DNA of 64,000 nucleotides, from positions 63,488-127,487 of the forward strand of contig PGZV01000002.1 in the NCBI GenBank assembly GCA_002841495.1. Direction: 5' to 3'. The notes under the pieces were generated by a model that did no database searches, was not told the origin of the DNA, and saw only the letters and a list, made by a program, of their open reading frames with translations. Source of the DNA: Firmicutes bacterium HGW-Firmicutes-2 (lineage in GTDB: Bacteria; Bacillota; Clostridia; Lachnospirales; Vallitaleaceae). This document shows positions 1 to 64,000 of this stretch, piece after piece (the first letter of the stretch is position 1; each line of letters opens with the position of its first letter). The translations under genes and the position numbers were made by a program.

Positions 1-163
1 ATGTAGCTTCCGGTCTTTGGGCATATATAAGCACGGCGTTATTAAAACTGTGTTTATATATCCTTGCGTGAAAGGTTAAAAAGTCTTTCCAGGCCTGCTC
101 ATCTTGCATGATTTCTTTCAAGATATAATCATAAATTTCTTTGATTTCTGTCAGTCTACTCAA
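1..163 (-). CDS. ArdC-like / ICE primase-helicase-type protein, N-terminal fragment
   Basis: This reading frame enters from the left edge, so only about 54 N-terminal codons are visible. The likely start is TTG at 163, which overlaps the parB stop and follows a very strong GGAGGAG site inside the end of parB. The frame reads LTEIKEIYDYILKEI and then has a motif around residues 38-50 (HSFNNAVLIYAQRPEAT). From memory, this resembles the N-terminus of the large ArdC/LtrC-like ssDNA-binding proteins encoded just after parA-parB in Firmicutes integrative conjugative elements. Translational coupling with parB fits that module. Exact function cannot be judged because the rest lies outside the window; the start codon is inferred. 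Confidence 0.6.
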   Translation of the reverse strand, partial: MSRLTEIKEIYDYILKEIMQDEQAWKDFLTFHARIYKHSFNNAVLIYAQRPEAT

Positions 164-1178
164 TCATCTCCTCCCCCTCCTCAATATCATGTAATTGGTT
201 TTTCATCTGGCTAAAGTAAAATTCCAGTGCTTTTTCAATTGTTTTTTCAATAGCCTTCTTATCCTCATTTGGATTAAAATATTTTGATATGATTGTCGGT
301 TCAAGCTTAAATGGTTTCACTTTACCTGTGCTTTTAAGCATATCGCCACTGATAATCTTTTGGGCTGTATTCCAATTAAGATTGCCTTCTTTCTCATATT
401 TTCTTAAAAGAGCAGCCTTTTTCATATCTACTTTAAAGGTGTTTTCAGAAATAATGGCCTCCACCATTTCTTGATTTTCCTGTGATAGATAAGAAAGGTC
501 AACTCCCGCTCGCATGGCAATTTTACCTTCATCAACTAAGTCTTTTAATGGAGCACTTAATTCGTTGATACGTAAATAACGGGATACCGAACGAGAGGAC
601 AAATCATATTTTTCACCAATTTCTTTTTTTGTATCTAACTTCGTGCCCACTGGGCATGAAGTTAAATCTTCCATTGAATTAGGCGCTTTAGACAACTTCT
701 CAATCTCACTTAGTAAATCTGTTCTGACACCTTGACTTTTCATTACACTGTGTCTAGTAGCAAGAACTGTAGCTCTTTCTGAGTGCGCAAGTTCTGAAAA
801 AGAACGTTGCATTAGATTTGTTTCTGTGACAATGAGTGTCGCTTCTTCTTCAGTGAGTCCTTCTTTTATTACCGTTGGAATCTCAGTTAACCCGGATTCT
901 TTAGCAGCATTAACTCTGTTGTGACCAGATAATATTTCAAACTTGTCATCAATTTTCCTAACAACAATAGGAACAATCACACCATAGTTTTTAATACTCT
1001 CAACCATGTCATTAAATCGGTCTCCTTCATAAAGCTTGAATGGATGATTCCTAAAAGGGATAAGATCGTTAAGCCTTAATGACGTAGTGCCATCTGTTTT
1101 TTCAGATGGCACTTCACTATGATCTTCACCAAATATTGAGGCAAAGGTTTCAACTTTTTTCATTTTTGTTTTATCCAT
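156..1178 (-). CDS. parB: ParB/Spo0J-family partition protein of a mobile element
   Basis: 340 residues. The N-terminal ParB domain (about residues 35-130) has the CTP/nucleotide-binding type motifs GHNRVNAAKESG (normally GHRR) and TETNLMQRSF (normally ENLQR). A helix-turn-helix follows (DTKKEIGEKYDLSSRSVSRY, about residues 182-201). ParB proteins bind centromere-like sites and work with a ParA ATPase to segregate or stabilise DNA. Its ATG overlaps the parA stop by 8 nt, so the pair is translationally coupled. It differs from chromosomal Spo0J in its long divergent C-terminus and its neighbours, and is of the type found in integrative conjugative elements and plasmids. Confidence 0.88.
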   Translation of the reverse strand: MDKTKMKKVETFASIFGEDHSEVPSEKTDGTTSLRLNDLIPFRNHPFKLYEGDRFNDMVESIKNYGVIVPIVVRKIDDKFEILSGHNRVNAAKESGLTEIPTVIKEGLTEEEATLIVTETNLMQRSFSELAHSERATVLATRHSVMKSQGVRTDLLSEIEKLSKAPNSMEDLTSCPVGTKLDTKKEIGEKYDLSSRSVSRYLRINELSAPLKDLVDEGKIAMRAGVDLSYLSQENQEMVEAIISENTFKVDMKKAALLRKYEKEGNLNWNTAQKIISGDMLKSTGKVKPFKLEPTIISKYFNPNEDKKAIEKTIEKALEFYFSQMKNQLHDIEEGEEMIE

Positions 1179-1953
1179 TAGTAATCAACTCCTTTGTTAG
1201 TTCCTGATAAGCAACAGCTGCCTTGTTCGTTGGCATATAATCTACAATACATTTACTTTGAAGATTGGCTTCTCCTACTTTTACTGATTTAGGAATTCTA
1301 ATATCAAACACTTTGATATGCTCACCATAAGCTTCATCCACCATTTCAATCATGTTCTTGGATAGATTGGTTCTTTCATCAAACATAGTTAGTAGAATGC
1401 CTTCAAAAGTAATCCTTGGATTAATTCGGCGCTTTATCTTCATAATCGTTTGAAGTAACAACTCTAGGCCTTTTACCGATAGGTACTCCGGGGTTGCCGG
1501 AATCAACACACTGTCACAAGCAGCTAGTACATTTAATGTCATTAAACCTAATGATGGGGCTGAATCCACAATAATGTAGTCATAATCAGGTCTAAGCTGT
1601 TCTGTGATTGTTTTTAGAACATATTCCCTACTCATCGTACTGACCAAGTTCATTTCAATAGCTGACATTTCAATACTACTTGGGATAACATCAACGCCGT
1701 CCCTATTTAGTATGTAGTTCTCTTTTAGTGGTAGATCATCTTCATTCATAACAGCCATCATCAAATGGTACAGTGTCGTATTAAGTGTTTCAGGTTTTAC
1801 AATACCAAAACAATCAGTCATTGAAGCTTGATTGTCTGTATCAATTGCGAGTACCTTGTAACCCTCCTTTGCTAAAATCGTTGCTAAATTCCTACAAGTC
1901 GTACTTTTTGCTACCCCACCTTTTTGGGATGCTACAGCTATAATTTTACTCAT
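1171..1953 (-). CDS. parA: ParA/Soj-family ATPase of a mobile element
   Basis: About 260 residues from the ATG at 1953. I prefer this start because GAAAGGAG lies 10 nt upstream, whereas the ATG at 1977 has no ribosome-binding site. The deviant Walker A motif (QKGGVAKSTT) is at the N-terminus, followed by IDTDNQAS (A' motif) and DYIIVDSAPSLG (Walker B). This is the signature of type Ib ParA partition ATPases, which form ATP-dependent dimers on DNA and move ParB-bound cargo. The gene is first in a parA-parB-ArdC-like unit, transcribed from a divergent control region shared with an XRE regulator. Confidence 0.93.
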   Translation of the reverse strand: MSKIIAVASQKGGVAKSTTCRNLATILAKEGYKVLAIDTDNQASMTDCFGIVKPETLNTTLYHLMMAVMNEDDLPLKENYILNRDGVDVIPSSIEMSAIEMNLVSTMSREYVLKTITEQLRPDYDYIIVDSAPSLGLMTLNVLAACDSVLIPATPEYLSVKGLELLLQTIMKIKRRINPRITFEGILLTMFDERTNLSKNMIEMVDEAYGEHIKVFDIRIPKSVKVGEANLQSKCIVDYMPTNKAAVAYQELTKELITNG

Positions 1954-1992
1954 GATTTTTTTACTCCTTTCTGACATTCACTTTATAATTTG

Positions 1993-2106
1993 ATAATACA
2001 CTTATTGATTTATTCAAGCAAGATTTCACTTATTTTACATTTAACGAATCAAATAATCAAATAATCTGGCAATTAGATTGCAGATATTCATTAATAGGTG
2101 TATTAT
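1993..2106. promoter_or_regulatory. Divergent parA / XRE control region with mirrored promoters
   Basis: Two face-to-face sigma-70-type promoters are visible. The minus-strand parA promoter has TTGCTT (2016-2021), 17 nt, then TATTAT (1993-1998). The plus-strand promoter has TTGCAG (2078-2083), 17 nt, then TATTAT (2101-2106). The spacer end and -10 are nearly identical in both (ATAAGTGTATTAT and ATAGGTGTATTAT), so they form an inverted repeat about 110 bp apart. A direct repeat AATAATCAAATAATC lies between. A shared operator for the small XRE protein is inferred. Confidence 0.6.
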
Positions 2107-2129
2107 TTAACTTAGGCAGGTGATAATTA

Positions 2130-2345
2130 ATGAAATTAACGATGGGTGAGAAAATTCGAATTTTACTGAAGAGAAAAAATGTAACGATAATAGAACTTAG
2201 CAAAAGACTTGGAACTACAAATCAGAACATGGCAAATAAATTCAAAAGAGATAACTTCTCGATGAATGAATTAGAAGAGATTGCAAAGACTTTGGATTGT
2301 GAGTTCGAGGGATATTTTGTTGATAAGAACGGGAATAAGATATAA
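2130..2345 (+). CDS. Small XRE-family helix-turn-helix regulator
   Basis: 71 residues, essentially one Cro/C1-type helix-turn-helix: GEKIRILLKRKNVTIIELSKRLGTT is followed by a recognition helix (NQNMANKFKRDNFSMNELEEIAKTLDCEFEGYF). The start is supported by AGGTGAT seven bases upstream. Proteins of this size and shape sit beside parA in many Firmicutes integrative elements and control the element's operons. Its gene is divergent from parA across a symmetrical promoter region, which suggests it represses one or both promoters. That role is inferred from position; no operator has been shown. Confidence 0.8.
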   Translation: MKLTMGEKIRILLKRKNVTIIELSKRLGTTNQNMANKFKRDNFSMNELEEIAKTLDCEFEGYFVDKNGNKI

Positions 2346-2376
2346 TACTCTTTTTCGCTAGTTATCAATGTTATTA

Positions 2377-2405
2377 TTGAATAGTTTTGGCAACTGATGT
2401 ATAAT
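2377..2405 (+). promoter_or_regulatory. Promoter of the corA leader transcript
   Basis: TTGAAT (2377-2382), a 17-nt spacer, then a perfect TATAAT (2400-2405). Transcription would start near 2412, giving a leader of about 250 nt before corA. Confidence 0.6.
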
Positions 2406-2452
2406 TGCTAGATGGTTTTAATACTTTTCATGTTAAGAAAGAGGTGAGATAT

Positions 2453-2542
2453 ATGGATAGTGGTCCTGAACATAGTTGTTACAACCAAAATTTAATAAAG
2501 CACCTTAATCCTATCTATATGATTACCTTTATGTATACTTGA
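2453..2542 (+). CDS. Candidate 29-residue leader peptide upstream of corA
   Basis: A 29-codon ORF with a good ribosome-binding site (AGAGGTGAG, 5 nt before the ATG) lies wholly inside the corA 5' leader. The peptide starts MDSGPEHSCYNQNLIKHL and ends MITFMYT. It starts about 40 nt after the predicted transcription start and ends 119 nt before the corA ATG, with hairpin-forming sequence in between (2578-2633). This is the arrangement of a regulatory leader peptide, comparable in position to the MgtL and CorL leaders of enterobacterial Mg2+ transporters. I see no sequence relation to those. Translation and function are inference. Confidence 0.5.
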   Translation: MDSGPEHSCYNQNLIKHLNPIYMITFMYT

Positions 2543-2577
2543 TTATATCTTGTATTAATCCCGTATACTAAGTTTAC

Positions 2578-2633
2578 TGTGAGAAAAAATGCTTGAGACA
2601 CGTAATCATAAAGATCGCTTTTGTGTGCTCACA
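2578..2633 (+). promoter_or_regulatory. Alternative hairpins in the corA leader
   Basis: TGAGACAC (2594-2601) can pair with GTGTGCTCA (2623-2631). The outer TGTGAG (2578-2583) can instead pair with CTCACA (2628-2633), so the two pairings compete for the same 3' bases. There is no U-tract, so this is not an obvious terminator. The structure ends about 20 nt before the corA ribosome-binding site (AAAGGAG), so control at translation initiation is possible. Confidence 0.4.
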
Positions 2634-2661
2634 TTATTCTAAGTATTGAAAGGAGATTATT

Positions 2662-3594
2662 ATGATCAAGTATTTTAAAACACTCAATGAATCTTTAATC
2701 CAATTAAATGAAATTCAAGATAACATCTGGATTAATATGATTAAACCAACAGAGGAAGAAATCAATATAATAAGTAATTCATTTTCAATTCCACAAGACC
2801 ATTTACGAGCAGCTCTTGATGAGGAGGAACGATCAAGAATAGAAGTAGATGAGAACTGTACGCTCATTCTAGTAGATGTTCCATTTTTTGAAGAAAATGA
2901 TGGATCAAAGATTTATACAACATTACCTATGGGAATCATTTTATCAGGTGAAAATATTATAACAGTATGCCTAAAGGCAATCCCATTACTAAATGATTTC
3001 ATGTCTGGTAAAATTAAAAGTTTCTACACTTTCAAGAAAAGTCGATTTATACTTCAATTACTTTTCAAAAATGCAACTTATTACCTTCAATATTTGAAAC
3101 AAATTGATCGCATGAGCCTTAATATTGAACGTGAACTGCATAAATCTATGAAAAACAAAGAATTAATTCAACTTCTGGATTTAGAGAAAAGCTTAGTTTA
3201 TTTTTCTACTTCTTTAAGAAGTAATGAAATTGTTCTTGAAAAAATGCTCAAACTTGATGCAATTAAAAAATATCCTGAAGATGAAGATTTACTTGAAGAT
3301 GTTATTATTGAAAATAAGCAAGCTATTGAAATGGCCAATATCTATAGCAATATTTTAAGCGGAATGATGGACGCTTTTGCTTCTATTATTTCAAACAATC
3401 TAAACATTGTAATGAAGTTTTTAACCTCAGTGACAATTGTACTTACTATTCCTACAATGATTGCAAGCTTTTTTGGAATGAATGTACCTGTTCCTTTATC
3501 TATGCAGCCTTATGCGTTTATTATAATAATCGCAATTTCTTTAGGGTTATCAACTATTCTGGCTCTTTTCATGGTAAAGAAAAAAATGTTTTGA
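2662..3594 (+). CDS. corA: CorA-family divalent-cation (Mg2+) transporter
   Basis: 310 residues. A soluble alpha/beta N-terminal region and a long helical stalk (about residues 130-240) are followed by two C-terminal transmembrane segments. The signature GMN is at about residues 272-274 (MIASFFGMNVPVPL), at the end of the first membrane helix, where it forms the pore mouth in known CorA pentamers. The protein ends in a basic tail (MVKKKMF), as usual. AAAGGAG lies 7 nt before the ATG. The gene has its own promoter, a long leader with a small ORF, and a strong terminator just downstream. It lies between the mobile-element module and the housekeeping region, so it could be accessory. Mg2+ is the usual substrate; Co2+ or Ni2+ cannot be excluded. 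Confidence 0.9.
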   Translation: MIKYFKTLNESLIQLNEIQDNIWINMIKPTEEEINIISNSFSIPQDHLRAALDEEERSRIEVDENCTLILVDVPFFEENDGSKIYTTLPMGIILSGENIITVCLKAIPLLNDFMSGKIKSFYTFKKSRFILQLLFKNATYYLQYLKQIDRMSLNIERELHKSMKNKELIQLLDLEKSLVYFSTSLRSNEIVLEKMLKLDAIKKYPEDEDLLEDVIIENKQAIEMANIYSNILSGMMDAFASIISNNLNIVMKFLTSVTIVLTIPTMIASFFGMNVPVPLSMQPYAFIIIIAISLGLSTILALFMVKKKMF

Positions 3595-3678
3595 CATGTT
3601 GAAAATTAATACTGATTATGATAAATTCATATTATTGGGAATGAAGATCTCCCTAAGCTTAGCTTGAACCGCAAATTT

Positions 3679-3727
3679 GCTGATGACTTCTGTGATTTTT
3701 TATTTTCACAGACTCATCAGCTTTTTT
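3679..3727 (+). terminator. Rho-independent terminator of corA
   Basis: GCTGATGA plus TCTGTGA pairs with TCACAGA plus TCATCAGC around an A/T loop, with only a small bulge. It is followed by TTTTTT. Confidence 0.85.
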
Positions 3728-3904
3728 ATTATAGGGTCAATTCCCCTAACTGCGGGTGTATTAGCTGGTAATACCATATTGACAGTAGCTGTTTTGGCAA
3801 TTATGATTACTGCTCCATTGGGCGCCATTGGTATTGATCATTTGCATAGCCGATTGTTAAAAAAGATGATTAATAATATAAATTTAGATAATGAAATGCC
3901 CTAG
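3728..3904 (+). pseudogene. C-terminal remnant of a cation:proton antiporter
   Basis: About 58 residues read like the end of an NhaP/CPA1-type antiporter: a hydrophobic helix (GNTILTVAVLAIMITAPLG), then AIGID and a short basic tail (RLLKKM). The rest of a roughly 400-residue transporter is missing. Upstream in the same frame there is only the corA terminator hairpin. I therefore call it a decayed or deletion-truncated gene, perhaps cut when corA or the mobile element arrived. Family assignment is from memory of the conserved APLGAIGID-type ending and is moderately sure. Confidence 0.55.
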
Positions 3905-3945
3905 ATTCTACTAATTGAATCTAGGGCATTTCATTATCTAAATTT
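3880..3945. repeat. Perfect 29-bp inverted repeat with 8-nt loop
   Basis: The left arm 3880-3908 is the exact reverse complement of the right arm 3917-3945. The loop is TACTAATT. The base of the stem is A/T-rich on both sides, so it could act as a bidirectional terminator. The antiporter remnant's stop codon lies inside the left arm. A fully perfect 29-bp palindrome is longer than a normal terminator needs. The next 160 bp up to 4108 contain nothing I can assign. Confidence 0.85.
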
Positions 3946-4108
3946 CCATTTTTGAACCTCAAAATCTACTGTTGGTAGACGTGTTCCCACGTACCATGTC
4001 ATATTGCGATTTTGATTTTGATACTCCTTTTTAGGTCTTTTTGGGGGTAATTTTCGCTACTTTTGCTAAAACTAAAGAAGTCATAAAAGTGCTTAAACTC
4101 CAGTAAAA

Positions 4109-5467
4109 TCAAGGGTTCTGTCGTTGTAGTCGTACCACCGTCTCCACATGAATCGTATGCGGAAACATGTCAACCATACTCCATTTAACCACCTCATAAC
4201 CGGCATCCATGAACAGTGCCAGATCTCTGGCTAAGGATGTTGGTTTACATGATACGTAGACGATGTTATCGACACCGAAGTCGATGATCTTGGGCATGGC
4301 TTTGGGATGGATGCCGTCTCTTGGTGGGTCTAGGACGATGGTGTCCGGTTTGTCTGTTAGTTCGTCGATGACCATCAATACATCACCGGCGATGAACTCG
4401 CAGTTGCTTAGACCATTGAGCTTGGCATTGACTTTGGCCGCTTCTACGGCTTCTTTTACAATCTCAACGCCTACTGTTTTCTTGGCTACCGGTGCTAGCA
4501 TCTGTGTGATGGTGCCGGTGCCTGAATAGAGGTCGAATATGACTTTGTCTTTGGTCTCTCCAACATAATCCCTGACCACTTCGTAGAGCTTCTCAGCACC
4601 TAGGGTATTGGTTTGGAAAAAGGAAAAGGGGGATATCTTGAAGTTCAGTCCAAGTAGGCTTTCATCCATATGTTCTTCGCCGTAGAGAATCTTCATATCA
4701 TCCACCTTAACCGCATCTGAGAGTTGATCGGTGATGGTATGGATGATGCCTTTGATCTCATGTTCCAGATCAAGGGCTCTTAGCTTATCCACATAAAGCT
4801 GCAGATCCGGTTCTAATTGAGATGAAGTGACAAGGTTAATCTGTAGTTGGGATGACCTTACGCCACGCCTCACGACAAGATACCTAAGATAGCCTTCATG
4901 GGTACGCTTATGATAAAAAGGCAGATCAAGCTCTGTAAAAAGGTCCAGCGTCGCCTGAACAACTTTGTTAAAATCATCATGGATAATCTGACATTCCGTG
5001 GCGTTTACGATATCGTACATACTGCCTCGCTTATGAAGGCCAAGTGCTAAGGGACCGTCAATGTAGGCATTCCCAAAGGAATATTCCATTTTGTTTCGGT
5101 ATTCATAGATCTGTGGACTTGATATGATGCCTTCGTAGCGATCTACGATTCCTAGAGGCTTAAGTAGATTCTGAACCTGTTCCACCTTTAGCTTCAGCTG
5201 TTCTTCGTAGGGTAGAGATTGATATAGGCAACCGCCACATAATCCGAAGACTTCACAGGCTCCTAGAATCTCTGTAGGTGCTTTCTCAAGTACTTCTAGA
5301 AGTCTGGCTTCAATTCTGTTTTTACGTTTTTTATTGACGACCGCACGTACCTTTTGTCCGGGTAGGGCGTTTTTTACCGTCACTTTGTAATCACCAATCT
5401 CTATGATGCCTTTATTGGGGAATTCGACTCTGCTGATGTATGCTTCTAGTACGTCTTTTTTATTCAT
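4109..5467 (-). CDS. rlmD: 23S rRNA (uracil-C5)-methyltransferase, RlmD/RlmCD (TrmA) family
   Basis: 452 residues. An N-terminal TRAM domain (about residues 8-62) is followed by the 4Fe-4S cysteines CEVFGLCGGC (about residues 71-80) with a fourth cysteine further on. The SAM-binding fold has DLYSGTGTITQMLAP and LDPPRDGIHPK. The catalytic region is YVSCKPTSLARDL, where the Cys is the nucleophile that attacks C6 of the target uridine. The family makes m5U at position 747 and/or 1939 of 23S rRNA using SAM. In Firmicutes one enzyme (RlmCD) can do both, so the exact site is open. GGTGA precedes the ATG. Confidence 0.9.
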   Translation of the reverse strand: MNKKDVLEAYISRVEFPNKGIIEIGDYKVTVKNALPGQKVRAVVNKKRKNRIEARLLEVLEKAPTEILGACEVFGLCGGCLYQSLPYEEQLKLKVEQVQNLLKPLGIVDRYEGIISSPQIYEYRNKMEYSFGNAYIDGPLALGLHKRGSMYDIVNATECQIIHDDFNKVVQATLDLFTELDLPFYHKRTHEGYLRYLVVRRGVRSSQLQINLVTSSQLEPDLQLYVDKLRALDLEHEIKGIIHTITDQLSDAVKVDDMKILYGEEHMDESLLGLNFKISPFSFFQTNTLGAEKLYEVVRDYVGETKDKVIFDLYSGTGTITQMLAPVAKKTVGVEIVKEAVEAAKVNAKLNGLSNCEFIAGDVLMVIDELTDKPDTIVLDPPRDGIHPKAMPKIIDFGVDNIVYVSCKPTSLARDLALFMDAGYEVVKWSMVDMFPHTIHVETVVRLQRQNP

Positions 5468-5480
5468 CTATTCACCATAG

Positions 5481-5596
5481 GTTAAAGTGTCAAAACTATA
5501 TAGTTGAACTTTTACATACAATATATAGTTATGAGTGTATCAACATAACCTATATGTTATATGTAATTTAGAGAAACTTAGTTCTGACACTTTAAC
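5481..5596. repeat. Palindromic MITE-like repeat, family A copy 1 (116 bp)
   Basis: The ends are GTTAAAGTGTCA and TGACACTTTAAC in inverted orientation. The inner arms continue as an imperfect inverted repeat of about 47 bp. Related copies occur at 5973-6048, 13716-13797 and 54094-54212. It lies between the start of rlmD and the stop of the small membrane-protein gene. It has no coding capacity. Confidence 0.8.
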
Positions 5597-5655
5597 AACC
5601 TTTTCTGATTATCAAAAATATAGGACTGACATTTGTCAGCCCCATGTATAGATTC

Positions 5656-5937
5656 TTATTCTTCTTCGTCTGTCTCAAATTCTTCGTCATAGTCTTCATC
5701 ATAATCGATGTCTTCAAAGTCTTCATCATCATCATAATCAAATTCATCACTATATTCAAAGAAGAATTTGTACACTGCGAAGGCAATGCCTGCTACAGCT
5801 ACGACGGTAAGTAGAACGATCAACCAAGTGTAGTCTTTCTTCTTTTGCATAAAACCACTTCTTGGATCTAGTTTTTGTAATAAGTCTGACAGTTGTTGTA
5901 CTTTTTCCGCTTCTGCTTTTTTTAATTGTTCAAACAT
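5656..5937 (-). CDS. Small single-pass membrane protein with acidic tail (unknown function)
   Basis: 93 residues. A charged N-terminal amphipathic stretch (EQLKKAEAEKVQQLSDLLQKL) is followed by one transmembrane helix (WLIVLLTVVAVAGIAFAVY, about residues 38-57). The C-terminal tail is almost entirely Asp, Glu, Tyr and Phe. Similar short proteins with a membrane anchor and an acidic tail are common hypotheticals in Clostridia. I do not recognise a functional family. It lies downstream of pcrA on the same strand and is flanked on both sides by family A palindromic repeats. An overlapping 64-residue frame at 5592-5786 is probably spurious. Confidence 0.7.
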   Translation of the reverse strand: MFEQLKKAEAEKVQQLSDLLQKLDPRSGFMQKKKDYTWLIVLLTVVAVAGIAFAVYKFFFEYSDEFDYDDDEDFEDIDYDEDYDEEFETDEEE

Positions 5938-5972
5938 ATGCTCACACCCTTCTATAAAATATTAACTGTTGA

Positions 5973-6048
5973 TTAAAGGTTCAAAACTAAGCTTCACTAG
6001 ATTCACATATATATGTAAAAGTCCAACTATATAGTTTTTACACCTTAA
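5973..6048. repeat. Palindromic MITE-like repeat, family A copy 2 (short form, 76 bp)
   Basis: It starts TTAAAGGTTCAAAACTA and ends with the inverse of TTAAGGTGTAAAAACTA. The middle of the long form is missing. It lies between the pcrA stop and the small membrane-protein start. Confidence 0.75.
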
Positions 6049-6114
6049 CCCATTGTTACAACTATTCTAATTATATCATTCTTTTTAGTTTTGTACATAA
6101 GTTTTACGAATATA

Positions 6115-8388
6115 CTACATTTTTTTGAGGCCTGATAATCTTGCCAATAATTTCTTAGTCCCAACACTTGGAAAATTCACCGTTACCTGATGATCTGCAC
6201 CACCCGGTCCAATCTCCATCACTTGTCCGATACCAAACTTCATATGTTTAACCAAGTCGCCTACGCCGTAATCCAGCGTAATGTTCTCATTCTGTGGTAA
6301 TGCTTTAGCCGGTTGCTTGGCTTGATAAGGGGCATTGGTAAAGAAACTACGATCCCTTTGCTTGGGTAGTACGGATGTGTTGGAAATATTGCTCTTAGAA
6401 AAAAGGTCACTATTATGGTCTTCTTTGTCACTTGCTAATTCTATTGTCTGGCTTGAATCCAACAAATCACTTGGGATTTCTCTTACAAATCTAGAAAGTG
6501 CATTGTACTGAGTGCGCCCATGGGTCATCCTTGATTTGGAAGCTATGATGACCAACTCTTCTTCCGCTCTGGTTATACCCACATAACAAAGGCGACGTTC
6601 TTCCTCAATATCTTCTTCACTACCGGTAGAAATGCTCATATAGCTTGGGAAAAGTCCATCTTCCATGCCGGTTAAGAATACAGTCGGGAATTCTAGCCCT
6701 TTAGCGCTGTGTAAAGTCATTAGAACCACCACTTCATTGCTCTCAACTAGGTTGTCAATATCGGCAACTAGAGCTACTTCTTCTAGAAAACCGGATAAAG
6801 TCGGTTCTTCGTCTTCTTCCTTCTTCTTATTAACATAATCGGCCAACTTGGATATAAGTTCACCAATGTTCTCGATTCTGGACTTGGCCTCATCCGTACC
6901 TTCATCTTCTAATTCTTTAATATAGTTAGTGCGCTTTAGCACTTCCTCCATAAAATCCATGAGCGACATGGTTTCCATCTCAGCTTTAAGTGACAAGATG
7001 AGATTCTTGAAGCCTTTGATCTTCAGGCTAGCTCTTGCCAGTCCCGGTATATTGTCGGATTCTTTGATGGCTTCAAAAAGACTGATGCCGATATCGTTGG
7101 CATAGCTCTCAAGCTTATCCACCGTGGTATCACCAATACCTCTTCTTGGCACGTTGATGACCCTTTTGATCGCCAGATTATCGATGCTGTTGTTAATCAG
7201 TCTAAGATAAGCCAGTACGTCTTTGATCTCTTTTCTCTGGTAGAATGATGTTCCGCCAAAGATCTTATAAGGTACATTTTCATAAATCAGACGTTCTTCT
7301 AAAACCCTTGACTGGGCATTGGTTCTATATAAGATCGCATGATCGTTATAGCCTTTGTTGTCGTTTTTTATGTTGTTTTGGATATGATTTACAACCAGTC
7401 TTGCCTCTTCTTTTTCATTGTCCACATGGTGAAATAAAATTAAACTGCCTGTATCATTGTCCGTCCACAAACGCTTTGCTTTTCTTTTCTCATTGTTCTT
7501 GATCACATGATTGGCTGCATCTAAGATGGTCTTGCTTGAACGGTAGTTCTGTTCCAGCTTAATGACTTTGGCCCCTTTGTATACCTTCTCAAAATCTAAG
7601 ATGTTGGTGATGTCCGCACCACGGAATTTGTAGATGGACTGATCATCGTCACCCACCACACATAAGTTCTTGTAATGGCCCGCCAATTGGGATATGAGCT
7701 TAAACTGAACCCCGTTGGTATCTTGATATTCATCCACCATAATGTATTTGAATCTGTTTTGGAATTTCTCTAATATGTCCGGTCTCAGTCTAAAAAGTTC
7801 GACGGTCTGGAAAAGTAAGTCGTCAAAGTCCAGAGCGTTGTTTCTCTTCAAACGGTCCTGGTAATAGTCATAGATCTTGGAGTAGACTTCCTTACGCATA
7901 TCCCCCATAACCGATTTACGGTATTCTAAAGGACTTAATAATTGGTTTTTGGCCTCGCTGATCTTCGCTAAGATACCACTTTCCTTATATTGCTTCGGAT
8001 CTATGTTCTGTGCTTTCATTGCTTCTCGGATAATCTTCTTGGAATCATCGGTATCGTATATATTGAAGCTTTTCTCAAATCCAATCTGATCAATATATTG
8101 TCTCAAAAAACGAACACATGAGGAATGAAAGGTACTCACCCAAACATCTTGACCGCCATGGCCAATCAGATGGTCCACCCGCGCTCGCATCTCTTTTGCT
8201 GCCTTATTGGTAAAGGTGATGGCCATAATTTCCCAAGGCTTGGCTAAGTTCTTCTCAATTATATAGGCCACACGGTGTGTTAATACCCTTGTTTTTCCTG
8301 ATCCGGCACCTGCCAGTAATAGTAAGGGTCCTTCCGTATGAAAAACCGCCTCTTTTTGTTCTTGGTTCAACGTATCATATATACTCAT
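6115..8388 (-). CDS. pcrA: ATP-dependent DNA helicase PcrA/UvrD
   Basis: 757 residues from the ATG at 8388. I prefer this to the in-frame GTG at 8397 because AGGTGA lies 5 nt upstream. This is a superfamily 1A helicase with Walker A GAGSGKT (residues 27-33), DEYQDTN (motif II), GDDDQSIYKFRGAD (motif III) and QNYRSS (motif IV). The C-terminus has TLHSAKGLEF (motif V) and VGITRAEEEL (motif VI). The last 45 residues form the Tudor-like RNA-polymerase-binding domain of PcrA (DYGVGDLVKHMKFGIGQV). PcrA unwinds DNA 3' to 5' in repair and rolling-circle replication and removes RecA and RNA polymerase. Full length for the family. Confidence 0.96.
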   Translation of the reverse strand: MSIYDTLNQEQKEAVFHTEGPLLLLAGAGSGKTRVLTHRVAYIIEKNLAKPWEIMAITFTNKAAKEMRARVDHLIGHGGQDVWVSTFHSSCVRFLRQYIDQIGFEKSFNIYDTDDSKKIIREAMKAQNIDPKQYKESGILAKISEAKNQLLSPLEYRKSVMGDMRKEVYSKIYDYYQDRLKRNNALDFDDLLFQTVELFRLRPDILEKFQNRFKYIMVDEYQDTNGVQFKLISQLAGHYKNLCVVGDDDQSIYKFRGADITNILDFEKVYKGAKVIKLEQNYRSSKTILDAANHVIKNNEKRKAKRLWTDNDTGSLILFHHVDNEKEEARLVVNHIQNNIKNDNKGYNDHAILYRTNAQSRVLEERLIYENVPYKIFGGTSFYQRKEIKDVLAYLRLINNSIDNLAIKRVINVPRRGIGDTTVDKLESYANDIGISLFEAIKESDNIPGLARASLKIKGFKNLILSLKAEMETMSLMDFMEEVLKRTNYIKELEDEGTDEAKSRIENIGELISKLADYVNKKKEEDEEPTLSGFLEEVALVADIDNLVESNEVVVLMTLHSAKGLEFPTVFLTGMEDGLFPSYMSISTGSEEDIEEERRLCYVGITRAEEELVIIASKSRMTHGRTQYNALSRFVREIPSDLLDSSQTIELASDKEDHNSDLFSKSNISNTSVLPKQRDRSFFTNAPYQAKQPAKALPQNENITLDYGVGDLVKHMKFGIGQVMEIGPGGADHQVTVNFPSVGTKKLLARLSGLKKM

Positions 8389-8414
8389 CACAGTCACCTA
8401 TCTTTTTATTTTAT

Positions 8415-8487
8415 GGTTATAGGGTCAAAACTATTTATTAAATTCTATAAAAAATATTGAAAATAGAACGGATGTGCCTATTTTCAA
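8415..8487 (-). promoter_or_regulatory. pcrA upstream hairpin with U-tract and a solo family-A-like end
   Basis: Read on the minus strand, TTGAAAATAG pairs with CTATTTTCAA (8457-8487), followed by TATTTTTTAT. This has the form of a terminator, about 70 nt before pcrA, with no minus-strand gene upstream to terminate. Next to it GGTTATAGGGTCAAAACTA (8415-8433) resembles one end of the family A repeats. Attenuation of pcrA is possible but unproven. Confidence 0.4.
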
Positions 8488-8615
8488 CCCGTTTATCATA
8501 GCATATTTCCGACTTTTTTTCCATGTTTTTTGGATATTTGTCATATTTTAGAATTTGTATCTATTTATGAATCAGAATCTATCTGTTTCATAATCCGTTC
8601 TTACTTTCATTATGC

Positions 8616-8644
8616 TTGCCATATAGTATTGATTACTATATAAT
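8616..8644 (+). promoter_or_regulatory. Promoter of the DUF1836 gene
   Basis: TTGCCA (8616-8621), a 17-nt spacer, then TATAAT (8639-8644). The start codon follows at 8665 after a GAGGCGG site, so the leader is very short. Confidence 0.6.
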
Positions 8645-8664
8645 ATTCTTGAGGCGGTGTTAAT

Positions 8665-9363
8665 ATGAGTAAAAAACCTTATGATAAATTTATAGAGGAC
8701 CTATTAGTATTTATAAAATCTAGAAAATATGTCCATGCAAAAGATATACCCAATATAGAACTATATATGGACCAGGTTACAACCTTTATGGATGATCACC
8801 TTGGTCTTTTTAAGCGTACTGAAGAAGAAAAGATCCTTACCAAGACCATGATCAACAACTATAGCAAATGTGATATTCTGCCACCGACAGCTAAGAAGAA
8901 ATACGGTCATGATCACTTGATTCTACTCTTGTTCGTCTATTATTTTAAGAACATTCTATCCATACCGGATATTAAAAAGTTGCTGGATCCTGTCAAAGAT
9001 ATCGTCATGGCTGATAAGTCGCCTCTGTCTATGGAAGCCTTCCTAGACCGAATCATGGAGACTCAGACCATGCATTTTGACAGTCTTGCCAATCAGGTCA
9101 ATCATACGGTCAAAGTCGGAAAAGACTTGTTTCCGGAGTTTAGTGATGAACAGCGAGAAAAGCTATCCATCTTTACAACGGCTTATCTCTTAACCATCCA
9201 GGCAACGGCACAAAAACATATGGCCACTCAATTAATTGATAACTACTTAACCAAACATCCTACTAAGGAAGCAGGGCAGAAACCCAAAGCGCCAAGACCT
9301 AAAAAGCCGGATGCCGTCCGCCCTGAAGTCAGGAAGAAAACACCTAAGAAACCCATCTCGTAA
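8665..9363 (+). CDS. DUF1836 domain protein
   Basis: 232 residues. The core (about residues 55-120) matches my memory of DUF1836: MINNYSKCDILPPTAKKKYG, then HDHLILLLFVYYFKNILSIPDI. The region resembles a MerR-like winged helix (pick a partner residue, then a Lys-rich turn), so DNA binding is plausible, but no function is established. The C-terminal 40 residues are a low-complexity Lys/Pro tail (KAPRPKKPDAVRPEVRKK), presumably disordered. It is monocistronic with its own promoter and terminator. Confidence 0.75.
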   Translation: MSKKPYDKFIEDLLVFIKSRKYVHAKDIPNIELYMDQVTTFMDDHLGLFKRTEEEKILTKTMINNYSKCDILPPTAKKKYGHDHLILLLFVYYFKNILSIPDIKKLLDPVKDIVMADKSPLSMEAFLDRIMETQTMHFDSLANQVNHTVKVGKDLFPEFSDEQREKLSIFTTAYLLTIQATAQKHMATQLIDNYLTKHPTKEAGQKPKAPRPKKPDAVRPEVRKKTPKKPIS

Positions 9364-9431
9364 ACCAGAACCCCTATTACTACCTATTATGACGATATAG
9401 CGTACAAATATATAGTATGGAAAAAACAAGA

Positions 9432-9466
9432 TATAAGAGGTTATACCGTTGGGTACAACCTCTTAT
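9432..9466 (+). terminator. Terminator after the DUF1836 gene
   Basis: AAGAGGTTATACC pairs with GGGTACAACCTCTT around a short loop. It is followed by ATTATTTTATTTT. It may also serve the YerC-like gene from the other side. Confidence 0.65.
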
Positions 9467-9533
9467 TATTTTATTTTCATTAGCTTCAATTAGCTCTTAG
9501 CTTTTGTATTTATTTGGCTTTTTATTTGGCTTT

Positions 9534-9824
9534 TTATCCGTTTTTAACTCTATCAAATACCATATCGTAGCCGTCATTGCCATAATTTAGAGAGCGGTTT
9601 ACCCTTGATATGGTGGCTGTAGATGCCCCGGTCTTTTCTGCTATCTCCAGATAAGTATTGTGGTCTCTAAGCATCTTAGCAACCTGTAATCTCTGTGCCA
9701 AGGAATGTAGCTCATTAACAGTACATATATCTTCAAAAAAAGCATAACATTCTTTCGGATCTTTCAAACTTAAGATGGCTTCGAAAAGTCTATCCACTTC
9801 TGCCGATTTTATGTTTTTACTCAT
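9534..9824 (-). CDS. YerC/YecD family TrpR-related regulator
   Basis: 96 residues. The TrpR-like fold has an N-terminal helical part (LFEAILSLKDPKECYAFFEDICTV), then LHSLAQRLQVAKMLRDHNTYLEIAEKTGASTATISRVNRSLNYG, where EIAEKTGASTATISRV is the helix-turn-helix. The family (YerC of Bacillus, YecD) is annotated as TrpR-like. In Bacillus and Clostridia it stands alone and its target is not well defined. No tryptophan genes are nearby, so a tryptophan role is not supported here. It ends in an AT-rich region, with no clear terminator of its own. Confidence 0.85.
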   Translation of the reverse strand: MSKNIKSAEVDRLFEAILSLKDPKECYAFFEDICTVNELHSLAQRLQVAKMLRDHNTYLEIAEKTGASTATISRVNRSLNYGNDGYDMVFDRVKNG

Positions 9825-9969
9825 TTAAGTTCTCCTTTATTATATAATCGCCTTTATTAGATTTTACCACGATAAACTATTAGCGTAAAGAATTATTTCC
9901 CACTATTATGACAATCTCGCTATTATTCTGGATTTTAAGCATAAATGACGGCTAAAATTCACATTTCAC

Positions 9970-10680
9970 TTAAGATGCATTGATTTTCTTCATGAAATTC
10001 TCTACTGAATGGTTAATCACCAGTTTTTCTGGGAATCCGATCTCCCTAATCAAAGCATCACAATAATCAAACCGACCCACATCAAAAGCGATATGAGCGT
10101 CAGAGCCACAAATAATCTCTATATCCGCCTTGGCACATAGTTCCAACATCTTTGTAATGTTCTTTCGTGTATCCGATCTAAAGCCGTTAGGGTTAATGGA
10201 ACTGTTGTTCACCTCAAGTAGAACTTCATTATATTGGGCCGCTTTCACCAGTTCCTCATAATCTAAGGGATATCTGCTGTCATCTGGATGGCCAATGATA
10301 TTCACATAGGGGTTCTCCATGACTTTAATCAACATTTTTGTATTTTCCTGTCGACTCCCGGAAGTTATACAAGGGGGATGCAGGCTTGCAATGGTATAGT
10401 CCAGCATAGACAGGTTGTCATCGGTCATATCAATGCTCCCACCAAGATTGATAATGTTGGCTTCTACACCTTTTAGAATGCGGACACCCATAATTTCATC
10501 AGGTACCTGTTTCATATTTTGAAAATAAAAAATATATGTGCTGCCGGGCATACCCGGTGCATGATCCGATACCCCTATGAGTTCCATCCCTTTTTCACGA
10601 CCATATTGGACGTTCTCAAGTAATGTACTGTAGGCATGACCACTTGCTACTGTATGTGTATGTAAATCCAGTTTATACAT
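9970..10680 (-). CDS. PHP-domain phosphatase/hydrolase (YcdX-like)
   Basis: 236 residues. Metal-binding motifs of the PHP family are in order: DLHTHT (residues 5-10), GVSDHAPG (about 38), SLHPP (about 98), IGHPDD (about 134), EVNNSS (about 157) and GSDAHIAFDVG (about 193). These give the trinuclear metal site of YcdX-type phosphatases. Substrate is unknown; relatives hydrolyse phosphate esters. GGAGG lies just before the ATG. It stands alone on the minus strand between the YerC-like gene and lysO, and a histidinol phosphatase role is unlikely because no his genes are near. Confidence 0.85.
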   Translation of the reverse strand: MYKLDLHTHTVASGHAYSTLLENVQYGREKGMELIGVSDHAPGMPGSTYIFYFQNMKQVPDEIMGVRILKGVEANIINLGGSIDMTDDNLSMLDYTIASLHPPCITSGSRQENTKMLIKVMENPYVNIIGHPDDSRYPLDYEELVKAAQYNEVLLEVNNSSINPNGFRSDTRKNITKMLELCAKADIEIICGSDAHIAFDVGRFDYCDALIREIGFPEKLVINHSVENFMKKINAS

Positions 10681-10986
10681 AACGCCTCCATGGTGAATGT
10701 GAATACTTTACACCAATTTTGATTATATAAGTTTTAAGCGTGCTCATTGTATCATACATATGGCGCTTTGTTAAGTTAAACTGTGAAAATTTAATGGAAA
10801 AATAATACTTTTTTTCCTGCCTTTTTTCTGAAACTTCTATTTTACATTTTTTTAATCCAAACTTCGTTAATCCCCTACCTGACTATATGAAATTTTTTCT
10901 CATGTTACTTCACTCTATGAAATTCAAAAGAAAAAAGACACGCTACGATATTAAGGCTATCATTTACGCATCTTGTTTTATGTATT
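10681..10986. other. Gene-free AT-rich stretch
   Basis: No ORF, RNA or repeat is convincing here. On the minus strand there is a TATAAT about 40 nt before the PHP gene and a weak hairpin with a TTTTTT run just downstream of lysO (about 10935-10975) that may terminate it. Confidence 0.5.
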
Positions 10987-11580
10987 CTATAAGTTGATAA
11001 TAATAGGTACTAATAGAGGTACCAAGGAAGACAGCACCACGCCGGATACAAAGCCCACAATGGCAACCTTTGGCGTCGTATACCTTGCAATAATCGGTAA
11101 GGTTGTGTCCATAGCCGTTGCCCCACAAGGTGCCACCGCTTCGTAGTGACCGATATACTTGGCTATAAAAGGTAACATTAATATTGCCATGACTTCACGT
11201 AATACATTGGTCAGAAAAGCTAATGCTGAGATCTCTGATGAATAATCTACCAGCATAATGGCCGACAATGTATACCAACCAAAGCCGGCACCTATAGCAC
11301 CGGACTCATTGTAGCTAAGGCCTACAAAATGTCCGAAAACCAAAGCACCGAAGATGCTTCCTAGGCCAATCATAAGAGGCACCGCTAATATGTTAAAACC
11401 GATTTTCTTGATTTCTGCTAGCGTGTTTTTCTGCTTCCCAATGTCCATACCCACAAAAAGAAGAAGTAGACATAAACCGATATCAATAACCCATCCGGTC
11501 GAGTCGTACCAGTGACTGGGGAAGAACAGATACCCGGTCAATGCACCGATGATGACCGACAACATGATGATCCAAGTCAT
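10987..11580 (-). CDS. lysO: LysO-family lysine exporter, C-terminal half
   Basis: 197 residues, about six membrane helices. It matches the C-terminal two thirds of E. coli LysO (YbjE, DUF340) in sequence and order: LLLFVGMDIGKQKNTL, GAGFGWYTLSAIMLV, FLTNVLREVMAILMLPFIAKY and CGATAMDTTLPIIARY. LysO exports L-lysine and some toxic lysine analogues. Its ATG overlaps the stop of the N-terminal half (ATGA), so the two are translationally coupled and probably assemble into one transporter. This split form is common in Firmicutes and is not a frameshift. Confidence 0.88.
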   Translation of the reverse strand: MTWIIMLSVIIGALTGYLFFPSHWYDSTGWVIDIGLCLLLLFVGMDIGKQKNTLAEIKKIGFNILAVPLMIGLGSIFGALVFGHFVGLSYNESGAIGAGFGWYTLSAIMLVDYSSEISALAFLTNVLREVMAILMLPFIAKYIGHYEAVAPCGATAMDTTLPIIARYTTPKVAIVGFVSGVVLSSLVPLLVPIIINL

Positions 11581-11876
11581 TTCGCTCGCCCCTTTCTATC
11601 AAACTTCAATATTTGACGTCCTAAGAAAACAAAAAGAACACTAAAGGCAATAGAGCCAAAAGCCAACATAAATGCCTGAAACCCTATGGTCGACAAGGAA
11701 GACACCACTATTTTGTCTGCGCCTAGACGGATGCCCATCACAAATAATAGGCCAATTAATGTTAAAATCTGAAGTTTCCCTAGTGCCTGGTCGAGCTTGG
11801 GATGAGCCATGTTATAGATACCAATCAACATACCTATGCCAAGAACACCTATATATAGTAACAATCTGAATATCAT
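11577..11876 (-). CDS. lysO: LysO-family lysine exporter, N-terminal half
   Basis: 99 residues with three predicted membrane helices (FRLLLYIGVLGIGMLIG, LQILTLIGLLFVMGIRLG, FMLAFGSIAFSVLFVFLG) and a basic C-terminus (GRQILKFDRKGRAK). It corresponds to the first about 95 residues of full-length LysO. It is first in a two-gene operon with the C-terminal half, with a 4-nt overlap. A promoter (TTGCAA, 17 nt, TACAAT) lies about 30 nt upstream. No lysine riboswitch is seen in its short leader. Confidence 0.82.
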   Translation of the reverse strand: MIFRLLLYIGVLGIGMLIGIYNMAHPKLDQALGKLQILTLIGLLFVMGIRLGADKIVVSSLSTIGFQAFMLAFGSIAFSVLFVFLGRQILKFDRKGRAK

Positions 11877-11902
11877 GACGGTCCTCTTTCTTTTTTTGAT
11901 TC

Positions 11903-11976
11903 ATTGTATCAACCTCATGCTGAGATTGCAATCCTTATTTATTGAGATTGACAATCTTTTGATTATCCTGTAAAAT
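11903..11976. promoter_or_regulatory. Divergent promoters for lysO and the chemoreceptor gene
   Basis: Minus strand: TTGCAA (11926-11931), 17 nt, TACAAT (11903-11908), for lysO. Plus strand: TTGACA (11948-11953), 17 nt, TAAAAT (11971-11976), for the chemoreceptor gene. Both -35 boxes are preceded or overlapped by GAGATTG. Confidence 0.65.
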
Positions 11977-11993
11977 AAACCATTATTGGCAAT

Positions 11994-12132
11994 GGGGCCT
12001 GTACACTTTTCTGTGTGCCGGTCTTTTTTTGTACTCTCGCAATCAATTTACAAGCAAAACGCGACCGAGTCGCCATGATATTTTCTGTAAAAATTGAGTT
12101 CCGATCTTTTCTATGAAAATTCAATACCGACC
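11994..12132 (+). promoter_or_regulatory. Long leader of the chemoreceptor gene, with hairpin and tandem repeat
   Basis: About 175 nt separate the promoter from the ATG. An imperfect hairpin (ACAC with GTGT, flanked by GGC and GCC, about 11994-12024) is followed by TTTTTTT, as in an attenuator. Two similar 26-nt units follow in tandem at 12081-12132, sharing TTTTCT, AAAATT and CCGA. I recognise no known riboswitch. Confidence 0.35.
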
Positions 12133-12158
12133 TAAATCTAAACAGAAGGAGTGTTATT

Positions 12159-13628
12159 ATGGGTAAAAAGACAATGAAGCACCTCATCCTTGAGGCAAAA
12201 AACATATCCGAAGGCGCCTTACTTCACGATATCGGGGCCAACGCTTATAACAAAAAAGTGGGTCCAGTGGCAGAGAGTATCGGACTTCTACAAAAACAAG
12301 TACGATCTCATGTTTTTGAAATGCAGGTTGTCTCCGCTCAGATTGATGCTTCCACCGCTTCTATTGAGATGTTGCTTGACGATCAAAAAAACATCACAAA
12401 AGCGCTCTATAATACTTCAGACAATCTAAAAACAACCAACGAATTACATGACCAAGTGGTGAATGAAACCGTACTTATGTCTGAAAAAATATTGGCCAAC
12501 ACCAAACATCTAGAAGCCATCACCACTGAACTTAGAGATTCCAGCCAAGCTTCCAAAGATGTTCTGAAAAATCAAATGGCCTCTATCTTGGACATTATCA
12601 CCTTAATTGATGATATTTCTACAGCTGCGACCGCTTCATCATCCTCGATCCACACCTTATACGATGATACACGAAAAATCACGGAAATTCTTGAATCCGT
12701 AAAAACTTTCTATAAGCAAACCCAACTTCTGGCCCTTAATGCATCCATAGAATCTGCCAGAGCCGGTGAGGCCGGTAAAGGCTTTGGTGTTGTTGCGACC
12801 GAGATACGCACCTTAGCTACCAACAGCTCAGAATCCATCTCCGAGATTTCCAATATCATGTCCAACATTGACAATTCCATTGATACGGTCATTGAACAAT
12901 CGAATCAAACCAATAGCAATGTCTCAAAGGCCGTTGAAAAGACCATCAGCATAGAAAACGGTCTTAAGGTCGTGGATGCTTCTTTTGACCGCTTAGACCA
13001 AACGGTAAAAGAAATGTCGACAAACATTGAAGAGAACTTGGTGGTCACCGATAATTTCTCGGTTACCATTGCAAGAGCAAGTCAAGTCTCAAGAGATGTA
13101 TCGGGTGGTATCGGTCATCTCCATGACCATATCGAAAGCCAATACGCAAAGCTTGATGAGATTCAAGAAATGGAAGTTAGCCTTGGTGACGCCTCAAAAA
13201 GTCTCCATGCCTTAACGGATAAGATTGATGTGGATATGTTAAGTCAGAAAAAGGTACAGATTGAAAAACAAAGTGAAGACTTAATTATGCATCTAAAAAA
13301 TATTTTGCAAAACCATAAAACTCTTACCATGGACCAAAAACAGACCCATCAAGAGATCTTGGATAAAACCATCCATGAGCTCCCTCAAATAGAAGCGCTT
13401 TGGAGCAACCGAAGCAATGGCAGCTTTATCTATTCCAACCCGCCAGCCGGAATCAAAAGTGCCAATATCCGTCCTTGGTTTAAAGAGAGTATGAAAGGTC
13501 TTGTTCATATTTCCGATGTCTATATCTCAGCCATTACCAAAAGTCCCTGTCTGACCATCAGCCTCCCCATCTACGACAACTCGGAAATCGTAGGTGTCCT
13601 TGGTGCCGACTTGGCCATACAGGTATAA
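12159..13628 (+). CDS. Soluble methyl-accepting chemotaxis protein with C-terminal cache-like domain
   Basis: 489 residues with no signal or transmembrane segment. A long coiled-coil signalling region covers about residues 30-350. Its hairpin tip is [33 protein letters not shown] (about residues 188-220), the hallmark of MCP domains that contact CheA and CheW. The last 110 residues resemble a PDC/cache sensor (SGNRS-type region, then [32 protein letters not shown] and GVLGADLAI). So the sensor lies after the signalling domain, the reverse of the usual order. It is presumably a cytoplasmic receptor for an internal ligand. AGAAGGAG precedes the ATG. Domain order is seen; ligand is unknown. Confidence 0.88.
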
Positions 13629-13667
13629 CTTTTGGATCTATTACCTCCTTTAAAATTTATAAATCCA

Positions 13668-13703
13668 AAGAAATCCCAAGGCCAACCTGCCTTGGGATTT
13701 CTT
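13668..13703. terminator. Terminator after the chemoreceptor gene
   Basis: AAGAAATCCCAAGGC and GCCTTGGGATTTCTT form a perfect 15-bp stem with a 6-nt loop. It works on either strand and also lies downstream of degV. Confidence 0.8.
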
Positions 13704-13715
13704 AATACTACTATT

Positions 13716-13797
13716 GCTTAAAGCTTTAAACGATATCGTTGAACTTTTACATACTCTATGTTGTATGAAACTAGAAAAACTTAGTTTTAATGCTTAA
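13716..13797. repeat. Palindromic MITE-like repeat, family A copy 4 (diverged, 82 bp)
   Basis: It shares GTTGAACTTTTACATAC and AAACTTAGTTTT with the other copies. The ends are GCTTAAAG and TGCTTAA. It lies between the convergent stops of the chemoreceptor and degV genes. Confidence 0.65.
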
Positions 13798-13803
13798 CTA
13801 CTT

Positions 13804-14646
13804 TTAGAAAGATATGATAATACCGCCTTCATTGGCATAGGTAGAGCTGAGACCGCGCATCTTCAAGATGATAATATCTTTAAACTCATAGGATTCACTG
13901 GCCAGTTCCTTAACATACTCTGCACGTTCAAGAGCATTGCAATGGGATATGGCGAGTATTTTGTCCTTTGATACCGTGCCCACTTTTGGCATACTGTTCA
14001 CCATCTTGGCAAGGGCTTTTTTCGTACCTCTGGCTTTATCCACCATGTCAATGGTACCTTCCGGAGTAGCTTTTAGAATCAACTTCAGATTTAGCGCTCT
14101 GACGATTTTGGCTTTCATGGAACTCATACGCCCGTTTTTCTCCAAAGTGTCAATCTTATCCAGTACAAAAAGCACCTTGGCTTCTTCAATGTACGCTTCA
14201 ATGTCATCCACTATCTCTTCGAATGACTTTTCGCCTGCCTCTACCAACTCATGGACTTTAAGGGCAATTAGAACTTCCATCGTCGAAGCGCCTCTTGAAT
14301 TAAAAATATGTACTTTCTTTTCCGGGTATTTTTCAAGGTACATGGTCTTGGCATTCATGGCGCTATTGTAACTCCCACTGAGTTCGGAAGATAAGGTCAC
14401 ACCAAATACCCATTCATGATCCCCTTCAAAATGGTCCAAATAATCCTGAATCGAAGGACAAGCACTTTTTGGGACATTACTGCTTTGATCAATTTTCCTA
14501 AGGTAATTCTCAAGATCTAGGTTATCATCATCGACATATTCCACATCATCCAGAGTAAAAGTTAATGGCGCTATGGCTATGTTCATCTCTTCTTCCATCT
14601 GCTTGGTGATATCACAACTGCTATCGCCTACTATTTTATACTTCAT
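13804..14646 (-). CDS. DegV family fatty-acid-binding protein
   Basis: About 280 residues. I prefer the ATG at 14646 because AAAGGAG lies 7-8 nt upstream; the ATG at 14652 is too close. The N-terminus KYKIVGDSSCDIT is the DegV signature, followed by PSACPSIQDYLDHFEG and GVTLSSELSGSYNSA, the fatty-acid carboxylate-binding Ser region. The C-terminal domain has DKIDTLEKNGRMS. DegV proteins bind one fatty acid; in some Firmicutes (FakB) they present it to the FakA kinase, but no fakA is in this window. No neighbour suggests a specific role. Confidence 0.88.
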   Translation of the reverse strand: MKYKIVGDSSCDITKQMEEEMNIAIAPLTFTLDDVEYVDDDNLDLENYLRKIDQSSNVPKSACPSIQDYLDHFEGDHEWVFGVTLSSELSGSYNSAMNAKTMYLEKYPEKKVHIFNSRGASTMEVLIALKVHELVEAGEKSFEEIVDDIEAYIEEAKVLFVLDKIDTLEKNGRMSSMKAKIVRALNLKLILKATPEGTIDMVDKARGTKKALAKMVNSMPKVGTVSKDKILAISHCNALERAEYVKELASESYEFKDIIILKMRGLSSTYANEGGIIISF

Positions 14647-14761
14647 ACGCATTCTCCTTTGTTATATAAAGATATGAAAACCATCAAACACAATGTCAAA
14701 CGGTCATCATGTAGTATCTATTACTACATATTATATCACAAAAGTCTATGAAAACCAAATA

Positions 14762-16057
14762 TCAAGCTTTATTTTTGTAAAATACTTTAAACACTTTTAT
14801 AATGTCTTCTAGGTCCTTCACACCCATTAACTCCCTAGTGGCATGCATGGCCAACATAGGCACCCCCACATCCACTGCTTTAATAGGTAGGTACTTTGTG
14901 GCAATAGGCCCCAAGGTCTTGCCACCAGGTATGTCTGATCGATTTACAAACTTCTGATAAGGTACTTCAGCTTTGTGGCACAGTTGTTGAAAAATACCTG
15001 AAGTCACACTGTCTGTGGCATAGTTTTGCTTAGCACTGATTTTGATTGTAACACCTTGATTAATGACAGGAAAGTTCGTAATATCACAAGATGACGTCGC
15101 ATTGGGATGGATTGCATGTGCACCGTCCGCCGATATCATAAAAGACTGGTCCAACAGCCTATAAATCTGTTCCGGCAAACCATTGAGGCTATGTCCTATA
15201 CGCTTGACAATCTGATGTAACAGCGTGCTGTCCGCACCTTGCTTAGATGTACTTCCAATCTCCTCATTGTCAAAACAAGCAGCCATACTGATCCCATCAT
15301 AATGACTGCTTTCAATAAGGGCCGTCACACTGCTATATACCATAGCTAGGTTGTCAATCCTTGGTGCTGAAATCAAAGATTGATCAAGGCCTACAACCTG
15401 CCCCTTTTCTGTTACATACATAAACAGATCAAAATCCAGAATGTCCGATACATCACAAGCCAGTTTTTTTGCCAGTACACCTATCAAATAGTCTTTTTTT
15501 ACAAATTCATCTTCTACCATTCTTAAGATCGGTAATAAGTCTTCTTGAGGATTTTTTTCTGTTTCCTTTTTATCATGTCTTTTAAAATGAATGGCAAGAC
15601 TGGGAATCACCATAACCGGATCCCTAAAATCGATTTCCACCACCTTAGGCTTAAACACTGTTTCGGATTTTAGCACCACTTGTCCGGCCAAGGAAAGTGG
15701 ACGATCAAACCAGCTATCTAGAATCGGTCCGCCATAAACTTCCGTATTCAACTTCAAGTAACCATGAGTCGTAATCTCCGGATCCGGCTTAATCTTAAAG
15801 CTTGGAAAATCTGTGTGGGATGTGATGATTCTAAAGCCTTCCTGAATATACGGCGTTGAACCTATGGTAAAACACACCAACATACTGGGGTAAGGTCTTA
15901 CATAATATTTCCCTCCCCCGGCTAGCTTCCAATTATCTGACATCAATAAAGCTTCAAAACCATTTTCTTCTAGGGCTCTAACACTCGCGGTCACCGCTTG
16001 AATGGGTGAGGTTGCTGCTTCTATATAATCTATTAATCCTTGTGTATAATCTCGCAT
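14762..16057 (-). CDS. apeB: M18 family aminopeptidase
   Basis: About 431 residues from ATG 16057, chosen because AGGAGGTG lies just upstream; an in-frame ATG at 16105 has none. Zinc-binding motifs of the M18 family are in order: SHTDFPSFKIKP (first His and Asp region), CFDNEEIGSTSKQGADSTLL (catalytic Glu and metal Glu), MISADGAHAIHPN (metal Asp), and a final MHATRELMG (His). The family removes N-terminal acidic or neutral residues from peptides in the cytoplasm as large dodecamers. The gene stands alone, divergent from the DUF5721 gene. The symbol apeB is by family resemblance only. Confidence 0.9.
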   Translation of the reverse strand: MRDYTQGLIDYIEAATSPIQAVTASVRALEENGFEALLMSDNWKLAGGGKYYVRPYPSMLVCFTIGSTPYIQEGFRIITSHTDFPSFKIKPDPEITTHGYLKLNTEVYGGPILDSWFDRPLSLAGQVVLKSETVFKPKVVEIDFRDPVMVIPSLAIHFKRHDKKETEKNPQEDLLPILRMVEDEFVKKDYLIGVLAKKLACDVSDILDFDLFMYVTEKGQVVGLDQSLISAPRIDNLAMVYSSVTALIESSHYDGISMAACFDNEEIGSTSKQGADSTLLHQIVKRIGHSLNGLPEQIYRLLDQSFMISADGAHAIHPNATSSCDITNFPVINQGVTIKISAKQNYATDSVTSGIFQQLCHKAEVPYQKFVNRSDIPGGKTLGPIATKYLPIKAVDVGVPMLAMHATRELMGVKDLEDIIKVFKVFYKNKA

Positions 16058-16138
16058 ATGACACCTCCTATTGGATAGTTTAACAGAGGGTTTATAGGCT
16101 GTCAATTAAGACAAATCAAGCAATCTGACCGGTATAGA

Positions 16139-16167
16139 TTGCAACTTGTCTTACAAAGACTTATAAT
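16139..16167 (+). promoter_or_regulatory. Promoter of the DUF5721 gene
   Basis: TTGCAA (16139-16144), a 17-nt spacer, TATAAT (16162-16167). Start codon at 16198. Confidence 0.6.
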
Positions 16168-16197
16168 GAAATCATTCTAGAAGATGAGAGGAATCAC

Positions 16198-16695
16198 ATG
16201 ATTGGATTAATTGCTGATGATACGAAAAACTTTATGAACCAACTGATCAAAACCGATATTTTTGACAATTTTCTGGTTTTATCTCTTGACTTAGATACCT
16301 TGTGCCGATTCTCCGTTAACGGAGCTGTTAATTCCGGCTATATGTCTAAGGAAGATGCTCAGATTCAATCCATCGATGAATTTGTTGCTTGGACTTATAT
16401 TAAACCTGTGGTGGCAACTGTTTTGAGACAAAGTTTAAGACCTACCGGTATGAAGCTTACCTTGACCCTGTCTCAAGAAGCTACAGAAGAGATTCTAAGA
16501 CGTCATGGCCAAACGCATGCCGGTCATCCTATCAAAGGCTTCATCTTGAATATTCTATTTGACGGTCAACATGTCAAGCTTACCACCGGTGTGAACTATA
16601 ACCAGTTTACCTTGGATAAGTCTCTCGAGTATGCCTTTGACGCTATGATTACCCAGTTTTTCAAAAAAAATGAATTGGTTATGATTAAAATATAG
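16198..16695 (+). CDS. DUF5721 family protein (unknown function)
   Basis: 165 residues. From memory it fits the DUF5721 pattern of Lachnospiraceae: an N-terminal IADDTKNFMNQLIKTDIFDNFLV, a conserved middle (SGYMSKEDAQIQSIDEFVAW) and a C-terminal TLDKSLEYAFDAMITQFFKKN. It has no signal peptide or membrane helix and no recognisable catalytic motif. Function is unknown. GAGAGGAAT lies before the ATG. It ends just upstream of the CIRCE element and htpG promoter. Confidence 0.7.
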   Translation: MIGLIADDTKNFMNQLIKTDIFDNFLVLSLDLDTLCRFSVNGAVNSGYMSKEDAQIQSIDEFVAWTYIKPVVATVLRQSLRPTGMKLTLTLSQEATEEILRRHGQTHAGHPIKGFILNILFDGQHVKLTTGVNYNQFTLDKSLEYAFDAMITQFFKKNELVMIKI

Positions 16696-16703
16696 TTTAT
16701 TCT

Positions 16704-16730
16704 TTAGCACTCTTGTCATGAGAGTGCTAA
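16704..16730. promoter_or_regulatory. CIRCE operator (HrcA binding site) upstream of htpG
   Basis: TTAGCACTC, nine bases, then GAGTGCTAA: a perfect match to the CIRCE consensus. It ends 7 nt upstream of the htpG -35 box. HrcA normally represses groESL and dnaK operons through this site. The same inverted repeat followed by TTTTT may also end transcription of the DUF5721 gene. Confidence 0.93.
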
Positions 16731-16737
16731 ATTTTTC

Positions 16738-16766
16738 TTGACAATCTTTGTGGGAACGACTATCAT
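16738..16766 (+). promoter_or_regulatory. htpG promoter
   Basis: TTGACA (16738-16743), 17 nt, TATCAT (16761-16766), directly after the CIRCE element. Confidence 0.75.
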
Positions 16767-16820
16767 ATACATTGGATATGGTTATAATAATCATAATTAC
16801 ATATAAGAGGAGGTTATAGC

Positions 16821-18722
16821 ATGAGCATTGAAAAAGGAAGCTTGTCTATACACAGCGAAAATATTTTCCCAATAATTAAAAAATGGTTGTATTCTGACCA
16901 CGATATCTTTGTAAGAGAATTGATTTCAAATGGCAGTGATGCCATAACCAAACTAAGGAAATTGGCGACTATGGGTGAGGTAGACCTACCATCAGATGAA
17001 GCCTACAAGATTGTCGTACGTTATGATGAAAAGGCTGATACCTTGACTTTTACAGACAATGGTATTGGTTTGACCGGTGAAGAAGTTAAGAAATACATCA
17101 ATCAGATTGCTTTTTCAGGTGCTGAAGATTTCCTAAACACCTATAAGGATAAAGCCGATTCCGAGCAAATTATCGGACATTTTGGCCTTGGTTTCTATTC
17201 CGCTTTTATGGTGGCTGGGCAGGTGGAGATCAAATCCCTATCTTACAAACAAGATGCAACACCTATCCACTGGACTTGTGACGGCGGTACTGAATTTGAG
17301 TTGGAAGACGGTGACCGAAGTGAGAGAGGTACAGATATCATCCTACATCTTGGGGAAGATGGCAAAGAGTTCAAAAACGCGTATAAAATCAAAAGCACCA
17401 TTGAAAAATATTGTTCCTTTATGCCCTATGAGATTTATTTTGAAGAAGTCGGTAAAGAAGAAGTCGAAACGGAAAAAGATATTGATGCAGACAGTGAAGA
17501 TAAGGTTGTTGAACCTAAACCTTTGAATGAGATTTCACCCTTATATCTAAAACAACCCAGCGAATGTACGGATGAAGAGTACAAAGCTTTCTACCGTGAT
17601 ACCTTCATGGATTTTAAAGAGCCTTTATTCTGGATTCATTTGAACATGGATTATCCCTTCAATCTTAAGGGTATCCTATACTTCCCTAAGCTTGGCAACG
17701 AGTTCGAGAATATTGAAGGTCAGATCAAGCTCTATAACAGCCAGGTCTTTGTTGCACAGAACATTAAGGAAGTCATTCCTGAGTTCTTATTGCTATTAAA
17801 AGGCGTGATTGATTGTCCTGACTTGCCTCTGAATGTCTCAAGAAGCTTCCTGCAAAACGATGGTTTTGTTAAGAAAATCTCGGACTATATTTCTAAAAAA
17901 GTAGCCGATCGCTTAAAAAGTCTTTACAAAAGTGATAAACCATCCTATGAGAAGTTCTGGGGCGACATCCACCCCTTCATCAAATTCGGTGGACTTAGAG
18001 ACGAAAAGTTCTATGATAAAGTCAAAGACATTATCTTATACAAAACCACAACAGGTGACTATGTGGTTCTAAGTGACTATCTGGAACGCAATAAAGAAAA
18101 GCATGAAAACAAAGTCTATTATGTAACCGATCCGGTACAACAGGCACAATATATTAAGATGTTCAAAGACCATGACATGGAAGCGGTTATCTTAGAACAT
18201 AGCATAGATCAGGCTTTTATCTCTCATATTGAAGCCAAAACAAGCGATGTTAAGTTTGCTAGGATTGATGCTGACTTAACCGATGTGATGAAAGAAACGA
18301 TACATGAAGACGATCAAGAAGCACATAACGCTTCTGCTGAACAACTTCAAAAGCTTTTTGCAGAAGTTCTGTCAAAAGAAGACATTAAGGTTCAACTTGA
18401 GTCTCTCAAATCAGAAGACATCTCAGCTGTTATTGTACTTGCAGAAGAATCCAGAAGAATGCAGGACATGAGCAAGATGTACGGCTTCATGGGTATGGGT
18501 CTTGGAGATATGCCAAGTGATGAGACCTTGATTCTGAATAAGAAAAACAAGATTGTCGAGTTCATACTTACCCACCACGAAGAAGCGGAAAAGAAAGAAG
18601 ATGTGAAACTTTTCTGTGAGCACTTGTATGATTTGGCACTTATGAGTCATAAGCCTCTTGACGCTGAAGGCATGACAAAATTCATCCAACGTAGCCAGTC
18701 TTTATTAACACGTATGATCTAA
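16821..18722 (+). CDS. htpG: Hsp90-family molecular chaperone HtpG
   Basis: 633 residues, full length. The GHKL ATP-binding domain is N-terminal with SDHDIFVRELISNGSDAITKL (Asn/Asp box), TDNGIGLTGEE and GHFGLGFYSAFMVA (ATP lid). The middle domain has LPLNVSRSFLQND with the ATP-contacting Arg. The C-terminal part mediates dimerisation (ETLILNKKNKIVEFI). It folds or remodels client proteins in the cytoplasm with DnaK. AGGAGG precedes the ATG. The perfect CIRCE site predicts heat-shock control by HrcA, unlike Bacillus htpG. A weak terminator hairpin follows at about 18764-18806. Confidence 0.96.
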   Translation: MSIEKGSLSIHSENIFPIIKKWLYSDHDIFVRELISNGSDAITKLRKLATMGEVDLPSDEAYKIVVRYDEKADTLTFTDNGIGLTGEEVKKYINQIAFSGAEDFLNTYKDKADSEQIIGHFGLGFYSAFMVAGQVEIKSLSYKQDATPIHWTCDGGTEFELEDGDRSERGTDIILHLGEDGKEFKNAYKIKSTIEKYCSFMPYEIYFEEVGKEEVETEKDIDADSEDKVVEPKPLNEISPLYLKQPSECTDEEYKAFYRDTFMDFKEPLFWIHLNMDYPFNLKGILYFPKLGNEFENIEGQIKLYNSQVFVAQNIKEVIPEFLLLLKGVIDCPDLPLNVSRSFLQNDGFVKKISDYISKKVADRLKSLYKSDKPSYEKFWGDIHPFIKFGGLRDEKFYDKVKDIILYKTTTGDYVVLSDYLERNKEKHENKVYYVTDPVQQAQYIKMFKDHDMEAVILEHSIDQAFISHIEAKTSDVKFARIDADLTDVMKETIHEDDQEAHNASAEQLQKLFAEVLSKEDIKVQLESLKSEDISAVIVLAEESRRMQDMSKMYGFMGMGLGDMPSDETLILNKKNKIVEFILTHHEEAEKKEDVKLFCEHLYDLALMSHKPLDAEGMTKFIQRSQSLLTRMI

Positions 18723-18763
18723 TGTACATGCCAAGATTCATTAAATATCTATAAAGAAAATAA

Positions 18764-18806
18764 CAGCCTCAAGACTTGGGATAAAAGCCCGATTCTTGGG
18801 GCTGTA
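18764..18806 (+). terminator. Terminator hairpin after htpG
   Basis: ACAGCCTCAAGA pairs with TCTTGGGGCTGT around a loop. The tail is ACTTATTC, so the U-tract is weak. Confidence 0.5.
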
Positions 18807-18820
18807 CTTATTCTATTCAT

Positions 18821-18849
18821 TTGACAGTTGACTGAAAAAATGATAAGAT
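18821..18849 (+). promoter_or_regulatory. Promoter of the lysine riboswitch-dapA transcript
   Basis: TTGACA (18821-18826), 17 nt, TAAGAT (18844-18849). Transcription would begin shortly before the riboswitch. Confidence 0.7.
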
Positions 18850-18894
18850 TAACTCAATTTTATACGTTGTTTTGAACCTTATTGTTCATCAACG

Positions 18895-19114
18895 AAAGTA
18901 GAGGCGCGATAGCTAAGAGTCATTATATGGATGCATTCAGGTGCAAATGATGTATAATTAAAGGAGATGTCGCCGAAGGTTTGGGTTACCTGTAAGCCCC
19001 TTCCTGGGCAACTGGTTAACAGCCATTTGACTGTCGTATACCTTGCGTATATGAAGTGCTACTTGTGTCTTATCATTCTGAGAATGCACAGTCGCACTTG
19101 TTGACTGTTTTTTA
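18895..19114 (+). ncRNA. Lysine riboswitch (L-box) with terminator
   Basis: The conserved L-box blocks are present: GTAGAGGCGCGATAGC with AAGAGTC, then AAAGGAGATGTCGCCGAAG, then GGTTACCTGTAAGCC, and GGCAACTGGTTAACAGCC. The expression platform is a hairpin ACAGTC and GACTGT followed by TTTTTT (19088-19114). In the known class, lysine binding favours the terminator and shuts off lysine synthesis. It lies directly before dapA, and dapB and the phosphodiesterase follow with short gaps, so all three are probably controlled. Confidence 0.95.
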
Positions 19115-19170
19115 TTGTCAAAATATGGGTATGTCACTTAATCATCGATTTAAACTTTAGGAGGAATCAT

Positions 19171-20058
19171 ATGTCAATATTTACCGGATCCGGCGTAGCA
19201 ATAGTAACACCTATGAATGCAGACGAAAGTGTTAACTATGACAAGTTAAGAGAACTGATTGATTTTCAAATCGATCACGGCACCAACTGTATCGTTATAT
19301 GCGGTACCACCGGCGAAGCATCCACACTCACAGATGAAGAACAATTAGAATGTATTCGTGTGGCTGTTGAACATACGAACAAGCGTGTACCTGTTATGGC
19401 CGGTACAGGTAGTAACCATACCGCTCATGGTATCGAGCTTTCAAAAAAAGCAGAAGCACTTGGTGCAGATGCCTTACTTCTTGTGACACCTTATTACAAC
19501 AAAACCACCCAAAAAGGTCTCATTCGTCATTATACGGAGATTGCAAATGCTGTTAATATTCCAATCATGCTCTATAACGTTCCATCAAGAACAGGTCTTA
19601 ATATAGAACCTTCAACCGCCAAAGCCCTTTCTCTTGTTGACAACATTGTTGCCATCAAAGAAGCCAGTGGTAACATCGCTCAAGTGGTCGATCTTGCCCA
19701 TGCTGTAGCAGGCCGTATGGATATATACTCCGGTAACGATGATCAGATTCTCCCCCTTCTTGCACTTGGCGGAAAAGGTGTTGTTTCTGTTATTGCCAAT
19801 ATCCTACCAAAAGAAACCCATGACATCGTGGCCAATTATAGAACAGGTGACTTAGAAGGTGCCCTTGCCAGACAACTTAAGATGCACGAACTAACAAAAG
19901 CCATCTTCTGTGAAGTCAATCCCGTACCTATTAAAAAAGCCCTTAATCTTATGGGGATGAATGTAGGACCCACAAGAGGACCGCTTTTTGAAATGGAACC
20001 TGCCAACGTCGAGCATCTTAGAAAAGCTATGCTGGATATGGGCTTGAACGTGCAATAA
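19171..20058 (+). CDS. dapA: 4-Hydroxy-tetrahydrodipicolinate synthase
   Basis: 295 residues. It condenses pyruvate with aspartate semialdehyde, the first committed step to lysine and diaminopimelate. The TIM-barrel motifs are GTTGEASTL (about residue 46), PYYNKTTQKGLIRHY (catalytic Tyr and the following region), LYNVPSRTG and IVAIKEASG (Schiff-base Lys). The start is set by AGGAGGAATC 5 nt upstream. It is the first gene after the lysine riboswitch and the founder of a dapA-dapB-phosphodiesterase unit. Confidence 0.96.
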   Translation: MSIFTGSGVAIVTPMNADESVNYDKLRELIDFQIDHGTNCIVICGTTGEASTLTDEEQLECIRVAVEHTNKRVPVMAGTGSNHTAHGIELSKKAEALGADALLLVTPYYNKTTQKGLIRHYTEIANAVNIPIMLYNVPSRTGLNIEPSTAKALSLVDNIVAIKEASGNIAQVVDLAHAVAGRMDIYSGNDDQILPLLALGGKGVVSVIANILPKETHDIVANYRTGDLEGALARQLKMHELTKAIFCEVNPVPIKKALNLMGMNVGPTRGPLFEMEPANVEHLRKAMLDMGLNVQ

Positions 20059-20071
20059 AAGGAGGTTCACC

Positions 20072-20830
20072 ATGACACGTATTATTATGCACGGTTGTAA
20101 CGGCAAAATGGGTCAGGTTATATCCTCATTGGTAGCAGATAATGATCAGGTGACCATCGTCGCCGGTATTGACCCTTATATGGGTATAGAGAACCCTTAT
20201 CCGGTTTTTGAAACGCCGGATCAATGTGATGTAAAAGCGGATGTCATCATCGATTTCTCAAATGCAAATGCCGTTGATGCCATCCTAGACTATAGTGCCA
20301 AAATAAGTACCCCCATTGTTGTATGTACCACCGGTCTTAGTGAAGACCAAGTAACACATCTTAAGGCAATTAGTGAAAAAGTTGCTGTATTGTTTTCAGC
20401 CAACATGTCTCTTGGTATTAATTTACTTATTAGCTTGGCTCAAAAAGCAACAAAAATACTGACGGATGCGAACTTTGATATTGAGATTATCGAGAAACAT
20501 CATAATCAGAAGGTAGATGCTCCAAGTGGAACAGCCCTAGCCATTGCAGAAGGCATCAACTATACGCTGGATCATACGTACAACTACAAATATGATCGTA
20601 GCGCAGAACGTATCAAGCGACCAAAAAAAGAGATTGGTATCCACGCCATTCGTGGTGGTACCATCGTTGGCGAACATGACGTTATTTTTGCCGGCGAAGA
20701 TGAGATTATTGAAATCAATCACAAAGCCATGTCCAAACGTATATTTGCCGTAGGTGCTGTGAATGCTGCCAAATTCTTAGACGGTAAACCGGCAGGCCTC
20801 TATAATATGGGCGATCTTATGACGTTTTAA
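20072..20830 (+). CDS. dapB: 4-Hydroxy-tetrahydrodipicolinate reductase
   Basis: 252 residues. NAD(P)H-dependent second step of the lysine/DAP branch. The N-terminal Rossmann motif is GCNGKMGQ. The substrate loop is IEKHHNQKVDAPSGTAL, the signature of DapB, with the catalytic His pair. It follows dapA by 13 nt with a good AAAGGAGG site, so it shares the riboswitch. Length and domain order are normal. Confidence 0.96.
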   Translation: MTRIIMHGCNGKMGQVISSLVADNDQVTIVAGIDPYMGIENPYPVFETPDQCDVKADVIIDFSNANAVDAILDYSAKISTPIVVCTTGLSEDQVTHLKAISEKVAVLFSANMSLGINLLISLAQKATKILTDANFDIEIIEKHHNQKVDAPSGTALAIAEGINYTLDHTYNYKYDRSAERIKRPKKEIGIHAIRGGTIVGEHDVIFAGEDEIIEINHKAMSKRIFAVGAVNAAKFLDGKPAGLYNMGDLMTF

Positions 20831-20847
20831 GCTACAGGAGGCGAAGT

Positions 20848-22143
20848 ATGCAAACAAAAAATAATTTGATTATTATCAGTGTGGATGCCCTAAATAAGTT
20901 GGACTATAAGACTTTATTAAGCCTGCCCACTTTTGCCGGCTTTATACGTGATGGTGCTCATGTTAAAGAAGTGACCAGTGTTTACCCAACCGTCACTTAT
21001 ACATGTCATACTTCTTTGTCCACAGGCCACTACCCTTCTGTTCATGGTATCTATAACAATGAACTTCCTGATCCTGCCAAAGCAACCCTTCAAGATTGGC
21101 ATTGGTATGAACGGGACATTAAAGTACCTACTTTTTTTGATTATGCAACCCAGGCCGGCCTAAAAACCGCTACTGTCTTGTGGCCGGTTATGGCTGGTGC
21201 CAACATCGATTACAATATCCCTGAGATCTGGTCACCGGACCATACTATAAGCCGCTTTAAGCTTTTCTGGGATTATGGCACTAAGAACATGCTATGGCCG
21301 GTGATTAAGTATAAGCGACTATTAAAAGGTACCACCCAGCCTTATTTGGATAACTTTAGTGAAGCTGTTTCCCATTATATCTTAAAGAAGAAAAAACCAA
21401 ATCTTATGGCCATACATTTTACAGAACTGGATACCATGCGACATATCCATGGCCTAAAGAGTAAAGAAAGTCTTAAAGCCTTAAAGCGTATCGACCAACG
21501 CATTGAACGCTTGATTCAAACCTTAGAAAAAAACGGTCAACTGCCTTATACCAATATCGTCTTACTTGGAGACCACGGCACCCATGATTTTGATACCGTT
21601 ATTGAAATCAATAGCTTATTTAAAAAAGAAGGCCTTCTAACAACCGATGCCAATAATAAGATCATCTCTTGGCAAGCCTATGGCTGTACCTGTGGTGGCT
21701 CTTGTCAGATTCATATTCATGATCAGGCTACAGAAGTGACACGGACAAAAATCAAAGAAGTCTTAGAGGCTTTTACAAGTCTGCCTGAAACACCACTGCG
21801 TTTTATGTTGACCCATGATGAAGCTTCCGAAAAATATAACTTATCCGGTGATTTTAGCTATATTCTGGAAGCTAAGGACCATCATGTTTTTAGAAACAGT
21901 ACTTCTGGTAAAATCCTACATGACAGTAAAGATGACCCAGACACTTATATTGGTGATCATGGCTTCATGCCTGAACACCCCGATCAAAAAACCTTATTAT
22001 TAATGAAAGGCCCTTCTATTAAAAAAGGCGCCGTACTTTTGCACAGCCACCTGATTGATGAAGGACCTACCTTTGCTGCTTTGTTGGGGCTTGAAATGGA
22101 AAAAGTAGAAGGTAGAGTATTACAAGAACTTATTCTAGATTAA
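20848..22143 (+). CDS. Alkaline phosphatase superfamily nucleotide pyrophosphatase/phosphodiesterase
   Basis: 431 residues. ISVDALNK (metal Asp) and SVYPTVTYTCHTSLSTGHYPS (Thr nucleophile region, about residues 48-66) start the family motifs. TELDTMRHIHG (about residue 190), GDHGTHD (about 236) and DPDTYIGDHGFMP near the C-terminus complete the two-metal site. The fold is that of NPP-type enzymes which cleave phosphodiesters. There is no signal peptide, so it is probably cytoplasmic. It lies 17 nt after dapB with AGGAGG, so lysine would control it, though no link to lysine synthesis is known to me. A CGCTCGGSC-like loop (YGCTCGGSCQ) is unusual. Confidence 0.82.
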   Translation: MQTKNNLIIISVDALNKLDYKTLLSLPTFAGFIRDGAHVKEVTSVYPTVTYTCHTSLSTGHYPSVHGIYNNELPDPAKATLQDWHWYERDIKVPTFFDYATQAGLKTATVLWPVMAGANIDYNIPEIWSPDHTISRFKLFWDYGTKNMLWPVIKYKRLLKGTTQPYLDNFSEAVSHYILKKKKPNLMAIHFTELDTMRHIHGLKSKESLKALKRIDQRIERLIQTLEKNGQLPYTNIVLLGDHGTHDFDTVIEINSLFKKEGLLTTDANNKIISWQAYGCTCGGSCQIHIHDQATEVTRTKIKEVLEAFTSLPETPLRFMLTHDEASEKYNLSGDFSYILEAKDHHVFRNSTSGKILHDSKDDPDTYIGDHGFMPEHPDQKTLLLMKGPSIKKGAVLLHSHLIDEGPTFAALLGLEMEKVEGRVLQELILD

Positions 22144-22147
22144 GACT

Positions 22148-23707
22148 TTATACATGCCTTTTTTTGAATCTCTCTATAATTTGTTTGTAAATATTATAGA
22201 TGAGCTGCTCTTTAAGTAGGATCAAGGTCAACCCGTAGATGACCATACCGACTATAATATCTATCCCAATTATGGCTAAATTACCCTTTGTTGACGTACT
22301 GAGTATGGGATTTAGATATTGATTCAACATATACACGCCACCACCCATAACAACAGCGGCCATTAAAGTCTTGAACAAGGTGTTAAAGAATCTATGAAGG
22401 GGAAATGAATTAAACTGTCTGCTAAAGAGAAAGAAGCTTAGGATCGCACCACAGTAGAAAGCAATAGATGTACCGTTGGCAATACCTGCAAAGCCGTATT
22501 TACCAACCAAAAGGTTGTTGAGCCCTATATTTACCAAGATTATGAAGCCGCCTATAAGCAAAGGGATTTTTCGAATGCCCAGCGTATAGTAGGCTTTATT
22601 TAATACATCGATAAATCCGAAAGCAATCATAAAAGACGTATAGCCGGTAAAAGCAATGGTGGTAGCAATCGTACCACTTGCATCAAAGACACCCCGTTCA
22701 AATATAAGGGTAATCACATAAGGTCCGGTCAGTATCAGACCAATGGACATGGGAATCAAGAGTAATAATACGCTCCTTAGAACGTTAATGACAGATTGAT
22801 AAAGGCCTTCATGGTTTTCATCTAGGAATTTCTCATTGAATTTCGGAAACATGACCGCTGTGATGCCGTATACCGTTGTTGTTACTATGGCTTTAAAAAG
22901 CATGTTACCATAATAAATAGCAGAGACATTTCCGTCACCTAAAAATGAAGCTGCTTTGTTGTCTGTGACAATAGTAAACTGATGGGTCAAGGTTACAAGA
23001 ATAATAGGAATGATGCCTACAAAAAACCCTTTTAACGCCGGGTGCTTAAAGTCAATATGCCCCATGAGCGGTACCAATTTATGTTTAATAACTGAAGGCG
23101 CTAGGACAATCATTTGAAGCAGCCATCCGATCATGGTAATAAATGCCAGACCAGCAATGCCATCTTTTTCTATACCGACAGCCAGATAGATGAAGAAAAT
23201 GATATTGTAAGGAAAACTGATTAGAGCCGGTAAGATAAATTTTTCATGAGCCTGTAATGCCCCTACAAAAAGATAGGTTAGTGAAATAAATAAGATGGAT
23301 GGTATCATAATTCGTGTCATTTGAATGGTCATCTCAAGTTTTTCACCAGTATAGCCGGTTGCAAACAGTTTTACAACCCATGGTGCCGCTATATAATAGG
23401 CAACTCCCATTAGTACAGATAACAGAACCACCACATTGAAAATACTGCTAATACCTTTGGTATCTTCTTGGTTTTTTCTATAGCGGACAAATATCGGGAT
23501 GATGTTGGTGGCAATGGCGCTACCAATACCAAGAAACACACTGGTGGTTAGGCTTAAAGCCATAAAGAAAACATCGGATTCAAAATCGGCCCCCAAATTA
23601 TGGCCTATAAAAGTATCTCTTAGTAACCCCACCACTTTGGCAATCAAGGTTAGCCCTATGATGATTACAATCATGTTTAGGGATGAATCTTTTTTATTTC
23701 TTACCAT
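22148..23707 (-). CDS. murJ: MurJ-like lipid II flippase
   Basis: 519 residues, about 14 membrane helices. The N-terminal DTFIGHNLGADFESDVFFMA with AKVVGLLRD is typical of MurJ/MviN, as is the internal VMFPKFNE motif. MurJ flips lipid-linked disaccharide peptide across the membrane for peptidoglycan synthesis. It is the last gene of the polysaccharide operon, 13 nt after the glycosidase-like paralogue. Because of that location, a role flipping a polysaccharide intermediate is also possible. The convergent phosphodiesterase gene stops 4 nt away and I see no terminator. Confidence 0.82.
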   Translation of the reverse strand: MVRNKKDSSLNMIVIIIGLTLIAKVVGLLRDTFIGHNLGADFESDVFFMALSLTTSVFLGIGSAIATNIIPIFVRYRKNQEDTKGISSIFNVVVLLSVLMGVAYYIAAPWVVKLFATGYTGEKLEMTIQMTRIMIPSILFISLTYLFVGALQAHEKFILPALISFPYNIIFFIYLAVGIEKDGIAGLAFITMIGWLLQMIVLAPSVIKHKLVPLMGHIDFKHPALKGFFVGIIPIILVTLTHQFTIVTDNKAASFLGDGNVSAIYYGNMLFKAIVTTTVYGITAVMFPKFNEKFLDENHEGLYQSVINVLRSVLLLLIPMSIGLILTGPYVITLIFERGVFDASGTIATTIAFTGYTSFMIAFGFIDVLNKAYYTLGIRKIPLLIGGFIILVNIGLNNLLVGKYGFAGIANGTSIAFYCGAILSFFLFSRQFNSFPLHRFFNTLFKTLMAAVVMGGGVYMLNQYLNPILSTSTKGNLAIIGIDIIVGMVIYGLTLILLKEQLIYNIYKQIIERFKKRHV

Positions 23708-23720
23708 GGGAACCTCGCAT

Positions 23721-25391
23721 TTATCTGGATACGGTTGTCTTAGGATACAAGTCTGTCAATCGATAGGTCACTTTACTGCCTGAAAATGTAAAACTAAGGG
23801 TCTGAAAGCTGTCATACAGGTTCACACTGTTGTTGTTTTCCACTTGGTACACTAGACCGTTTAAATCGATATAACGAACACCTTCATACCATAGATTCTT
23901 GTCCTCTGTGGCTCCGGCATTTATATAGAAAATATTTTTACCGGACTTAGAAACAAATTCTTTTAAGAGTTCATGAATCTGTCGGCTCTCATATTGGAAC
24001 AGGCCTTTTTCACTATTTATAAGAGGCTTAGTTCCAAGAATAATGATTGTGTTTTGAGCCGTTGTTGCAAGTGTGGTTTTTAACTTATTCCATTGTGTTG
24101 CATCGGTCATCACCATACTACCTTCATCCATGGCAAGAGATATAAGTCTAGCCCCTTCCATGTCCAAAACACTAAACTGATTTTTATATATATAATGATT
24201 TTTTGTCAACTTACTTCCGTCAACTTGACTCTCACCGGTAAAAATACCGTAACCGGCCGCGTTCATGGTTTCATAGACTTTGCCCATGACAATGTCATCG
24301 AGCAATCGGTTCTGTTTAACCGTTGTCCCAAAAACATTAACCTTAAAACCAGCTCCAGGTAAAGCTTCGTATAATGGATCCTTGGCATTCGGATCGGTTA
24401 TGTCCAAAGTTATGCTCGTACGTTTCCCTTGATAATAAGCAGTTAAGGTGGTTTTTCCGCCCTCCATAGGGATGAAGGTGTTGTTACTAATTGTACCGAA
24501 CCCACCTGACATACTCCATGCAATCTGACCTGAATCAATGGCTACAGGGTTATAATTCATATCTCTGGCTAAAAGCTTAATGCCTATTGGTTTAGAAACC
24601 ATATAAGGCGTCCGATCCACTTTAATCATTAGATTATAGGCTTCTGTTGCCGGTGCTTCTGAGCGAATGCCTAATCCGATCAGCACCTCAGGTGCCATCT
24701 CGTCCATAGGTACATTTCTTTGTGACAAGGTAAAGGCACCTTGACCACGAACCGCCAAAGAAGGTATATTCACTTCTTCTAGATATAAGGCATCTACAAC
24801 ACCATAATCTAGCAAATAATCTTGCATCTCTTCATGGGTAGCACCAATGCTGCTTAGATTGTAATCCACAACAATAAAAACCAGAGTCTGATGGTCTGTC
24901 GTAATACCATAAACAGATCTGGCCATACGCTCGTTCTCTTTTTTATGGCCCTCCCATACTTTTTCTCCGCTTTGAAGCAAAACACCTTCGCCATCTAGGG
25001 CTTCAAGCAATCGTTCTTCATTAATCTCACTGCCATCTAAGATGTCCTTCATGGTGCCGCTTATGGCACCGGTATAAGTAAAGTCATGGGCTGTCATTTC
25101 AACCAATGTCTCCATGTCATCTGGGTAATCATTACTGTATATGGTCTCCAATATCAAGGTCGGTTCAGACAACGCCATCTTCATAACATGAAGGTTCACC
25201 CAACCCTTTGCTGTAAGTCGTCCTCTAACCTCATAGGTTAGACCTTTGGTCACCTGCTCCGTCATGACTTTCTCATGTACAGCCGGTAAGGAGGATGCGG
25301 TAACATCATGCGTACTCATGATAAGCATGCCAAGAACAATGGCTATGAACCCTATTTTGTTTATTATGATATAGCAAGACTTTAGTTGCAT
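23721..25391 (-). CDS. Secreted paralogue of a phosphodiester-glycosidase protein, catalytic motifs lost
   Basis: 556 residues with an N-terminal signal/anchor (FIAIVLGMLIMSTHDVTASS). It is homologous over its whole length to the 952-residue protein at 34797-37655. Both share QVTxGLTYE with the GWVNLHV motif, the NAGPA-like core, a bacterial Ig-like middle and the C-terminal FKVNVFGTT to KNIFYINAG domain. But the active-site signatures differ. Where the long protein has DGGGSSSM and VDGRGQSIGTTH, this one has EEVNIPSL and VDYNLSSIGATH. So it is probably catalytically dead or changed. It sits between csaB and murJ. A scaffolding or sugar-binding role is possible; function is unknown. Confidence 0.75.
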   Translation of the reverse strand: MQLKSCYIIINKIGFIAIVLGMLIMSTHDVTASSLPAVHEKVMTEQVTKGLTYEVRGRLTAKGWVNLHVMKMALSEPTLILETIYSNDYPDDMETLVEMTAHDFTYTGAISGTMKDILDGSEINEERLLEALDGEGVLLQSGEKVWEGHKKENERMARSVYGITTDHQTLVFIVVDYNLSSIGATHEEMQDYLLDYGVVDALYLEEVNIPSLAVRGQGAFTLSQRNVPMDEMAPEVLIGLGIRSEAPATEAYNLMIKVDRTPYMVSKPIGIKLLARDMNYNPVAIDSGQIAWSMSGGFGTISNNTFIPMEGGKTTLTAYYQGKRTSITLDITDPNAKDPLYEALPGAGFKVNVFGTTVKQNRLLDDIVMGKVYETMNAAGYGIFTGESQVDGSKLTKNHYIYKNQFSVLDMEGARLISLAMDEGSMVMTDATQWNKLKTTLATTAQNTIIILGTKPLINSEKGLFQYESRQIHELLKEFVSKSGKNIFYINAGATEDKNLWYEGVRYIDLNGLVYQVENNNSVNLYDSFQTLSFTFSGSKVTYRLTDLYPKTTVSR

Positions 25392-25417
25392 CTAACACAC
25401 CTTCTTAAAAAAGAATT

Positions 25418-26506
25418 TTAAATCGTCATGATTTTTTCAAGCAGTATTTTATTTTGATCTGCTTTTACACGCATCTCTGTTACTTTATCGTGGATATTGT
25501 TTCGAACATCTTCGTAATGATCAAAAATATCATTCAAAATCACTTTCACTTCTTCCGTCTCAAAATCAGTCACATCTTCAATATAAGGTTGATCCAATTC
25601 CTTCATATAATACCTAACTTTATGGGAGTAGGAAAACCCAATCATAGGCACATCTTTAAGCGCTGCATAGAGTAAGGCATGAAGGCGCATACTCAGCACT
25701 AAGGTCATTTCTCCCATGATTTCAATCAAGGTTTTGGCGTCATACTTATGCCTTAGTATAACCGCTTCACTTTTCATATAACTTGAAATAGCTTCGCAAG
25801 TTACCAAATCAGCTGGATGTTTCATCGGAATGAGTATAATTTTGGCACCATGTATCATACTTAGATAATCACAGATCTCAGCTATTTTTCTACTACAGTG
25901 ATGGCTATCCTTCCATTCTCTAAAAAGAACACCTACCAGCTTATCACCTTTTTCAATATGGGCTTCCTTCAGAATCGCATCCACATGCACATCCAGAGGT
26001 GGAAAAGAAAAAACCGGGTCTGCCGTTACATGAATCTCCGGACGATTAATGCCCATGTGTTTAAGTTCACCTAGTGACATACGTTCTCGTAAAGTAATGA
26101 TGTCCACCTGATTGACCACTAACTTCGTCAGAAAACGATTAAAGCGATGACCAATGGGACCTATGCCGTTGGCATAAAGCATGATTTTTTTTCTACATAT
26201 TTTAGCAAACCACAATATAAAAAGGTAGTAATACAAGGATCTGTTACTGGTTTCATCCTGTAGCAGGCTACCACCACCCATAAGAACGATGTCACTCTTG
26301 TAGATGGCCTTGATGACCTTAACAAAATTAAACTTCTCAACGGCAAAAACACCATATTCTGTTCTGGTACTAGGTGGGTTATTGGATAAAATGGTGATTT
26401 CATGTTCTAAGGAAATTGCCCTTATGTCTTTACATATAGAGGTCAAAATAGCATCATCACCTGAATTAAAATAGCCATAATAGCCGGATATTAATATTTT
26501 TTTCAT
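25418..26506 (-). CDS. csaB: Polysaccharide pyruvyl transferase CsaB
   Basis: About 362 residues from ATG 26506, which lies 1 nt after the upstream stop; an in-frame earlier ATG is less likely. KKILISGYYGYFNSGDDAIL is the CsaB N-terminal signature, followed by MGGGSLLQDETS, ANGIGPIG and the MRLHALLYAALKDVPMIGFSY motif. CsaB adds a ketal pyruvate from PEP to cell-wall polysaccharide. In Bacillus and Paenibacillus this creates the ligand of S-layer homology domains. It lies in the surface-polysaccharide operon; the window also encodes an SLH protein at 50-53 kb. Confidence 0.92.
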   Translation of the reverse strand: MKKILISGYYGYFNSGDDAILTSICKDIRAISLEHEITILSNNPPSTRTEYGVFAVEKFNFVKVIKAIYKSDIVLMGGGSLLQDETSNRSLYYYLFILWFAKICRKKIMLYANGIGPIGHRFNRFLTKLVVNQVDIITLRERMSLGELKHMGINRPEIHVTADPVFSFPPLDVHVDAILKEAHIEKGDKLVGVLFREWKDSHHCSRKIAEICDYLSMIHGAKIILIPMKHPADLVTCEAISSYMKSEAVILRHKYDAKTLIEIMGEMTLVLSMRLHALLYAALKDVPMIGFSYSHKVRYYMKELDQPYIEDVTDFETEEVKVILNDIFDHYEDVRNNIHDKVTEMRVKADQNKILLEKIMTI

Positions 26507-26507
26507 A

Positions 26508-28019
26508 TCAATCAACATCCTTTCGATGACCACACTTATACATGGCTACAATGATTGCAGCACAAACCCAGAAATAAATCACCATAAAAGGCAATTCAAA
26601 AATATTCTCAACAAAATTATGAATGAGGACACCAATCATACCCGAAAAAATTCCATAAGATAAAATCCGATCTTCTTTTTCCTTAATACCTAGAATATAT
26701 CTTACACTATTAAACAATAAGGTCAAAATAAGGAGTGCAAAAGTTGTGATGCCTACATAACCGGTCTCTATATAGGTCTTTAAGTAATAGTTGTCCATAT
26801 AAAAAGGTGCAAGGTTGTGATTGGTTGCAACTGCACCACCAAACCTACCTAAGCCAAGACCGATGGTCTTATCGTTGGCAACCTTATCAAGACCATAATT
26901 GTATCTGTAAATCCGTCCGCCATTAGCTGATTTCATCCTATATTCTTGAGTAAACATATAACTAAAACGGTTATAAATAGCGTTCATATTAAAAAGCGCC
27001 GCAAACACCACCGCGAAAATAAATAAAATCATACGTCTTGCCATGAATAGGAAGAATACGATAATGGACAAAAAAGCCGCAATCCATGCCCCTCTTGAGA
27101 AAGTTACCAAAAGGCTGACACCCATTGCCAGTGTAAATATAAGCGCTATTATTTTAAGTAAAATATCTTTATGGGCTATGAACATTGCAAATCCAATGGG
27201 TATGAATAGAACCAGTAGAGACGCAAATGCATTTGGACTGTCAATGATGGAATAGGCTCTTGTCGTTATGGTCTCTCCGCTATCTACCCAATTACCCAAC
27301 ATCGGTGCCTTGGTCAAATATTGATAGATACCATGAAAACCTAATAATCCTATGCCAACAATAAATGTCCACAGTGTTCTATGGATTGTCATTCTATCTC
27401 TTAACAATTGTAGAGCTAAATAATACCAAAGTACATGTTGTACCACCACTCTAAAACCTTCAATAGCAACAGCAAAATCCGGTGAATTGATGAATACCAA
27501 TAGCATAAATATCAGTGCAAAAAAAGCAATCGGTAGATCCATCGCCGAATAGACATATCTTTTGTTCCATATGATACGGCTATAGATAAAGAAAGCCACA
27601 ATCACCAGAAAAAATAATTCATCCCATATACCGGATAAAGGTCCGGCGAATATCCTGATAATCTTGTCCACATAAACATATAAAGCTATGATATAAATGA
27701 AGTTAGCTTCTTTAACGACAGCACCGACAACGCTGTTTGTTGTTATGTTCGTGTAGACACCTCTAAAGAAGACAACCAACCAACTTTGATCCCAAAGTTT
27801 TCGAAAAGGTTTGAATGCTTTTTCGAAAATCTCGTCAATAAACAATAAAAATCGTATCAAAAAGAAATCCATAAACTTTTCCGGATGTGCCCTATTATAG
27901 GTTTTTGAATTAGGTTTCATAACCTGACTGTGTTTAGCCAGTTCAACCAGATTCATTATAAAATTGAATATAAAGCTTTCATATATTTTTCTTCTTAGAA
28001 TATCCATGGTTTTCCCCAT
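26508..28019 (-). CDS. O-antigen ligase/polymerase family membrane protein
   Basis: 503 residues, about 11-12 membrane helices. The Wzy/WaaL-family periplasmic loop carries the conserved SRGAWIAAF (about residues 309-317), and a second large loop has YNYGLDKVANDKTIGLGLGRFGG before ATNHNLAP. It probably polymerises or ligates the polysaccharide repeat. It is translationally tight to DUF4330 upstream (adjacent stop and start) and to csaB downstream. Polymerase or ligase cannot be separated by sequence. Confidence 0.85.
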   Translation of the reverse strand: MGKTMDILRRKIYESFIFNFIMNLVELAKHSQVMKPNSKTYNRAHPEKFMDFFLIRFLLFIDEIFEKAFKPFRKLWDQSWLVVFFRGVYTNITTNSVVGAVVKEANFIYIIALYVYVDKIIRIFAGPLSGIWDELFFLVIVAFFIYSRIIWNKRYVYSAMDLPIAFFALIFMLLVFINSPDFAVAIEGFRVVVQHVLWYYLALQLLRDRMTIHRTLWTFIVGIGLLGFHGIYQYLTKAPMLGNWVDSGETITTRAYSIIDSPNAFASLLVLFIPIGFAMFIAHKDILLKIIALIFTLAMGVSLLVTFSRGAWIAAFLSIIVFFLFMARRMILFIFAVVFAALFNMNAIYNRFSYMFTQEYRMKSANGGRIYRYNYGLDKVANDKTIGLGLGRFGGAVATNHNLAPFYMDNYYLKTYIETGYVGITTFALLILTLLFNSVRYILGIKEKEDRILSYGIFSGMIGVLIHNFVENIFELPFMVIYFWVCAAIIVAMYKCGHRKDVD

Positions 28020-28517
28020 TTACTTGACTATTTTAAAATCCACAATAACAGAGGATAGCTTAACCTTTTCCGTTGTAAAGAAAAAGACATTACCAACCAC
28101 CATCTCTTCTTTACCCATTTTATACACCGGGTCTTTATAAGACATCTCCACTCGGGATGTAACCAATGCCTTCTTCTTAAAAGGATCCGATGCGGTTACC
28201 ATCTGGCCATTATTGTCCGGCAGTGCTAACATGTTATCGATAATCTGAATATTGGTTACCGTTCCATTAATATATTTCTTATCTTCTGCCAACTTGTCAC
28301 CGACTTCTATGGAAGCAAAATAATCTTCATGGAAAGGATAGGTCTCGACCGTGAACTCAACCATGACATTCTCTGTATTGGTCGTCAGGTTGATGATGTT
28401 CTTACCTGAAAATTTGCTTACAGCGCCCAAAATTACCACAAAGACCAAAATCAGAAACAGTAGATCAAATATATGTATTTTATTAAATAACTTGCCTTCT
28501 CTCGTGATGAGCTTCAT
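28020..28517 (-). CDS. DUF4330 membrane-anchored protein (second of a pair)
   Basis: About 165 residues from ATG 28517, set by GAGGAG 7 nt upstream; the start overlaps the previous gene's end closely. One N-terminal membrane helix (IHIFDLLFLILVFVVILGAV, about residues 14-33) precedes an extracellular beta-rich domain with FTVETYPFHEDYFASIEVGDKL and GNVFFFTTEKVKL. DUF4330 proteins have no defined role to my knowledge. It is preceded by a paralogue and both lie in the polysaccharide operon between a glycosyltransferase and the polymerase, so a partner in polymer transfer is an inference. Confidence 0.75.
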   Translation of the reverse strand: MKLITREGKLFNKIHIFDLLFLILVFVVILGAVSKFSGKNIINLTTNTENVMVEFTVETYPFHEDYFASIEVGDKLAEDKKYINGTVTNIQIIDNMLALPDNNGQMVTASDPFKKKALVTSRVEMSYKDPVYKMGKEEMVVGNVFFFTTEKVKLSSVIVDFKIVK

Positions 28518-28518
28518 C

Positions 28519-28989
28519 TCAATTCTCCTCTTCAACCATTTGGACGATTTTTGTCAAGGTCACGACTTCATCTGTTTTAAACCAAAAATCCAAACCTGCC
28601 TTAATTTCTTGTCCTGATAAATCCCGATATGGCCCGTATTTGTTTACCTTAGCATCAACGGTTACCCGAACAAGTTCCTTTGTTGGGTTCACCACTTCTA
28701 CAAAAGCACCACCACTGGCAATCACTTCCTTAGAGTCGGCAATACTAACATCTGTTACATAAGCATCTTGATAGCGTCCGCTTGCTACAAGTTGATCACC
28801 TACATGAATCCGTTCTCCCATGCCCAGTGGTAACTTATCTGTCTCCACCATGAAACTGACTCTATGGTCCGAGCTAATTATAAAACCATCATCTACCTGA
28901 CTTCGTGACATATATTTATAAGCACCAAAGAGTAATACAAGGATACCAAGTGCTATTAATATGTCAATACTATTGATTTTTCTCTTCAT
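28519..28989 (-). CDS. DUF4330 membrane-anchored protein (first of a pair)
   Basis: 156 residues. It has a single N-terminal membrane helix (SIDILIALGILVLLFGAYKYM) and an extracytoplasmic domain. The outline matches the next gene: VSFMVETDKLPLGMGERIHVGDQL and GLDFWFKTDEVVTLTKI correspond to its FTVETYPFHEDY and GNVFFFTTEKVKL regions. So it is a diverged tandem duplicate. It lies directly after the glycosyltransferase at 28994. Function unknown. Confidence 0.72.
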   Translation of the reverse strand: MKRKINSIDILIALGILVLLFGAYKYMSRSQVDDGFIISSDHRVSFMVETDKLPLGMGERIHVGDQLVASGRYQDAYVTDVSIADSKEVIASGGAFVEVVNPTKELVRVTVDAKVNKYGPYRDLSGQEIKAGLDFWFKTDEVVTLTKIVQMVEEEN

Positions 28990-28993
28990 ATTC

Positions 28994-30136
28994 TTATCCT
29001 CTCAACATTTCTTGATAAATCTCTACATATCTTTTTGCCATCGCTTCATCTGTAAATTCAGTCATAACCTTGTCATGTAAGCTCTTTCCAAGTCTTTGTG
29101 CCAATGCTTGGTCTTCATATAATTTTATGATGGATTCTGCCAGCTTCTTGCTGTCATTATCCGGGAACAATAACCCCGTTATATTGTCTTCAATTAACTC
29201 CGGGATGCCACCCACCCTTGATCCAATGGAAGGCCTTTCGAACCTAGCGCCTTCTAAGAGAGCGTAACATACCGCCTCACTATGAGAGGTGATGGTATTG
29301 ATATCTATGACCTGGTAAAAGGCATCAATCTCTTTTACAAAACCAATGAGATGAACCGTCTCTTCCAGTTCATTCTTTCGGATAAAATCCTCATATTCAT
29401 GTAAATATTTTTCATCTCCATAACCGGCAATCCATACAACAATATTCTCAGAATACGTCTTAATGATTGTACATGCTTTTAGGAGCACGTCAATCCCTTT
29501 GACCGGATGTAATCTTGTAGCTGATCCGACGACAAAGCTATTTTCTCTATACGGAATATTTTGTCTTCTACAAAAGTCTTCTTTCGTTATTTCTGAATGA
29601 GACTGGTGCTTGGCAATACCATTATAAGCCACAAATATGTTCTCAAAACCTCTTCGAATCATGTCTTTTTTAAAGTCTTTGGCCATGGTTATAAAACCAT
29701 CAAAAGTCTTTAGACTTTTCTTGTTTAGCATGGTAAATATGATTTTCTTATAGATATTGTTATCAAAATCATGCTCATAGTCACTATGAATGGTGGTAAT
29801 CCGCTTGACTTTGGTTTTGTTTTTTAACTTAGAAACAATAAAATTAGCTCTGGCGCCGTGACAATTGATTAAATCGAAGTCTTCACTATGAATATAGTCA
29901 GAAAGCCTATTCACCACGGACATATCAAAACGATTCTTCTGTCTCATAATCGTCAAATCAATACCCTGCTCTTTAGCTTCTTTTGTAAAATCACTTTCAA
30001 TAAAACAAATAAGCTTGATATCAATCATATCTTTTAGACACCTTAATAAGGTAATTACACTGGTTTTTGCACCACCGGTATCACCACCACTTATGATATG
30101 AAGAACCTTAAGTCTATTGCTATTATTCTCATTCAT
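28994..30136 (-). CDS. GT4-family glycosyltransferase
   Basis: About 380 residues from ATG 30136, with AAAGGTG upstream. The GT-B fold has LHIISGGDTGGAKTSVITLL at the N-terminus (acceptor site) and GSATRLHPVKGIDVLLKA. The donor-binding EAVCYALLEGARFERPSIGSRVGGIPELI follows, with the E-x7-E motif of retaining GT4 enzymes. It transfers a sugar to a polysaccharide intermediate at the cytoplasmic face. The donor sugar cannot be read from sequence. Confidence 0.9.
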   Translation of the reverse strand: MNENNSNRLKVLHIISGGDTGGAKTSVITLLRCLKDMIDIKLICFIESDFTKEAKEQGIDLTIMRQKNRFDMSVVNRLSDYIHSEDFDLINCHGARANFIVSKLKNKTKVKRITTIHSDYEHDFDNNIYKKIIFTMLNKKSLKTFDGFITMAKDFKKDMIRRGFENIFVAYNGIAKHQSHSEITKEDFCRRQNIPYRENSFVVGSATRLHPVKGIDVLLKACTIIKTYSENIVVWIAGYGDEKYLHEYEDFIRKNELEETVHLIGFVKEIDAFYQVIDINTITSHSEAVCYALLEGARFERPSIGSRVGGIPELIEDNITGLLFPDNDSKKLAESIIKLYEDQALAQRLGKSLHDKVMTEFTDEAMAKRYVEIYQEMLRG

Positions 30137-30175
30137 AAAATACACCTTTCAATGCTGGAGTTCTATAATACCCTA

Positions 30176-31432
30176 TCATCCCTTTATAACACGGTCAAGA
30201 ACCTTGCATAGTTCCTCAGTTAGATTCACCCGATCATATTGACGAATGGCTTCATAGTTCGGCTGTACTTCCAGTGTTCCTTGCTTCCATCTGCTATAAA
30301 TATCGCCGATACATGCCGCGATTTCGTCCACTTGTGTACTGTCCACCACATAGCCGGTCTTGGTCTCATTGATCACCATAGCAGCTGCACCATCTTCCGG
30401 TACTAGGCCAAGTATGGTTTTATGGGTATTAATATATTCAAATATTTTACCTGTGTAGAAGTTCTTATCTCCAACACCCTTACCCACAATCAGTAATAGA
30501 ACATCTGAATTCAAAAGGCATTCAATGCTTTTCTTGTGTTCCATATAAGGATAAACTTGAACAATATTTTTGTTACCCAACATACTTGAGATTTTCTGTA
30601 TGTTTTGTTTGGAAAAGTCCCCTACAAACTGGAGCTGGATATCCTTCTCATCTACAATCTTATCCTCTATAGCCTTGTTCAGGGCCTTTAAAAAATAGTC
30701 CGGTTTTCTTCGACCATACATAGAACCGGCATAGGTGATGGTTAGCTTTTCTCTTTTTGTTGTCATGACCTGTAGACCTTCAAAGTCAGAAGTGTCATAA
30801 CCGTTAGGTATGACAATCGATCTGTCTTTTAAGTCATAATCTTCCATAAATCCCTCTAACATAAAGGGAGAATTCGTAATAAAATAGTCACAATGAGCGA
30901 TGACATCCGCTTCCATCTTTTGCTCAATCCTTCTTCGATAATTGCTGTAATTCATATCCAGTATATAAGGATTCTTTGTCCATTCATCCCTAAAATCTAC
31001 CACCCAAGGAATTTCTTTGTAATGCTTTTTAACATATAGGCCTAATAGATGGTCACTATAGGGATAAGAGGTACTATAAATAACATCCGGTTGAATCTCT
31101 TTTACATACTCAAGAATGCTTCTTCTGTTCTTTCTGTACCAAAGCCATTCGCCATCGGGTATAAGCAATTTTCTTGATAGAAATTTGCCAAGAATATGAA
31201 AAGGCTTTTTCCAATGGGTCAAATCATGACTCTTGGTCCGAATGATGCGTATATGGTTAACCTCATCACTAAGAGTAGGGTCATTGACCCCTTTTTTATG
31301 ATCCACGGTGTATATAATAGGTTCCCAACCAAACTGTGGTAGGTACTTGGCAAACTTCAACGTTCTTTGTACACCGGCACCACCCATTGGCGGAAACTGA
31401 TAGGCCAGCATCAATACTTTTTTCTTTTGCAT
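30176..31432 (-). CDS. Glycosyltransferase (GT4-like)
   Basis: 418 residues. The N-terminal VLMLAYQFPPMGGAGVQRTLKFAKYLPQFGW is typical of the glycosyltransferase-4-like domain (Gly-rich loop). The C-terminal half has ITYAGSMYGRRKPDYFLKAL and GKIFEYINTHKTILGLVPEDGAAA, the donor site. The ATG overlaps the last base of the wecC stop (TAATG), so translation is coupled. It adds a sugar to the same polymer as the next transferase; specificity unknown. Confidence 0.88.
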   Translation of the reverse strand: MQKKKVLMLAYQFPPMGGAGVQRTLKFAKYLPQFGWEPIIYTVDHKKGVNDPTLSDEVNHIRIIRTKSHDLTHWKKPFHILGKFLSRKLLIPDGEWLWYRKNRRSILEYVKEIQPDVIYSTSYPYSDHLLGLYVKKHYKEIPWVVDFRDEWTKNPYILDMNYSNYRRRIEQKMEADVIAHCDYFITNSPFMLEGFMEDYDLKDRSIVIPNGYDTSDFEGLQVMTTKREKLTITYAGSMYGRRKPDYFLKALNKAIEDKIVDEKDIQLQFVGDFSKQNIQKISSMLGNKNIVQVYPYMEHKKSIECLLNSDVLLLIVGKGVGDKNFYTGKIFEYINTHKTILGLVPEDGAAAMVINETKTGYVVDSTQVDEIAACIGDIYSRWKQGTLEVQPNYEAIRQYDRVNLTEELCKVLDRVIKG

Positions 31433-32697
31433 TAAATAGTTCCCTTTCCAAGCAGATGGTAATCGAAGCCTAAAGCGTTGATCTTATCTGCATCAAAGAA
31501 GTTCCTTGTATCCAAAATACGTCCTTCATTAACAATAGGCTTAATTTCACTAAAATTAATCTCCTCAAATACTTTATGATTGACACCCAGTATAATTAAG
31601 TCAGAATCTGCACAAGCTTCTGTGACGTCTGCCGCTAGATATTTGAAATCCTTAACAAAGGGATCATAAAGGCTAAGTTTAATGTCTCTCACTTCTTCAA
31701 AAAGCTCAACCAAATCCAATATTGGACTTTCTCTTAAATCATCGATATCAGGTTTATAGGTTATACCCAATATGGTAATTTTTTTGCCTGCTAATTGCCC
31801 CAGTATCTTTTTTGATTTGGAGAATACATGAGCCGGCATAGCATCATTGGTTTCTCTTGCTAATCCGATAATCTTAGCTGTTTGGGGGAATTTTTCAACA
31901 ATAAACCAAGGATCGACGGCTAAGCAATGCCCACCTACTCCAGGGCCTGGCATATGAATGTCCACCCTTGGGTGTTTGTTGGAAAAGGTTCTGACATCCC
32001 AAGCGTTAATACCCAAGTCCTCGCATATCAGTGCTAATTCATTGGCCAATGCAATGTTAACATCTCTAAAAGTGTTTTCCATAAGTTTACACATCTCTGC
32101 TGTTGTTGGATCCGTTATGAAAATCTCACCTTTTACAAATGATTCATACAGCTTTTTGACTTTTTGGGAGGATATTTTATTAATGCCTCCGACGATTCGA
32201 TTGTTCTCAACAAGCTCAATCAATATCTTACCCGGTATAACACGCTCAGGAGAATGTGCTACATACAAATCCTCATAAGGGTTCAGATCAGCTTCTTCCA
32301 AAATGGGCATCATTAACTTCTCTACAGTCCCTGGTGGTGACGTAGATTCTAGAATGACCATGTCGTTTTTCTTAAGGTAAGGTACAATACTTCGCGTTGC
32401 CGCTTCCACATAATCCATCATAGCTGTTTTATCTTTGTTGATTGGCGTAGGAACCGCTATGATAAAAACATCCGCTTCTTCAGGCGTTGTCTTTGCCTTT
32501 AACTTACCAAGACTGACCACTTCATAGACCAAAGCATCTAAAAATGGCTCTTCAATAATGATTTTCCCTTCATTCAGATTGTTTACCACCTCTTCATTAA
32601 CGTCCACTCCAATGACTTCATGACCATTGTTGGCAAACATAGCTGATGTTGGTAGTCCAATATATCCAAGTCCCAGTACACATATTTTTTTCTTCAT
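31432..32697 (-). CDS. wecC: UDP-N-acetyl-D-mannosamine dehydrogenase (WecC-like)
   Basis: 421 residues, three-domain UDP-sugar 6-dehydrogenase. The NAD-binding motif is CVLGLGYIGLPTSAMFANNGHEVIGVD. The catalytic loop is GPGVGGHCLAVDPWFIVEKFP, with the nucleophilic Cys. AVPTPINKD and ESTSPPGTVEKL follow the family. The GVGGHCLAVDPWF form is typical of WecC, which converts UDP-ManNAc to UDP-ManNAcA with two NAD+. The epimerase that makes UDP-ManNAc is not in this window. UDP-glucose or UDP-GalNAc cannot be fully excluded. 84 bp of nothing notable separate it from the acetyltransferase gene. Confidence 0.87.
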   Translation of the reverse strand: MKKKICVLGLGYIGLPTSAMFANNGHEVIGVDVNEEVVNNLNEGKIIIEEPFLDALVYEVVSLGKLKAKTTPEEADVFIIAVPTPINKDKTAMMDYVEAATRSIVPYLKKNDMVILESTSPPGTVEKLMMPILEEADLNPYEDLYVAHSPERVIPGKILIELVENNRIVGGINKISSQKVKKLYESFVKGEIFITDPTTAEMCKLMENTFRDVNIALANELALICEDLGINAWDVRTFSNKHPRVDIHMPGPGVGGHCLAVDPWFIVEKFPQTAKIIGLARETNDAMPAHVFSKSKKILGQLAGKKITILGITYKPDIDDLRESPILDLVELFEEVRDIKLSLYDPFVKDFKYLAADVTEACADSDLIILGVNHKVFEEINFSEIKPIVNEGRILDTRNFFDADKINALGFDYHLLGKGTI

Positions 32698-32781
32698 AGC
32701 ATCCTCCGGTTATTTTCTATTTTAATATCTATGATAATCTATTTATTAACATAATCTATAATACCATAATGGTTTAGATTT

Positions 32782-33315
32782 TCAAAGTGATTGATGGGTT
32801 CTATTCCCGATATTTTTGGCTGGTACGCCACCTACGATATCATAGTCACCTACATCTTTGGTCACGACAGCACCGGCGCCGATAACCGCACCTTGGCCGA
32901 TTCTAACACCCGGTAAGATAATGGCTCTTGCACCAATCCAGACATCATCTCCAATGATGACAGCTCTTGGTGGTGTTTCCCCACAATCCATCATTGGCAC
33001 ACTTGTATTCTGTATGTCATGATTCCTGGTATAGATGATGACATCCGGACCCATCATCACATATTTTCCTATGGTTAAGGGTCCCTGAATACGGGCATTT
33101 AGACCAATTCCTGAGCGGTCGCCAATTGAAATCCCGGCCCCTTTACCAAAAAACACATTCTTTTCTATGTTCACATCCTGCCCAACCACATCGAATATTC
33201 TCTTAATCAGAAAAGCTCTAAATTTTTTGGCCCCAAATGTTAGAAATCCATCTGATGACGGCATTCTTTTACCAATCACATAGTACAACACCAAACACAA
33301 ATATTTCATACTCAC
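32782..33315 (-). CDS. Left-handed beta-helix O-acyltransferase
   Basis: 177 residues. Hexapeptide repeats run from about residue 50 ([34 protein letters not shown]) to [20 protein letters not shown], and the conserved IYTRNHD region with His is the likely catalytic residue. The end [10 protein letters not shown] is typical of CatB/LacA-type O-acetyltransferases. It probably acetylates a sugar of the polymer. It overlaps the flippase gene by 4 nt, so the two are coupled. Confidence 0.85.
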
Positions 33316-34778
33316 CCATCCTTTAAAAATTCTTTAATATACCTAAGCTCACCAAAAATATATAACAGTCCGAAATAGGTCAGACCTCCGAATATAATAC
33401 CAATTATGGTACTCATATTGCTATAGCCCATCCAAATAATTATACCTTTAACCACACCACCCATAACAAAGGCTGCGATCACAATTTTTGATATGGCTTT
33501 AAATTCGATGGCAAAGGGAATGGCTTTATTCCTAAAAACATAACTTAATACAAAATATATTATATAGGCAAATAACGTGGTATAAGCGGCAAAGATGTAG
33601 CCATATTTTCCGACAAATAGTATATTTAAAACCATGTTAAACAATGCAGCAATAAAACAGTTTCGTAATATGTTGACCGTACTTCCCTTAAGCTCCCAAC
33701 CTTTGTTCACGTATTCAGTAAGTCCCAGAAAAAACATACCAAAGGCTATGATGCCAATTATATGACTACCACCCACATACTTATAATCTAGAAACAAAGT
33801 GGCTAAAGGTTTTGCAATTACAAAAAGCCCTACAGCAGCCGGCAAGGCAATGAGTATATAATTCTTTGTGCCGTTTTTTAACAGTCGATTTACCTTTGAT
33901 TCATCTTGATCATTATAAGCCTGAATCAAATTAGGATAATAGCTTCTGTTCATACCAATCATGATCATGGTAAATATGGCAGCCGGCAATGCATAATTGG
34001 CACTGTAGATGCCGACATAGGATTTGTCAAAATAATAGGTGATGACATATCTGTCTGAAAAATTCAATAAAGACATAGTAAGCGTTAATCCAATTAATGG
34101 AAAACCATATCTTAAAAATGTTGTAAAAATTTCCTTAGAGACGCTTGTAAATCTAATCTTACGTCTTATGTCAAGGGCACTTATAGCAACCAGACCTACG
34201 GCAATATCAATAATACCATGGGATAATAAAATAGCTAAAACCGTCTCACCAATCATCTGATAGATAAGAACCGTTAATAAAAGTTTTCCAATAGAAGCTG
34301 TCAACAACAGAATAATGTTCAAGCCTCTTTTGTTCACAAACAATAAAAGGCTTAATATATTCTGATTAAAACTATACCCGACAAGCACCATCAGAATCGC
34401 CACCAATAAAGGCAAATTCATTTTACCAAATACACCTGGCAACGACAATACTGAGACAATTATAACCAGTGATGCAACGATGATTAACAAGGACCAACTA
34501 ATAAAGTAGGTTGAGAAAAAACTTTCTCGCTCTTCTTGATCACTGTTAACATATTGGCCAATATACCTAATGGAAGCATTGGCAATCCAACCAATAAGTA
34601 ACAGGTGGACAATATTAATATATGGATTAATCAACTGGTATTCGCCATAAATGGCTGTTGAAAATAAGCCGGTGTATACCCGGAGGGTCAAAATACCAAC
34701 AATACCTTCAACAATCTTGACAGGCAAATAGCCAAAAGATGAATTATGTATCCTCTTACTTAGACTTAAGAATTTCAT
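33312..34778 (-). CDS. Polysaccharide flippase (Wzx/MATE-like)
   Basis: 488 residues, about 12-14 membrane helices. The MOP-family pattern is visible: an N-terminal [30 protein letters not shown], a middle [22 protein letters not shown], then [15 protein letters not shown]. These proteins flip lipid-linked oligosaccharides to the outer face. It follows the large glycosidase gene by 18 nt. A basic gap is that no initiating glycosyl-phosphate transferase is seen in the cluster, so it may lie elsewhere. Confidence 0.85.
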
Positions 34779-34796
34779 GCGTATGCTCCATCAGCT

Positions 34797-37655
34797 TTAT
34801 TCGGCGTTGCCTGCGTACAGATTCTCAATCTTATACTGCAACTCATTTTGATCCATATAAAAATTCAACACATAAAACTGGTTGTTAATATTTAAGGATC
34901 TCCCTTGTGCATTATACCACAATCCGTTCATATCCACATACCGAATTCCTTCAAGATAATTAACACCAAATGTATAACCTTTGGCGTTGATATAAAAAAC
35001 ATTTTTACCGGTCTTTTCCTTATAGTCTCTAAGCATGCTATGAATCAGTCCGGCTTCTCTTTTATCTGTAAAATCACCGGTTTTGACCGGACTGTTATTT
35101 CCTACTAAGATAATATGCTTCTGATCTGTATTTGCAAGTTCTGTTTCTAATTTTTTGATCTGAGCCGTGTCGGTCTTATATAAAGAATTCTTAGAAGTAG
35201 ATAAATGGATCACCTTAACTTCCGGATAGTCGCTGACTTTAAACTGATCTTGCCAGACCTCCGTCTTGCTCTTTATTTTACTTGCTTCCACATTTGAATA
35301 GCCTGAGTAGATCGCCAAATCGCTTTGATTCATGACCTCATAAGCTTTTGCCATCACTACTTCATCCAACAAGGAGTTACGTCCACTTGTGGCACCAAAT
35401 ACAGACACGTTGAATTTTCCTTCTATGGAAGTATCCACTTGTAATGGATCTTTTAGACTATTGATATCATAACCTTCTAAGTGACTTGTTTCAAATGGAA
35501 TGCTTTTTTCAAGTATATCAAAATATACGGTGCCTTGAATATTCGTTTTAGCATTGACACTGGCAACATATAGTCTTTCAATCGTGATAGGATAAGATAC
35601 TTCAGCCGGTATAGCCGCTGTCAACTTTTTCCAACCCGTAAAGTCAATCCCATTTGTAAAGGTAATAAGATGTGAAACATTTTTACTATCTACAATCTTA
35701 CCTCTGAACATAAGCCCACTATTATTACCATATAATTGAATTGACAGACTGTTCACCTTGGACGGTATTATAATGGGATTGTTCTCAAACACGGTATAAA
35801 CAGCCTGAGTCATTTCAGCCTTCTTAAAACTATAATCCAACTTAACGGATGTTTTTTGTGAAGACTCTACGAGCTGGGTCTGAACTAATGTACTTTTTCC
35901 TGTTGCTGTTTCCGGGTAAACCATGGTTGTCATTGAAATGTTCTCAAAATCCGTTACCAAAGCCTTTTGGTCCCCGACGATAATATAACCGGTAGCTTCA
36001 ATACCATTTATGCCAATGGTCACTTTCGTCGTACCAACATTCTGACCTGCTTTAAATACCCCACCTGCAAACTGGCCAAGACTGGGGTTCTCCACTGTGT
36101 AAGTTGCTTGTTTAATGTCAATAGCGGTCTTATAACCATCTCGGTCTGTTGCAAGCAGACTAAACTGTCCTGTGCCGTTTTGAGGTATTTGTAACACCTT
36201 ATGCCCAAGGGTAAGACCGATATAGCTATCAATGGCATTGATGGTCGTGGAAGTCGATATACCATTATAGTTAACAAAAACCGTGCCTTTACCGGAAACC
36301 GTCGGCACATAAGTCATGCCATTCCAATTACCACGTAAGCCATCTACAGCAAAAGTAACACTATTTTGATCGATTGCAATGGGATTGTAGTATTCATCAT
36401 AACCCAAAACTGTAAAGGTAATGGGTTGATTAACCGTCGTTCTATTTTTATTGGGTACGAGAACCAAACTTTCTAATTGACCTGCAGGTGCTGTCGACAC
36501 AAAGCCCAAAGCATTTACCACTTTTCGTTCAGTACCATCTGATGGTTTGTTCACAAGGTTTGAAGTGAAAGTACCCAGTGGTCTTGATACCATACTTGAA
36601 GAACCGCCACCGTCATAATGAATCGCATCATAGGCGCCATATTCTAACAAATATCTGCCCAACTCCGCGTGGGTGGTTCCTATGCTTTGTCCACGCCCGT
36701 CCACCACCATAGCAATTAAGTAATCCTTATTTTGAGTAATACCCACCGCTGTTCTTGGGGCATTGGTATTTTTCGTAAGAATCGTACCTTTTTCAACTAA
36801 AGCACCGTTTTCAATAATCTTACCGCCACCGCTTAAAATCATCTTGATTGTGTTATTGGCCATACTGTTAGCAACACTTAAGTTTACCTGCTCGCCAATC
36901 TTAAAGGTTTCAAAATAGATTTCATATAAGCCTTTATACATAGAAATAATGTAACCATTAGCCGGTATGGCCACATTCTCCATTGGCATTTTATGGTCAA
37001 CAATCACACCATCCATCACCACCATCTTATAAGTGTTATTGATACGTAAACTTTCGGCTGTGGTTTTAACTGCTTTCTGGTCGAAAATAACCGGTTTTAC
37101 CTGTACGTTGATTTTATTGATCCCATATAGGTCCATTTCTAAACCTGCTGAATTTCTAAGTCGAACATCGCCACTAAAAAAATCTAAGAAAATGGATTCT
37201 TCTGTTTGAATCAAAGATGCCACACCTTTGTCGTAATGATTATAAAGATCCTGAAGCACCACATAGCCATCTTTATATTCGGCACCAATGATATCCGAAG
37301 GGTTTTCCTTCATATTGAAAAAGGATGCGTTGACGCCGGCCACAGCTTTAGCCGATTGATTGACCATCGATGTAACTGTAAGTTTTTCTCCAAAAACATT
37401 CGACGATCTTAAAATATCCAAATCCACATAAGGGTTATTTAGATCCATCTTCAATACATGAATATCTACCCAACCCCGACTGGTGAGTTTGGCTTTGGTT
37501 TCATAGGTGAGACCACTGGTCACTTGTTTCTGCGTAATTTTTTCATAGTAGGTTGTATCATTTGCTTTAACCGCCATCGTTAGGGGTTGTATCGTTAGAG
37601 CGCCTGCCAATAAAAAGGACATGGCACCTCTCATAAAGTGCTTTTTATTCATCAT
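34797..37655 (-). CDS. Secreted phosphodiester glycosidase (NAGPA-like) with Ig-like and C-terminal domains
   Basis: 952 residues with a signal peptide (FMRGAMSFLLAGALTIQPLTMAVKA). The NAGPA/DUF2233 core (about residues 80-400) has GVNASFF, APRTAVGI, MVVDGRGQSIGTTHAELG and YDGGGSSSM, the active-site signatures of phosphodiester glycosidases. Bacterial Ig-like repeats follow (about 400-560), then a carbohydrate-binding-like part (about 560-710). A C-terminal domain (about 720-950: FNVSVFGATSGR to NVFYINAKG) is shared with the shorter paralogue. It is first in the polysaccharide operon. It may hydrolyse or remodel sugar-1-phosphate linkages in the cell wall. Substrate unknown. GAGGG sits 6 nt before the ATG. 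Confidence 0.85.
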   Translation of the reverse strand: MMNKKHFMRGAMSFLLAGALTIQPLTMAVKANDTTYYEKITQKQVTSGLTYETKAKLTSRGWVDIHVLKMDLNNPYVDLDILRSSNVFGEKLTVTSMVNQSAKAVAGVNASFFNMKENPSDIIGAEYKDGYVVLQDLYNHYDKGVASLIQTEESIFLDFFSGDVRLRNSAGLEMDLYGINKINVQVKPVIFDQKAVKTTAESLRINNTYKMVVMDGVIVDHKMPMENVAIPANGYIISMYKGLYEIYFETFKIGEQVNLSVANSMANNTIKMILSGGGKIIENGALVEKGTILTKNTNAPRTAVGITQNKDYLIAMVVDGRGQSIGTTHAELGRYLLEYGAYDAIHYDGGGSSSMVSRPLGTFTSNLVNKPSDGTERKVVNALGFVSTAPAGQLESLVLVPNKNRTTVNQPITFTVLGYDEYYNPIAIDQNSVTFAVDGLRGNWNGMTYVPTVSGKGTVFVNYNGISTSTTINAIDSYIGLTLGHKVLQIPQNGTGQFSLLATDRDGYKTAIDIKQATYTVENPSLGQFAGGVFKAGQNVGTTKVTIGINGIEATGYIIVGDQKALVTDFENISMTTMVYPETATGKSTLVQTQLVESSQKTSVKLDYSFKKAEMTQAVYTVFENNPIIIPSKVNSLSIQLYGNNSGLMFRGKIVDSKNVSHLITFTNGIDFTGWKKLTAAIPAEVSYPITIERLYVASVNAKTNIQGTVYFDILEKSIPFETSHLEGYDINSLKDPLQVDTSIEGKFNVSVFGATSGRNSLLDEVVMAKAYEVMNQSDLAIYSGYSNVEASKIKSKTEVWQDQFKVSDYPEVKVIHLSTSKNSLYKTDTAQIKKLETELANTDQKHIILVGNNSPVKTGDFTDKREAGLIHSMLRDYKEKTGKNVFYINAKGYTFGVNYLEGIRYVDMNGLWYNAQGRSLNINNQFYVLNFYMDQNELQYKIENLYAGNAE

Positions 37656-37888
37656 TTCTTACCCTCTTCTTAGTCATAATTTCTAATCATCGTATGAGAT
37701 AAAGTTTCAAAGTAATTTTGTTCAAGTATCGATTTATTCTAACATACTTGCCTATTGTTTTATATGTTTTTTCTATAACAATTCCGTTAAAATCCGTATG
37801 TAATTTCCTATAATTTTATACGTAATTTACTCGTAAAAACCCCCCTCCCATCATGTCAGTTCCCTTTTCCACCATAATTTGGTATAAT
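37656..37888. promoter_or_regulatory. Upstream region of the polysaccharide operon and extended -10 of element B copy 1
   Basis: The intergenic stretch to 38095 is about 440 bp. On the minus strand TAGAAT lies about 95 nt before the glycosidase ATG without a good -35. On the plus strand TTGGTATAAT (TATAAT at 37883-37888, with the TGn extension) lies just before the structured element at 37889. Confidence 0.45.
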
Positions 37889-38012
37889 CAAGAAAAGAGG
37901 CTTTGCCTCGGTATGAGCTAAGCTCATATTTCTGAACGATTCCTAAGAAAGTTTCCTCAACGCATCCTGTCAGTCTTCAAGACATGATGCTAATTTGAAA
38001 GGCTTTCTTAGG
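37889..38012 (+). ncRNA. Structured element B, copy 1 (candidate RNA), upstream of HD-GYP gene
   Basis: Four stems. P1 is GAGGC-TTT-GCCTC (37897-37909). P2 is TATGAGC-TAA-GCTCATA (37912-37928). P3 is CCTAAGAAAG (37942-37951) with CTTTCTTAGG (38003-38012). Nested in P3, P4 is GCATC-C-TGTC and GACA-T-GATGC (37962-37990) with loop AGTCTTCAA. The stem sequences differ from copies 2 and 3, but the shape and the loop ending CTTCAA are kept. It lies 83 nt before the HD-GYP start. Not a known c-di-GMP riboswitch: its conserved blocks are absent. Could be RNA or a mobile palindromic repeat. Confidence 0.55.
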
Positions 38013-38095
38013 AAGGAATAAAGAGGCTGTGCCCCAACACGATACATAAAGCAAATCATTCCACTTAGGCAACCCTATATGCCGAAGGAGTCTAG

Positions 38096-39229
38096 ATGAC
38101 CGATTATACACGTAAACGCATCAGCGTGAACCAAATCAAAATAAATATGGAATTAGCCGAAAATGTGATTGCTCCAAATGGTATGCTTTTAATCCCTAAA
38201 GATACATATATAACGGATAAGCATATATTTCGCATGAACCTCTATCAGATTCTAAGTGTTGTTATAAAAGAATATAGCCCAGTCACAGAAGCCACCGAAA
38301 CGCTGACCGAACAAGAGCGGCAGATTTATGACCAAGAACACCCAGGTTCTGACCAAGAAGCTATCGTTACTTATGAGCCAAAAAGTGTGAACTACCAGAA
38401 CTTTAAAGAGACTTTTGTTCAGGTGGAATCTTCTGTCAAAAATGAGTTATTGGCTATTAGTGATGGAAAAAGCATTGATCCTGAACGCTTAATCAAAAGC
38501 ACCGAAACCTTAATGGGCTCTTTAAGACTTAAAAGTGAACTTTTTAATTATATGAATCATCTTAGGTCCGATATCGGTCACACCTATGTCCATTCACTGA
38601 ATGTTTCTATGCTATGTAATATATTTGGTCACTGGCTCAAAATGCCCTCCGATGAGATTGCGGATTTGACCTTAGCCGGTTTGGTTCATGATATTGGCAA
38701 AACCCAGATTGATCAAGCCATCTTAAACAAACCCGGTCGTCTTAGTGAAGACGAATTTGCTAATGTTAAGCAGCACGCACTCTTAGGTTATAACCTTCTG
38801 AAAGACCAGGATATTCCCGAAAGAGTTAAGCAAGGTGTCCTCATGCACCATGAACGTAACGACGGTAGCGGTTATCCTTTTGGCCTTAAAGGTGATTCCA
38901 TTTCTGACTTCGGTAAAATACTGGCCATATTGGATACTTATGATGCAATGACTTCAAATCGAACATATCACAAAAAGTTCTCACCCTTTAAAGTCATCCA
39001 GATGTTTGAACAGGAATCATATGGATTTTTAGATGCCCGCTATTTGTACATCTTCCTTGAAAATATTGCACACAATTACTTAGGTGAAAGTGTAATACTT
39101 TCTGATCAAAGAAAAGGTAAGATTGTCTTTATTCATAATACATCACCCTCAAAGCCTATTGTACAGATCAATCAAGAAATCATCGATCTTATGACTTCAC
39201 CTCACCTTGCCATCGAAGAGATCTTGTAA
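38096..39229 (+). CDS. HD-GYP domain protein, probable cyclic-di-GMP phosphodiesterase
   Basis: 377 residues. The N-terminal part (about residues 1-150) has no recognised domain. The HD-GYP domain (about 160-330) has DIGHTYVHSLNVSML, HDIGKTQID (HD and the Lys), MHHERNDGSGYPFGLKGDSIS (GYP motif) and DTYDAMTSNRTYHKK. All metal and GYP residues are present, so it should hydrolyse c-di-GMP. Length and placement are normal for Clostridia. AAGGAG precedes the ATG by 5 nt. Its leader contains structured element B. Confidence 0.92.
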   Translation: MTDYTRKRISVNQIKINMELAENVIAPNGMLLIPKDTYITDKHIFRMNLYQILSVVIKEYSPVTEATETLTEQERQIYDQEHPGSDQEAIVTYEPKSVNYQNFKETFVQVESSVKNELLAISDGKSIDPERLIKSTETLMGSLRLKSELFNYMNHLRSDIGHTYVHSLNVSMLCNIFGHWLKMPSDEIADLTLAGLVHDIGKTQIDQAILNKPGRLSEDEFANVKQHALLGYNLLKDQDIPERVKQGVLMHHERNDGSGYPFGLKGDSISDFGKILAILDTYDAMTSNRTYHKKFSPFKVIQMFEQESYGFLDARYLYIFLENIAHNYLGESVILSDQRKGKIVFIHNTSPSKPIVQINQEIIDLMTSPHLAIEEIL

Positions 39230-39384
39230 TCATAATTATTTTTAATTTTTTTAATTTAGGTATTGTTTTATAGAAATACATATATTATAATTAGGGTGTG
39301 GTTGAATTTTGTTCTCCCTTCTTATTGGAACAAGATTTGTACCCACTATATAACCCCTTATTAATTATTTATACTCCCCTCATC

Positions 39385-39416
39385 AAAATAACCACATTCT
39401 TTAATGTGGTTATTTT
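39385..39416. terminator. Terminator after the HD-GYP gene
   Basis: AAAATAACCACATT and AATGTGGTTATTTT form a perfect 14-bp stem with a 4-nt loop, giving an A-tract and T-tract on either side. Confidence 0.8.
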
Positions 39417-39478
39417 ACTGTCCATCGCCACTTTTTGCATGACTTTAGGATGAAAATCTGTTAGAATAGGGACATATG

Positions 39479-39591
39479 AACAAAGAGGCTACGCCTCGCT
39501 TTGCGAAGCAAATTGTTCCGGCAGGAAAGACTTCTTTGATAGTTAATGCGAGGCTTCAACGCATTAACATAACATAGACTTTCCTAGAGAA
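39479..39591 (+). ncRNA. Structured element B, copy 2 (candidate RNA), upstream of the radical SAM gene
   Basis: P1 is GAGGC-TAC-GCCTC (39485-39497). P2 is reduced to TCGC-TTT-GCGA (39496-39506). P3 is AGGAAAG (39523-39529) with CTTTCCT (39579-39585). P4 is GTTAATGCG and CGCATTAAC (39542-39568) with loop AGGCTTCAA. TAGAAT lies just upstream at 39462-39467. The element ends about 20 nt before the radical SAM start, next to its AAAAAAGGAG site. The stretch from 39230 to here otherwise holds only the terminator. Confidence 0.55.
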
Positions 39592-39611
39592 TGTAAAAAA
39601 GGAGCACGCCT

Positions 39612-40565
39612 ATGTTATGGTCTGACCAGAAACCCTACTATAGCCTAAACTGCTATTATAACCAGCTGTTTGGTCAGAAGACATATAAGATTGCTTTGGA
39701 CATTGGTTTGACATGTCCCAATAGAGACGGTACTTTGGATGACAGAGGCTGTATTTTTTGCTCTGGTTCCGGTTCCGGTGATTTTGCAACACCTTCAGCT
39801 TCAACCCTTGATATACAATTGGATAAAGCCAAAGATATGTTACGAAGGAAATATGATGGGGAACGTTATATTGCCTATTTCCAATCTTTTACCAACACCT
39901 ATGGCCCTTTAGACTATTTAAAAAATACTTATAGAAACATCATACAAAGACCGGACATCGTAGGACTTTCCATTGCAACACGGCCGGATTGTTTGTCCAA
40001 AGATGTTCTTGACTTACTAGAAGAATTGAACCAGATTAAGCCTGTATGGGTAGAACTTGGACTACAAAGCATTCACGAAAAAACCTCCAATTTTATAAGA
40101 AGATGTTATCCTCTTGAAGTTTTTGATCTTGCCGTCCAAAATCTACACACTATTAACATCAAAGTCGTGGTCCACTTAATTGCCGGACTGCCAACAGAAA
40201 CAGATGTTGAATTCATAGAAAGTGTTGCCTATGTCAATAGATTGAATGTCCATGGCATAAAATTTCAACTTCTTCAAGTTCTTAGAAATACGGATTTGGG
40301 TAGCGTCTATGAGAAGAAGCCTTTTCGCGTACTCACCCTTGATACTTATGCTGATTTGATCGTCACGGCTATTGCAAGTATAAGTTCAAATATAGTTATC
40401 CACCGAATTACCGGGGATGCTCCAAAAGAGGATCTGGTTGCCCCATTATGGAGCTTGAACAAACGTGGTGTTCTTAACAAAATTCACCAGCGTTTTAAAG
40501 ATAGAGATTTATGGCAAGGAAAGTTATTAGAAAACAACGAAAGAAGGCATGACCATGACCGGTAA
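39612..40565 (+). CDS. TIGR01212 family radical SAM protein (YhcC/YtqA-like)
   Basis: 317 residues. Near the N-terminus KIALDIGLTCPNRDGTLDDRGCIFCS carries the widely spaced 4Fe-4S cysteines of this family (C-x12-C-x2-C). AYFQSFTNTYGPLDYLKNTYR, LSIATRPDCL, WVELGLQSIHEKT and HLIAGLPTETD follow the family pattern of a TIM-barrel radical SAM enzyme. Reaction not well established in bacteria. Its ribosome-binding site lies at the end of structured element B. The end overlaps the DUF4364 start region. Confidence 0.88.
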   Translation: MLWSDQKPYYSLNCYYNQLFGQKTYKIALDIGLTCPNRDGTLDDRGCIFCSGSGSGDFATPSASTLDIQLDKAKDMLRRKYDGERYIAYFQSFTNTYGPLDYLKNTYRNIIQRPDIVGLSIATRPDCLSKDVLDLLEELNQIKPVWVELGLQSIHEKTSNFIRRCYPLEVFDLAVQNLHTINIKVVVHLIAGLPTETDVEFIESVAYVNRLNVHGIKFQLLQVLRNTDLGSVYEKKPFRVLTLDTYADLIVTAIASISSNIVIHRITGDAPKEDLVAPLWSLNKRGVLNKIHQRFKDRDLWQGKLLENNERRHDHDR

Positions 40566-41079
40566 TGATTATGAACTAAGTCTAAACAAGCTAATGATCT
40601 TGTTCCTAATTGAAAAAGCAGGATTACCCCTATCCAATACCCAACTCTCTGATTTTTTATTGGTGTCTGATTATACGGACTATTTTTCACTTCAGACTTA
40701 TATCGGACAGATGATTGAAGCCAGGTTACTTAAATCTTCTAAGATATCCAGTCATACCCTCTATGATATCACGGATGCCGGTTGTGAAACCTTAGAGTAC
40801 TTTAAAAATCATATACCTGAGAGCATCAAGGATGATATGATTATATACCTAAAGAATAATAAATATGATATCAAGTCCAAGTTCGACGTGGTTGCTGACT
40901 ATATCCCTGAAAAAAACGGTGATTTTTACGTGAATTGTGTTGCCAAAGAAGATAATAAGAATCTTATAGAAATTAATTTAAGGGTAACTGAAAAAGATGA
41001 AGCCCTAAAGATTTGTGATGCTTGGGAAAGCAAAAGCCATGAAATCTATAAACAACTTTTATATAGCCTGCTTGAATAA
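40555..41079 (+). CDS. DUF4364 family protein
   Basis: About 174 residues from ATG 40555 (AGAAGG 7 nt upstream); ATG 40549 is too close to the site. The N-terminal region (LNKLMILFLIEKAGLPLSNTQLSDFLL) looks like a winged helix, followed by YIGQMIEARLL and SHTLYDITDAGCETLEYF; the rest is DUF4364 alpha/beta. This family is found in Lachnospiraceae and relatives, function unknown; DNA binding is plausible. It overlaps the end of the radical SAM gene, so they form an operon. Confidence 0.78.
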   Translation: MTGNDYELSLNKLMILFLIEKAGLPLSNTQLSDFLLVSDYTDYFSLQTYIGQMIEARLLKSSKISSHTLYDITDAGCETLEYFKNHIPESIKDDMIIYLKNNKYDIKSKFDVVADYIPEKNGDFYVNCVAKEDNKNLIEINLRVTEKDEALKICDAWESKSHEIYKQLLYSLLE

Positions 41080-41100
41080 AACTTAACCTTACAATAGTCC

Positions 41101-41142
41101 TATAAGAAAAGCCAGATTCAAATGAATCTGGCTTTTCTTATA
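41101..41142. terminator. Bidirectional terminator between DUF4364 and engB
   Basis: A perfect 19-bp inverted repeat: arms 41101-41119 and 41124-41142, core AAAAGCCAGATTC with a 4-nt loop. Flanking A- and T-runs make it work on both strands. Confidence 0.88.
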
Positions 41143-41184
41143 TTTGTGTAATCTTTATACCTACAACTGTGACACGCATTAGAA

Positions 41185-41838
41185 CTATAATTCTTCTATA
41201 TCTGTATCTTCATCTTCTACTTCATTTTCTTCTAATTCCTTTTGTTCTTTTACATACGCCAGCCATTGATCGACTTCGTCCCATATTGCATCTGCACCTT
41301 GTTTGGTCATAGATGAAAAAGGAACAATTTGCTCAATGCTTTGTAACGCCAATGCTTGTTTAATGACCTTTAAGTGTTTGATGATCTGAGACCTGTTCAA
41401 TTTGTCTGCTTTGGTTGCGACAACTAAGGGTTCAAAGCCCGCCGTTCTTATATAGTCCATCATGATTCGATCATTTTCATTGGGTGTGTGTCGAATATCC
41501 ACCAATAAGATAATCATACCAAGTGGTACCCTTCTATTGAGATAGTACTCAATCATTTTGCCCCATTGTTCTCTGGACGCTCTGGCAACCTTAGCATAAC
41601 CGTACCCCGGTAAATCCACAAAATACAACTGCTCTTCAACATTATAAAAATTAATGGTTTGCGTTTTACCCGGCTGGCCTGAGGTACGCGCTAAAGCTTT
41701 TCGATTAATAAGCGCATTAATGAGGGATGATTTACCAACATTAGATCTACCTGCAAAGGCCACTTCCGGATAACCGGTTTCGGGAAATTGTTCAAACTTG
41801 ACACCAACCGCTTCTAATCTGACATTATTTACTTGCAT
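41185..41838 (-). CDS. engB: Ribosome biogenesis GTPase EngB/YsxC
   Basis: 217 residues. AGRSNVGKSSLINAL (G1), DLPGYGYAKV (G3) and ATKADKLNRSQ (G4) mark the TrmE-Era-EngA-YihA GTPase class. EngB is needed for 50S subunit assembly. The acidic tail (EENEVEDEDTDIEEL) extends beyond the typical length. The ATG lies inside the end of lon (14-nt overlap), so the two are translationally coupled. Confidence 0.93.
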   Translation of the reverse strand: MQVNNVRLEAVGVKFEQFPETGYPEVAFAGRSNVGKSSLINALINRKALARTSGQPGKTQTINFYNVEEQLYFVDLPGYGYAKVARASREQWGKMIEYYLNRRVPLGMIILLVDIRHTPNENDRIMMDYIRTAGFEPLVVATKADKLNRSQIIKHLKVIKQALALQSIEQIVPFSSMTKQGADAIWDEVDQWLAYVKEQKELEENEVEDEDTDIEEL

Positions 41839-44167
41839 CTTTTGTCTCCTTAATCAATGCTTCCTTTAGAACCTCATCCATATTGCGAACATATATAATG
41901 GATAATCCCATCAGAATCTCTTCACTGATTTTCTCTATGTCTCTTTTGTTATCAATCGGTATCAATACTTTTTCAATACCTGCTCTTTTGGCAGCCAGCA
42001 GTTTTTCCTTTAAGCCACCAATTGGTAGTACGCGGCCTCTTAGCGTTATTTCTCCTGTCATGGCAACCTTGTTGTGGACTTTATACCCTGATAAAGCTGA
42101 AATGATGGCTGTAGCCAATGTGATGCCTGCTGAAGGCCCATCCTTTGGCACGGCACCTTGAGGAATGTGAATATGGATATCCTTATTGGTATAAAACACT
42201 TCATCAATATTATGACTACCTGATATGGACCTTGTATAACTGATGGCTGCTCTGGCAGACTCCTTCATGACATTACCAATCTGTCCTGTAATCTCAAACT
42301 TACCTGTACCGGGCATCACATTCACTTCAATAGATAGGGTATCACCGCCGACTTCTGTCCAAGCCAAGCCTCTAACAACGCCTACTTGCGGTTCATCACA
42401 CCGTTTATCATAATGAAATAAGGTAATACCAAGATATTTTTTAATATTCTTTTCTGTGATCTGAACCCGTTTCTTCTCGCCAATCACAATTTCTTTGGCT
42501 ACTTTACGACATATCTCACCGATTTTTCGTTCTAAGTTCCGCACACCGGCTTCCTTCGTATAGCTATTGATCATATCTATAAGTGCCTTATCGCTAAATT
42601 TTAACTGACTAACTGTTAGACCGTGTTTATCCAGCTGCTTTTTTATTAAATGAGATTTAGCAATATGTACTTTCTCATTAACAGTATAGCTATGTACTTC
42701 TATGATCTCAAGACGGTCCATTAAAGGTCTTGGTATGGTCCTTAGTGTATTTGCCGTACCAATAAACAAAACATCGGATAAATCCACATTCATCTCCACA
42801 TAATGGTCTCTAAACTTATCATTTTGCTCTCCATCTAAGACTTCAAGCAAAGCTGCAGATGGGTTACCTCGCATATCCGAACTCATCTTGTCCATCTCGT
42901 CCAGTAAAATTAAAGGATTGCTGGTTTTGGCCTGTTTTAAAGCATTAACAATACGTCCCGGCATAGCACCAATATAGGTTTTTCTATGTCCTCTAATATC
43001 CGCCTCATCTCTCACACCACCTAGAGATATTCTGGCATAGTGGCGATTGAGCGCCCTTGCGACAGACTTGGCTATAGATGTCTTACCGGTTCCCGGTGGT
43101 CCAACCAGACATATAATCGGGCTATCGGTTTTTTTGGCAATTTTTCTAACCGCTAGATGCTCAATGATTCTTTCCTTAACTTTTTCAAGACCATAGTGGT
43201 CCTCGTCTAAGATATCTCTTGCACCTTCAATATCCGTACTTTCTTCTGTCTTTTCATTCCAGGGCATTTCTAAAATACATTCAATATAGCTACGAATAAC
43301 AGACCCCTCTGCAGATGAAGCTGTCATACGCTTTAATCTTTTCAGCTCTTTATGTAGCCTTTCCTTAATCTCCTCGGAAGCGTTAAGGTTTTCCACGGCT
43401 TCTGTATACTCCATCACTTCATCTTCAATTTCTTGTTGATCACCAAGCTCCGTTTGAATCACTTTTAACTGTTCTCTTAAGAAATATTCTTTTTGATTCT
43501 GATCAATTTTTTGTTTCACTTGGTTATTAATATTGTTTTTAAGCTTCATGATTTCCACTTCAGCGTTTAACATGGTTATCGCCAACTTGAACCTGGGCTT
43601 GACTTCAATCTCACCTAAAATACTTTGTTTATTGGATAAGGACGTCATCAGATTAAAGGCAATATTATCGGTCATTTCGCCAATATATTTAATTCTACGT
43701 ATATTGTTTAAAGTGTCTTTAGAAAAATTTGGATTTGCCTTTTCATAATCAAGGATGGATTCAAGGGCGATACGTCTCATAGCCTCTGCTTCTTCAACAC
43801 TTACCGGTTCATCCAAAGACTCTATTTGCTCGACATTGGCTTCCAAATAAGATGTCTGATCTGAATAATGAATGATACGGCCACGGCTGACGCCTTCTAC
43901 TAAGACACGCACAATTTTATTCGGTAGCTTAATCAATTGTTTTATTTTAGTAATGGTGCCATCTTTATACATATCTTCAACAAGGCCCGGTTCTTCCACA
44001 TGGGCTTGCTTTTGAGCGACCAGAAAAATCATCTGACCCTCTAACATGGCTTGATCCAACGCTTTTACAGATTTGTCACGTTTCACATCAAAGTGCATGA
44101 TTGTATTGGGAAAAAGATTAATACCTCTTAAAGGCAAAACCGGTAATAATATAGTATGGTCTGTCAT
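41825..44167 (-). CDS. lon: ATP-dependent protease Lon
   Basis: 780 residues. The N-terminal substrate-binding domain (LPVLPLRGINLFPN) is followed by a coiled region, the AAA+ ATPase (Walker A GPPGTGKTS, about residue 353, and LLDEMDKM) and the serine-lysine protease (PKDGPSAGITLAT, catalytic Ser; Lys in RVLPIGGLKEK). Lon degrades misfolded and some regulatory proteins in the cytoplasm. AAAGGAGG precedes the ATG. It follows clpX by about 135 bp that contain a terminator. Confidence 0.96.
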   Translation of the reverse strand: MTDHTILLPVLPLRGINLFPNTIMHFDVKRDKSVKALDQAMLEGQMIFLVAQKQAHVEEPGLVEDMYKDGTITKIKQLIKLPNKIVRVLVEGVSRGRIIHYSDQTSYLEANVEQIESLDEPVSVEEAEAMRRIALESILDYEKANPNFSKDTLNNIRRIKYIGEMTDNIAFNLMTSLSNKQSILGEIEVKPRFKLAITMLNAEVEIMKLKNNINNQVKQKIDQNQKEYFLREQLKVIQTELGDQQEIEDEVMEYTEAVENLNASEEIKERLHKELKRLKRMTASSAEGSVIRSYIECILEMPWNEKTEESTDIEGARDILDEDHYGLEKVKERIIEHLAVRKIAKKTDSPIICLVGPPGTGKTSIAKSVARALNRHYARISLGGVRDEADIRGHRKTYIGAMPGRIVNALKQAKTSNPLILLDEMDKMSSDMRGNPSAALLEVLDGEQNDKFRDHYVEMNVDLSDVLFIGTANTLRTIPRPLMDRLEIIEVHSYTVNEKVHIAKSHLIKKQLDKHGLTVSQLKFSDKALIDMINSYTKEAGVRNLERKIGEICRKVAKEIVIGEKKRVQITEKNIKKYLGITLFHYDKRCDEPQVGVVRGLAWTEVGGDTLSIEVNVMPGTGKFEITGQIGNVMKESARAAISYTRSISGSHNIDEVFYTNKDIHIHIPQGAVPKDGPSAGITLATAIISALSGYKVHNKVAMTGEITLRGRVLPIGGLKEKLLAAKRAGIEKVLIPIDNKRDIEKISEEILMGLSIIYVRNMDEVLKEALIKETKDASK

Positions 44168-44261
44168 GTACGAACCTCCTTTGATGATGAATTTAGGTTG
44201 TTTCAGGTAACCTATAACCTTCAGTCGATTCCTAACTCATATTAAAATATTGTCTAAATAG

Positions 44262-44293
44262 CAATAAGGGAGCTCAACAACAGCCCCCTTATG
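44262..44293 (-). terminator. Terminator between clpX and lon
   Basis: On the minus strand ATAAGGGGGCT pairs with AGCTCCCTTAT around GTTGTTG; a T-poor tail (TGCTATTT) follows. Confidence 0.55.
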
Positions 44294-44302
44294 TTATCTT
44301 CA

Positions 44303-45613
44303 TTATGCTGTTTCGTTTTCATTTTTACGTTTACTTCTTGGCTTGGATAACGCTTGATCTTTCTTGATTGTTGCTACATTTTCATTCAGTACAACCTGAG
44401 GATAGCTTTTGTTCTCAACGGTTTCCTTGGTTATAATGCATTTTTCTATCTTTTCATTGGATGGAATCTCGTACATAATCTCCATCATCAACTCTTCAAG
44501 TATAGCTCGGAGTCCACGAGCACCAGTCTTACGCCTGACTGCTAGTCCTGCAATGGCCACCAATGCCTCTTCTTCAAACTCTAATTCGACATCGTCTAAT
44601 ATAAAAAGACTCTCATATTGTTTAACCAAAGCATTTTTGGGTTGAGTCAGAATCTGAACCAATACATCTTCCGTTAAGTTCGATAGAACAACACTTACAG
44701 GTACACGACCGACAAACTCCGGAATCAAACCGAATTTCAATAAATCTTGTGGCAGTAGTTTTTCTAGTATAGCCCCTACTTGCACATCTTTTTTACTGAC
44801 AATATCGGCCCCAAAGCCCATAGATTTTGTTCCAACTCTTTGTTCAATCACTTTTTCCAGACCATCAAAAGCACCTGCGCAAATGAAAAGAATATTGGTT
44901 GTATCGATCTGAATGAATTCCTGATGGGGATGCTTCCGACCACCTTGTGGCGGTACGGAGGCTACTGTACCCTCCAGTATTTTTAGTAAAGCCTGTTGAA
45001 CACCTTCACCACTTACATCTCTGGTAATAGATGGGTTCTCCGACTTACGTGCAATCTTGTCAATCTCGTCAATATATATGATGCCTTGCTCTGCTTTTTC
45101 AATGTCAAAATCCGCAGCTTGAATCAGACGCAATAGAATGTTTTCCACATCTTCTCCAACATAGCCTGCTTCGGTTAAAGATGTTGCATCCGCTATGGCA
45201 AAAGGTACGTTTAACATACGGGCTAAGGTTTGGGCCAACAATGTTTTACCTGATCCTGTTGGGCCAACCATTAAAATATTACTTTTTTGTAGCTCAACGT
45301 CTTCTGAAACATAATTGCTACGAATCCTTTTGTAGTGATTATAAACCGCAACAGCTAAAGTCTTCTTAGCTTTTTCCTGTCCGATTACATAACCGTCTAG
45401 GAATGTTTTGATTTCTATTGGCTTCGGTACATTGGCCAATTCAACCTCTTCTTTAAAATCCTGGAACTCTTCTTCCACAATATCTGCACATAGCTCTATA
45501 CATTCATCACATATGTAGACATTTGGTCCTGCAATTAATTTTCTTACTTGATCTTGAGTTTTATGACAAAAAGAACATCTGAGTTGCTTTTTATCATCAA
45601 ATTTGTTAGCCAT
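44303..45613 (-). CDS. clpX: ATP-dependent Clp protease ATP-binding subunit ClpX
   Basis: 436 residues. N-terminal C4 zinc finger (RCSFCHKTQ with CDECIELC), then the AAA+ domain with [15 protein letters not shown] (Walker A) and [10 protein letters not shown] (Walker B), and the [18 protein letters not shown]-terminal sensor part. ClpX unfolds tagged proteins and feeds ClpP. It lies 18 nt downstream of clpP. Full length. Confidence 0.97.
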
Positions 45614-45631
45614 TTGTCCACCTGCTTTCAG

Positions 45632-46213
45632 TTATCGCTTTTCGATGACTTTATCAACCAGACCATACGCTACCGCTTGTTCCGCTGTCATAAAGTTATC
45701 TCTTTCTGTGTCTCTTTCAATAATCTCAAGGGGTTGTCCTGTTTTTTCACTTAAGATCTTGTTCAAAGATTCACGCATAGCAATAATCCGTTCTGCATGA
45801 ATCTTAATATCCGTAGCTTGTCCTTGGGTACCACCGAGTGGCTGATGAATCATAACTTCTGCATTTGGAAGGACAAATCTTTTTCCTTTTGCACCACCTG
45901 CAAGTAAGAAGGCACCCATGCTTGCTGCCATACCGACACATATGGTCGACACGTCCGGCTTAATGAGTTGCATGGTATCAAAAATCGCCATACCTGCTGT
46001 TATAGATCCTCCCGGACTGTTGATATAAAGATGAATATCCTTATCTGGGTCCTCTGCCTCTAGAAACAACATCTGTGCTACTACCAAGCTAGCTGTACCA
46101 TTGTTCACTTCTTCAGCTAGAAAAATTATACGGTCTTTCAATAATCTTGAGAAGATATCGTAGGTACGTTCTCCTCGACTTGTTTGTTCTACTACATAGG
46201 GTACTAAACTCAT
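45632..46213 (-). CDS. clpP: ATP-dependent Clp protease proteolytic subunit ClpP
   Basis: 193 residues from ATG 46213, chosen because AAGGAGG lies upstream; the in-frame ATG at 46243 has none. [31 protein letters not shown] is the classic start. The Ser and His of the triad are in [16 protein letters not shown] and [14 protein letters not shown]; the Asp is near the end in [11 protein letters not shown]. It forms the 14-mer peptidase with ClpX. It lies 61 nt downstream of tig in a tig-clpP-clpX run. Confidence 0.97.
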
Positions 46214-46273
46214 ATTACCATCCTCCTTTTTCGGAATTGGCATTGCCTTAATCTATATATCCAAATTGTCTTA

Positions 46274-47527
46274 TTACACTTCTTTAGATGCTTCTACGAC
46301 AAGGTCAAGGGCCTTTTGATTTAACATGTCTTGGCGAATAGAGTCCTTCTCTTCTTCACCAATAGTTTCCTTAAGCACTGCAAGATCCATATTGTACTGT
46401 TCTGCCATGGTGACCAATTCCGCTTCAACAGCTTCATCACTCACTTCAAGATTTTCTTCTTTAGCTATGGCTTCAAGCACCAACCTTACCTTGATTTTTT
46501 CTATGGCCTGACCTTTCATTTGTTCTTTTAATGTATGCATATTTTGACCTGTCACTCTGAAATAATCTTCAATCTTCATACCTTGTGTTTGAATTCTTTG
46601 TGAAAATTCATAGGTCATATTTTCTGCTTCTAGGTCAACCATAGGTTCAGGCATATCCATTGTCGCATTCTCAATAATAGCTTTGAGCAGATTACTTTGA
46701 GCTTCTTGCTTACTTGCAGCTTCTTTTTTATCTAGAATGTGTTTTGCAACATCTTCCTTGTATTCTGATAGAGTATCAAATTCAGATACATCTTTAGCAA
46801 ACTCATCATCAAGAACAGGCATTTCTTTAGCCTTGATTTCATGTACGGTTACCGTAAACATAGCTGGTTTACCTCTTAAAGCTTCTGATTGATAATCCTC
46901 TGGGAAGGTAACGTTGACTTCAAAAGTCTCACCAATGTTTTTTCCGATAATTTGTTCTTCAAAAGTATCAATAAATGAACCTGAACCTATTATGAGGCTG
47001 AAGTTCTCTGCTTTACCACCCGCAAAAGCCGCACCATCTACAAAACCTTCAAAATCAATGACAACATGGTCATCCATCTCTACCGGTCTACCGACAACAC
47101 CGACCATTCTTGAATTTTTCTCAAGAACGCTTTTGAGTTCTGCTTCAATATCTTCATCTGTAACTTCTACTGTACTTTTTTCAACTTCAAGACCTTTATA
47201 ATCCCCAAGGGTCACTTCCGGCTTTACAGCAACTTTTGCAGTAAAAATGAAGTTTTGTCCGGATTCGATTTGTTCAACATCCACTTCCGGTCTTGACATG
47301 ACTTCTAGTCCGCTTTCTTCTACGGCTTGATCATAAGCGTCAGGAATAATACCATTAGCTGCATCTTCATAAAATACGTTAGCACCATAAACTTTTTCAA
47401 TTAATTTACGTGGTGCTCGACCTTTTCTAAAACCCTGAATAGTGATCTTGCCTCTATTCTTCAAGTAGGCTGCTTGTAAACTTTTTTCAAACTCATTTGC
47501 ATCCACTTCGATTACAAGTTTCACCAT
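46274..47527 (-). CDS. tig: Trigger factor (ribosome-associated chaperone), short N-terminus
   Basis: 417 residues. The ribosome-binding domain has GFRKGRAPRKLIEKVYG, then the FKBP-type PPIase domain (about residues 150-230, DHVVIDFEGFVDG to FPEDYQSEALRGKPAMFTV) and the helical C-terminal chaperone. It binds nascent chains at L23 and has proline isomerase activity. The protein starts MVKLVIEVDANEFEKS; relatives have about 10 more residues before this (consensus like VEKLEKNM). Upstream of the ATG there is an in-frame stop within 9 nt and no Shine-Dalgarno site is visible. So the start may be altered. A TATAAT lies upstream at 47611-47616 on the minus strand. Confidence 0.93.
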   Translation of the reverse strand: MVKLVIEVDANEFEKSLQAAYLKNRGKITIQGFRKGRAPRKLIEKVYGANVFYEDAANGIIPDAYDQAVEESGLEVMSRPEVDVEQIESGQNFIFTAKVAVKPEVTLGDYKGLEVEKSTVEVTDEDIEAELKSVLEKNSRMVGVVGRPVEMDDHVVIDFEGFVDGAAFAGGKAENFSLIIGSGSFIDTFEEQIIGKNIGETFEVNVTFPEDYQSEALRGKPAMFTVTVHEIKAKEMPVLDDEFAKDVSEFDTLSEYKEDVAKHILDKKEAASKQEAQSNLLKAIIENATMDMPEPMVDLEAENMTYEFSQRIQTQGMKIEDYFRVTGQNMHTLKEQMKGQAIEKIKVRLVLEAIAKEENLEVSDEAVEAELVTMAEQYNMDLAVLKETIGEEEKDSIRQDMLNQKALDLVVEASKEV

Positions 47528-47673
47528 ACTACTTTAATTATCTATTTCAAATCAGCCTTAAGCTGCATTTTTGAATCTGGGCATAATGACCCAAGTTTGA
47601 CCATTAAATCATTATAACACAGTAGATTTTATATTACTATACCTAAATTTAACGGTCAATGATCGAATATTTC

Positions 47674-47713
47674 CAATAAAAAATCTGTATGACCCGAGAG
47701 GCAACAGATTCTT
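47674..47713 (-). terminator. Terminator of the DJ-1/PfpI gene
   Basis: On the minus strand ATCTGT pairs with ACAGAT around a loop that contains CC/GG pairs, followed by TTTTTTATT. Confidence 0.65.
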
Positions 47714-47718
47714 CATCA

Positions 47719-48267
47719 CTATGTCAGTATCAGTTTTTTTTGAAGCTCTACAACCTCAGCCTCATCCAAATACCACTTTAGAATCTCCAAACCAAAGGCC
47801 ATAGCCACCCCTGCACCTTTTGCTGTAATAATATTTCCATCTGTAACAACCTGATTTCCACTCATAGTAGCGCCCTTCAAATGGGCTTCATAACCTGGAT
47901 AAGCAATGGCTTCTTTGCCCGTCAACAAACCAAGGTCACCGAGTATGCTAGGTGCTGCACATATAGCCGCCAGTTTCTTACCTGATGAGTAAAAAGCAGG
48001 CAAAAGTGCCATCAAACTCTCATGTTTACTCAGATTCTCCGTGCCCGGCATGCCACCTGGTAATATAAGTACCTCGTAATCTGAATAGTCCACTTCGTAA
48101 AATAGGCGGTCACACTTAACCGTTATTTCATGGCCACCAGTAACATCTAAATTACCGGAAACAGATATTAAGTCAAGTGTCATACCACCTCTTCTTAAAA
48201 CATCTATGGTACTCACCGCTTCAATTTCCTCAAATCCGGTTGCTAAGAATATTGCCATTTTTGTCAT
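47719..48267 (-). CDS. DJ-1/PfpI family protein
   Basis: 182 residues from ATG 48267, set by CGGAGG 9 nt upstream; an in-frame ATG at 48306 lacks one. FLATGFEEIEAVSTIDVLRRGG is the DJ-1 start, LILPGGMPG the Gly-rich loop, and AAICAAPSILGDLGLL holds the nucleophilic Cys elbow. The class includes DJ-1-like deglycases, ThiJ and chaperones, so activity is uncertain. It is monocistronic, with a strong terminator. Confidence 0.88.
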   Translation of the reverse strand: MTKMAIFLATGFEEIEAVSTIDVLRRGGMTLDLISVSGNLDVTGGHEITVKCDRLFYEVDYSDYEVLILPGGMPGTENLSKHESLMALLPAFYSSGKKLAAICAAPSILGDLGLLTGKEAIAYPGYEAHLKGATMSGNQVVTDGNIITAKGAGVAMAFGLEILKWYLDEAEVVELQKKLILT

Positions 48268-48391
48268 AAAAATACCTCCGTTATAATCTAATAAGTCATC
48301 ATGCATTTCATCAGATTATGGTTTATAATATAAGATAATCCTAAAATCGATTTACATAACCCTAGTTTATCATAAAAGTGAGGTTTTTAGA

Positions 48392-48850
48392 ATGGAAATA
48401 GAAAGAAAATTCATTGTGTCCAAATTACCTGACCAACTGGCCTCTTATCCCAAAAAAGAAATTCTACAAGGCTATGTTTCTACCACGCCTGTCATACGTA
48501 TACGCAAATCCAATGAAGATTACTTCCTTACCTGTAAAGGTAAAGGGCTACTTGCCCGTGAAGAATTTGAGATTCCCATATCCGCAATAGAATTTGAACA
48601 TCTATCTTCCAAATTGGATTATTACTTGATTCATAAAATCAGATATCTTATTCCATACGGTGATTTTACCATTGAACTGGATGTCTTTAAAGACCGCCTT
48701 GAAGGGCTCATACTGGCTGAAGTAGAATTCCATTCCCTAGAAGCCGCACATATTTTTGATGTACCGGATTGGTTTGAAGATGAAGTTACTGAAGATGGTC
48801 GCTATCAAAATAATGCCTTGTGTCGATTAAATATCTTAGATGAGTTATAA
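48392..48850 (+). CDS. CYTH domain protein (inorganic triphosphatase-like)
   Basis: 152 residues. The EIERKF signature (ExExK) at residues 2-7 starts the CYTH tunnel fold. Alternating charged residues follow on the strands: RIRKSNEDYFLTCKGKG, REEFEIPIS, IRYLIPYGDFTIELDVF and LILAEVEF. Such proteins hydrolyse triphosphates or bind them with a divalent metal. AGTGAGG precedes the ATG. The substrate is unknown. It is followed by a pair of overlapping hairpins at the end of the tRNA array. Confidence 0.9.
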   Translation: MEIERKFIVSKLPDQLASYPKKEILQGYVSTTPVIRIRKSNEDYFLTCKGKGLLAREEFEIPISAIEFEHLSSKLDYYLIHKIRYLIPYGDFTIELDVFKDRLEGLILAEVEFHSLEAAHIFDVPDWFEDEVTEDGRYQNNALCRLNILDEL

Positions 48851-48863
48851 AATTATTATACTT

Positions 48864-48931
48864 TTGTATATCAGGAATGTATAACTTACCTGATATACAA
48901 AAAAGAATCTACTCAGTAGATTCTTTTTTGT
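48864..48931. terminator. Two overlapping hairpins between the CYTH gene and tRNA array
   Basis: First: TTGTATATCAGG and CCTGATATACAA (48864-48900). Second: ACAAAAAAGAATCTAC and GTAGATTCTTTTTTGT (48897-48931), perfect, with T-runs on both strands. They share the ACAA at 48897-48900, so only one can fully form. The second ends the tRNA transcript on the minus strand and the CYTH transcript on the plus. Confidence 0.75.
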
Positions 48932-48933
48932 AG

Positions 48934-49015
48934 TGCGGATGAAGGGAGTCGAACCCCCACGCCGTAAAGCGCTAGATCCTAAGTCTAGTGCGTCTGCCAA
49001 TTCCGCCACATCAAG
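48934..49015 (-). tRNA. tRNA-Leu(UAG), acceptor stem disrupted
   Basis: 82 nt. The anticodon loop CTTAGGA gives UAG. The D, anticodon, variable and T arms are normal. The 5' acceptor strand is CTTGATG but the 3' strand is CATCCGC, so only the four inner pairs fit and the outer three (1-72, 2-71, 3-70) do not form Watson-Crick pairs. Expected 5' strand: GCGGATG. It may be a damaged gene; no CCA is encoded. Last gene of the array. Confidence 0.8.
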
Positions 49016-49034
49016 TTACTGCAAGCATTAACGA

Positions 49035-49107
49035 TGAGTCACCCGGGGTTCGAACCCGAGACAACTGGATTAAAAGTCCAGTGCTCTACCAGCTGAGCTA
49101 GTGACCC
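49035..49107 (-). tRNA. tRNA-Lys(UUU)
   Basis: 73 nt. The acceptor GGGTCAC pairs with GTGACTC. Anticodon loop CTTTTAA gives UUU. CCA not encoded. Confidence 0.95.
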
Positions 49108-49164
49108 GTAATACTGTGTTCCTTTTTCTGTCATAAGACCGCTGTTACATTGACCTTATGGAAA

Positions 49165-49236
49165 CTGGGTAGGAAGGATTCGAACCTTCGCATACAGGAG
49201 TCAAAGTCCAGTGCCTTACCGCTTGGCGACTACCCA
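49165..49236 (-). tRNA. tRNA-Gln(UUG)
   Basis: 72 nt. The acceptor TGGGTAG pairs with CTACCCA. Anticodon loop CTTTGAC gives UUG. The anticodon stem has a U-U mismatch at positions 28-42 (CTGGA against TCCTG). CCA not encoded. Confidence 0.93.
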
Positions 49237-49248
49237 ATATTATTTAAG

Positions 49249-49321
49249 GGTGGATAATGGGACTCGAACCCACAACAACCAGAACCACAATCTGGCGCTC
49301 TACCATTGAACTATACCCACC
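49249..49321 (-). tRNA. tRNA-His(GUG)
   Basis: The acceptor GTGGGTA pairs with TATCCAC, and an extra 5' G faces the discriminator C as in tRNA-His. Anticodon loop TTGTGGT gives GUG. Confidence 0.94.
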
Positions 49322-49356
49322 ATATGATCATCTTAAGTTGCCTTAAGAATCATTAA

Positions 49357-49430
49357 CGTGCCAGCAGGGATTCGAACCCCGGACACCCGCCTTAGAAGGG
49401 CGATGCTCTATCCAGCTGAGCTACTGGCAC
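49357..49430 (-). tRNA. tRNA-Arg(UCU)
   Basis: 74 nt. The acceptor GTGCCAG pairs with CTGGCAC. Anticodon loop CTTCTAA gives UCU. Confidence 0.94.
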
Positions 49431-49464
49431 AAGTTATATCTTAGGTGTGCTCATTTCATGATGA

Positions 49465-49535
49465 AGCGGGTAGGGGGAATCGAACCCCCGTAACCAGCTT
49501 GGAAGGCTGGAGTTTTACCATTAAACTACACCCGC
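49465..49535 (-). tRNA. tRNA-Gly(UCC)
   Basis: 71 nt. The acceptor GCGGGTG pairs with TACCCGC (one G-U). Anticodon loop CTTCCAA gives UCC. Confidence 0.94.
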
Positions 49536-49577
49536 AAAATGATGGCCATCATCTCACACTAATGGTGAAGTTAAAAA

Positions 49578-49652
49578 TCGGGGTGACAGGATTCGAACCT
49601 GCGGCCTCTTGAACCCAAATCAAGCGCTCTAGCCAAGCTGAGCCACACCCCG
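49578..49652 (-). tRNA. tRNA-Pro(UGG)
   Basis: 75 nt. The acceptor CGGGGTG pairs with CACCCCG. Anticodon loop TTTGGGT gives UGG. First gene of the array. Confidence 0.95.
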
Positions 49653-49688
49653 TTTTTCAAAGGCTTTTATTTCAAACGTGCAAGATGT

Positions 49689-49717
49689 ATTATACAGAGT
49701 AAACAAAGCTTTGTCAA
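49689..49717 (-). promoter_or_regulatory. Strong promoter of the tRNA array
   Basis: On the minus strand TTGACA, 17 nt, TATAAT: a full consensus promoter about 37 nt before tRNA-Pro. Order of transcription: Pro, Gly, Arg, His, Gln, Lys, Leu. Confidence 0.88.
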
Positions 49718-49804
49718 CACTTTTGACAGCTTTTTTTTATAATTTGATTTCTTTATCTAAACCCTTATAAAATCAAGGTTTTCACTCACAGAGACGGTAA
49801 TTAA

Positions 49805-49858
49805 GCCGAAAAATCAGACACCCAGCTATGATTATAGTCTGGGTGTTTGACTTTTAAT
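49805..49858 (-). terminator. Terminator of the SLH protein gene
   Basis: On the minus strand TCAAACACCCAG pairs with CTGGGTGTCTGA around a loop, followed by TTTTT. Confidence 0.8.
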
Positions 49859-49875
49859 ATTCTCTTATTTCCGCC

Positions 49876-52800
49876 TTATTTATCCATCAATCTGTAAAGC
49901 ACCTGCGCCATTTCTGCTCTGGTGGTTGTTCCTGCCGGGATAAGCTTTCCACCCGATCCTTCGACGGTATCCGCTCCAACCAACAACGTTATGGCTTCCA
50001 TAGCCCATGGATCTATCTGTTTGGCGTCGGTGAAGTCGTCGAGCGTCTTACCTGAAACCTCTTCGGGTAACAGGTTCATGACTTTCAAGGCGTTATATAG
50101 CAGCGTGAACATCTCCTGACGGGTAATTTCTTTGTTAGGAGCATATGTATTGTTGCCTGTACCCGAACTAATCCCGAGGCGTTTTGCCGCCGCAAGATAG
50201 CTGGTATAATAAGCATCGCCTGCATCAGAAAAGTTATCTTCCGGGTTTACATCCTGAAGTATGTCAAAGGCTCTCATCATCAGAACAATAAACTCGCCTC
50301 GGGTCAGTGTTGCTTCGGGGCTATAATTGCCATTGCCCGTACCTGTTGTGATTTCTCTAGCGGCGATGAAGCGCACCGCTTCTGAAAACCACACAGTATC
50401 TGGCACATCACCAAAGGCTATCTTGTTAAAAGCCACCCCATAGTCGCTGAAATGAGTTGTGGTGAAAGTGACCGTACCCGTTGCCGTATCATAGCGCCCG
50501 TTGGGTATGGTAACAACATTGCCACTACCCTCAATGTACCAGACGACTATGCTTTCTTGATTGGAAAGCTCCTCCCCTGTCAGTGTGTAGGGCAGCGAAA
50601 CTGTGATTGGTGCAGCAGGATTACGCCACTCGGTCTGTTTTCCGTCAACAAGCAGCGTGAGCTGAATGAGAGGCCTATCCCCGATGGCAGCTTTCACCTG
50701 GTCAGGTAGACTGGTTTTATCACCCTGTCCGATGGTGATTTGAGCCTTGTTTCCATCCCCGCCCTCGACACCTGCCAGCATGTTAGAAGGAATGGTTATG
50801 CTACCCATATCAGTATGAACGGTCAGACTTCCCTGCCTTTCTACAAAAGTCAGGTCCAATACCGGTAAACCGATTGAATAGGTATCCATATTTGCAATAG
50901 TGGGAAGTGTTATAACAGTGGTATTTTCTTCAGTTATCAAATTGCTTTGAAAGCTTGCGTCGACCGAAGCCCTTCCGGTATTTGCATCGACCGAAATAGC
51001 TAATGAGGTGGTAGTGCCGTCACTGGTTTTTACATCTGCTTGGTATATCTGAGTGGGTGTGGATGAACCTCCTCCTCTACCTGTTGAAGGCCCGAGTACT
51101 ATGGGGTTAACCGTGAAGGTCTGTGAAACCGGTGTCGCCGGCAAATAATTAGCGTTGCCCGCCTGGTTTGCCGTGATGGTTGCACTTCCGGAGCTTATGA
51201 ATGTCAGAACCCCATCAGTCGTGATCATGCAGACGTCCGTTGTATCGCTCGTAAAAGTAACGTCAAGTCCAGAGGTAGAGGTAGCCGTAAGGATCGGGGT
51301 GCTTCCAAAGTTCTGCGCGCCGGGGTTATTAAAGGTTATGGTCTGAGCCGCCTTCGGCGTCACGCTATTAGAAGCAGGTGAGGCCGAACCAGTTCCCGCA
51401 GAGTTTGCCGCCGTGACCGTGAAAGTGTAGCTTTGTCCGTTTGTCAGCCCCATCACCATGATTGGGCTTGTAGCACCAATCACAGGAGCTACATCAGCCG
51501 GACTCACTGTAACTGTATAGCCATTTATTGCCGCACCACCGTTTGAAGCAGGAGCTGTAAAGCTCACCGACGCCTGTGTATCCCCCTCAGTCGCGGTAAC
51601 ATTTGTCGGTGCGCCGGGAAGTACAGGGTTAACCGTAAAGGTCCGTGAAACCGATGTCGCCGGCAAATAAGAAGCGTTGCCCGCCTGGTTTGCTGTGATG
51701 GTGGCTACTCCGGCGCTCATGAACGTCAGAACCCCATCGGGCGTAATCGTGCAGACCCCTGTTGTATCGCTCGTAAAGGTTACATTAAGTGCAGAGGAAG
51801 AGGTAGCCGATAGGGTCGGGGTGGTCCCGAAATTCTGCGCACCGGGGTTACTAAAGGTTATTGTCTGAGCCGCTTTCGGCGTCACGCTGTTAGAAGCAGG
51901 TGAGGCCAAACCTGTGCCCGCAGAACTTGTCGCTGTGACCGTGAAGGTGTAGCTTTGTCCGTTTGACAGCCCCGTTACCATGATTGGGCTAGAAGCGCCA
52001 TTCACAGGAGCTACATCAGCCGGACTCACTGTAACTGTATAGCCGGTTATCACCGCACTGCCGTTTGATGCAGGAGCAGTAAAACTCACCGACGCTTGGG
52101 TGTCACCCGCTGTCGCACTCACTGCTGTGGGTGCGTCGGGCGCTATAGGTTCTACCACAGTATACGAAGCACCCTCAGTATAACCGTTAGAAAGGCTATT
52201 TCCGACAGTGTCGGTAATGTTTGTTCCACTATTTAAATCAAGCCTTATCGTGCCATTGCCTGATATTGCATCTACGTTAACATCAATGCTCAATCCGTCG
52301 CTCGACGAAACAGAAGCAATATTGCCTACTGCCGTTTCCGTGGTTGTCAGTGAAAAATCATCGATACTAACATGATTCACGGTCTCGCTGAAGGCGACAG
52401 TGAAGACTACAAAAATGCTATAGAGCGGTGGAGTACCGCTTAGTGTGATGCCATTCATCGTAGGTGCGACGTTGTCCACTGTAGCGTTTGACGTGTCAGC
52501 TGCTGTAACGCTATTGCTCTCGTTGTCGGTTACCGTTATCGTGATATTCCTGTTCACCGCCTGTATAGCTCCCGCTGAGATGGTATAAGTAGCCGACCAT
52601 AGCCCGCCTGAGTTTGTCGCAGCCACGGCGGCTCCGCCGCCGAACTGACTGAAGTTTGCCGTTACTGACGTAATGGTATCACCGTTATTGTCACCGCCGG
52701 CTGTATTGTCCCATATCGCCGTTACGGTGTCGCCGATTTTATACGCACCGTCTGTACCGGTCGCACCACTTATAGAAATATTGCCGTCTGTCACCGTCAC

Positions 52801-52908
52801 AGGGGTAGCGTTCGCTGTCAAGGTCACCGCCGGTAGATGACCCATCACCAGCACCAGCATCAAGATTATGGACAAGCATTTTTTTTTTGATTTCTTTTTG
52901 CTATGCAT
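49876..52908 (-). CDS. SLH-domain surface protein with tandem FN3/Ig-like repeats
   Basis: About 1010 residues from ATG 52908 (GGAGGAAAAT upstream). A signal peptide (basic KKSKKK, then CLSIILMLVLVMGHLPAVTLTANA) is followed by Ig-like strands. A tandem pair of about 174-residue units follows, each with an FN3 part (APASNG..INGYTVTVSPADVAPV) and an Ig-like part (PKAAQTITFxNPGAQNFG). A beta-rich domain precedes three C-terminal SLH domains (FGDVPDTVWFSEAVRFIAA, NFSDAGDAYYTSYLAAAKRLG, FTDAKQIDPWAMEAITLLVG). SLH domains bind pyruvylated cell-wall polysaccharide, so CsaB in this window may make its anchor. The gene is visibly richer in G and C than its neighbours, suggesting transfer. Confidence 0.9.
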   Translation of the reverse strand: MHSKKKSKKKCLSIILMLVLVMGHLPAVTLTANATPVTVTDGNISISGATGTDGAYKIGDTVTAIWDNTAGGDNNGDTITSVTANFSQFGGGAAVAATNSGGLWSATYTISAGAIQAVNRNITITVTDNESNSVTAADTSNATVDNVAPTMNGITLSGTPPLYSIFVVFTVAFSETVNHVSIDDFSLTTTETAVGNIASVSSSDGLSIDVNVDAISGNGTIRLDLNSGTNITDTVGNSLSNGYTEGASYTVVEPIAPDAPTAVSATAGDTQASVSFTAPASNGSAVITGYTVTVSPADVAPVNGASSPIMVTGLSNGQSYTFTVTATSSAGTGLASPASNSVTPKAAQTITFSNPGAQNFGTTPTLSATSSSALNVTFTSDTTGVCTITPDGVLTFMSAGVATITANQAGNASYLPATSVSRTFTVNPVLPGAPTNVTATEGDTQASVSFTAPASNGGAAINGYTVTVSPADVAPVIGATSPIMVMGLTNGQSYTFTVTAANSAGTGSASPASNSVTPKAAQTITFNNPGAQNFGSTPILTATSTSGLDVTFTSDTTDVCMITTDGVLTFISSGSATITANQAGNANYLPATPVSQTFTVNPIVLGPSTGRGGGSSTPTQIYQADVKTSDGTTTSLAISVDANTGRASVDASFQSNLITEENTTVITLPTIANMDTYSIGLPVLDLTFVERQGSLTVHTDMGSITIPSNMLAGVEGGDGNKAQITIGQGDKTSLPDQVKAAIGDRPLIQLTLLVDGKQTEWRNPAAPITVSLPYTLTGEELSNQESIVVWYIEGSGNVVTIPNGRYDTATGTVTFTTTHFSDYGVAFNKIAFGDVPDTVWFSEAVRFIAAREITTGTGNGNYSPEATLTRGEFIVLMMRAFDILQDVNPEDNFSDAGDAYYTSYLAAAKRLGISSGTGNNTYAPNKEITRQEMFTLLYNALKVMNLLPEEVSGKTLDDFTDAKQIDPWAMEAITLLVGADTVEGSGGKLIPAGTTTRAEMAQVLYRLMDK
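51104..52147 (-). repeat. 522-bp tandem repeat inside the SLH protein gene
   Basis: Two diverged copies, about 51104-51625 and 51626-52147, in frame (174 codons). Both contain the GGTTAACCGT-type start, the AGCCGCCTTCGGCGTCAC-type middle and the same FN3 and Ig motifs. Confidence 0.85.
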
Positions 52909-52978
52909 ATTTTCCTCCGTTTTTATATATGTTTTAAACCGGTTCAAAATCTGTCCCTATGAACGCTATTGAAAGGTT

Positions 52979-53458
52979 TCAAGAAATTCTAGGGATATTG
53001 GTATGAATCTTTCCATCCTCATCAATGGTTAAAACGCCAAAACTGGCCGCACCATCTCTTGGTGAACTGATGCTACCCGGATTTAGAATTAAGCACTTAC
53101 CTTCATATTCTTCATGAGCCATATGGGTATGTCCATATAAAATTATATCATAATTTTCCTTCTTTGCTAAAGCTTTTAGCATATTCGTACCATGTTTGAC
53201 ATAATGATGATGCCCATGGGTAAGTAAAATCTTTTTTCCTTGTATAAACACAACTTTCTCAGTGGGGATATTAATTTCCCCCCAATCACAGTTGCCTGCC
53301 ACATAATCAATAGGTATGTCAAAAAGACTCTCAAGATCTTGAGCATCACGTACTACGTCTCCCAAATGAAAGATTCTGTCAAAACGATGGTCACCTTCCA
53401 TAAGGTCCAACACATGCTTAATTCTTTTATGGGTATCACTTATAACTAATATTCTCAT
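52979..53458 (-). CDS. YfcE/MJ0936 family metallophosphoesterase
   Basis: 159 residues, full length for the family. ILVISDTHKR (first Asp, His), HLGDVV (Asp), VAGNCDWG (Asn), LLTHGHHH (His) and ILYGHTHMA (His) give the two-metal site. It hydrolyses phosphodiesters or monoesters; physiological substrate unknown. Its ATG overlaps the stop of rdgB, so it is the second gene of an rdgB-yfcE pair, as in many Firmicutes. Confidence 0.9.
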   Translation of the reverse strand: MRILVISDTHKRIKHVLDLMEGDHRFDRIFHLGDVVRDAQDLESLFDIPIDYVAGNCDWGEINIPTEKVVFIQGKKILLTHGHHHYVKHGTNMLKALAKKENYDIILYGHTHMAHEEYEGKCLILNPGSISSPRDGAASFGVLTIDEDGKIHTNIPRIS

Positions 53459-54063
53459 GGTTGTACCTCGAAATAAGACTTAAGAGCATCCTTCATGCGT
53501 CTTAAAGCTTGCCCCCTATGACTGATGGCATTTTTACGTTCGGCGCTCATTTCGGCTGTTGTACACCCTTCCTCAGGTACATAAAAAATAGGGTCATACC
53601 CAAACCCACCTATGCCCTTGGCCTCATCCGCAATATAGCCTTCAATAGTCCCTCTTACATGTCTAACCTCACCGCTTGGAAAAGCTGCTGCAATCACACA
53701 TACAAAGCGTGCGGAGCGTTCTTTATCCTTGGCGTTTTTTAATTGCTCCAAGATCATCTGATTCTTAACTGCATATGAGGTTGTCTCACCACCAAATCTG
53801 GCCGAATAGATACCCGGTTCACCATGCATATAATCCACTTCAAGCCCTGAATCATCCGCCAAAACGATATCACCTGTTTGAGCTGCTATTTCCTTCGCTT
53901 TTTTAATAGCATTCTCTTCAAATGTTAAACCATCCTCAACCACATCAATATCAATGCCGGCTTCTTCCATGGAAACCACTCTGTAGGGCAAATCCGACAG
54001 AATCTCTTTGATTTCAATCATCTTGTGTTGGTTTTTTGTCGCAAAAATAATCTGTTTTTCCAT
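53455..54063 (-). CDS. rdgB: XTP/dITP pyrophosphatase (RdgB/HAM1)
   Basis: 202 residues. IIFATKNQHKMIEIKEIL is the N-terminal substrate loop, LADDSGLEVDYMHGEPGIYSARF the metal and base site, and IGGFGYDPIFYVPEEG the conserved middle. The enzyme removes non-canonical purine triphosphates (ITP, dITP, XTP) to prevent misincorporation. It is followed by the metallophosphoesterase gene and preceded by a family A repeat. Confidence 0.94.
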   Translation of the reverse strand: MEKQIIFATKNQHKMIEIKEILSDLPYRVVSMEEAGIDIDVVEDGLTFEENAIKKAKEIAAQTGDIVLADDSGLEVDYMHGEPGIYSARFGGETTSYAVKNQMILEQLKNAKDKERSARFVCVIAAAFPSGEVRHVRGTIEGYIADEAKGIGGFGYDPIFYVPEEGCTTAEMSAERKNAISHRGQALRRMKDALKSYFEVQP

Positions 54064-54093
54064 CCTGTTCTCCTTAAATTCAATCTACTTATT

Positions 54094-54212
54094 GGTTAAG
54101 GTGTCAAAACTATATAGTTGAACTTTCGCATACAATATATAGTTTTGAATGTATCAACTTAATCTATATATTGTATGTGAATCTAGTGAAACTTAGTTTT
54201 GACCCTTTAACC
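54094..54212. repeat. Palindromic MITE-like repeat, family A copy 3 (long form, 119 bp)
   Basis: The left end GGTTAAGGTGTCAAAACTA and the inverse of GGTTAAAGGGTCAAAACTA at the right are terminal inverted repeats. Inner arms contain ATACAATATATAG and CTATATATTGTAT. It lies between the rdgB start and the crh terminator. Confidence 0.82.
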
Positions 54213-54225
54213 CTTATTAGAAATA

Positions 54226-54270
54226 GAAAACCCCTCACCTATCGTATATTCTACAAATGGGTGACGGGTT
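54226..54270 (-). terminator. Terminator of the murB-rapZ-yvcK-whiA-crh operon
   Basis: On the minus strand AACCCGTCACC pairs with GGTGAGGGGTT, followed by TTC. Confidence 0.6.
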
Positions 54271-54281
54271 ATAATTGTTGT

Positions 54282-54539
54282 TTACTCGACTGTCGTAAGG
54301 TAAGTCTCCAATTTTTCAATGGACTCTTCCTCATCCGGTCCTTCTGCGGTTAGAAGAATACTTTCACCCTCAAGAATGCCAAGTGACATCATACCCATAA
54401 TACTTTTGGCATTCACTTTTTTATTCTGCATAGATACGTAAATGCTGCTTTGAAATTGGCTAGCCACTTGTACAAACAAAGCAACTGGTCTTGCCTCAAG
54501 CCCTGATGCTATTTTAACCATTACTTTTTTCTCAATCAT
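54282..54539 (-). CDS. crh: Crh-like HPr paralogue with Glu at the His15 position
   Basis: 85 residues, HPr fold. The HPr motif GLHARPA is GLEARPV here: the phosphorylatable His15 is replaced by Glu. Ser46 is kept (NAKSIMGMMSLG), with the usual surrounding helix. HPr lacking His15 cannot carry sugar phosphate in the PTS but can be phosphorylated on Ser46. Bacillus Crh has Gln at 15 and acts with CcpA in catabolite repression. It lies next to whiA, as crh does in Bacillus. So Crh-like is the best call; the Glu is unusual to my knowledge. Confidence 0.85.
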   Translation of the reverse strand: MIEKKVMVKIASGLEARPVALFVQVASQFQSSIYVSMQNKKVNAKSIMGMMSLGILEGESILLTAEGPDEEESIEKLETYLTTVE

Positions 54540-55488
54540 GAAATTCCTCCCTTGTGCTCTTTAGCTTTTCAGCAATTTGACTTATTTTTCTTAATCGGTG
54601 ATTCACACCTGATTTGCCTACTACCGGATCTAATAATTGACCTAGTTCCGTAAGACTGGCATCTGAATTCTCAATCCTAAGCCTTGCAATGGATTCCAGA
54701 TTCTCTGGTAATGCCCCAAGACCAATTGTTTGATCAATATAACCAATATCCTGTAGCTGTTTTACAGCGGCAGACACTGTCTTATTGATATTTGCCGTCT
54801 CACAGTTAACAATGCGGTTGACATTATTGCGCATTTCTTTTAAAATTCTAAGGTTTTCTAACTCCATCAATGCCACATGGGCTTCCATGATATTCAGTAA
54901 ATCCACAATCTGATTGCCTTCTTTTAAGTATAACACATAATACTTCTTTCTTAAGACGATCTTTGCATCCATTTCAAAAGTGTTCACCAAACGCATGAGC
55001 TCTATCGTGTGCTTTTCTTCTTGATTGACAAACTCTAGGTGATAGGTTTTTTCCGGATCGCTAATGGACCCACTTGCTAAAAAAGCACCTCTAATGTAAG
55101 CGCGTTTACAGCATGCCGTTTGTACAATCAAGGGGCTAATATGTCGATCCACCTTGCAGTTAACAAGCAACTTCGTCACTTTCAAAATGGTAAGTGCCTC
55201 TTCACTGTCCATAACATAGATATGATAGATCCTATGCTTCTTCAGATAAATATTTTTCTTGATGGATATCTCAACTTTTATATTAAATGTTTTCTTTAAT
55301 AAAGTAAAGCATTTTCTTGCTACAGCCGCATTTTCAGTTTGTATTTTAAGGCTTAAAACTTCACCTTTTTCATTCTCTTTGATTTTACCGCATACATTGA
55401 TGATGGCTGCAATTTCTGCAATCCTACAATGCCTAGCCTCGCCGATATGTCTGGCCAGTTCGTCTTTAACTTTTGATGAAAATGACAT
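54532..55488 (-). CDS. whiA: WhiA family DNA-binding regulator
   Basis: 318 residues. The N-terminal half is LAGLIDADG-like (CGKIKENEKG to AFLASGSISDPEKTYHLEF), without catalytic residues, and the C-terminal HTH is QLGQLLDPVVGKSGVNHRLRKISQIAE (about residues 278-305). WhiA binds DNA and affects cell division or sporulation genes in Firmicutes and actinobacteria. It overlaps crh by 8 nt and lies about 20 nt after yvcK. GAGGTGAAGG precedes the ATG. Confidence 0.94.
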   Translation of the reverse strand: MSFSSKVKDELARHIGEARHCRIAEIAAIINVCGKIKENEKGEVLSLKIQTENAAVARKCFTLLKKTFNIKVEISIKKNIYLKKHRIYHIYVMDSEEALTILKVTKLLVNCKVDRHISPLIVQTACCKRAYIRGAFLASGSISDPEKTYHLEFVNQEEKHTIELMRLVNTFEMDAKIVLRKKYYVLYLKEGNQIVDLLNIMEAHVALMELENLRILKEMRNNVNRIVNCETANINKTVSAAVKQLQDIGYIDQTIGLGALPENLESIARLRIENSDASLTELGQLLDPVVGKSGVNHRLRKISQIAEKLKSTREEFHD

Positions 55489-55508
55489 ACCTTCACCTCT
55501 TTTATATT

Positions 55509-56459
55509 TTATGACGATTCCATCGACATAATGGTTTTTGCAAGCAGTCCTGAGTCGTGTCGTACATAGCCTGTTTTTTCATTAAGTGCAATCATGGGTA
55601 CTGCAATCACACGAGTATCCTCAATCAGAGGCAATACCAACTCCGCACCGTCTTGATTATAGTGCTCGATGACCATAGCTTCCGGCCAACCATCATTGGC
55701 TATGATTTTATCAATCATACCAACACCAATATACTGTTCTATGACATTAACATGCTCAAGAAGGGTAAAGCCTTCTGTTTCACCGGGTTGTGTCATAATG
55801 TTGCCAACATAGACAATTTTACCTTTTGCATCTTTTAATGCTTCACAAACCCCTTCCACCAACAAATTAGGAATAATCGATGTGTAGAGACTCCCCGGTC
55901 CAAGAACAATAATATCCGCCATTTCAATCTTTTCCAAAACATTCTTATATACTTTGGGTTTACTTGGCATAAGCATCATTTCTTTGATGTATTTCTTATG
56001 ACTTTTATTAGCAGATACAATCTCACATTCACCGATAATCTCACTACCATCGTCATAAATGGCTTTAAGCTGAACATCTTCTGTTGTTACGGGCAAGACC
56101 TGTCCTCTTACACGGAGGACTTCATGGGCTTTTTCAATGGCAGCTCCAAAGTTACCATACAGATCCGTAAGACCTACAATCAATAGATTCCCTAGATTAT
56201 ATCCCTTGAGTGAACCTTCCAAAAAGCGATGGGCAAACAACGCCTCCAGCATAGGCTCTGCTTCAGCGAGTGCCAACAAGCAGTTACGTATATCTCCAGG
56301 TGGTAATATTTTCATTTCTTTTCTAAGATCACCGGAGTGACCGCCATTATCCGATACTGTTACGATAGCTGTCAGATCTTGTGTATAGATCTTTAAGCCT
56401 CTAAGCATGGTGGATAGTCCGGTACCGCCACCAATGCATACTATTTTTTTATTTTCCAT
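55509..56459 (-). CDS. yvcK: YvcK/GlmR family protein
   Basis: 316 residues. VCIGGGTGLSTMLRGLKIYT (nucleotide-sugar loop) and VTVSDNGGHSG (usually DDGGSSG) begin the CofD-like fold; ILGPGSLYTSIIPNLLV is the conserved middle. In Bacillus it binds UDP-GlcNAc and stimulates GlmS, coordinating cell-wall precursors with carbon supply. It is in the murB-rapZ-yvcK-whiA-crh run. glmS itself is at the right edge of this window. Confidence 0.94.
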   Translation of the reverse strand: MENKKIVCIGGGTGLSTMLRGLKIYTQDLTAIVTVSDNGGHSGDLRKEMKILPPGDIRNCLLALAEAEPMLEALFAHRFLEGSLKGYNLGNLLIVGLTDLYGNFGAAIEKAHEVLRVRGQVLPVTTEDVQLKAIYDDGSEIIGECEIVSANKSHKKYIKEMMLMPSKPKVYKNVLEKIEMADIIVLGPGSLYTSIIPNLLVEGVCEALKDAKGKIVYVGNIMTQPGETEGFTLLEHVNVIEQYIGVGMIDKIIANDGWPEAMVIEHYNQDGAELVLPLIEDTRVIAVPMIALNEKTGYVRHDSGLLAKTIMSMESS

Positions 56460-56470
56460 AGGTCTACCTA

Positions 56471-57343
56471 CTACTTCCCTCTAAGGGCATCCTTTTCAAT
56501 ATCTCGATGGTGACAGTGTACGCTATAGTTATAGGTTTCTAGTCTTTTGGCTAAGGCATCGGTCAAGGTGACAGACCTATGTTTACCTCCTGTGCATCCA
56601 ATACTGATGACCAATTGGTTTTTCCCTTCTTTAATATAATTAGGTATAAGAAAGGCCAACATGTCATCCAGTTTTTCTATAAACTTGGTCGATACATCCC
56701 ACTGCATCACGTAATCCTGAACCACTTTGTCTTTTCCCGTAAAACCTCTAAGTTCGGATTTATAATAGGGATTCGGTATAAAACGTACATCAAAAACCAA
56801 ATCTGAATCTGATGGTATCCCGTGTTTGAATCCAAATGAGAGTACTGTAATAATTAGATTCTTATAACTTTGCTCCTCATTTAAGGCTTTATGAAGCTCT
56901 AACTTGAGTTCTCTGGTTAAAAGGTTGGTTGTATCAATAATAAACTTTGCCTGCCTTTTTACAGGTTCAAGAAGACTGCGTTCTTCTAATATGGCATCTT
57001 CAATTCGGCCATCTTCCACTAATGGATGCTTTCTTCTGGTTTCCTTGAATCTTTTAATCAATATGTCATTACTTGATTCCAGAAAAATGATATCCATGGT
57101 GATGCCTTGGTTGTTCAACTGAGCCAATTCACTAAAAAGAATCTCAAAATGCATACCACTACGAACGTCCACACCTAGCGCTATTTTTTTGAGTCCTGAA
57201 TCCGGACTAAAACAAACATCTGCAAATTTGCCAATCAAGGCAGGTGGTAGATTATCGACACAAAAATACCCCGCGTCTTCTAAAAATTTTAGGGTTGTAC
57301 TTTTTCCGGCTCCGGACATACCTGTCACAATTACAAATTGCAT
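56471..57343 (-). CDS. rapZ: RapZ/YvcJ family P-loop protein
   Basis: 290 residues from ATG 57343 (AAAGGAGG upstream, 7 nt). Walker A is GMSGAGKSTTLKFLEDAGYFCVDNLP (about residues 8-33), GVDVRSGMHF the Walker-B-like part, and VISIGCTGGKHRSVTLTDALAKRL the C-terminal domain. E. coli RapZ regulates glmS mRNA through GlmY/GlmZ small RNAs; the Firmicute YvcJ role (competence, GTP/ATP hydrolysis) is less clear. It is in the run after murB. Confidence 0.94.
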   Translation of the reverse strand: MQFVIVTGMSGAGKSTTLKFLEDAGYFCVDNLPPALIGKFADVCFSPDSGLKKIALGVDVRSGMHFEILFSELAQLNNQGITMDIIFLESSNDILIKRFKETRRKHPLVEDGRIEDAILEERSLLEPVKRQAKFIIDTTNLLTRELKLELHKALNEEQSYKNLIITVLSFGFKHGIPSDSDLVFDVRFIPNPYYKSELRGFTGKDKVVQDYVMQWDVSTKFIEKLDDMLAFLIPNYIKEGKNQLVISIGCTGGKHRSVTLTDALAKRLETYNYSVHCHHRDIEKDALRGK

Positions 57344-57367
57344 ATTGATGCCTCCTTTCAATAACGA

Positions 57368-58279
57368 CTAAAATTCACCTATGATTCTAACTTCCGGCTC
57401 TAAGTCCACATCAAACTTGGATTTGACCTCAAGTTGAATATGATCAATGAGTTCTAACACTTCCTTACAAGTTGCCTGACCTTCGTTCACAACAAAGCCA
57501 CAATGTTTTAAAGAGACTCTGGCATCACCTACATGATAACCGGATAGGCCAGCATCCATAATCAACTTACCCGCATAATAACCTTCCGGTCTTTTGAAAG
57601 TGCTACCTGCGCTTGGTAATTCAATAGGCTGTTTATCTTTTCTTCTCTGTCCAAAATCCTGCATAAGGGCCTTAATTACTTTCTTATCCCCTTCTTCAAG
57701 AACTAAAGTTGCAGACAATACAATGTCCTCATGAATCTGAAGACTACTGTGTCGATAGCCCAAATCAAGTGCTTCTTTGGTCAGCGTTTTGTATGCACCT
57801 TTTCTTGTAAGGGTTTCTGCTTCTACAATAACATCTTTGATTTCTCCGCCATAAGCACCTGCATTCATGTAAACAGCACCGCCAAGGGTTCCGGGTATAC
57901 CGGATGCAAATTCAAACCCCCTAAGACCTGCTCTATAAATATGCTTAGAAAGACTCGATAGCAAAATACCACCTTGGGCATATACACGATTGCCTTCAAT
58001 CTTATACCCGCTCATAGTCTTACAAATCTGAATAATAACCCCTCTATAACCTAAGTCACTCACTAGGAGATTGCTGCCGTTACCCATTATATAATAGGGT
58101 ATACCAACTTCTATACACCGCTTAATCATGTCTTCTATATGTTTTATGGTTTTGGGCACAAACAACAAATCCGCCGGACCACCAATCTTAAAGGAAGTAT
58201 GGCGACTCATAGGCTCATTGTAATAAAGCCCTGCACCATCAAACTTTTTTTTATCAATATGTTCCTGTAACTTAATCAT
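57368..58279 (-). CDS. murB: UDP-N-acetylmuramate dehydrogenase
   Basis: 303 residues. FAD-binding motifs are HTSFKIGGPAD and GNGSNLLVSDLGYRG, with FASGIPGTLGGAVYMNAGAYGGEI; the active-site Ser and Glu are in ELPSAGSTFKRPEG and near the C-terminal DLEPEVRIIG. It reduces UDP-GlcNAc-enolpyruvate to UDP-MurNAc with NADPH. First gene of the murB-rapZ-yvcK-whiA-crh run (24 nt to rapZ). Confidence 0.95.
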   Translation of the reverse strand: MIKLQEHIDKKKFDGAGLYYNEPMSRHTSFKIGGPADLLFVPKTIKHIEDMIKRCIEVGIPYYIMGNGSNLLVSDLGYRGVIIQICKTMSGYKIEGNRVYAQGGILLSSLSKHIYRAGLRGFEFASGIPGTLGGAVYMNAGAYGGEIKDVIVEAETLTRKGAYKTLTKEALDLGYRHSSLQIHEDIVLSATLVLEEGDKKVIKALMQDFGQRRKDKQPIELPSAGSTFKRPEGYYAGKLIMDAGLSGYHVGDARVSLKHCGFVVNEGQATCKEVLELIDHIQLEVKSKFDVDLEPEVRIIGEF

Positions 58280-58426
58280 AAAACACCTCAGTCGTTTCTA
58301 TGTTACCACTTTTATCAAAATCATTATAACATGACCCTTCAAGTTACGAAAGAAGAAGAAAAAAGAAGACTGGCTTCGTCACTTTATATTCCTTAGAAAG
58401 TCATATTTTTTTATATAGAACAAACC

Positions 58427-58466
58427 ACCCTTCCAATAGCTTCAGCTAGAGAAAGGGCGGGTTGAA
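58427..58466 (-). terminator. Terminator of the parvulin gene
   Basis: On the minus strand AACCCGCCCTT pairs with AAGGGTGGTT (one internal mismatch) and a weak tail follows. Confidence 0.6.
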
Positions 58467-58499
58467 GGTTGATCTATACAACTTTAATTCTTACAATAG

Positions 58500-59258
58500 T
58501 TATCTTAAGCCGTCTTCGTTGATTTCTACCGGATACATTTCTTTTAGGGATTCAATCTCGGATCTGTATACTTCGGTTTGCTTTCTTCCGATAAGTTCTT
58601 GTCGGACTTGATTTTCTACTTCTTCAAAAGCTTTAACAGAAGCTTCAATACGTTCTTCAACCAACAACAAGTGGTAACCGAATTGAGTTTTTACAGGAGC
58701 TCCAACTTGGCCAATCTCTTGTGTGAATGCCGCTTCTTCAAACTCAGGAACCATACGTCCTCTTTCAAAAGTACCAAGATCGCCACCCCGTTCTTTTGAT
58801 GGACAAGTCGAGTATTTTTTTGCTGCTTCTTCAAAATCCATACCACTGTCAATTTCATTCTTGACTTCCATGATATCCGCTTCATCCGTCATAAGAATAT
58901 GCTTTGCTTTAGCTTTTGGCGCTTCTGCAAAATTATTCTTGTGTGCCTCATAGTAAGCTTCAACCTCAGATGGTTCTACTGTAATGGCATCTAGACTTTT
59001 TTGAACCGCATACCTTTGAAGCATGGCACGTTTAGTTTCTTCCATAATCTCAAGAAACTTGTCTTCCTGATCAAAGCCTTTTTCTACCGCTCTTTTATAG
59101 AATAATTCTCCTGCTACCATTTCATCCAATAACACTTTTCTTCCTTCAAAGCTAGAGAAGTTCTGAGCATCCTGTTGTGGCAGATTTCTCATAATCGCAA
59201 TCATATCATCTTTTGTCAATTCTTTGTCGCCGACTTTTGCTAATACTATTTTTTCCAT
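58500..59258 (-). CDS. Parvulin-type peptidyl-prolyl cis-trans isomerase
   Basis: 252 residues with no signal peptide, so probably cytoplasmic. An N-terminal helical SurA-like chaperone part (about residues 15-105) precedes the rotamase domain (about 118-215: KAKHILMTDEADIMEV, KYSTCPSKERGGDLGTFERGRMVPEFEEAAF, VKTQFGYHLLLVEER). It isomerises proline bonds. Unlike PrsA it has no lipobox. It is monocistronic, divergent from galM. Confidence 0.9.
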   Translation of the reverse strand: MEKIVLAKVGDKELTKDDMIAIMRNLPQQDAQNFSSFEGRKVLLDEMVAGELFYKRAVEKGFDQEDKFLEIMEETKRAMLQRYAVQKSLDAITVEPSEVEAYYEAHKNNFAEAPKAKAKHILMTDEADIMEVKNEIDSGMDFEEAAKKYSTCPSKERGGDLGTFERGRMVPEFEEAAFTQEIGQVGAPVKTQFGYHLLLVEERIEASVKAFEEVENQVRQELIGRKQTEVYRSEIESLKEMYPVEINEDGLR

Positions 59259-59415
59259 TCTATAATCTCCAATTCTATAATTTTAGTTGTGACCGCTCAT
59301 TTCTTATCATACAGGATTGAGTCTTTTATTTCAAGGACTATCTCTATTATTGAGCTTTAAGAGTCCTTGCTGTATAATGGTCTAAGGCTTAACATCATCT
59401 CAAGGAGGAATCATA

Positions 59416-60459
59416 ATGCAATGTCAATCTCGTCCATTCGGCCATACCAAAGACGGCCAACAAGTCATGCTATACACTTTATCCAATAAAAAAGGTCATA
59501 ATGTCAAAATCCTAAACTACGGGGGCATCATTAAGGAAATTAATGTTCCGGACGCTGCCGGTCATATTAAAAATGTGGTCTTAGGCTTTGACTCAATAGA
59601 GGCTTACGAAGATCATTCCCCCCACTTTGGTTGTATCACCGGTAGAGTTGCAGGACGTATCAGCCAAGCATCTTTTAATCTTAATGATACCACTTATAAA
59701 TTGGAAAAAAACAACGGTAATCATTGTCTTCACGGCGGCAGTCTTGCCCTTGACAAGCAGATATGGTCCGTCACTGAAATCGTATCAAAGACTCAAGCCG
59801 AATTGGTATTAAGTTATCTCAGTTATGATATGGATCAAGGCTTTCCTGGGCATCTGGATGTGGTCGTGACTTATGTCTTTGATGAAGAAAGCAACCTGAC
59901 CATAAGGTATAAAGCAACAACCGATAAAGATACCATCCTTACCTTAACCAATCACAGCTACTTCAATCTATCCGGCGATCCATCCTCCACCATCTTAGAC
60001 CATCAACTTACATTACCGGCAAAAGAATATGTAGCTGTTAATTCAGAAATCATTCCCATAGGTATCTTACCCACTGCTTCAGGACCTTTTGACTTCAGTC
60101 AACCAAAAGCAATTGGCTCACATATACATGATGAAAATATCCAGCTTAAAAACGCCGGCGGCTATGACCATGCCTTTATCTTAGATTCTGATACTGAAGC
60201 ACCAATTATGCTTAAAGATCCAAAAACCGGACGTATACTTGAGATCGTAACCTCCGAAGCTTGTGTTGTCTGTTACACCGGCAATTTCCTAACTTCTGAT
60301 CTACCACTTCAAGGGGGCCAATCAACTCAAAAACATGGCGCAGTTTGCCTTGAAACCCAATACTATCCTGACGCGATCAACCAAGATTTCATACCCACCA
60401 AGATCCTTAGAGCCGATGAAATCTATCGACAAAAGACCACCTACAGTTTCAAGATCTAA
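59416..60459 (+). CDS. galM: Aldose 1-epimerase (galactose mutarotase)
   Basis: 347 residues. LNYGGIIKEINVPD, NNGNHCLHGGSLALDKQIW (with the first catalytic His), LTNHSYFNLSG (second His) and LETQYYPDAINQ (catalytic Glu, about residue 313) are in order. It interconverts alpha and beta anomers of hexoses. AAGGAGG before the ATG. Apart from this no galactose genes are in the window. Confidence 0.94.
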   Translation: MQCQSRPFGHTKDGQQVMLYTLSNKKGHNVKILNYGGIIKEINVPDAAGHIKNVVLGFDSIEAYEDHSPHFGCITGRVAGRISQASFNLNDTTYKLEKNNGNHCLHGGSLALDKQIWSVTEIVSKTQAELVLSYLSYDMDQGFPGHLDVVVTYVFDEESNLTIRYKATTDKDTILTLTNHSYFNLSGDPSSTILDHQLTLPAKEYVAVNSEIIPIGILPTASGPFDFSQPKAIGSHIHDENIQLKNAGGYDHAFILDSDTEAPIMLKDPKTGRILEIVTSEACVVCYTGNFLTSDLPLQGGQSTQKHGAVCLETQYYPDAINQDFIPTKILRADEIYRQKTTYSFKI

Positions 60460-60473
60460 GTTATATCTGATAT

Positions 60474-60545
60474 TAAAAAGAGCAAGCATCATTTTCCGGT
60501 ATTTCCTTCTAACAATCCGGCTTATGATAACTTGCTGCTTTTTTA
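60474..60545 (+). terminator. Terminator-like hairpin after galM
   Basis: AGAGCAAG pairs with CTTGCTGCT across a long loop, followed by TTTTTT. Confidence 0.5.
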
Positions 60546-60612
60546 TGATTTCACTAATATTTATTTGGGTTTTACACATCTTTTTCAATTTACTTGTAAC
60601 TAACGTCAACTC

Positions 60613-60779
60613 CGACCATGAAGTTCCTGGAACTGGATGTATGTTTTAAGCAAGTCAGCATGGATGCTGACCGTCGACTTTTGGTGCATGGATGCACCAA
60701 CTGGAGACCGTAAACATACAGACTGTGGAAGGGTTTTCATGGGACCCCATAAATCAACATCGACCATGAAGTTCCTGGA
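60613..60779 (+). repeat. Structured module bounded by 19-bp direct repeats
   Basis: CGACCATGAAGTTCCTGGA occurs at about 60613-60632 and 60761-60779. Inside, GTATGTTT and AAACATAC pair and enclose two hairpins with the same loop: GTCAGC-ATGGAT-GCTGAC and GGTGC-ATGGAT-GCACC. No coding frame is convincing. It may be an RNA gene or a small mobile element; I do not recognise it. Confidence 0.5.
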
Positions 60780-60789
60780 CCCCCCGCAC

Positions 60790-61692
60790 CTATAATCTTA
60801 TATCATCAAAACTCAGTGGGCCCTTCATAATCTTTTTCCGAATCGCCAAACGGCCTTGATCATCGGGTATAATGCTCCAATGAATCAAATAGAATTTCCG
60901 TCCTACCAATTCAATACCGGTAATGCCCCTTGGATGAACACAACACCCTGAATTCAAATAAATAGCTTCTGATTGATCCGGCAACTTAGGACGATGGGTA
61001 TGACCACAAAGAATACCGATATGGTTATGTCTGATCCATTTGGAAAAGGACTTTTCTATCTTGTGGCGCTTCACTCTGTTTTTGGAAGGACTTGACGGAT
61101 TCCTTAGACCGACCATATGCATGTAGCGCCAGAAAATTCTCATCAAAAACAAAGAAATTATCCAACCTTGATCGTTCATAAAATCGCCTTGATGGCCGTG
61201 AACAACCAATATTTCTTTATCTGTCTGGTGATCTTTAAGTATCAAACTCTCTTTGACTTTAATACCCGGAAATAGAGGTGTCTTAGTATCCAAGTACTCA
61301 TCATAGAAATGGGTTAGTTCATGTTTAGATATATATTCATTTCTAAAAGCCATATTATGATTACCAAAAAGATAAAAAAGGCGTTTCGTATCAAAGTACT
61401 TCTTTAGCAAACAAAAAACATCGCTGTGAGCTCTTCTAATATGAGAGAATTTGCTATATTCCCACAATTCATCCCCATCACCAATCTCAATATATGTATA
61501 CTCATTCTTAAAATAATAATCAAGGGCATGGTAATAGACGTTTTGATTATGAGCAAATTCATCTGACATACTGTTGTCACCACGGTGTACATCACTAAAA
61601 AATATAATTCTCGTTTCATCATTCACATCAATCGTATCTTGGTTGCGAATGGCTTTAAAATAGCATTCCGTTAACCTTTTATGTCCAAACAA
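60790..61692 (-). CDS. Metallophosphoesterase
   Basis: 300 residues. IIFFSDVHRGDN (Asp, His), EIGDGDELWE (Asp), LFGNHNMAF (Asn, His), LVVHGHQGDF (His) and GILCGHTHRPKL (GHxH) form the calcineurin-like metal site. Its length and the DVHRGDN pattern resemble UDP-2,3-diacylglucosamine hydrolase-like or UshA-unrelated phosphoesterases; the substrate is not clear. No signal peptide. Confidence 0.85.
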   Translation of the reverse strand: MFGHKRLTECYFKAIRNQDTIDVNDETRIIFFSDVHRGDNSMSDEFAHNQNVYYHALDYYFKNEYTYIEIGDGDELWEYSKFSHIRRAHSDVFCLLKKYFDTKRLFYLFGNHNMAFRNEYISKHELTHFYDEYLDTKTPLFPGIKVKESLILKDHQTDKEILVVHGHQGDFMNDQGWIISLFLMRIFWRYMHMVGLRNPSSPSKNRVKRHKIEKSFSKWIRHNHIGILCGHTHRPKLPDQSEAIYLNSGCCVHPRGITGIELVGRKFYLIHWSIIPDDQGRLAIRKKIMKGPLSFDDIRL

Positions 61693-61820
61693 GTCATCAC
61701 CTTCCTTACCTTCCTATTATAACATATAAGCATTCTCAAATAACAGGAAAAAAGTTAAAAGGGGTACCCAATAACGTGGTCGTAGATGTGATATGGATCT
61801 ACAATCTATTTATATGCACT
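61693..61820. other. Gene-free stretch before element B copy 3
   Basis: No gene or clear promoter. The whole gap to 62013 contains only the structured element B copy and a palindromic terminator. Confidence 0.5.
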
Positions 61821-61946
61821 CAAGAAAAGAAGCTACGCTTCGTTATGAGCTTTGCTCATATTTCTGAACGGTTCGGCAGGAAAGGCTTCCTTGATCGTTA
61901 ATGCGATGCTTCAACGCATTAACATGACATAGGCTTTCCTAGAGAA
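61821..61946 (+). ncRNA. Structured element B, copy 3 (candidate RNA)
   Basis: P1 is GAAGC-TAC-GCTTC (61829-61841), a two-sided change from GAGGC-GCCTC. P2 is TATGAGC-TTT-GCTCATA (61844-61860). P3 is AGGAAAG (61878-61884) with CTTTCCT (61934-61940). P4 is GTTAATGCG and CGCATTAAC (61897-61923) with loop ATGCTTCAA. No plus-strand gene follows, so it is not an obligatory leader. It is followed directly by a perfect terminator. Confidence 0.55.
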
Positions 61947-61948
61947 GA

Positions 61949-61980
61949 ACAAAGACAAGCGCTTATGCGCTTGTCTTTGT
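61949..61980. terminator. Perfect terminator after element B copy 3 / pspC
   Basis: ACAAAGACAAGCGC and GCGCTTGTCTTTGT form a perfect 14-bp stem with a 4-nt loop. CTTTT follows on the plus strand. It can also end the glmS-pspC transcript on the minus strand. Confidence 0.85.
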
Positions 61981-62013
61981 CTTTTAACTATACGTTACAA
62001 AATGTTATTTACT

Positions 62014-62415
62014 CTAATTCTTCTTTTTGATAATAAAAATACCAATAGTTATAATAGCAATTGCAATAATCATGCCTGAATCAAACCAAAGAAACAACTT
62101 GCTCATTAAGATCAGAGCACCAATACCAATCAATAGGATGCCAAGCACTCTCCTTGTATCCTTGCTGTCAAGATCAATGGTCGTTTCCCTATCTATATCT
62201 TCACCATCATTCACTTCAACATAATCCAACGGTCGTTCCGGAATAATCAAAGCACCAATAATATATCCGAAAAAAGTGATGCCAAAGCTTGGAAAAGCTA
62301 GCAAAACAACAATCAAACGTACAATGGTCACATCAATCTTAAAATATTCAGCAATACCACCACAGACACCCGCTAAAACCTTATTCTTATTAGAACGATA
62401 TAATCTCTTATTCAT
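62014..62415 (-). CDS. PspC-domain membrane protein
   Basis: 133 residues from ATG 62415, set by GAGGTG just upstream. The PspC domain is at the N-terminus (LYRSNKNKVLAGVCGGIAEYFKIDVTIVRLIVVLLAF), with a first membrane pair and two later helices (GILLIGIGALILMSKL and MIIAIAIITIGIFII). The family relates to phage-shock or LiaR-type envelope stress, but no pspA or liaRS lies here. It follows glmS by about 100 bp. Confidence 0.88.
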   Translation of the reverse strand: MNKRLYRSNKNKVLAGVCGGIAEYFKIDVTIVRLIVVLLAFPSFGITFFGYIIGALIIPERPLDYVEVNDGEDIDRETTIDLDSKDTRRVLGILLIGIGALILMSKLFLWFDSGMIIAIAIITIGIFIIKKKN

Positions 62416-62524
62416 AGCGCACCTCAACTTTCATTTCATCACTTAAACATCTAATGAATTCATTATAGTACGCTAAGTCTAAAATCTCATGGTAAAAACA
62501 TTAAAAGTCCATTAAAAAGAAAAA

Positions 62525-64000
62525 TTATTCCACTGTAACACTCTTAGCCAAGTTTCTTGGCTTGTCGATATCATGTCCTAGATTTTTTGCTATATAATAA
62601 GCAAACAACTGCTGAGGTATGTTTTCTAGCAATGGTACTAAAGACCAATGGGTCCTAGGTATATAGATGACATCTTCTGCAACTTGCTCCACTTCTTTGT
62701 TGCCTTCCATAGCAATAGCCATAATACTGGCACCTCTTGCTTTGACTTCTTTTATATTACTCACTGTCTTGTCAAAAAGACTTTCCTGACCAACCAGTCC
62801 CATTAGTAATGAACCTTCTTCAATCAGAGCAATCGGTCCATGCTTAAGTTCACCTGCTGGATAAGGCTCTGCATGTAGGTAAGCAATTTCTTTAATCTTC
62901 AGTGCACCTTCCATAGCAACGGCATAGTCAAGACCTCTACCTATATAAAATACATTCTTCATATTCAAATGTTTTTTAGCCATATCTTCTATTAGATTCG
63001 CATTTTCTAGAATATGCTCTACTTGAGATGGTAATTGGTACAGTGCTGCTCTAAGCTCTCTAAAGTCCTCTACATTGAGTTTTCCTAAAGCTAGAGATAT
63101 CTTCATGCTAATCAGGTACATGGCACATAACTGAGCTGAGTAAGCCTTGGTCGATGCTACTGCAATCTCAGGTCCTGCCCATGTATATAGCACATCATCG
63201 GCTTCTCTAGAAATACTGGATCCAACGGCATTAACCACACCCAAAACATGAGCGCCAGCCTTTTTAGCCATTCTAAGCGCTGCTAAAGTATCCGCGGTTT
63301 CTCCGGACTGGGACACCACAATCATTAAGGTATTTTCATCTAAGATTGGATCCTTGTATCTAAATTCTGAAGCCACCTCAGCTATAACCGGAATACGGGC
63401 ATATTTTTCTATCAATTCTTTTCCGATTAAGCCTGAGTAATAGGCTGTTCCACAGGCTATCACATAGATTCTCGTGATTTTTTCCAGAACCTCTTTCTCA
63501 AGATTGATACCGTCTAAGTAGACATCGTCCTGGTCCATTGGCAACCTTGGCGTTAATGTGTCGCGAATAACTTTAGGTTGCTCATAGATTTCTTTCAACA
63601 TGAAGTGCTCATAACCGGCTTTTTCTGCAGCTTGTATATCCCATGTTACATTAAATATTTCTCTTTTGATAAGCTTTTGATTCATATCCATAATAACGAT
63701 ATCTTCTTTGGTGACAACCGCAATCTCATAGTCCTCAATAAAGTATACTTTTCTTGTATGTCGTAAAATAGCCGGCACGTCGGAAGCAATAAAGTTCTCA
63801 CCATCACCAATGCCAAGAACTAATGGACTGTCTTTTCTCGTTGCAATTATCTTGTCCGGTTCTGATTCTGATACAACTGCAAGGGCAAAAGAACCTTCTA
63901 TTCTATGAAGTGCAGCTATAACGGCTTCCAAAAGATTGTTGCTTTCTTTGTAATATAAGTCGATGAGCTGTACCGCAATCTCCGTATCCGTCTCAGAAAT
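62525..64000 (-). CDS. glmS: Glutamine-fructose-6-phosphate aminotransferase (N-terminus beyond the window)
   Basis: 491 codons are visible and the frame is open to the right edge, so the N-terminal glutaminase start is missing. Visible: SETDTEIAVQLIDLYY and HRIEGSFALAVVS (end of the glutaminase domain), then two SIS domains. Motifs are ACGTAYYSG, VVSQSGETADTLAALRMAK and YAVAMEGALKIKEIAYLHAEPYPAGELKHGPIALI, ending LAKSVTVE. It makes glucosamine-6-phosphate for cell-wall precursors. Any glmS ribozyme would be upstream, outside the window. Confidence 0.96.
   Translation of the reverse strand: MSETDTEIAVQLIDLYYKESNNLLEAVIAALHRIEGSFALAVVSESEPDKIIATRKDSPLVLGIGDGENFIASDVPAILRHTRKVYFIEDYEIAVVTKEDIVIMDMNQKLIKREIFNVTWDIQAAEKAGYEHFMLKEIYEQPKVIRDTLTPRLPMDQDDVYLDGINLEKEVLEKITRIYVIACGTAYYSGLIGKELIEKYARIPVIAEVASEFRYKDPILDENTLMIVVSQSGETADTLAALRMAKKAGAHVLGVVNAVGSSISREADDVLYTWAGPEIAVASTKAYSAQLCAMYLISMKISLALGKLNVEDFRELRAALYQLPSQVEHILENANLIEDMAKKHLNMKNVFYIGRGLDYAVAMEGALKIKEIAYLHAEPYPAGELKHGPIALIEEGSLLMGLVGQESLFDKTVSNIKEVKARGASIMAIAMEGNKEVEQVAEDVIYIPRTHWSLVPLLENIPQQLFAYYIAKNLGHDIDKPRNLAKSVTVE

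Follow-up and report, generated by a model that had tools for sequence, protein, structure and literature searches.

The structured element present in three copies in the window, a stretch of 64,000 nucleotides from Firmicutes bacterium HGW-Firmicutes-2, is a member of a widespread, structured and real family of repeats that is unnamed in Rfam and in the literature searched, and is best read as akin to the BOX and bcr kind of mobile repeat. Copies are dispersed, differ in presence between species, are enriched for an A-tract and a hairpin on their 3' side, form head-to-tail arrays and carry compensatory changes. On balance we favor a non-autonomous mobile repeat with a unit of ~113-126 bp that would land behind terminators, depend on its fold and be moved in trans.

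Direct reading and folding bore out the three copies and the fold that the first-pass annotation had given them, P1 and P2 followed by P3 enclosing P4; missing from that description was a further helix, P0, which closes P1 and P2 into a three-way junction, P3 enclosing P4 coming after. Copy 1 (37889-38014, + strand; direct reading, folding, and model match) comprises P0 (37891-37895/37929-37933), P1 (37897-37909), P2 (37912-37918/37922-37928), P3 (37940-37951/38003-38014), and P4 (37962-37971/37981-37990) with a 9-nt loop (37972-37980). Copy 2 (39478-39591, + strand; direct reading, folding, and model match) has P0 at 39478-39483/39513-39518, P1 at 39485-39497, P3 at 39523-39529/39579-39585, and P4 at 39542-39550/39560-39568, and copy 3 (61821-61946, + strand; P1 at 61829-61841; direct reading and model match) is a mosaic of a subfamily II-like left half and a subfamily I-like right half (P3/P4). 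The annotated stem changes are as claimed: copies 1 and 2 share a P1 of GAGGC/GCCTC where copy 3 has GAAGC/GCTTC; at P4, copy 1 carries GCATC-TGTC/GACA-GATGC and the other two copies carry GTTAATGCG/CGCATTAAC; and the P4 loops, said to keep CTTCAA, read AGTCTTCAA, AGGCTTCAA, and ATGCTTCAA. P0 is AGAAA/TTTCT in copies 1 and 3, and GAACAA/TTGTTC in copy 2.

The count of three copies was real and incomplete. Directly behind copy 1 stands the truncated start of a following unit in direct repeat (GGAATAAAGAGGCTGTGCCCC, 38015-38035, + strand), whose AAAGAGGC lies 126 bases after the AAAGAGGC of copy 1. A possible degenerate fourth copy at 11964-12084 (− strand) has only P1/P2-like sequence and matches the broader covariance model R2 weakly (E = 0.0027 in the window); it folds no more stably than shuffles (z −0.5), the adjoining hairpin scores z −3.8, and on the + strand it stands behind a hairpin and a run of seven T. 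Copy 2 is preceded by a promoter-like site (ATGACT-17-TAGAAT, 39439-39467) and followed just 3' by an A-tract and GGAG (AAAAAAGGAG, 39595-39604, + strand), which we read as the putative ribosome-binding site of a radical SAM gene (39612-40565, with Pfam Radical_SAM and Radical_SAM_C matches). Directly behind copy 3 lies a terminator-like hairpin of 14 pairs with a T-rich tail (61949-61980, no strand assigned). Around the window copies, promoter-like matches are no more frequent than in shuffles, and the neighbor genes have no common theme. The claim of a single orientation holds within the window and fails genome-wide, where both strands are used. The window also contains Rfam fluoride (3628-3699) and lysine (18891-19069) riboswitches, and seven clustered tRNA genes at 48934-49652 (− strand).

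BLAST searches of the own genome with queries around copies 2 and 3 found at least 25 and at least 45 places, respectively, both lower bounds with 40 candidates scored for each. A covariance model, R1, built from 17 own-genome sequences gave at least 75 matches in the own genome (G000) and at least 91, 67, and 39 in three other species of the genus (E 0.01; 150 candidates scored per genome, hence lower bounds). These 25 and 45 BLAST matches and 75 model matches exclude a chance origin of the copies, and the search of genome and relatives that the first-pass annotation had proposed thus yielded dozens of further copies. At the family level, 17 of 22 genomes match R2 at 1e-4, and G025, G060, G148, and G091 lack a match even at E 0.01; an order-level sample gave matches in 14 of 196 genomes, three from the own genus, and one genome of another family of the same order has 19 matches (E 0.01). 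A class-wide draw of 391 genomes, under strict filters and with few candidates scored, matched the own genome alone, and a scan of viral contigs with one exact pattern had no match. Among named genomes a pattern scan, which may have excluded records of the own genome, found Petrocella sp. FN5, Firmicutes bacterium HGW-Firmicutes-3, and a Vallitaleaceae MAG; from identical element coordinates, G003 is apparently Petrocella sp. FN5 and G002 apparently HGW-Firmicutes-3. Petrocella is placed in Vallitaleaceae, Lachnospirales. Two main subfamilies start CAAGAAAAGAAGC or GAACAAAGAGGC, and copies may combine halves of the two; most genus rows retain the CTTCAA loop, allowing for variants, and other genera retain it less.

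The annotation had recognized no described class, and Rfam 15 at its gathering cut-off has no match over any copy in the window and 20 further loci; a further search gave five weak matches, which fell far short of their cut-offs and lay outside copies 1 and 2. None of the titles and abstract starts returned by searches of open PubMed Central describes the family. Further copies and covariation were found and Rfam gave no match, so that none of the outcomes named by the annotation as refuting came about; these results uphold part of the annotation's reading as a functional RNA class, of which its matched stems are no proof.

In an alignment of 47 copies fitted to the structure by R1, 96.8% of 1587 cells are paired, compared with 36-45% in slid controls, and both sides have changed in 28 of 35 pairs. 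Because this alignment leans towards the structure, 23 copies were aligned by sequence alone and folded. From the second alignment RNAalifold recovered P1 and P4, where 13 of 15 pairs are preserved despite double changes, but not P0, P2, or P3. With P1, P3, and P4 imposed, 95.4% of cells are paired versus 73.2% in shuffles, and the covariation score is 0.611 versus 0.200 (0.08-0.16 when slid), both above 500 of 500 shuffles; doubly changed pairs (12 versus 11.5 shuffled) and pair types (29 versus 31.2) are not above shuffles, and P3 is without any double change. Covariation, which the annotation had named as a check, is strong across genera, but two of five measures on the sequence-only alignment do not exceed shuffles. 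Judged from the aligned sequences, there is independent evidence for P1 and P4, and P0, P2, and P3 rest on the fitted alignment.

In sequence-only alignments, G-U pairs outnumber A-C pairs on the + strand by 24 to 7 for subfamily I and by 101 to 53 for subfamily II, where doubtful pairs inflate the count; at distinct pair positions the figures are 15 to 7 and 22 to 14, respectively. This excess suggests the + strand as the one folding under selection. The + strand minimum free energies give z-scores of −4.3, −2.7, and −2.7 for copies 1, 2, and 3 against dinucleotide shuffles. The balance suggests, and leans towards, a selected fold on the + strand, but the minus strand of copy 2, the only minus strand folded, has a z-score (−3.4) no worse than and in fact better than its + strand. 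P4 seems dispensable, since P4-less units of 103-104 nt exist at L130:8940-9043 and L115:12478-12580 in G001 and at L047:199-301 in G003; the site orthologous to L130 in G000 (L031) holds a full unit. Two further variants were seen: a ~29-nt palindromic insert, about GTAAGTGACCAGCTTTGCTGGACACGCTC, within the P3 3' arm at L023, L026, and L027, and a lone P3-like palindrome, ATTAGGAAAGTAGRACTTTCCTAATAAA, directly before full or P4-less units in the left flanks of L048, L115, and L132.

The surroundings of the copies were counted at 69 genus sites, kept after removal of arrays shorter than 90 nt, of flanks shorter than 200 nt, and of identical flanks, and at 20 of 22 copies from other genera, some of these sites being each other's orthologues. 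A run of at least five A within 14 nt is found at 35 of the 69 3' ends versus 2 of the 5' ends (1000 draws of random positions 60-180 nt out averaged 1.6 and peaked at 7), and a stem of at least eight pairs starting within 20 nt at 34 versus 3 (random mean 3.7). Both features together, at thresholds of four A and seven pairs, occur on the 3' side of 29/69 sites and, mirrored, on the 5' side of 0/69; T-runs of at least five occur at 7/69 5' ends. The 3' neighbor, among mechanical ORFs of at least 80 amino acids, lies on the opposite strand at 52/69 sites. Read along the minus strand, many sites thus have a gene first, then a terminator-like hairpin, a T-tract, and the element, whereas some + sites, e.g. 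copy 2, precede A-rich putative ribosome-binding sites instead. In other genera the A-run is on the 3' side of 8/20 copies and the 5' side of 2/20. Copies thus often stand behind terminators; about half of the genus sites follow the A-tract rule, and the nearly fixed feature is orientation relative to the neighboring hairpin and A-tract. A promoter locked to the element was considered and set aside, promoter-like sites before it showing a weak excess only (12/69 versus 6.1 in shuffles and 8 at a control distance). A replication-strand bias was likewise not adopted: by hand count, 36 of 45 listed places in G001 have the minus strand in the leading-strand sense (skew switches taken near 0.125 and 1.875 Mb), which may merely follow gene orientation.

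Comparison of the same intergenic sites between species of the genus shows that element content differs. Copy 2 is kept with few differences in G000, G002, and G003 and is a remnant, CTAGAGAATGT, in G001; the orthologue of the copy 1 site (L176) is occupied by an array made up of other units. Empty sites could be read in two cases. One corresponds to the copy at C25:24503 (L025 filled, L136 empty), and the other lies within another repeat (L072 filled; L003, L020, L042, and L053 empty), reading GGATG/TAAAAAAGG when empty and GGATG[CAAG...GAAAAT]TAAAAAAGG when filled. Neither has a target-site duplication, one of 1-2 bases being still compatible because the element ends are placed only approximately. 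Either site could be a precise loss rather than never filled. The apparent empty sites at copy 2, L004, and L003 retain bases resembling, by eye, the element's 3' end, which fits loss by deletion, so these may be losses; at L035, L036, and L051 the flanks are too diverged or rearranged to read. Orthologous sites can also hold different subfamilies or P4 stems (L005/L044, L019/L167, L077/L151) or different numbers of units (L046/L074). The host repeat of the second site, itself dispersed and structured (CACAGTTCTACATGGATGTAGAACGTCCTTCATTTTTACATGGATG...GGAAGGATGATTAAGCAGC; L003, L020, L042, L053, L059, L072, L076, L079, and L139), occurs, depending on the locus, either with the element at a fixed position or without it there. 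By eye, the 5' end CAAGAAAAG and the reverse complement of the 3' end GTTCTCAAG form no terminal inverted repeats.

Among 103 hits, neighboring pairs within 150 bases have the same orientation in 21 of 21 cases, one pair being counted in two overlapping loci. Arrays of mixed subfamily (L008, L071, L123) argue that they are not solely tandem duplications. The minus-strand end of a unit consists of P1 followed by TTTTCTTG or TTTGTTC, and a terminator scan of the minus strand flagged P1, with weak matches, in all three window copies and in the 38015-38035 unit (first stretch: 3 found versus 1.0 in shuffles). On the minus strand, then, P1 and its T-rich tail look like a weak terminator, a likeness that could explain array growth.

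Bacterial genomes commonly carry small structured repeats, often without a known mover. Because no mobilizing enzyme tied to the element was found, we infer the mechanism beyond the landing preference. In the mobile repeat that we favor, the folded strand, with its P0/P1/P2 three-way junction and then the P3/P4 hairpin, would be recognized by a trans-acting enzyme, and the intermediate could be either single-stranded DNA or RNA. New copies would join preferentially right behind the T-tract of a hairpin terminator (which reads as an A-tract on the strand of the element), keeping to one orientation and duplicating no target sequence. The P1 and T-rich tail of a landed copy might then mimic a minus-strand terminator and offer the next landing site, giving rise to arrays, and the fold would be conserved because mobility requires it.

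A rival reading invokes a Y1 (HUH) transposase, which would cut the folded single strand and insert it on the 3' side of a short T-rich site, duplicating nothing; the element would then be a relative of REP or of IS200/IS605-derived repeats, its partner gene lost from this genome. The subterminal hairpins, the near-fixed orientation, the T-tract on one side, and the lack of duplication at the two readable sites agree with this. The T-tract side and missing duplication would also suit an IS200/IS605-derived element inserting next to a short 5' target, but no common tetranucleotide was established. Y1 matches (PF01797) number 55 in the family, spread over 17 of 22 genomes; however, there are none in the own genome, in G002 (86% complete), or in the carriers G140 and G164, a search of 30 of the 55 as ~3 kb loci gave no good copy and a single hit at E 0.88, and no GTAG tag is seen by eye at the element ends, so that we hold this origin to be unlikely. 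Distinctly unlikely, in our estimate, is an RNA-mediated, SINE-like route, in which the 3' end of a T-tract would prime reverse transcription of a + transcript that is A-rich at its own 3' end, the product being joined at that spot. Orientation and junction are as expected for T-tract priming, the + strand G-U excess and the lack of duplication at the readable sites fit, and reverse transcriptase matches are present in all four genus species (one in G000), but A is not clearly gained at filled sites, some copies are truncated at one end or the other, and both enzymes examined, the G000 match and one from G001, are maturase- and HNH-containing proteins of group II introns that are not known to be linked to the element. 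If anything even less probable is the fuller proposal of a bacterial SINE-like element for which the terminator T-tract would be both landing and priming site and whose own-end terminator mimic would generate the head-to-tail arrays.

The family might instead be a host-used structured RNA (a leader, an sRNA, or an mRNA boundary element) that has multiplied and is kept for its effect on neighbors. The deep compensatory change speaks for such a use, as does copy 2, which lies between a promoter-like site and a putative ribosome-binding site and persists with few differences in three species, and so does the retention of the same fold at some orthologous sites that swap subfamily or P4 stem. Yet copy 2 is a remnant in G001, 52/69 copies are antisense to their 3' neighbor, the promoter-like excess is slight (12/69 versus 6.1 shuffled and 8 at the control distance) and gone in the window, where matches are at shuffle level, and neighbor genes lack a theme; we regard this account as improbable for the family as a whole. 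Dispersal, the differences between species, nesting within another repeat, the antisense placement, and the G001 remnant together fit a mobile repeat better than a host regulatory RNA. A local function of copy 2, persisting in three species, is possible, as is a host RNA role for other single copies.

Compared by described architecture, the family is close to BOX of Streptococcus pneumoniae, which is built of boxA, boxB, and boxC modules with boxB absent or repeated (PMC3049150). Both are dispersed, structured, intergenic, modular repeats with tandem-variable parts, and BOX is described there as over-represented between convergent genes and possibly cotranscribed with genes (PMC3049150); in contrast, here the whole ~113-126-bp unit repeats, with its own fold and its A-tract/hairpin preference. 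The bcr repeats of the Bacillus cereus group, 100-400 bp long with up to 130 copies of bcr1 per genome, are likewise confined to one bacterial group and have mobile features, but their mobility is linked to TTTAT motifs, none of which stands at the two readable sites (PMC6542083). REP repeats, described as 20-40 bp palindromes with a GTAG or CGTC tag and thought to be mobilized by Y1 enzymes, share palindromic single-strand folds, dimers, and arrays (PMC3733652); the present element differs in its ~120 bp, in the lack of a tag by eye, and in having no Y1 match in the own genome. With tag and size not as in REP, no Y1 match in G000 or G002, and no good copy in the 30 of 55 Y1 loci searched, a REP/RAYT assignment was rejected. 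A MITE, as defined in PMC3049150, was rejected as well, terminal inverted repeats not being seen by eye and no target-site duplication being seen at the two readable sites.

Further candidates were considered and discarded. A pseudoknot of loop TCAA with TTGA before P4 fails in copy 1, where TCAA stands on both sides. Group IIC introns insert behind intrinsic terminators in a fixed orientation. The element too is often behind terminators and near-fixed in orientation, but neither the window nor 20 loci has a group II Rfam match, and a unit of ~120 bp is too short for a reverse transcriptase. IS91 targets the words CAAG or GAAC. An IS91-like rolling circle, suggested by copies that start CAAG or GAAC, was rejected as these words are absent at the two readable empty sites; they are present at the less clear L004 site. 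One P4 sequence resembles integron attC core sites, but the P4 stems of other copies are unrelated. Whether the two halves might bound a longer carrier was looked at by eye in the match listings alone. The family supplies copies by the dozen within a genome, close relatives (one apparently Petrocella sp. FN5) provide both filled and empty sites, and the landing preference lends itself to a precise statement; it can therefore be tested directly what moves such repeats and why their folds are conserved. The terminator-mimic idea, if right, would give a simple account of array growth that can be checked in other repeat families.
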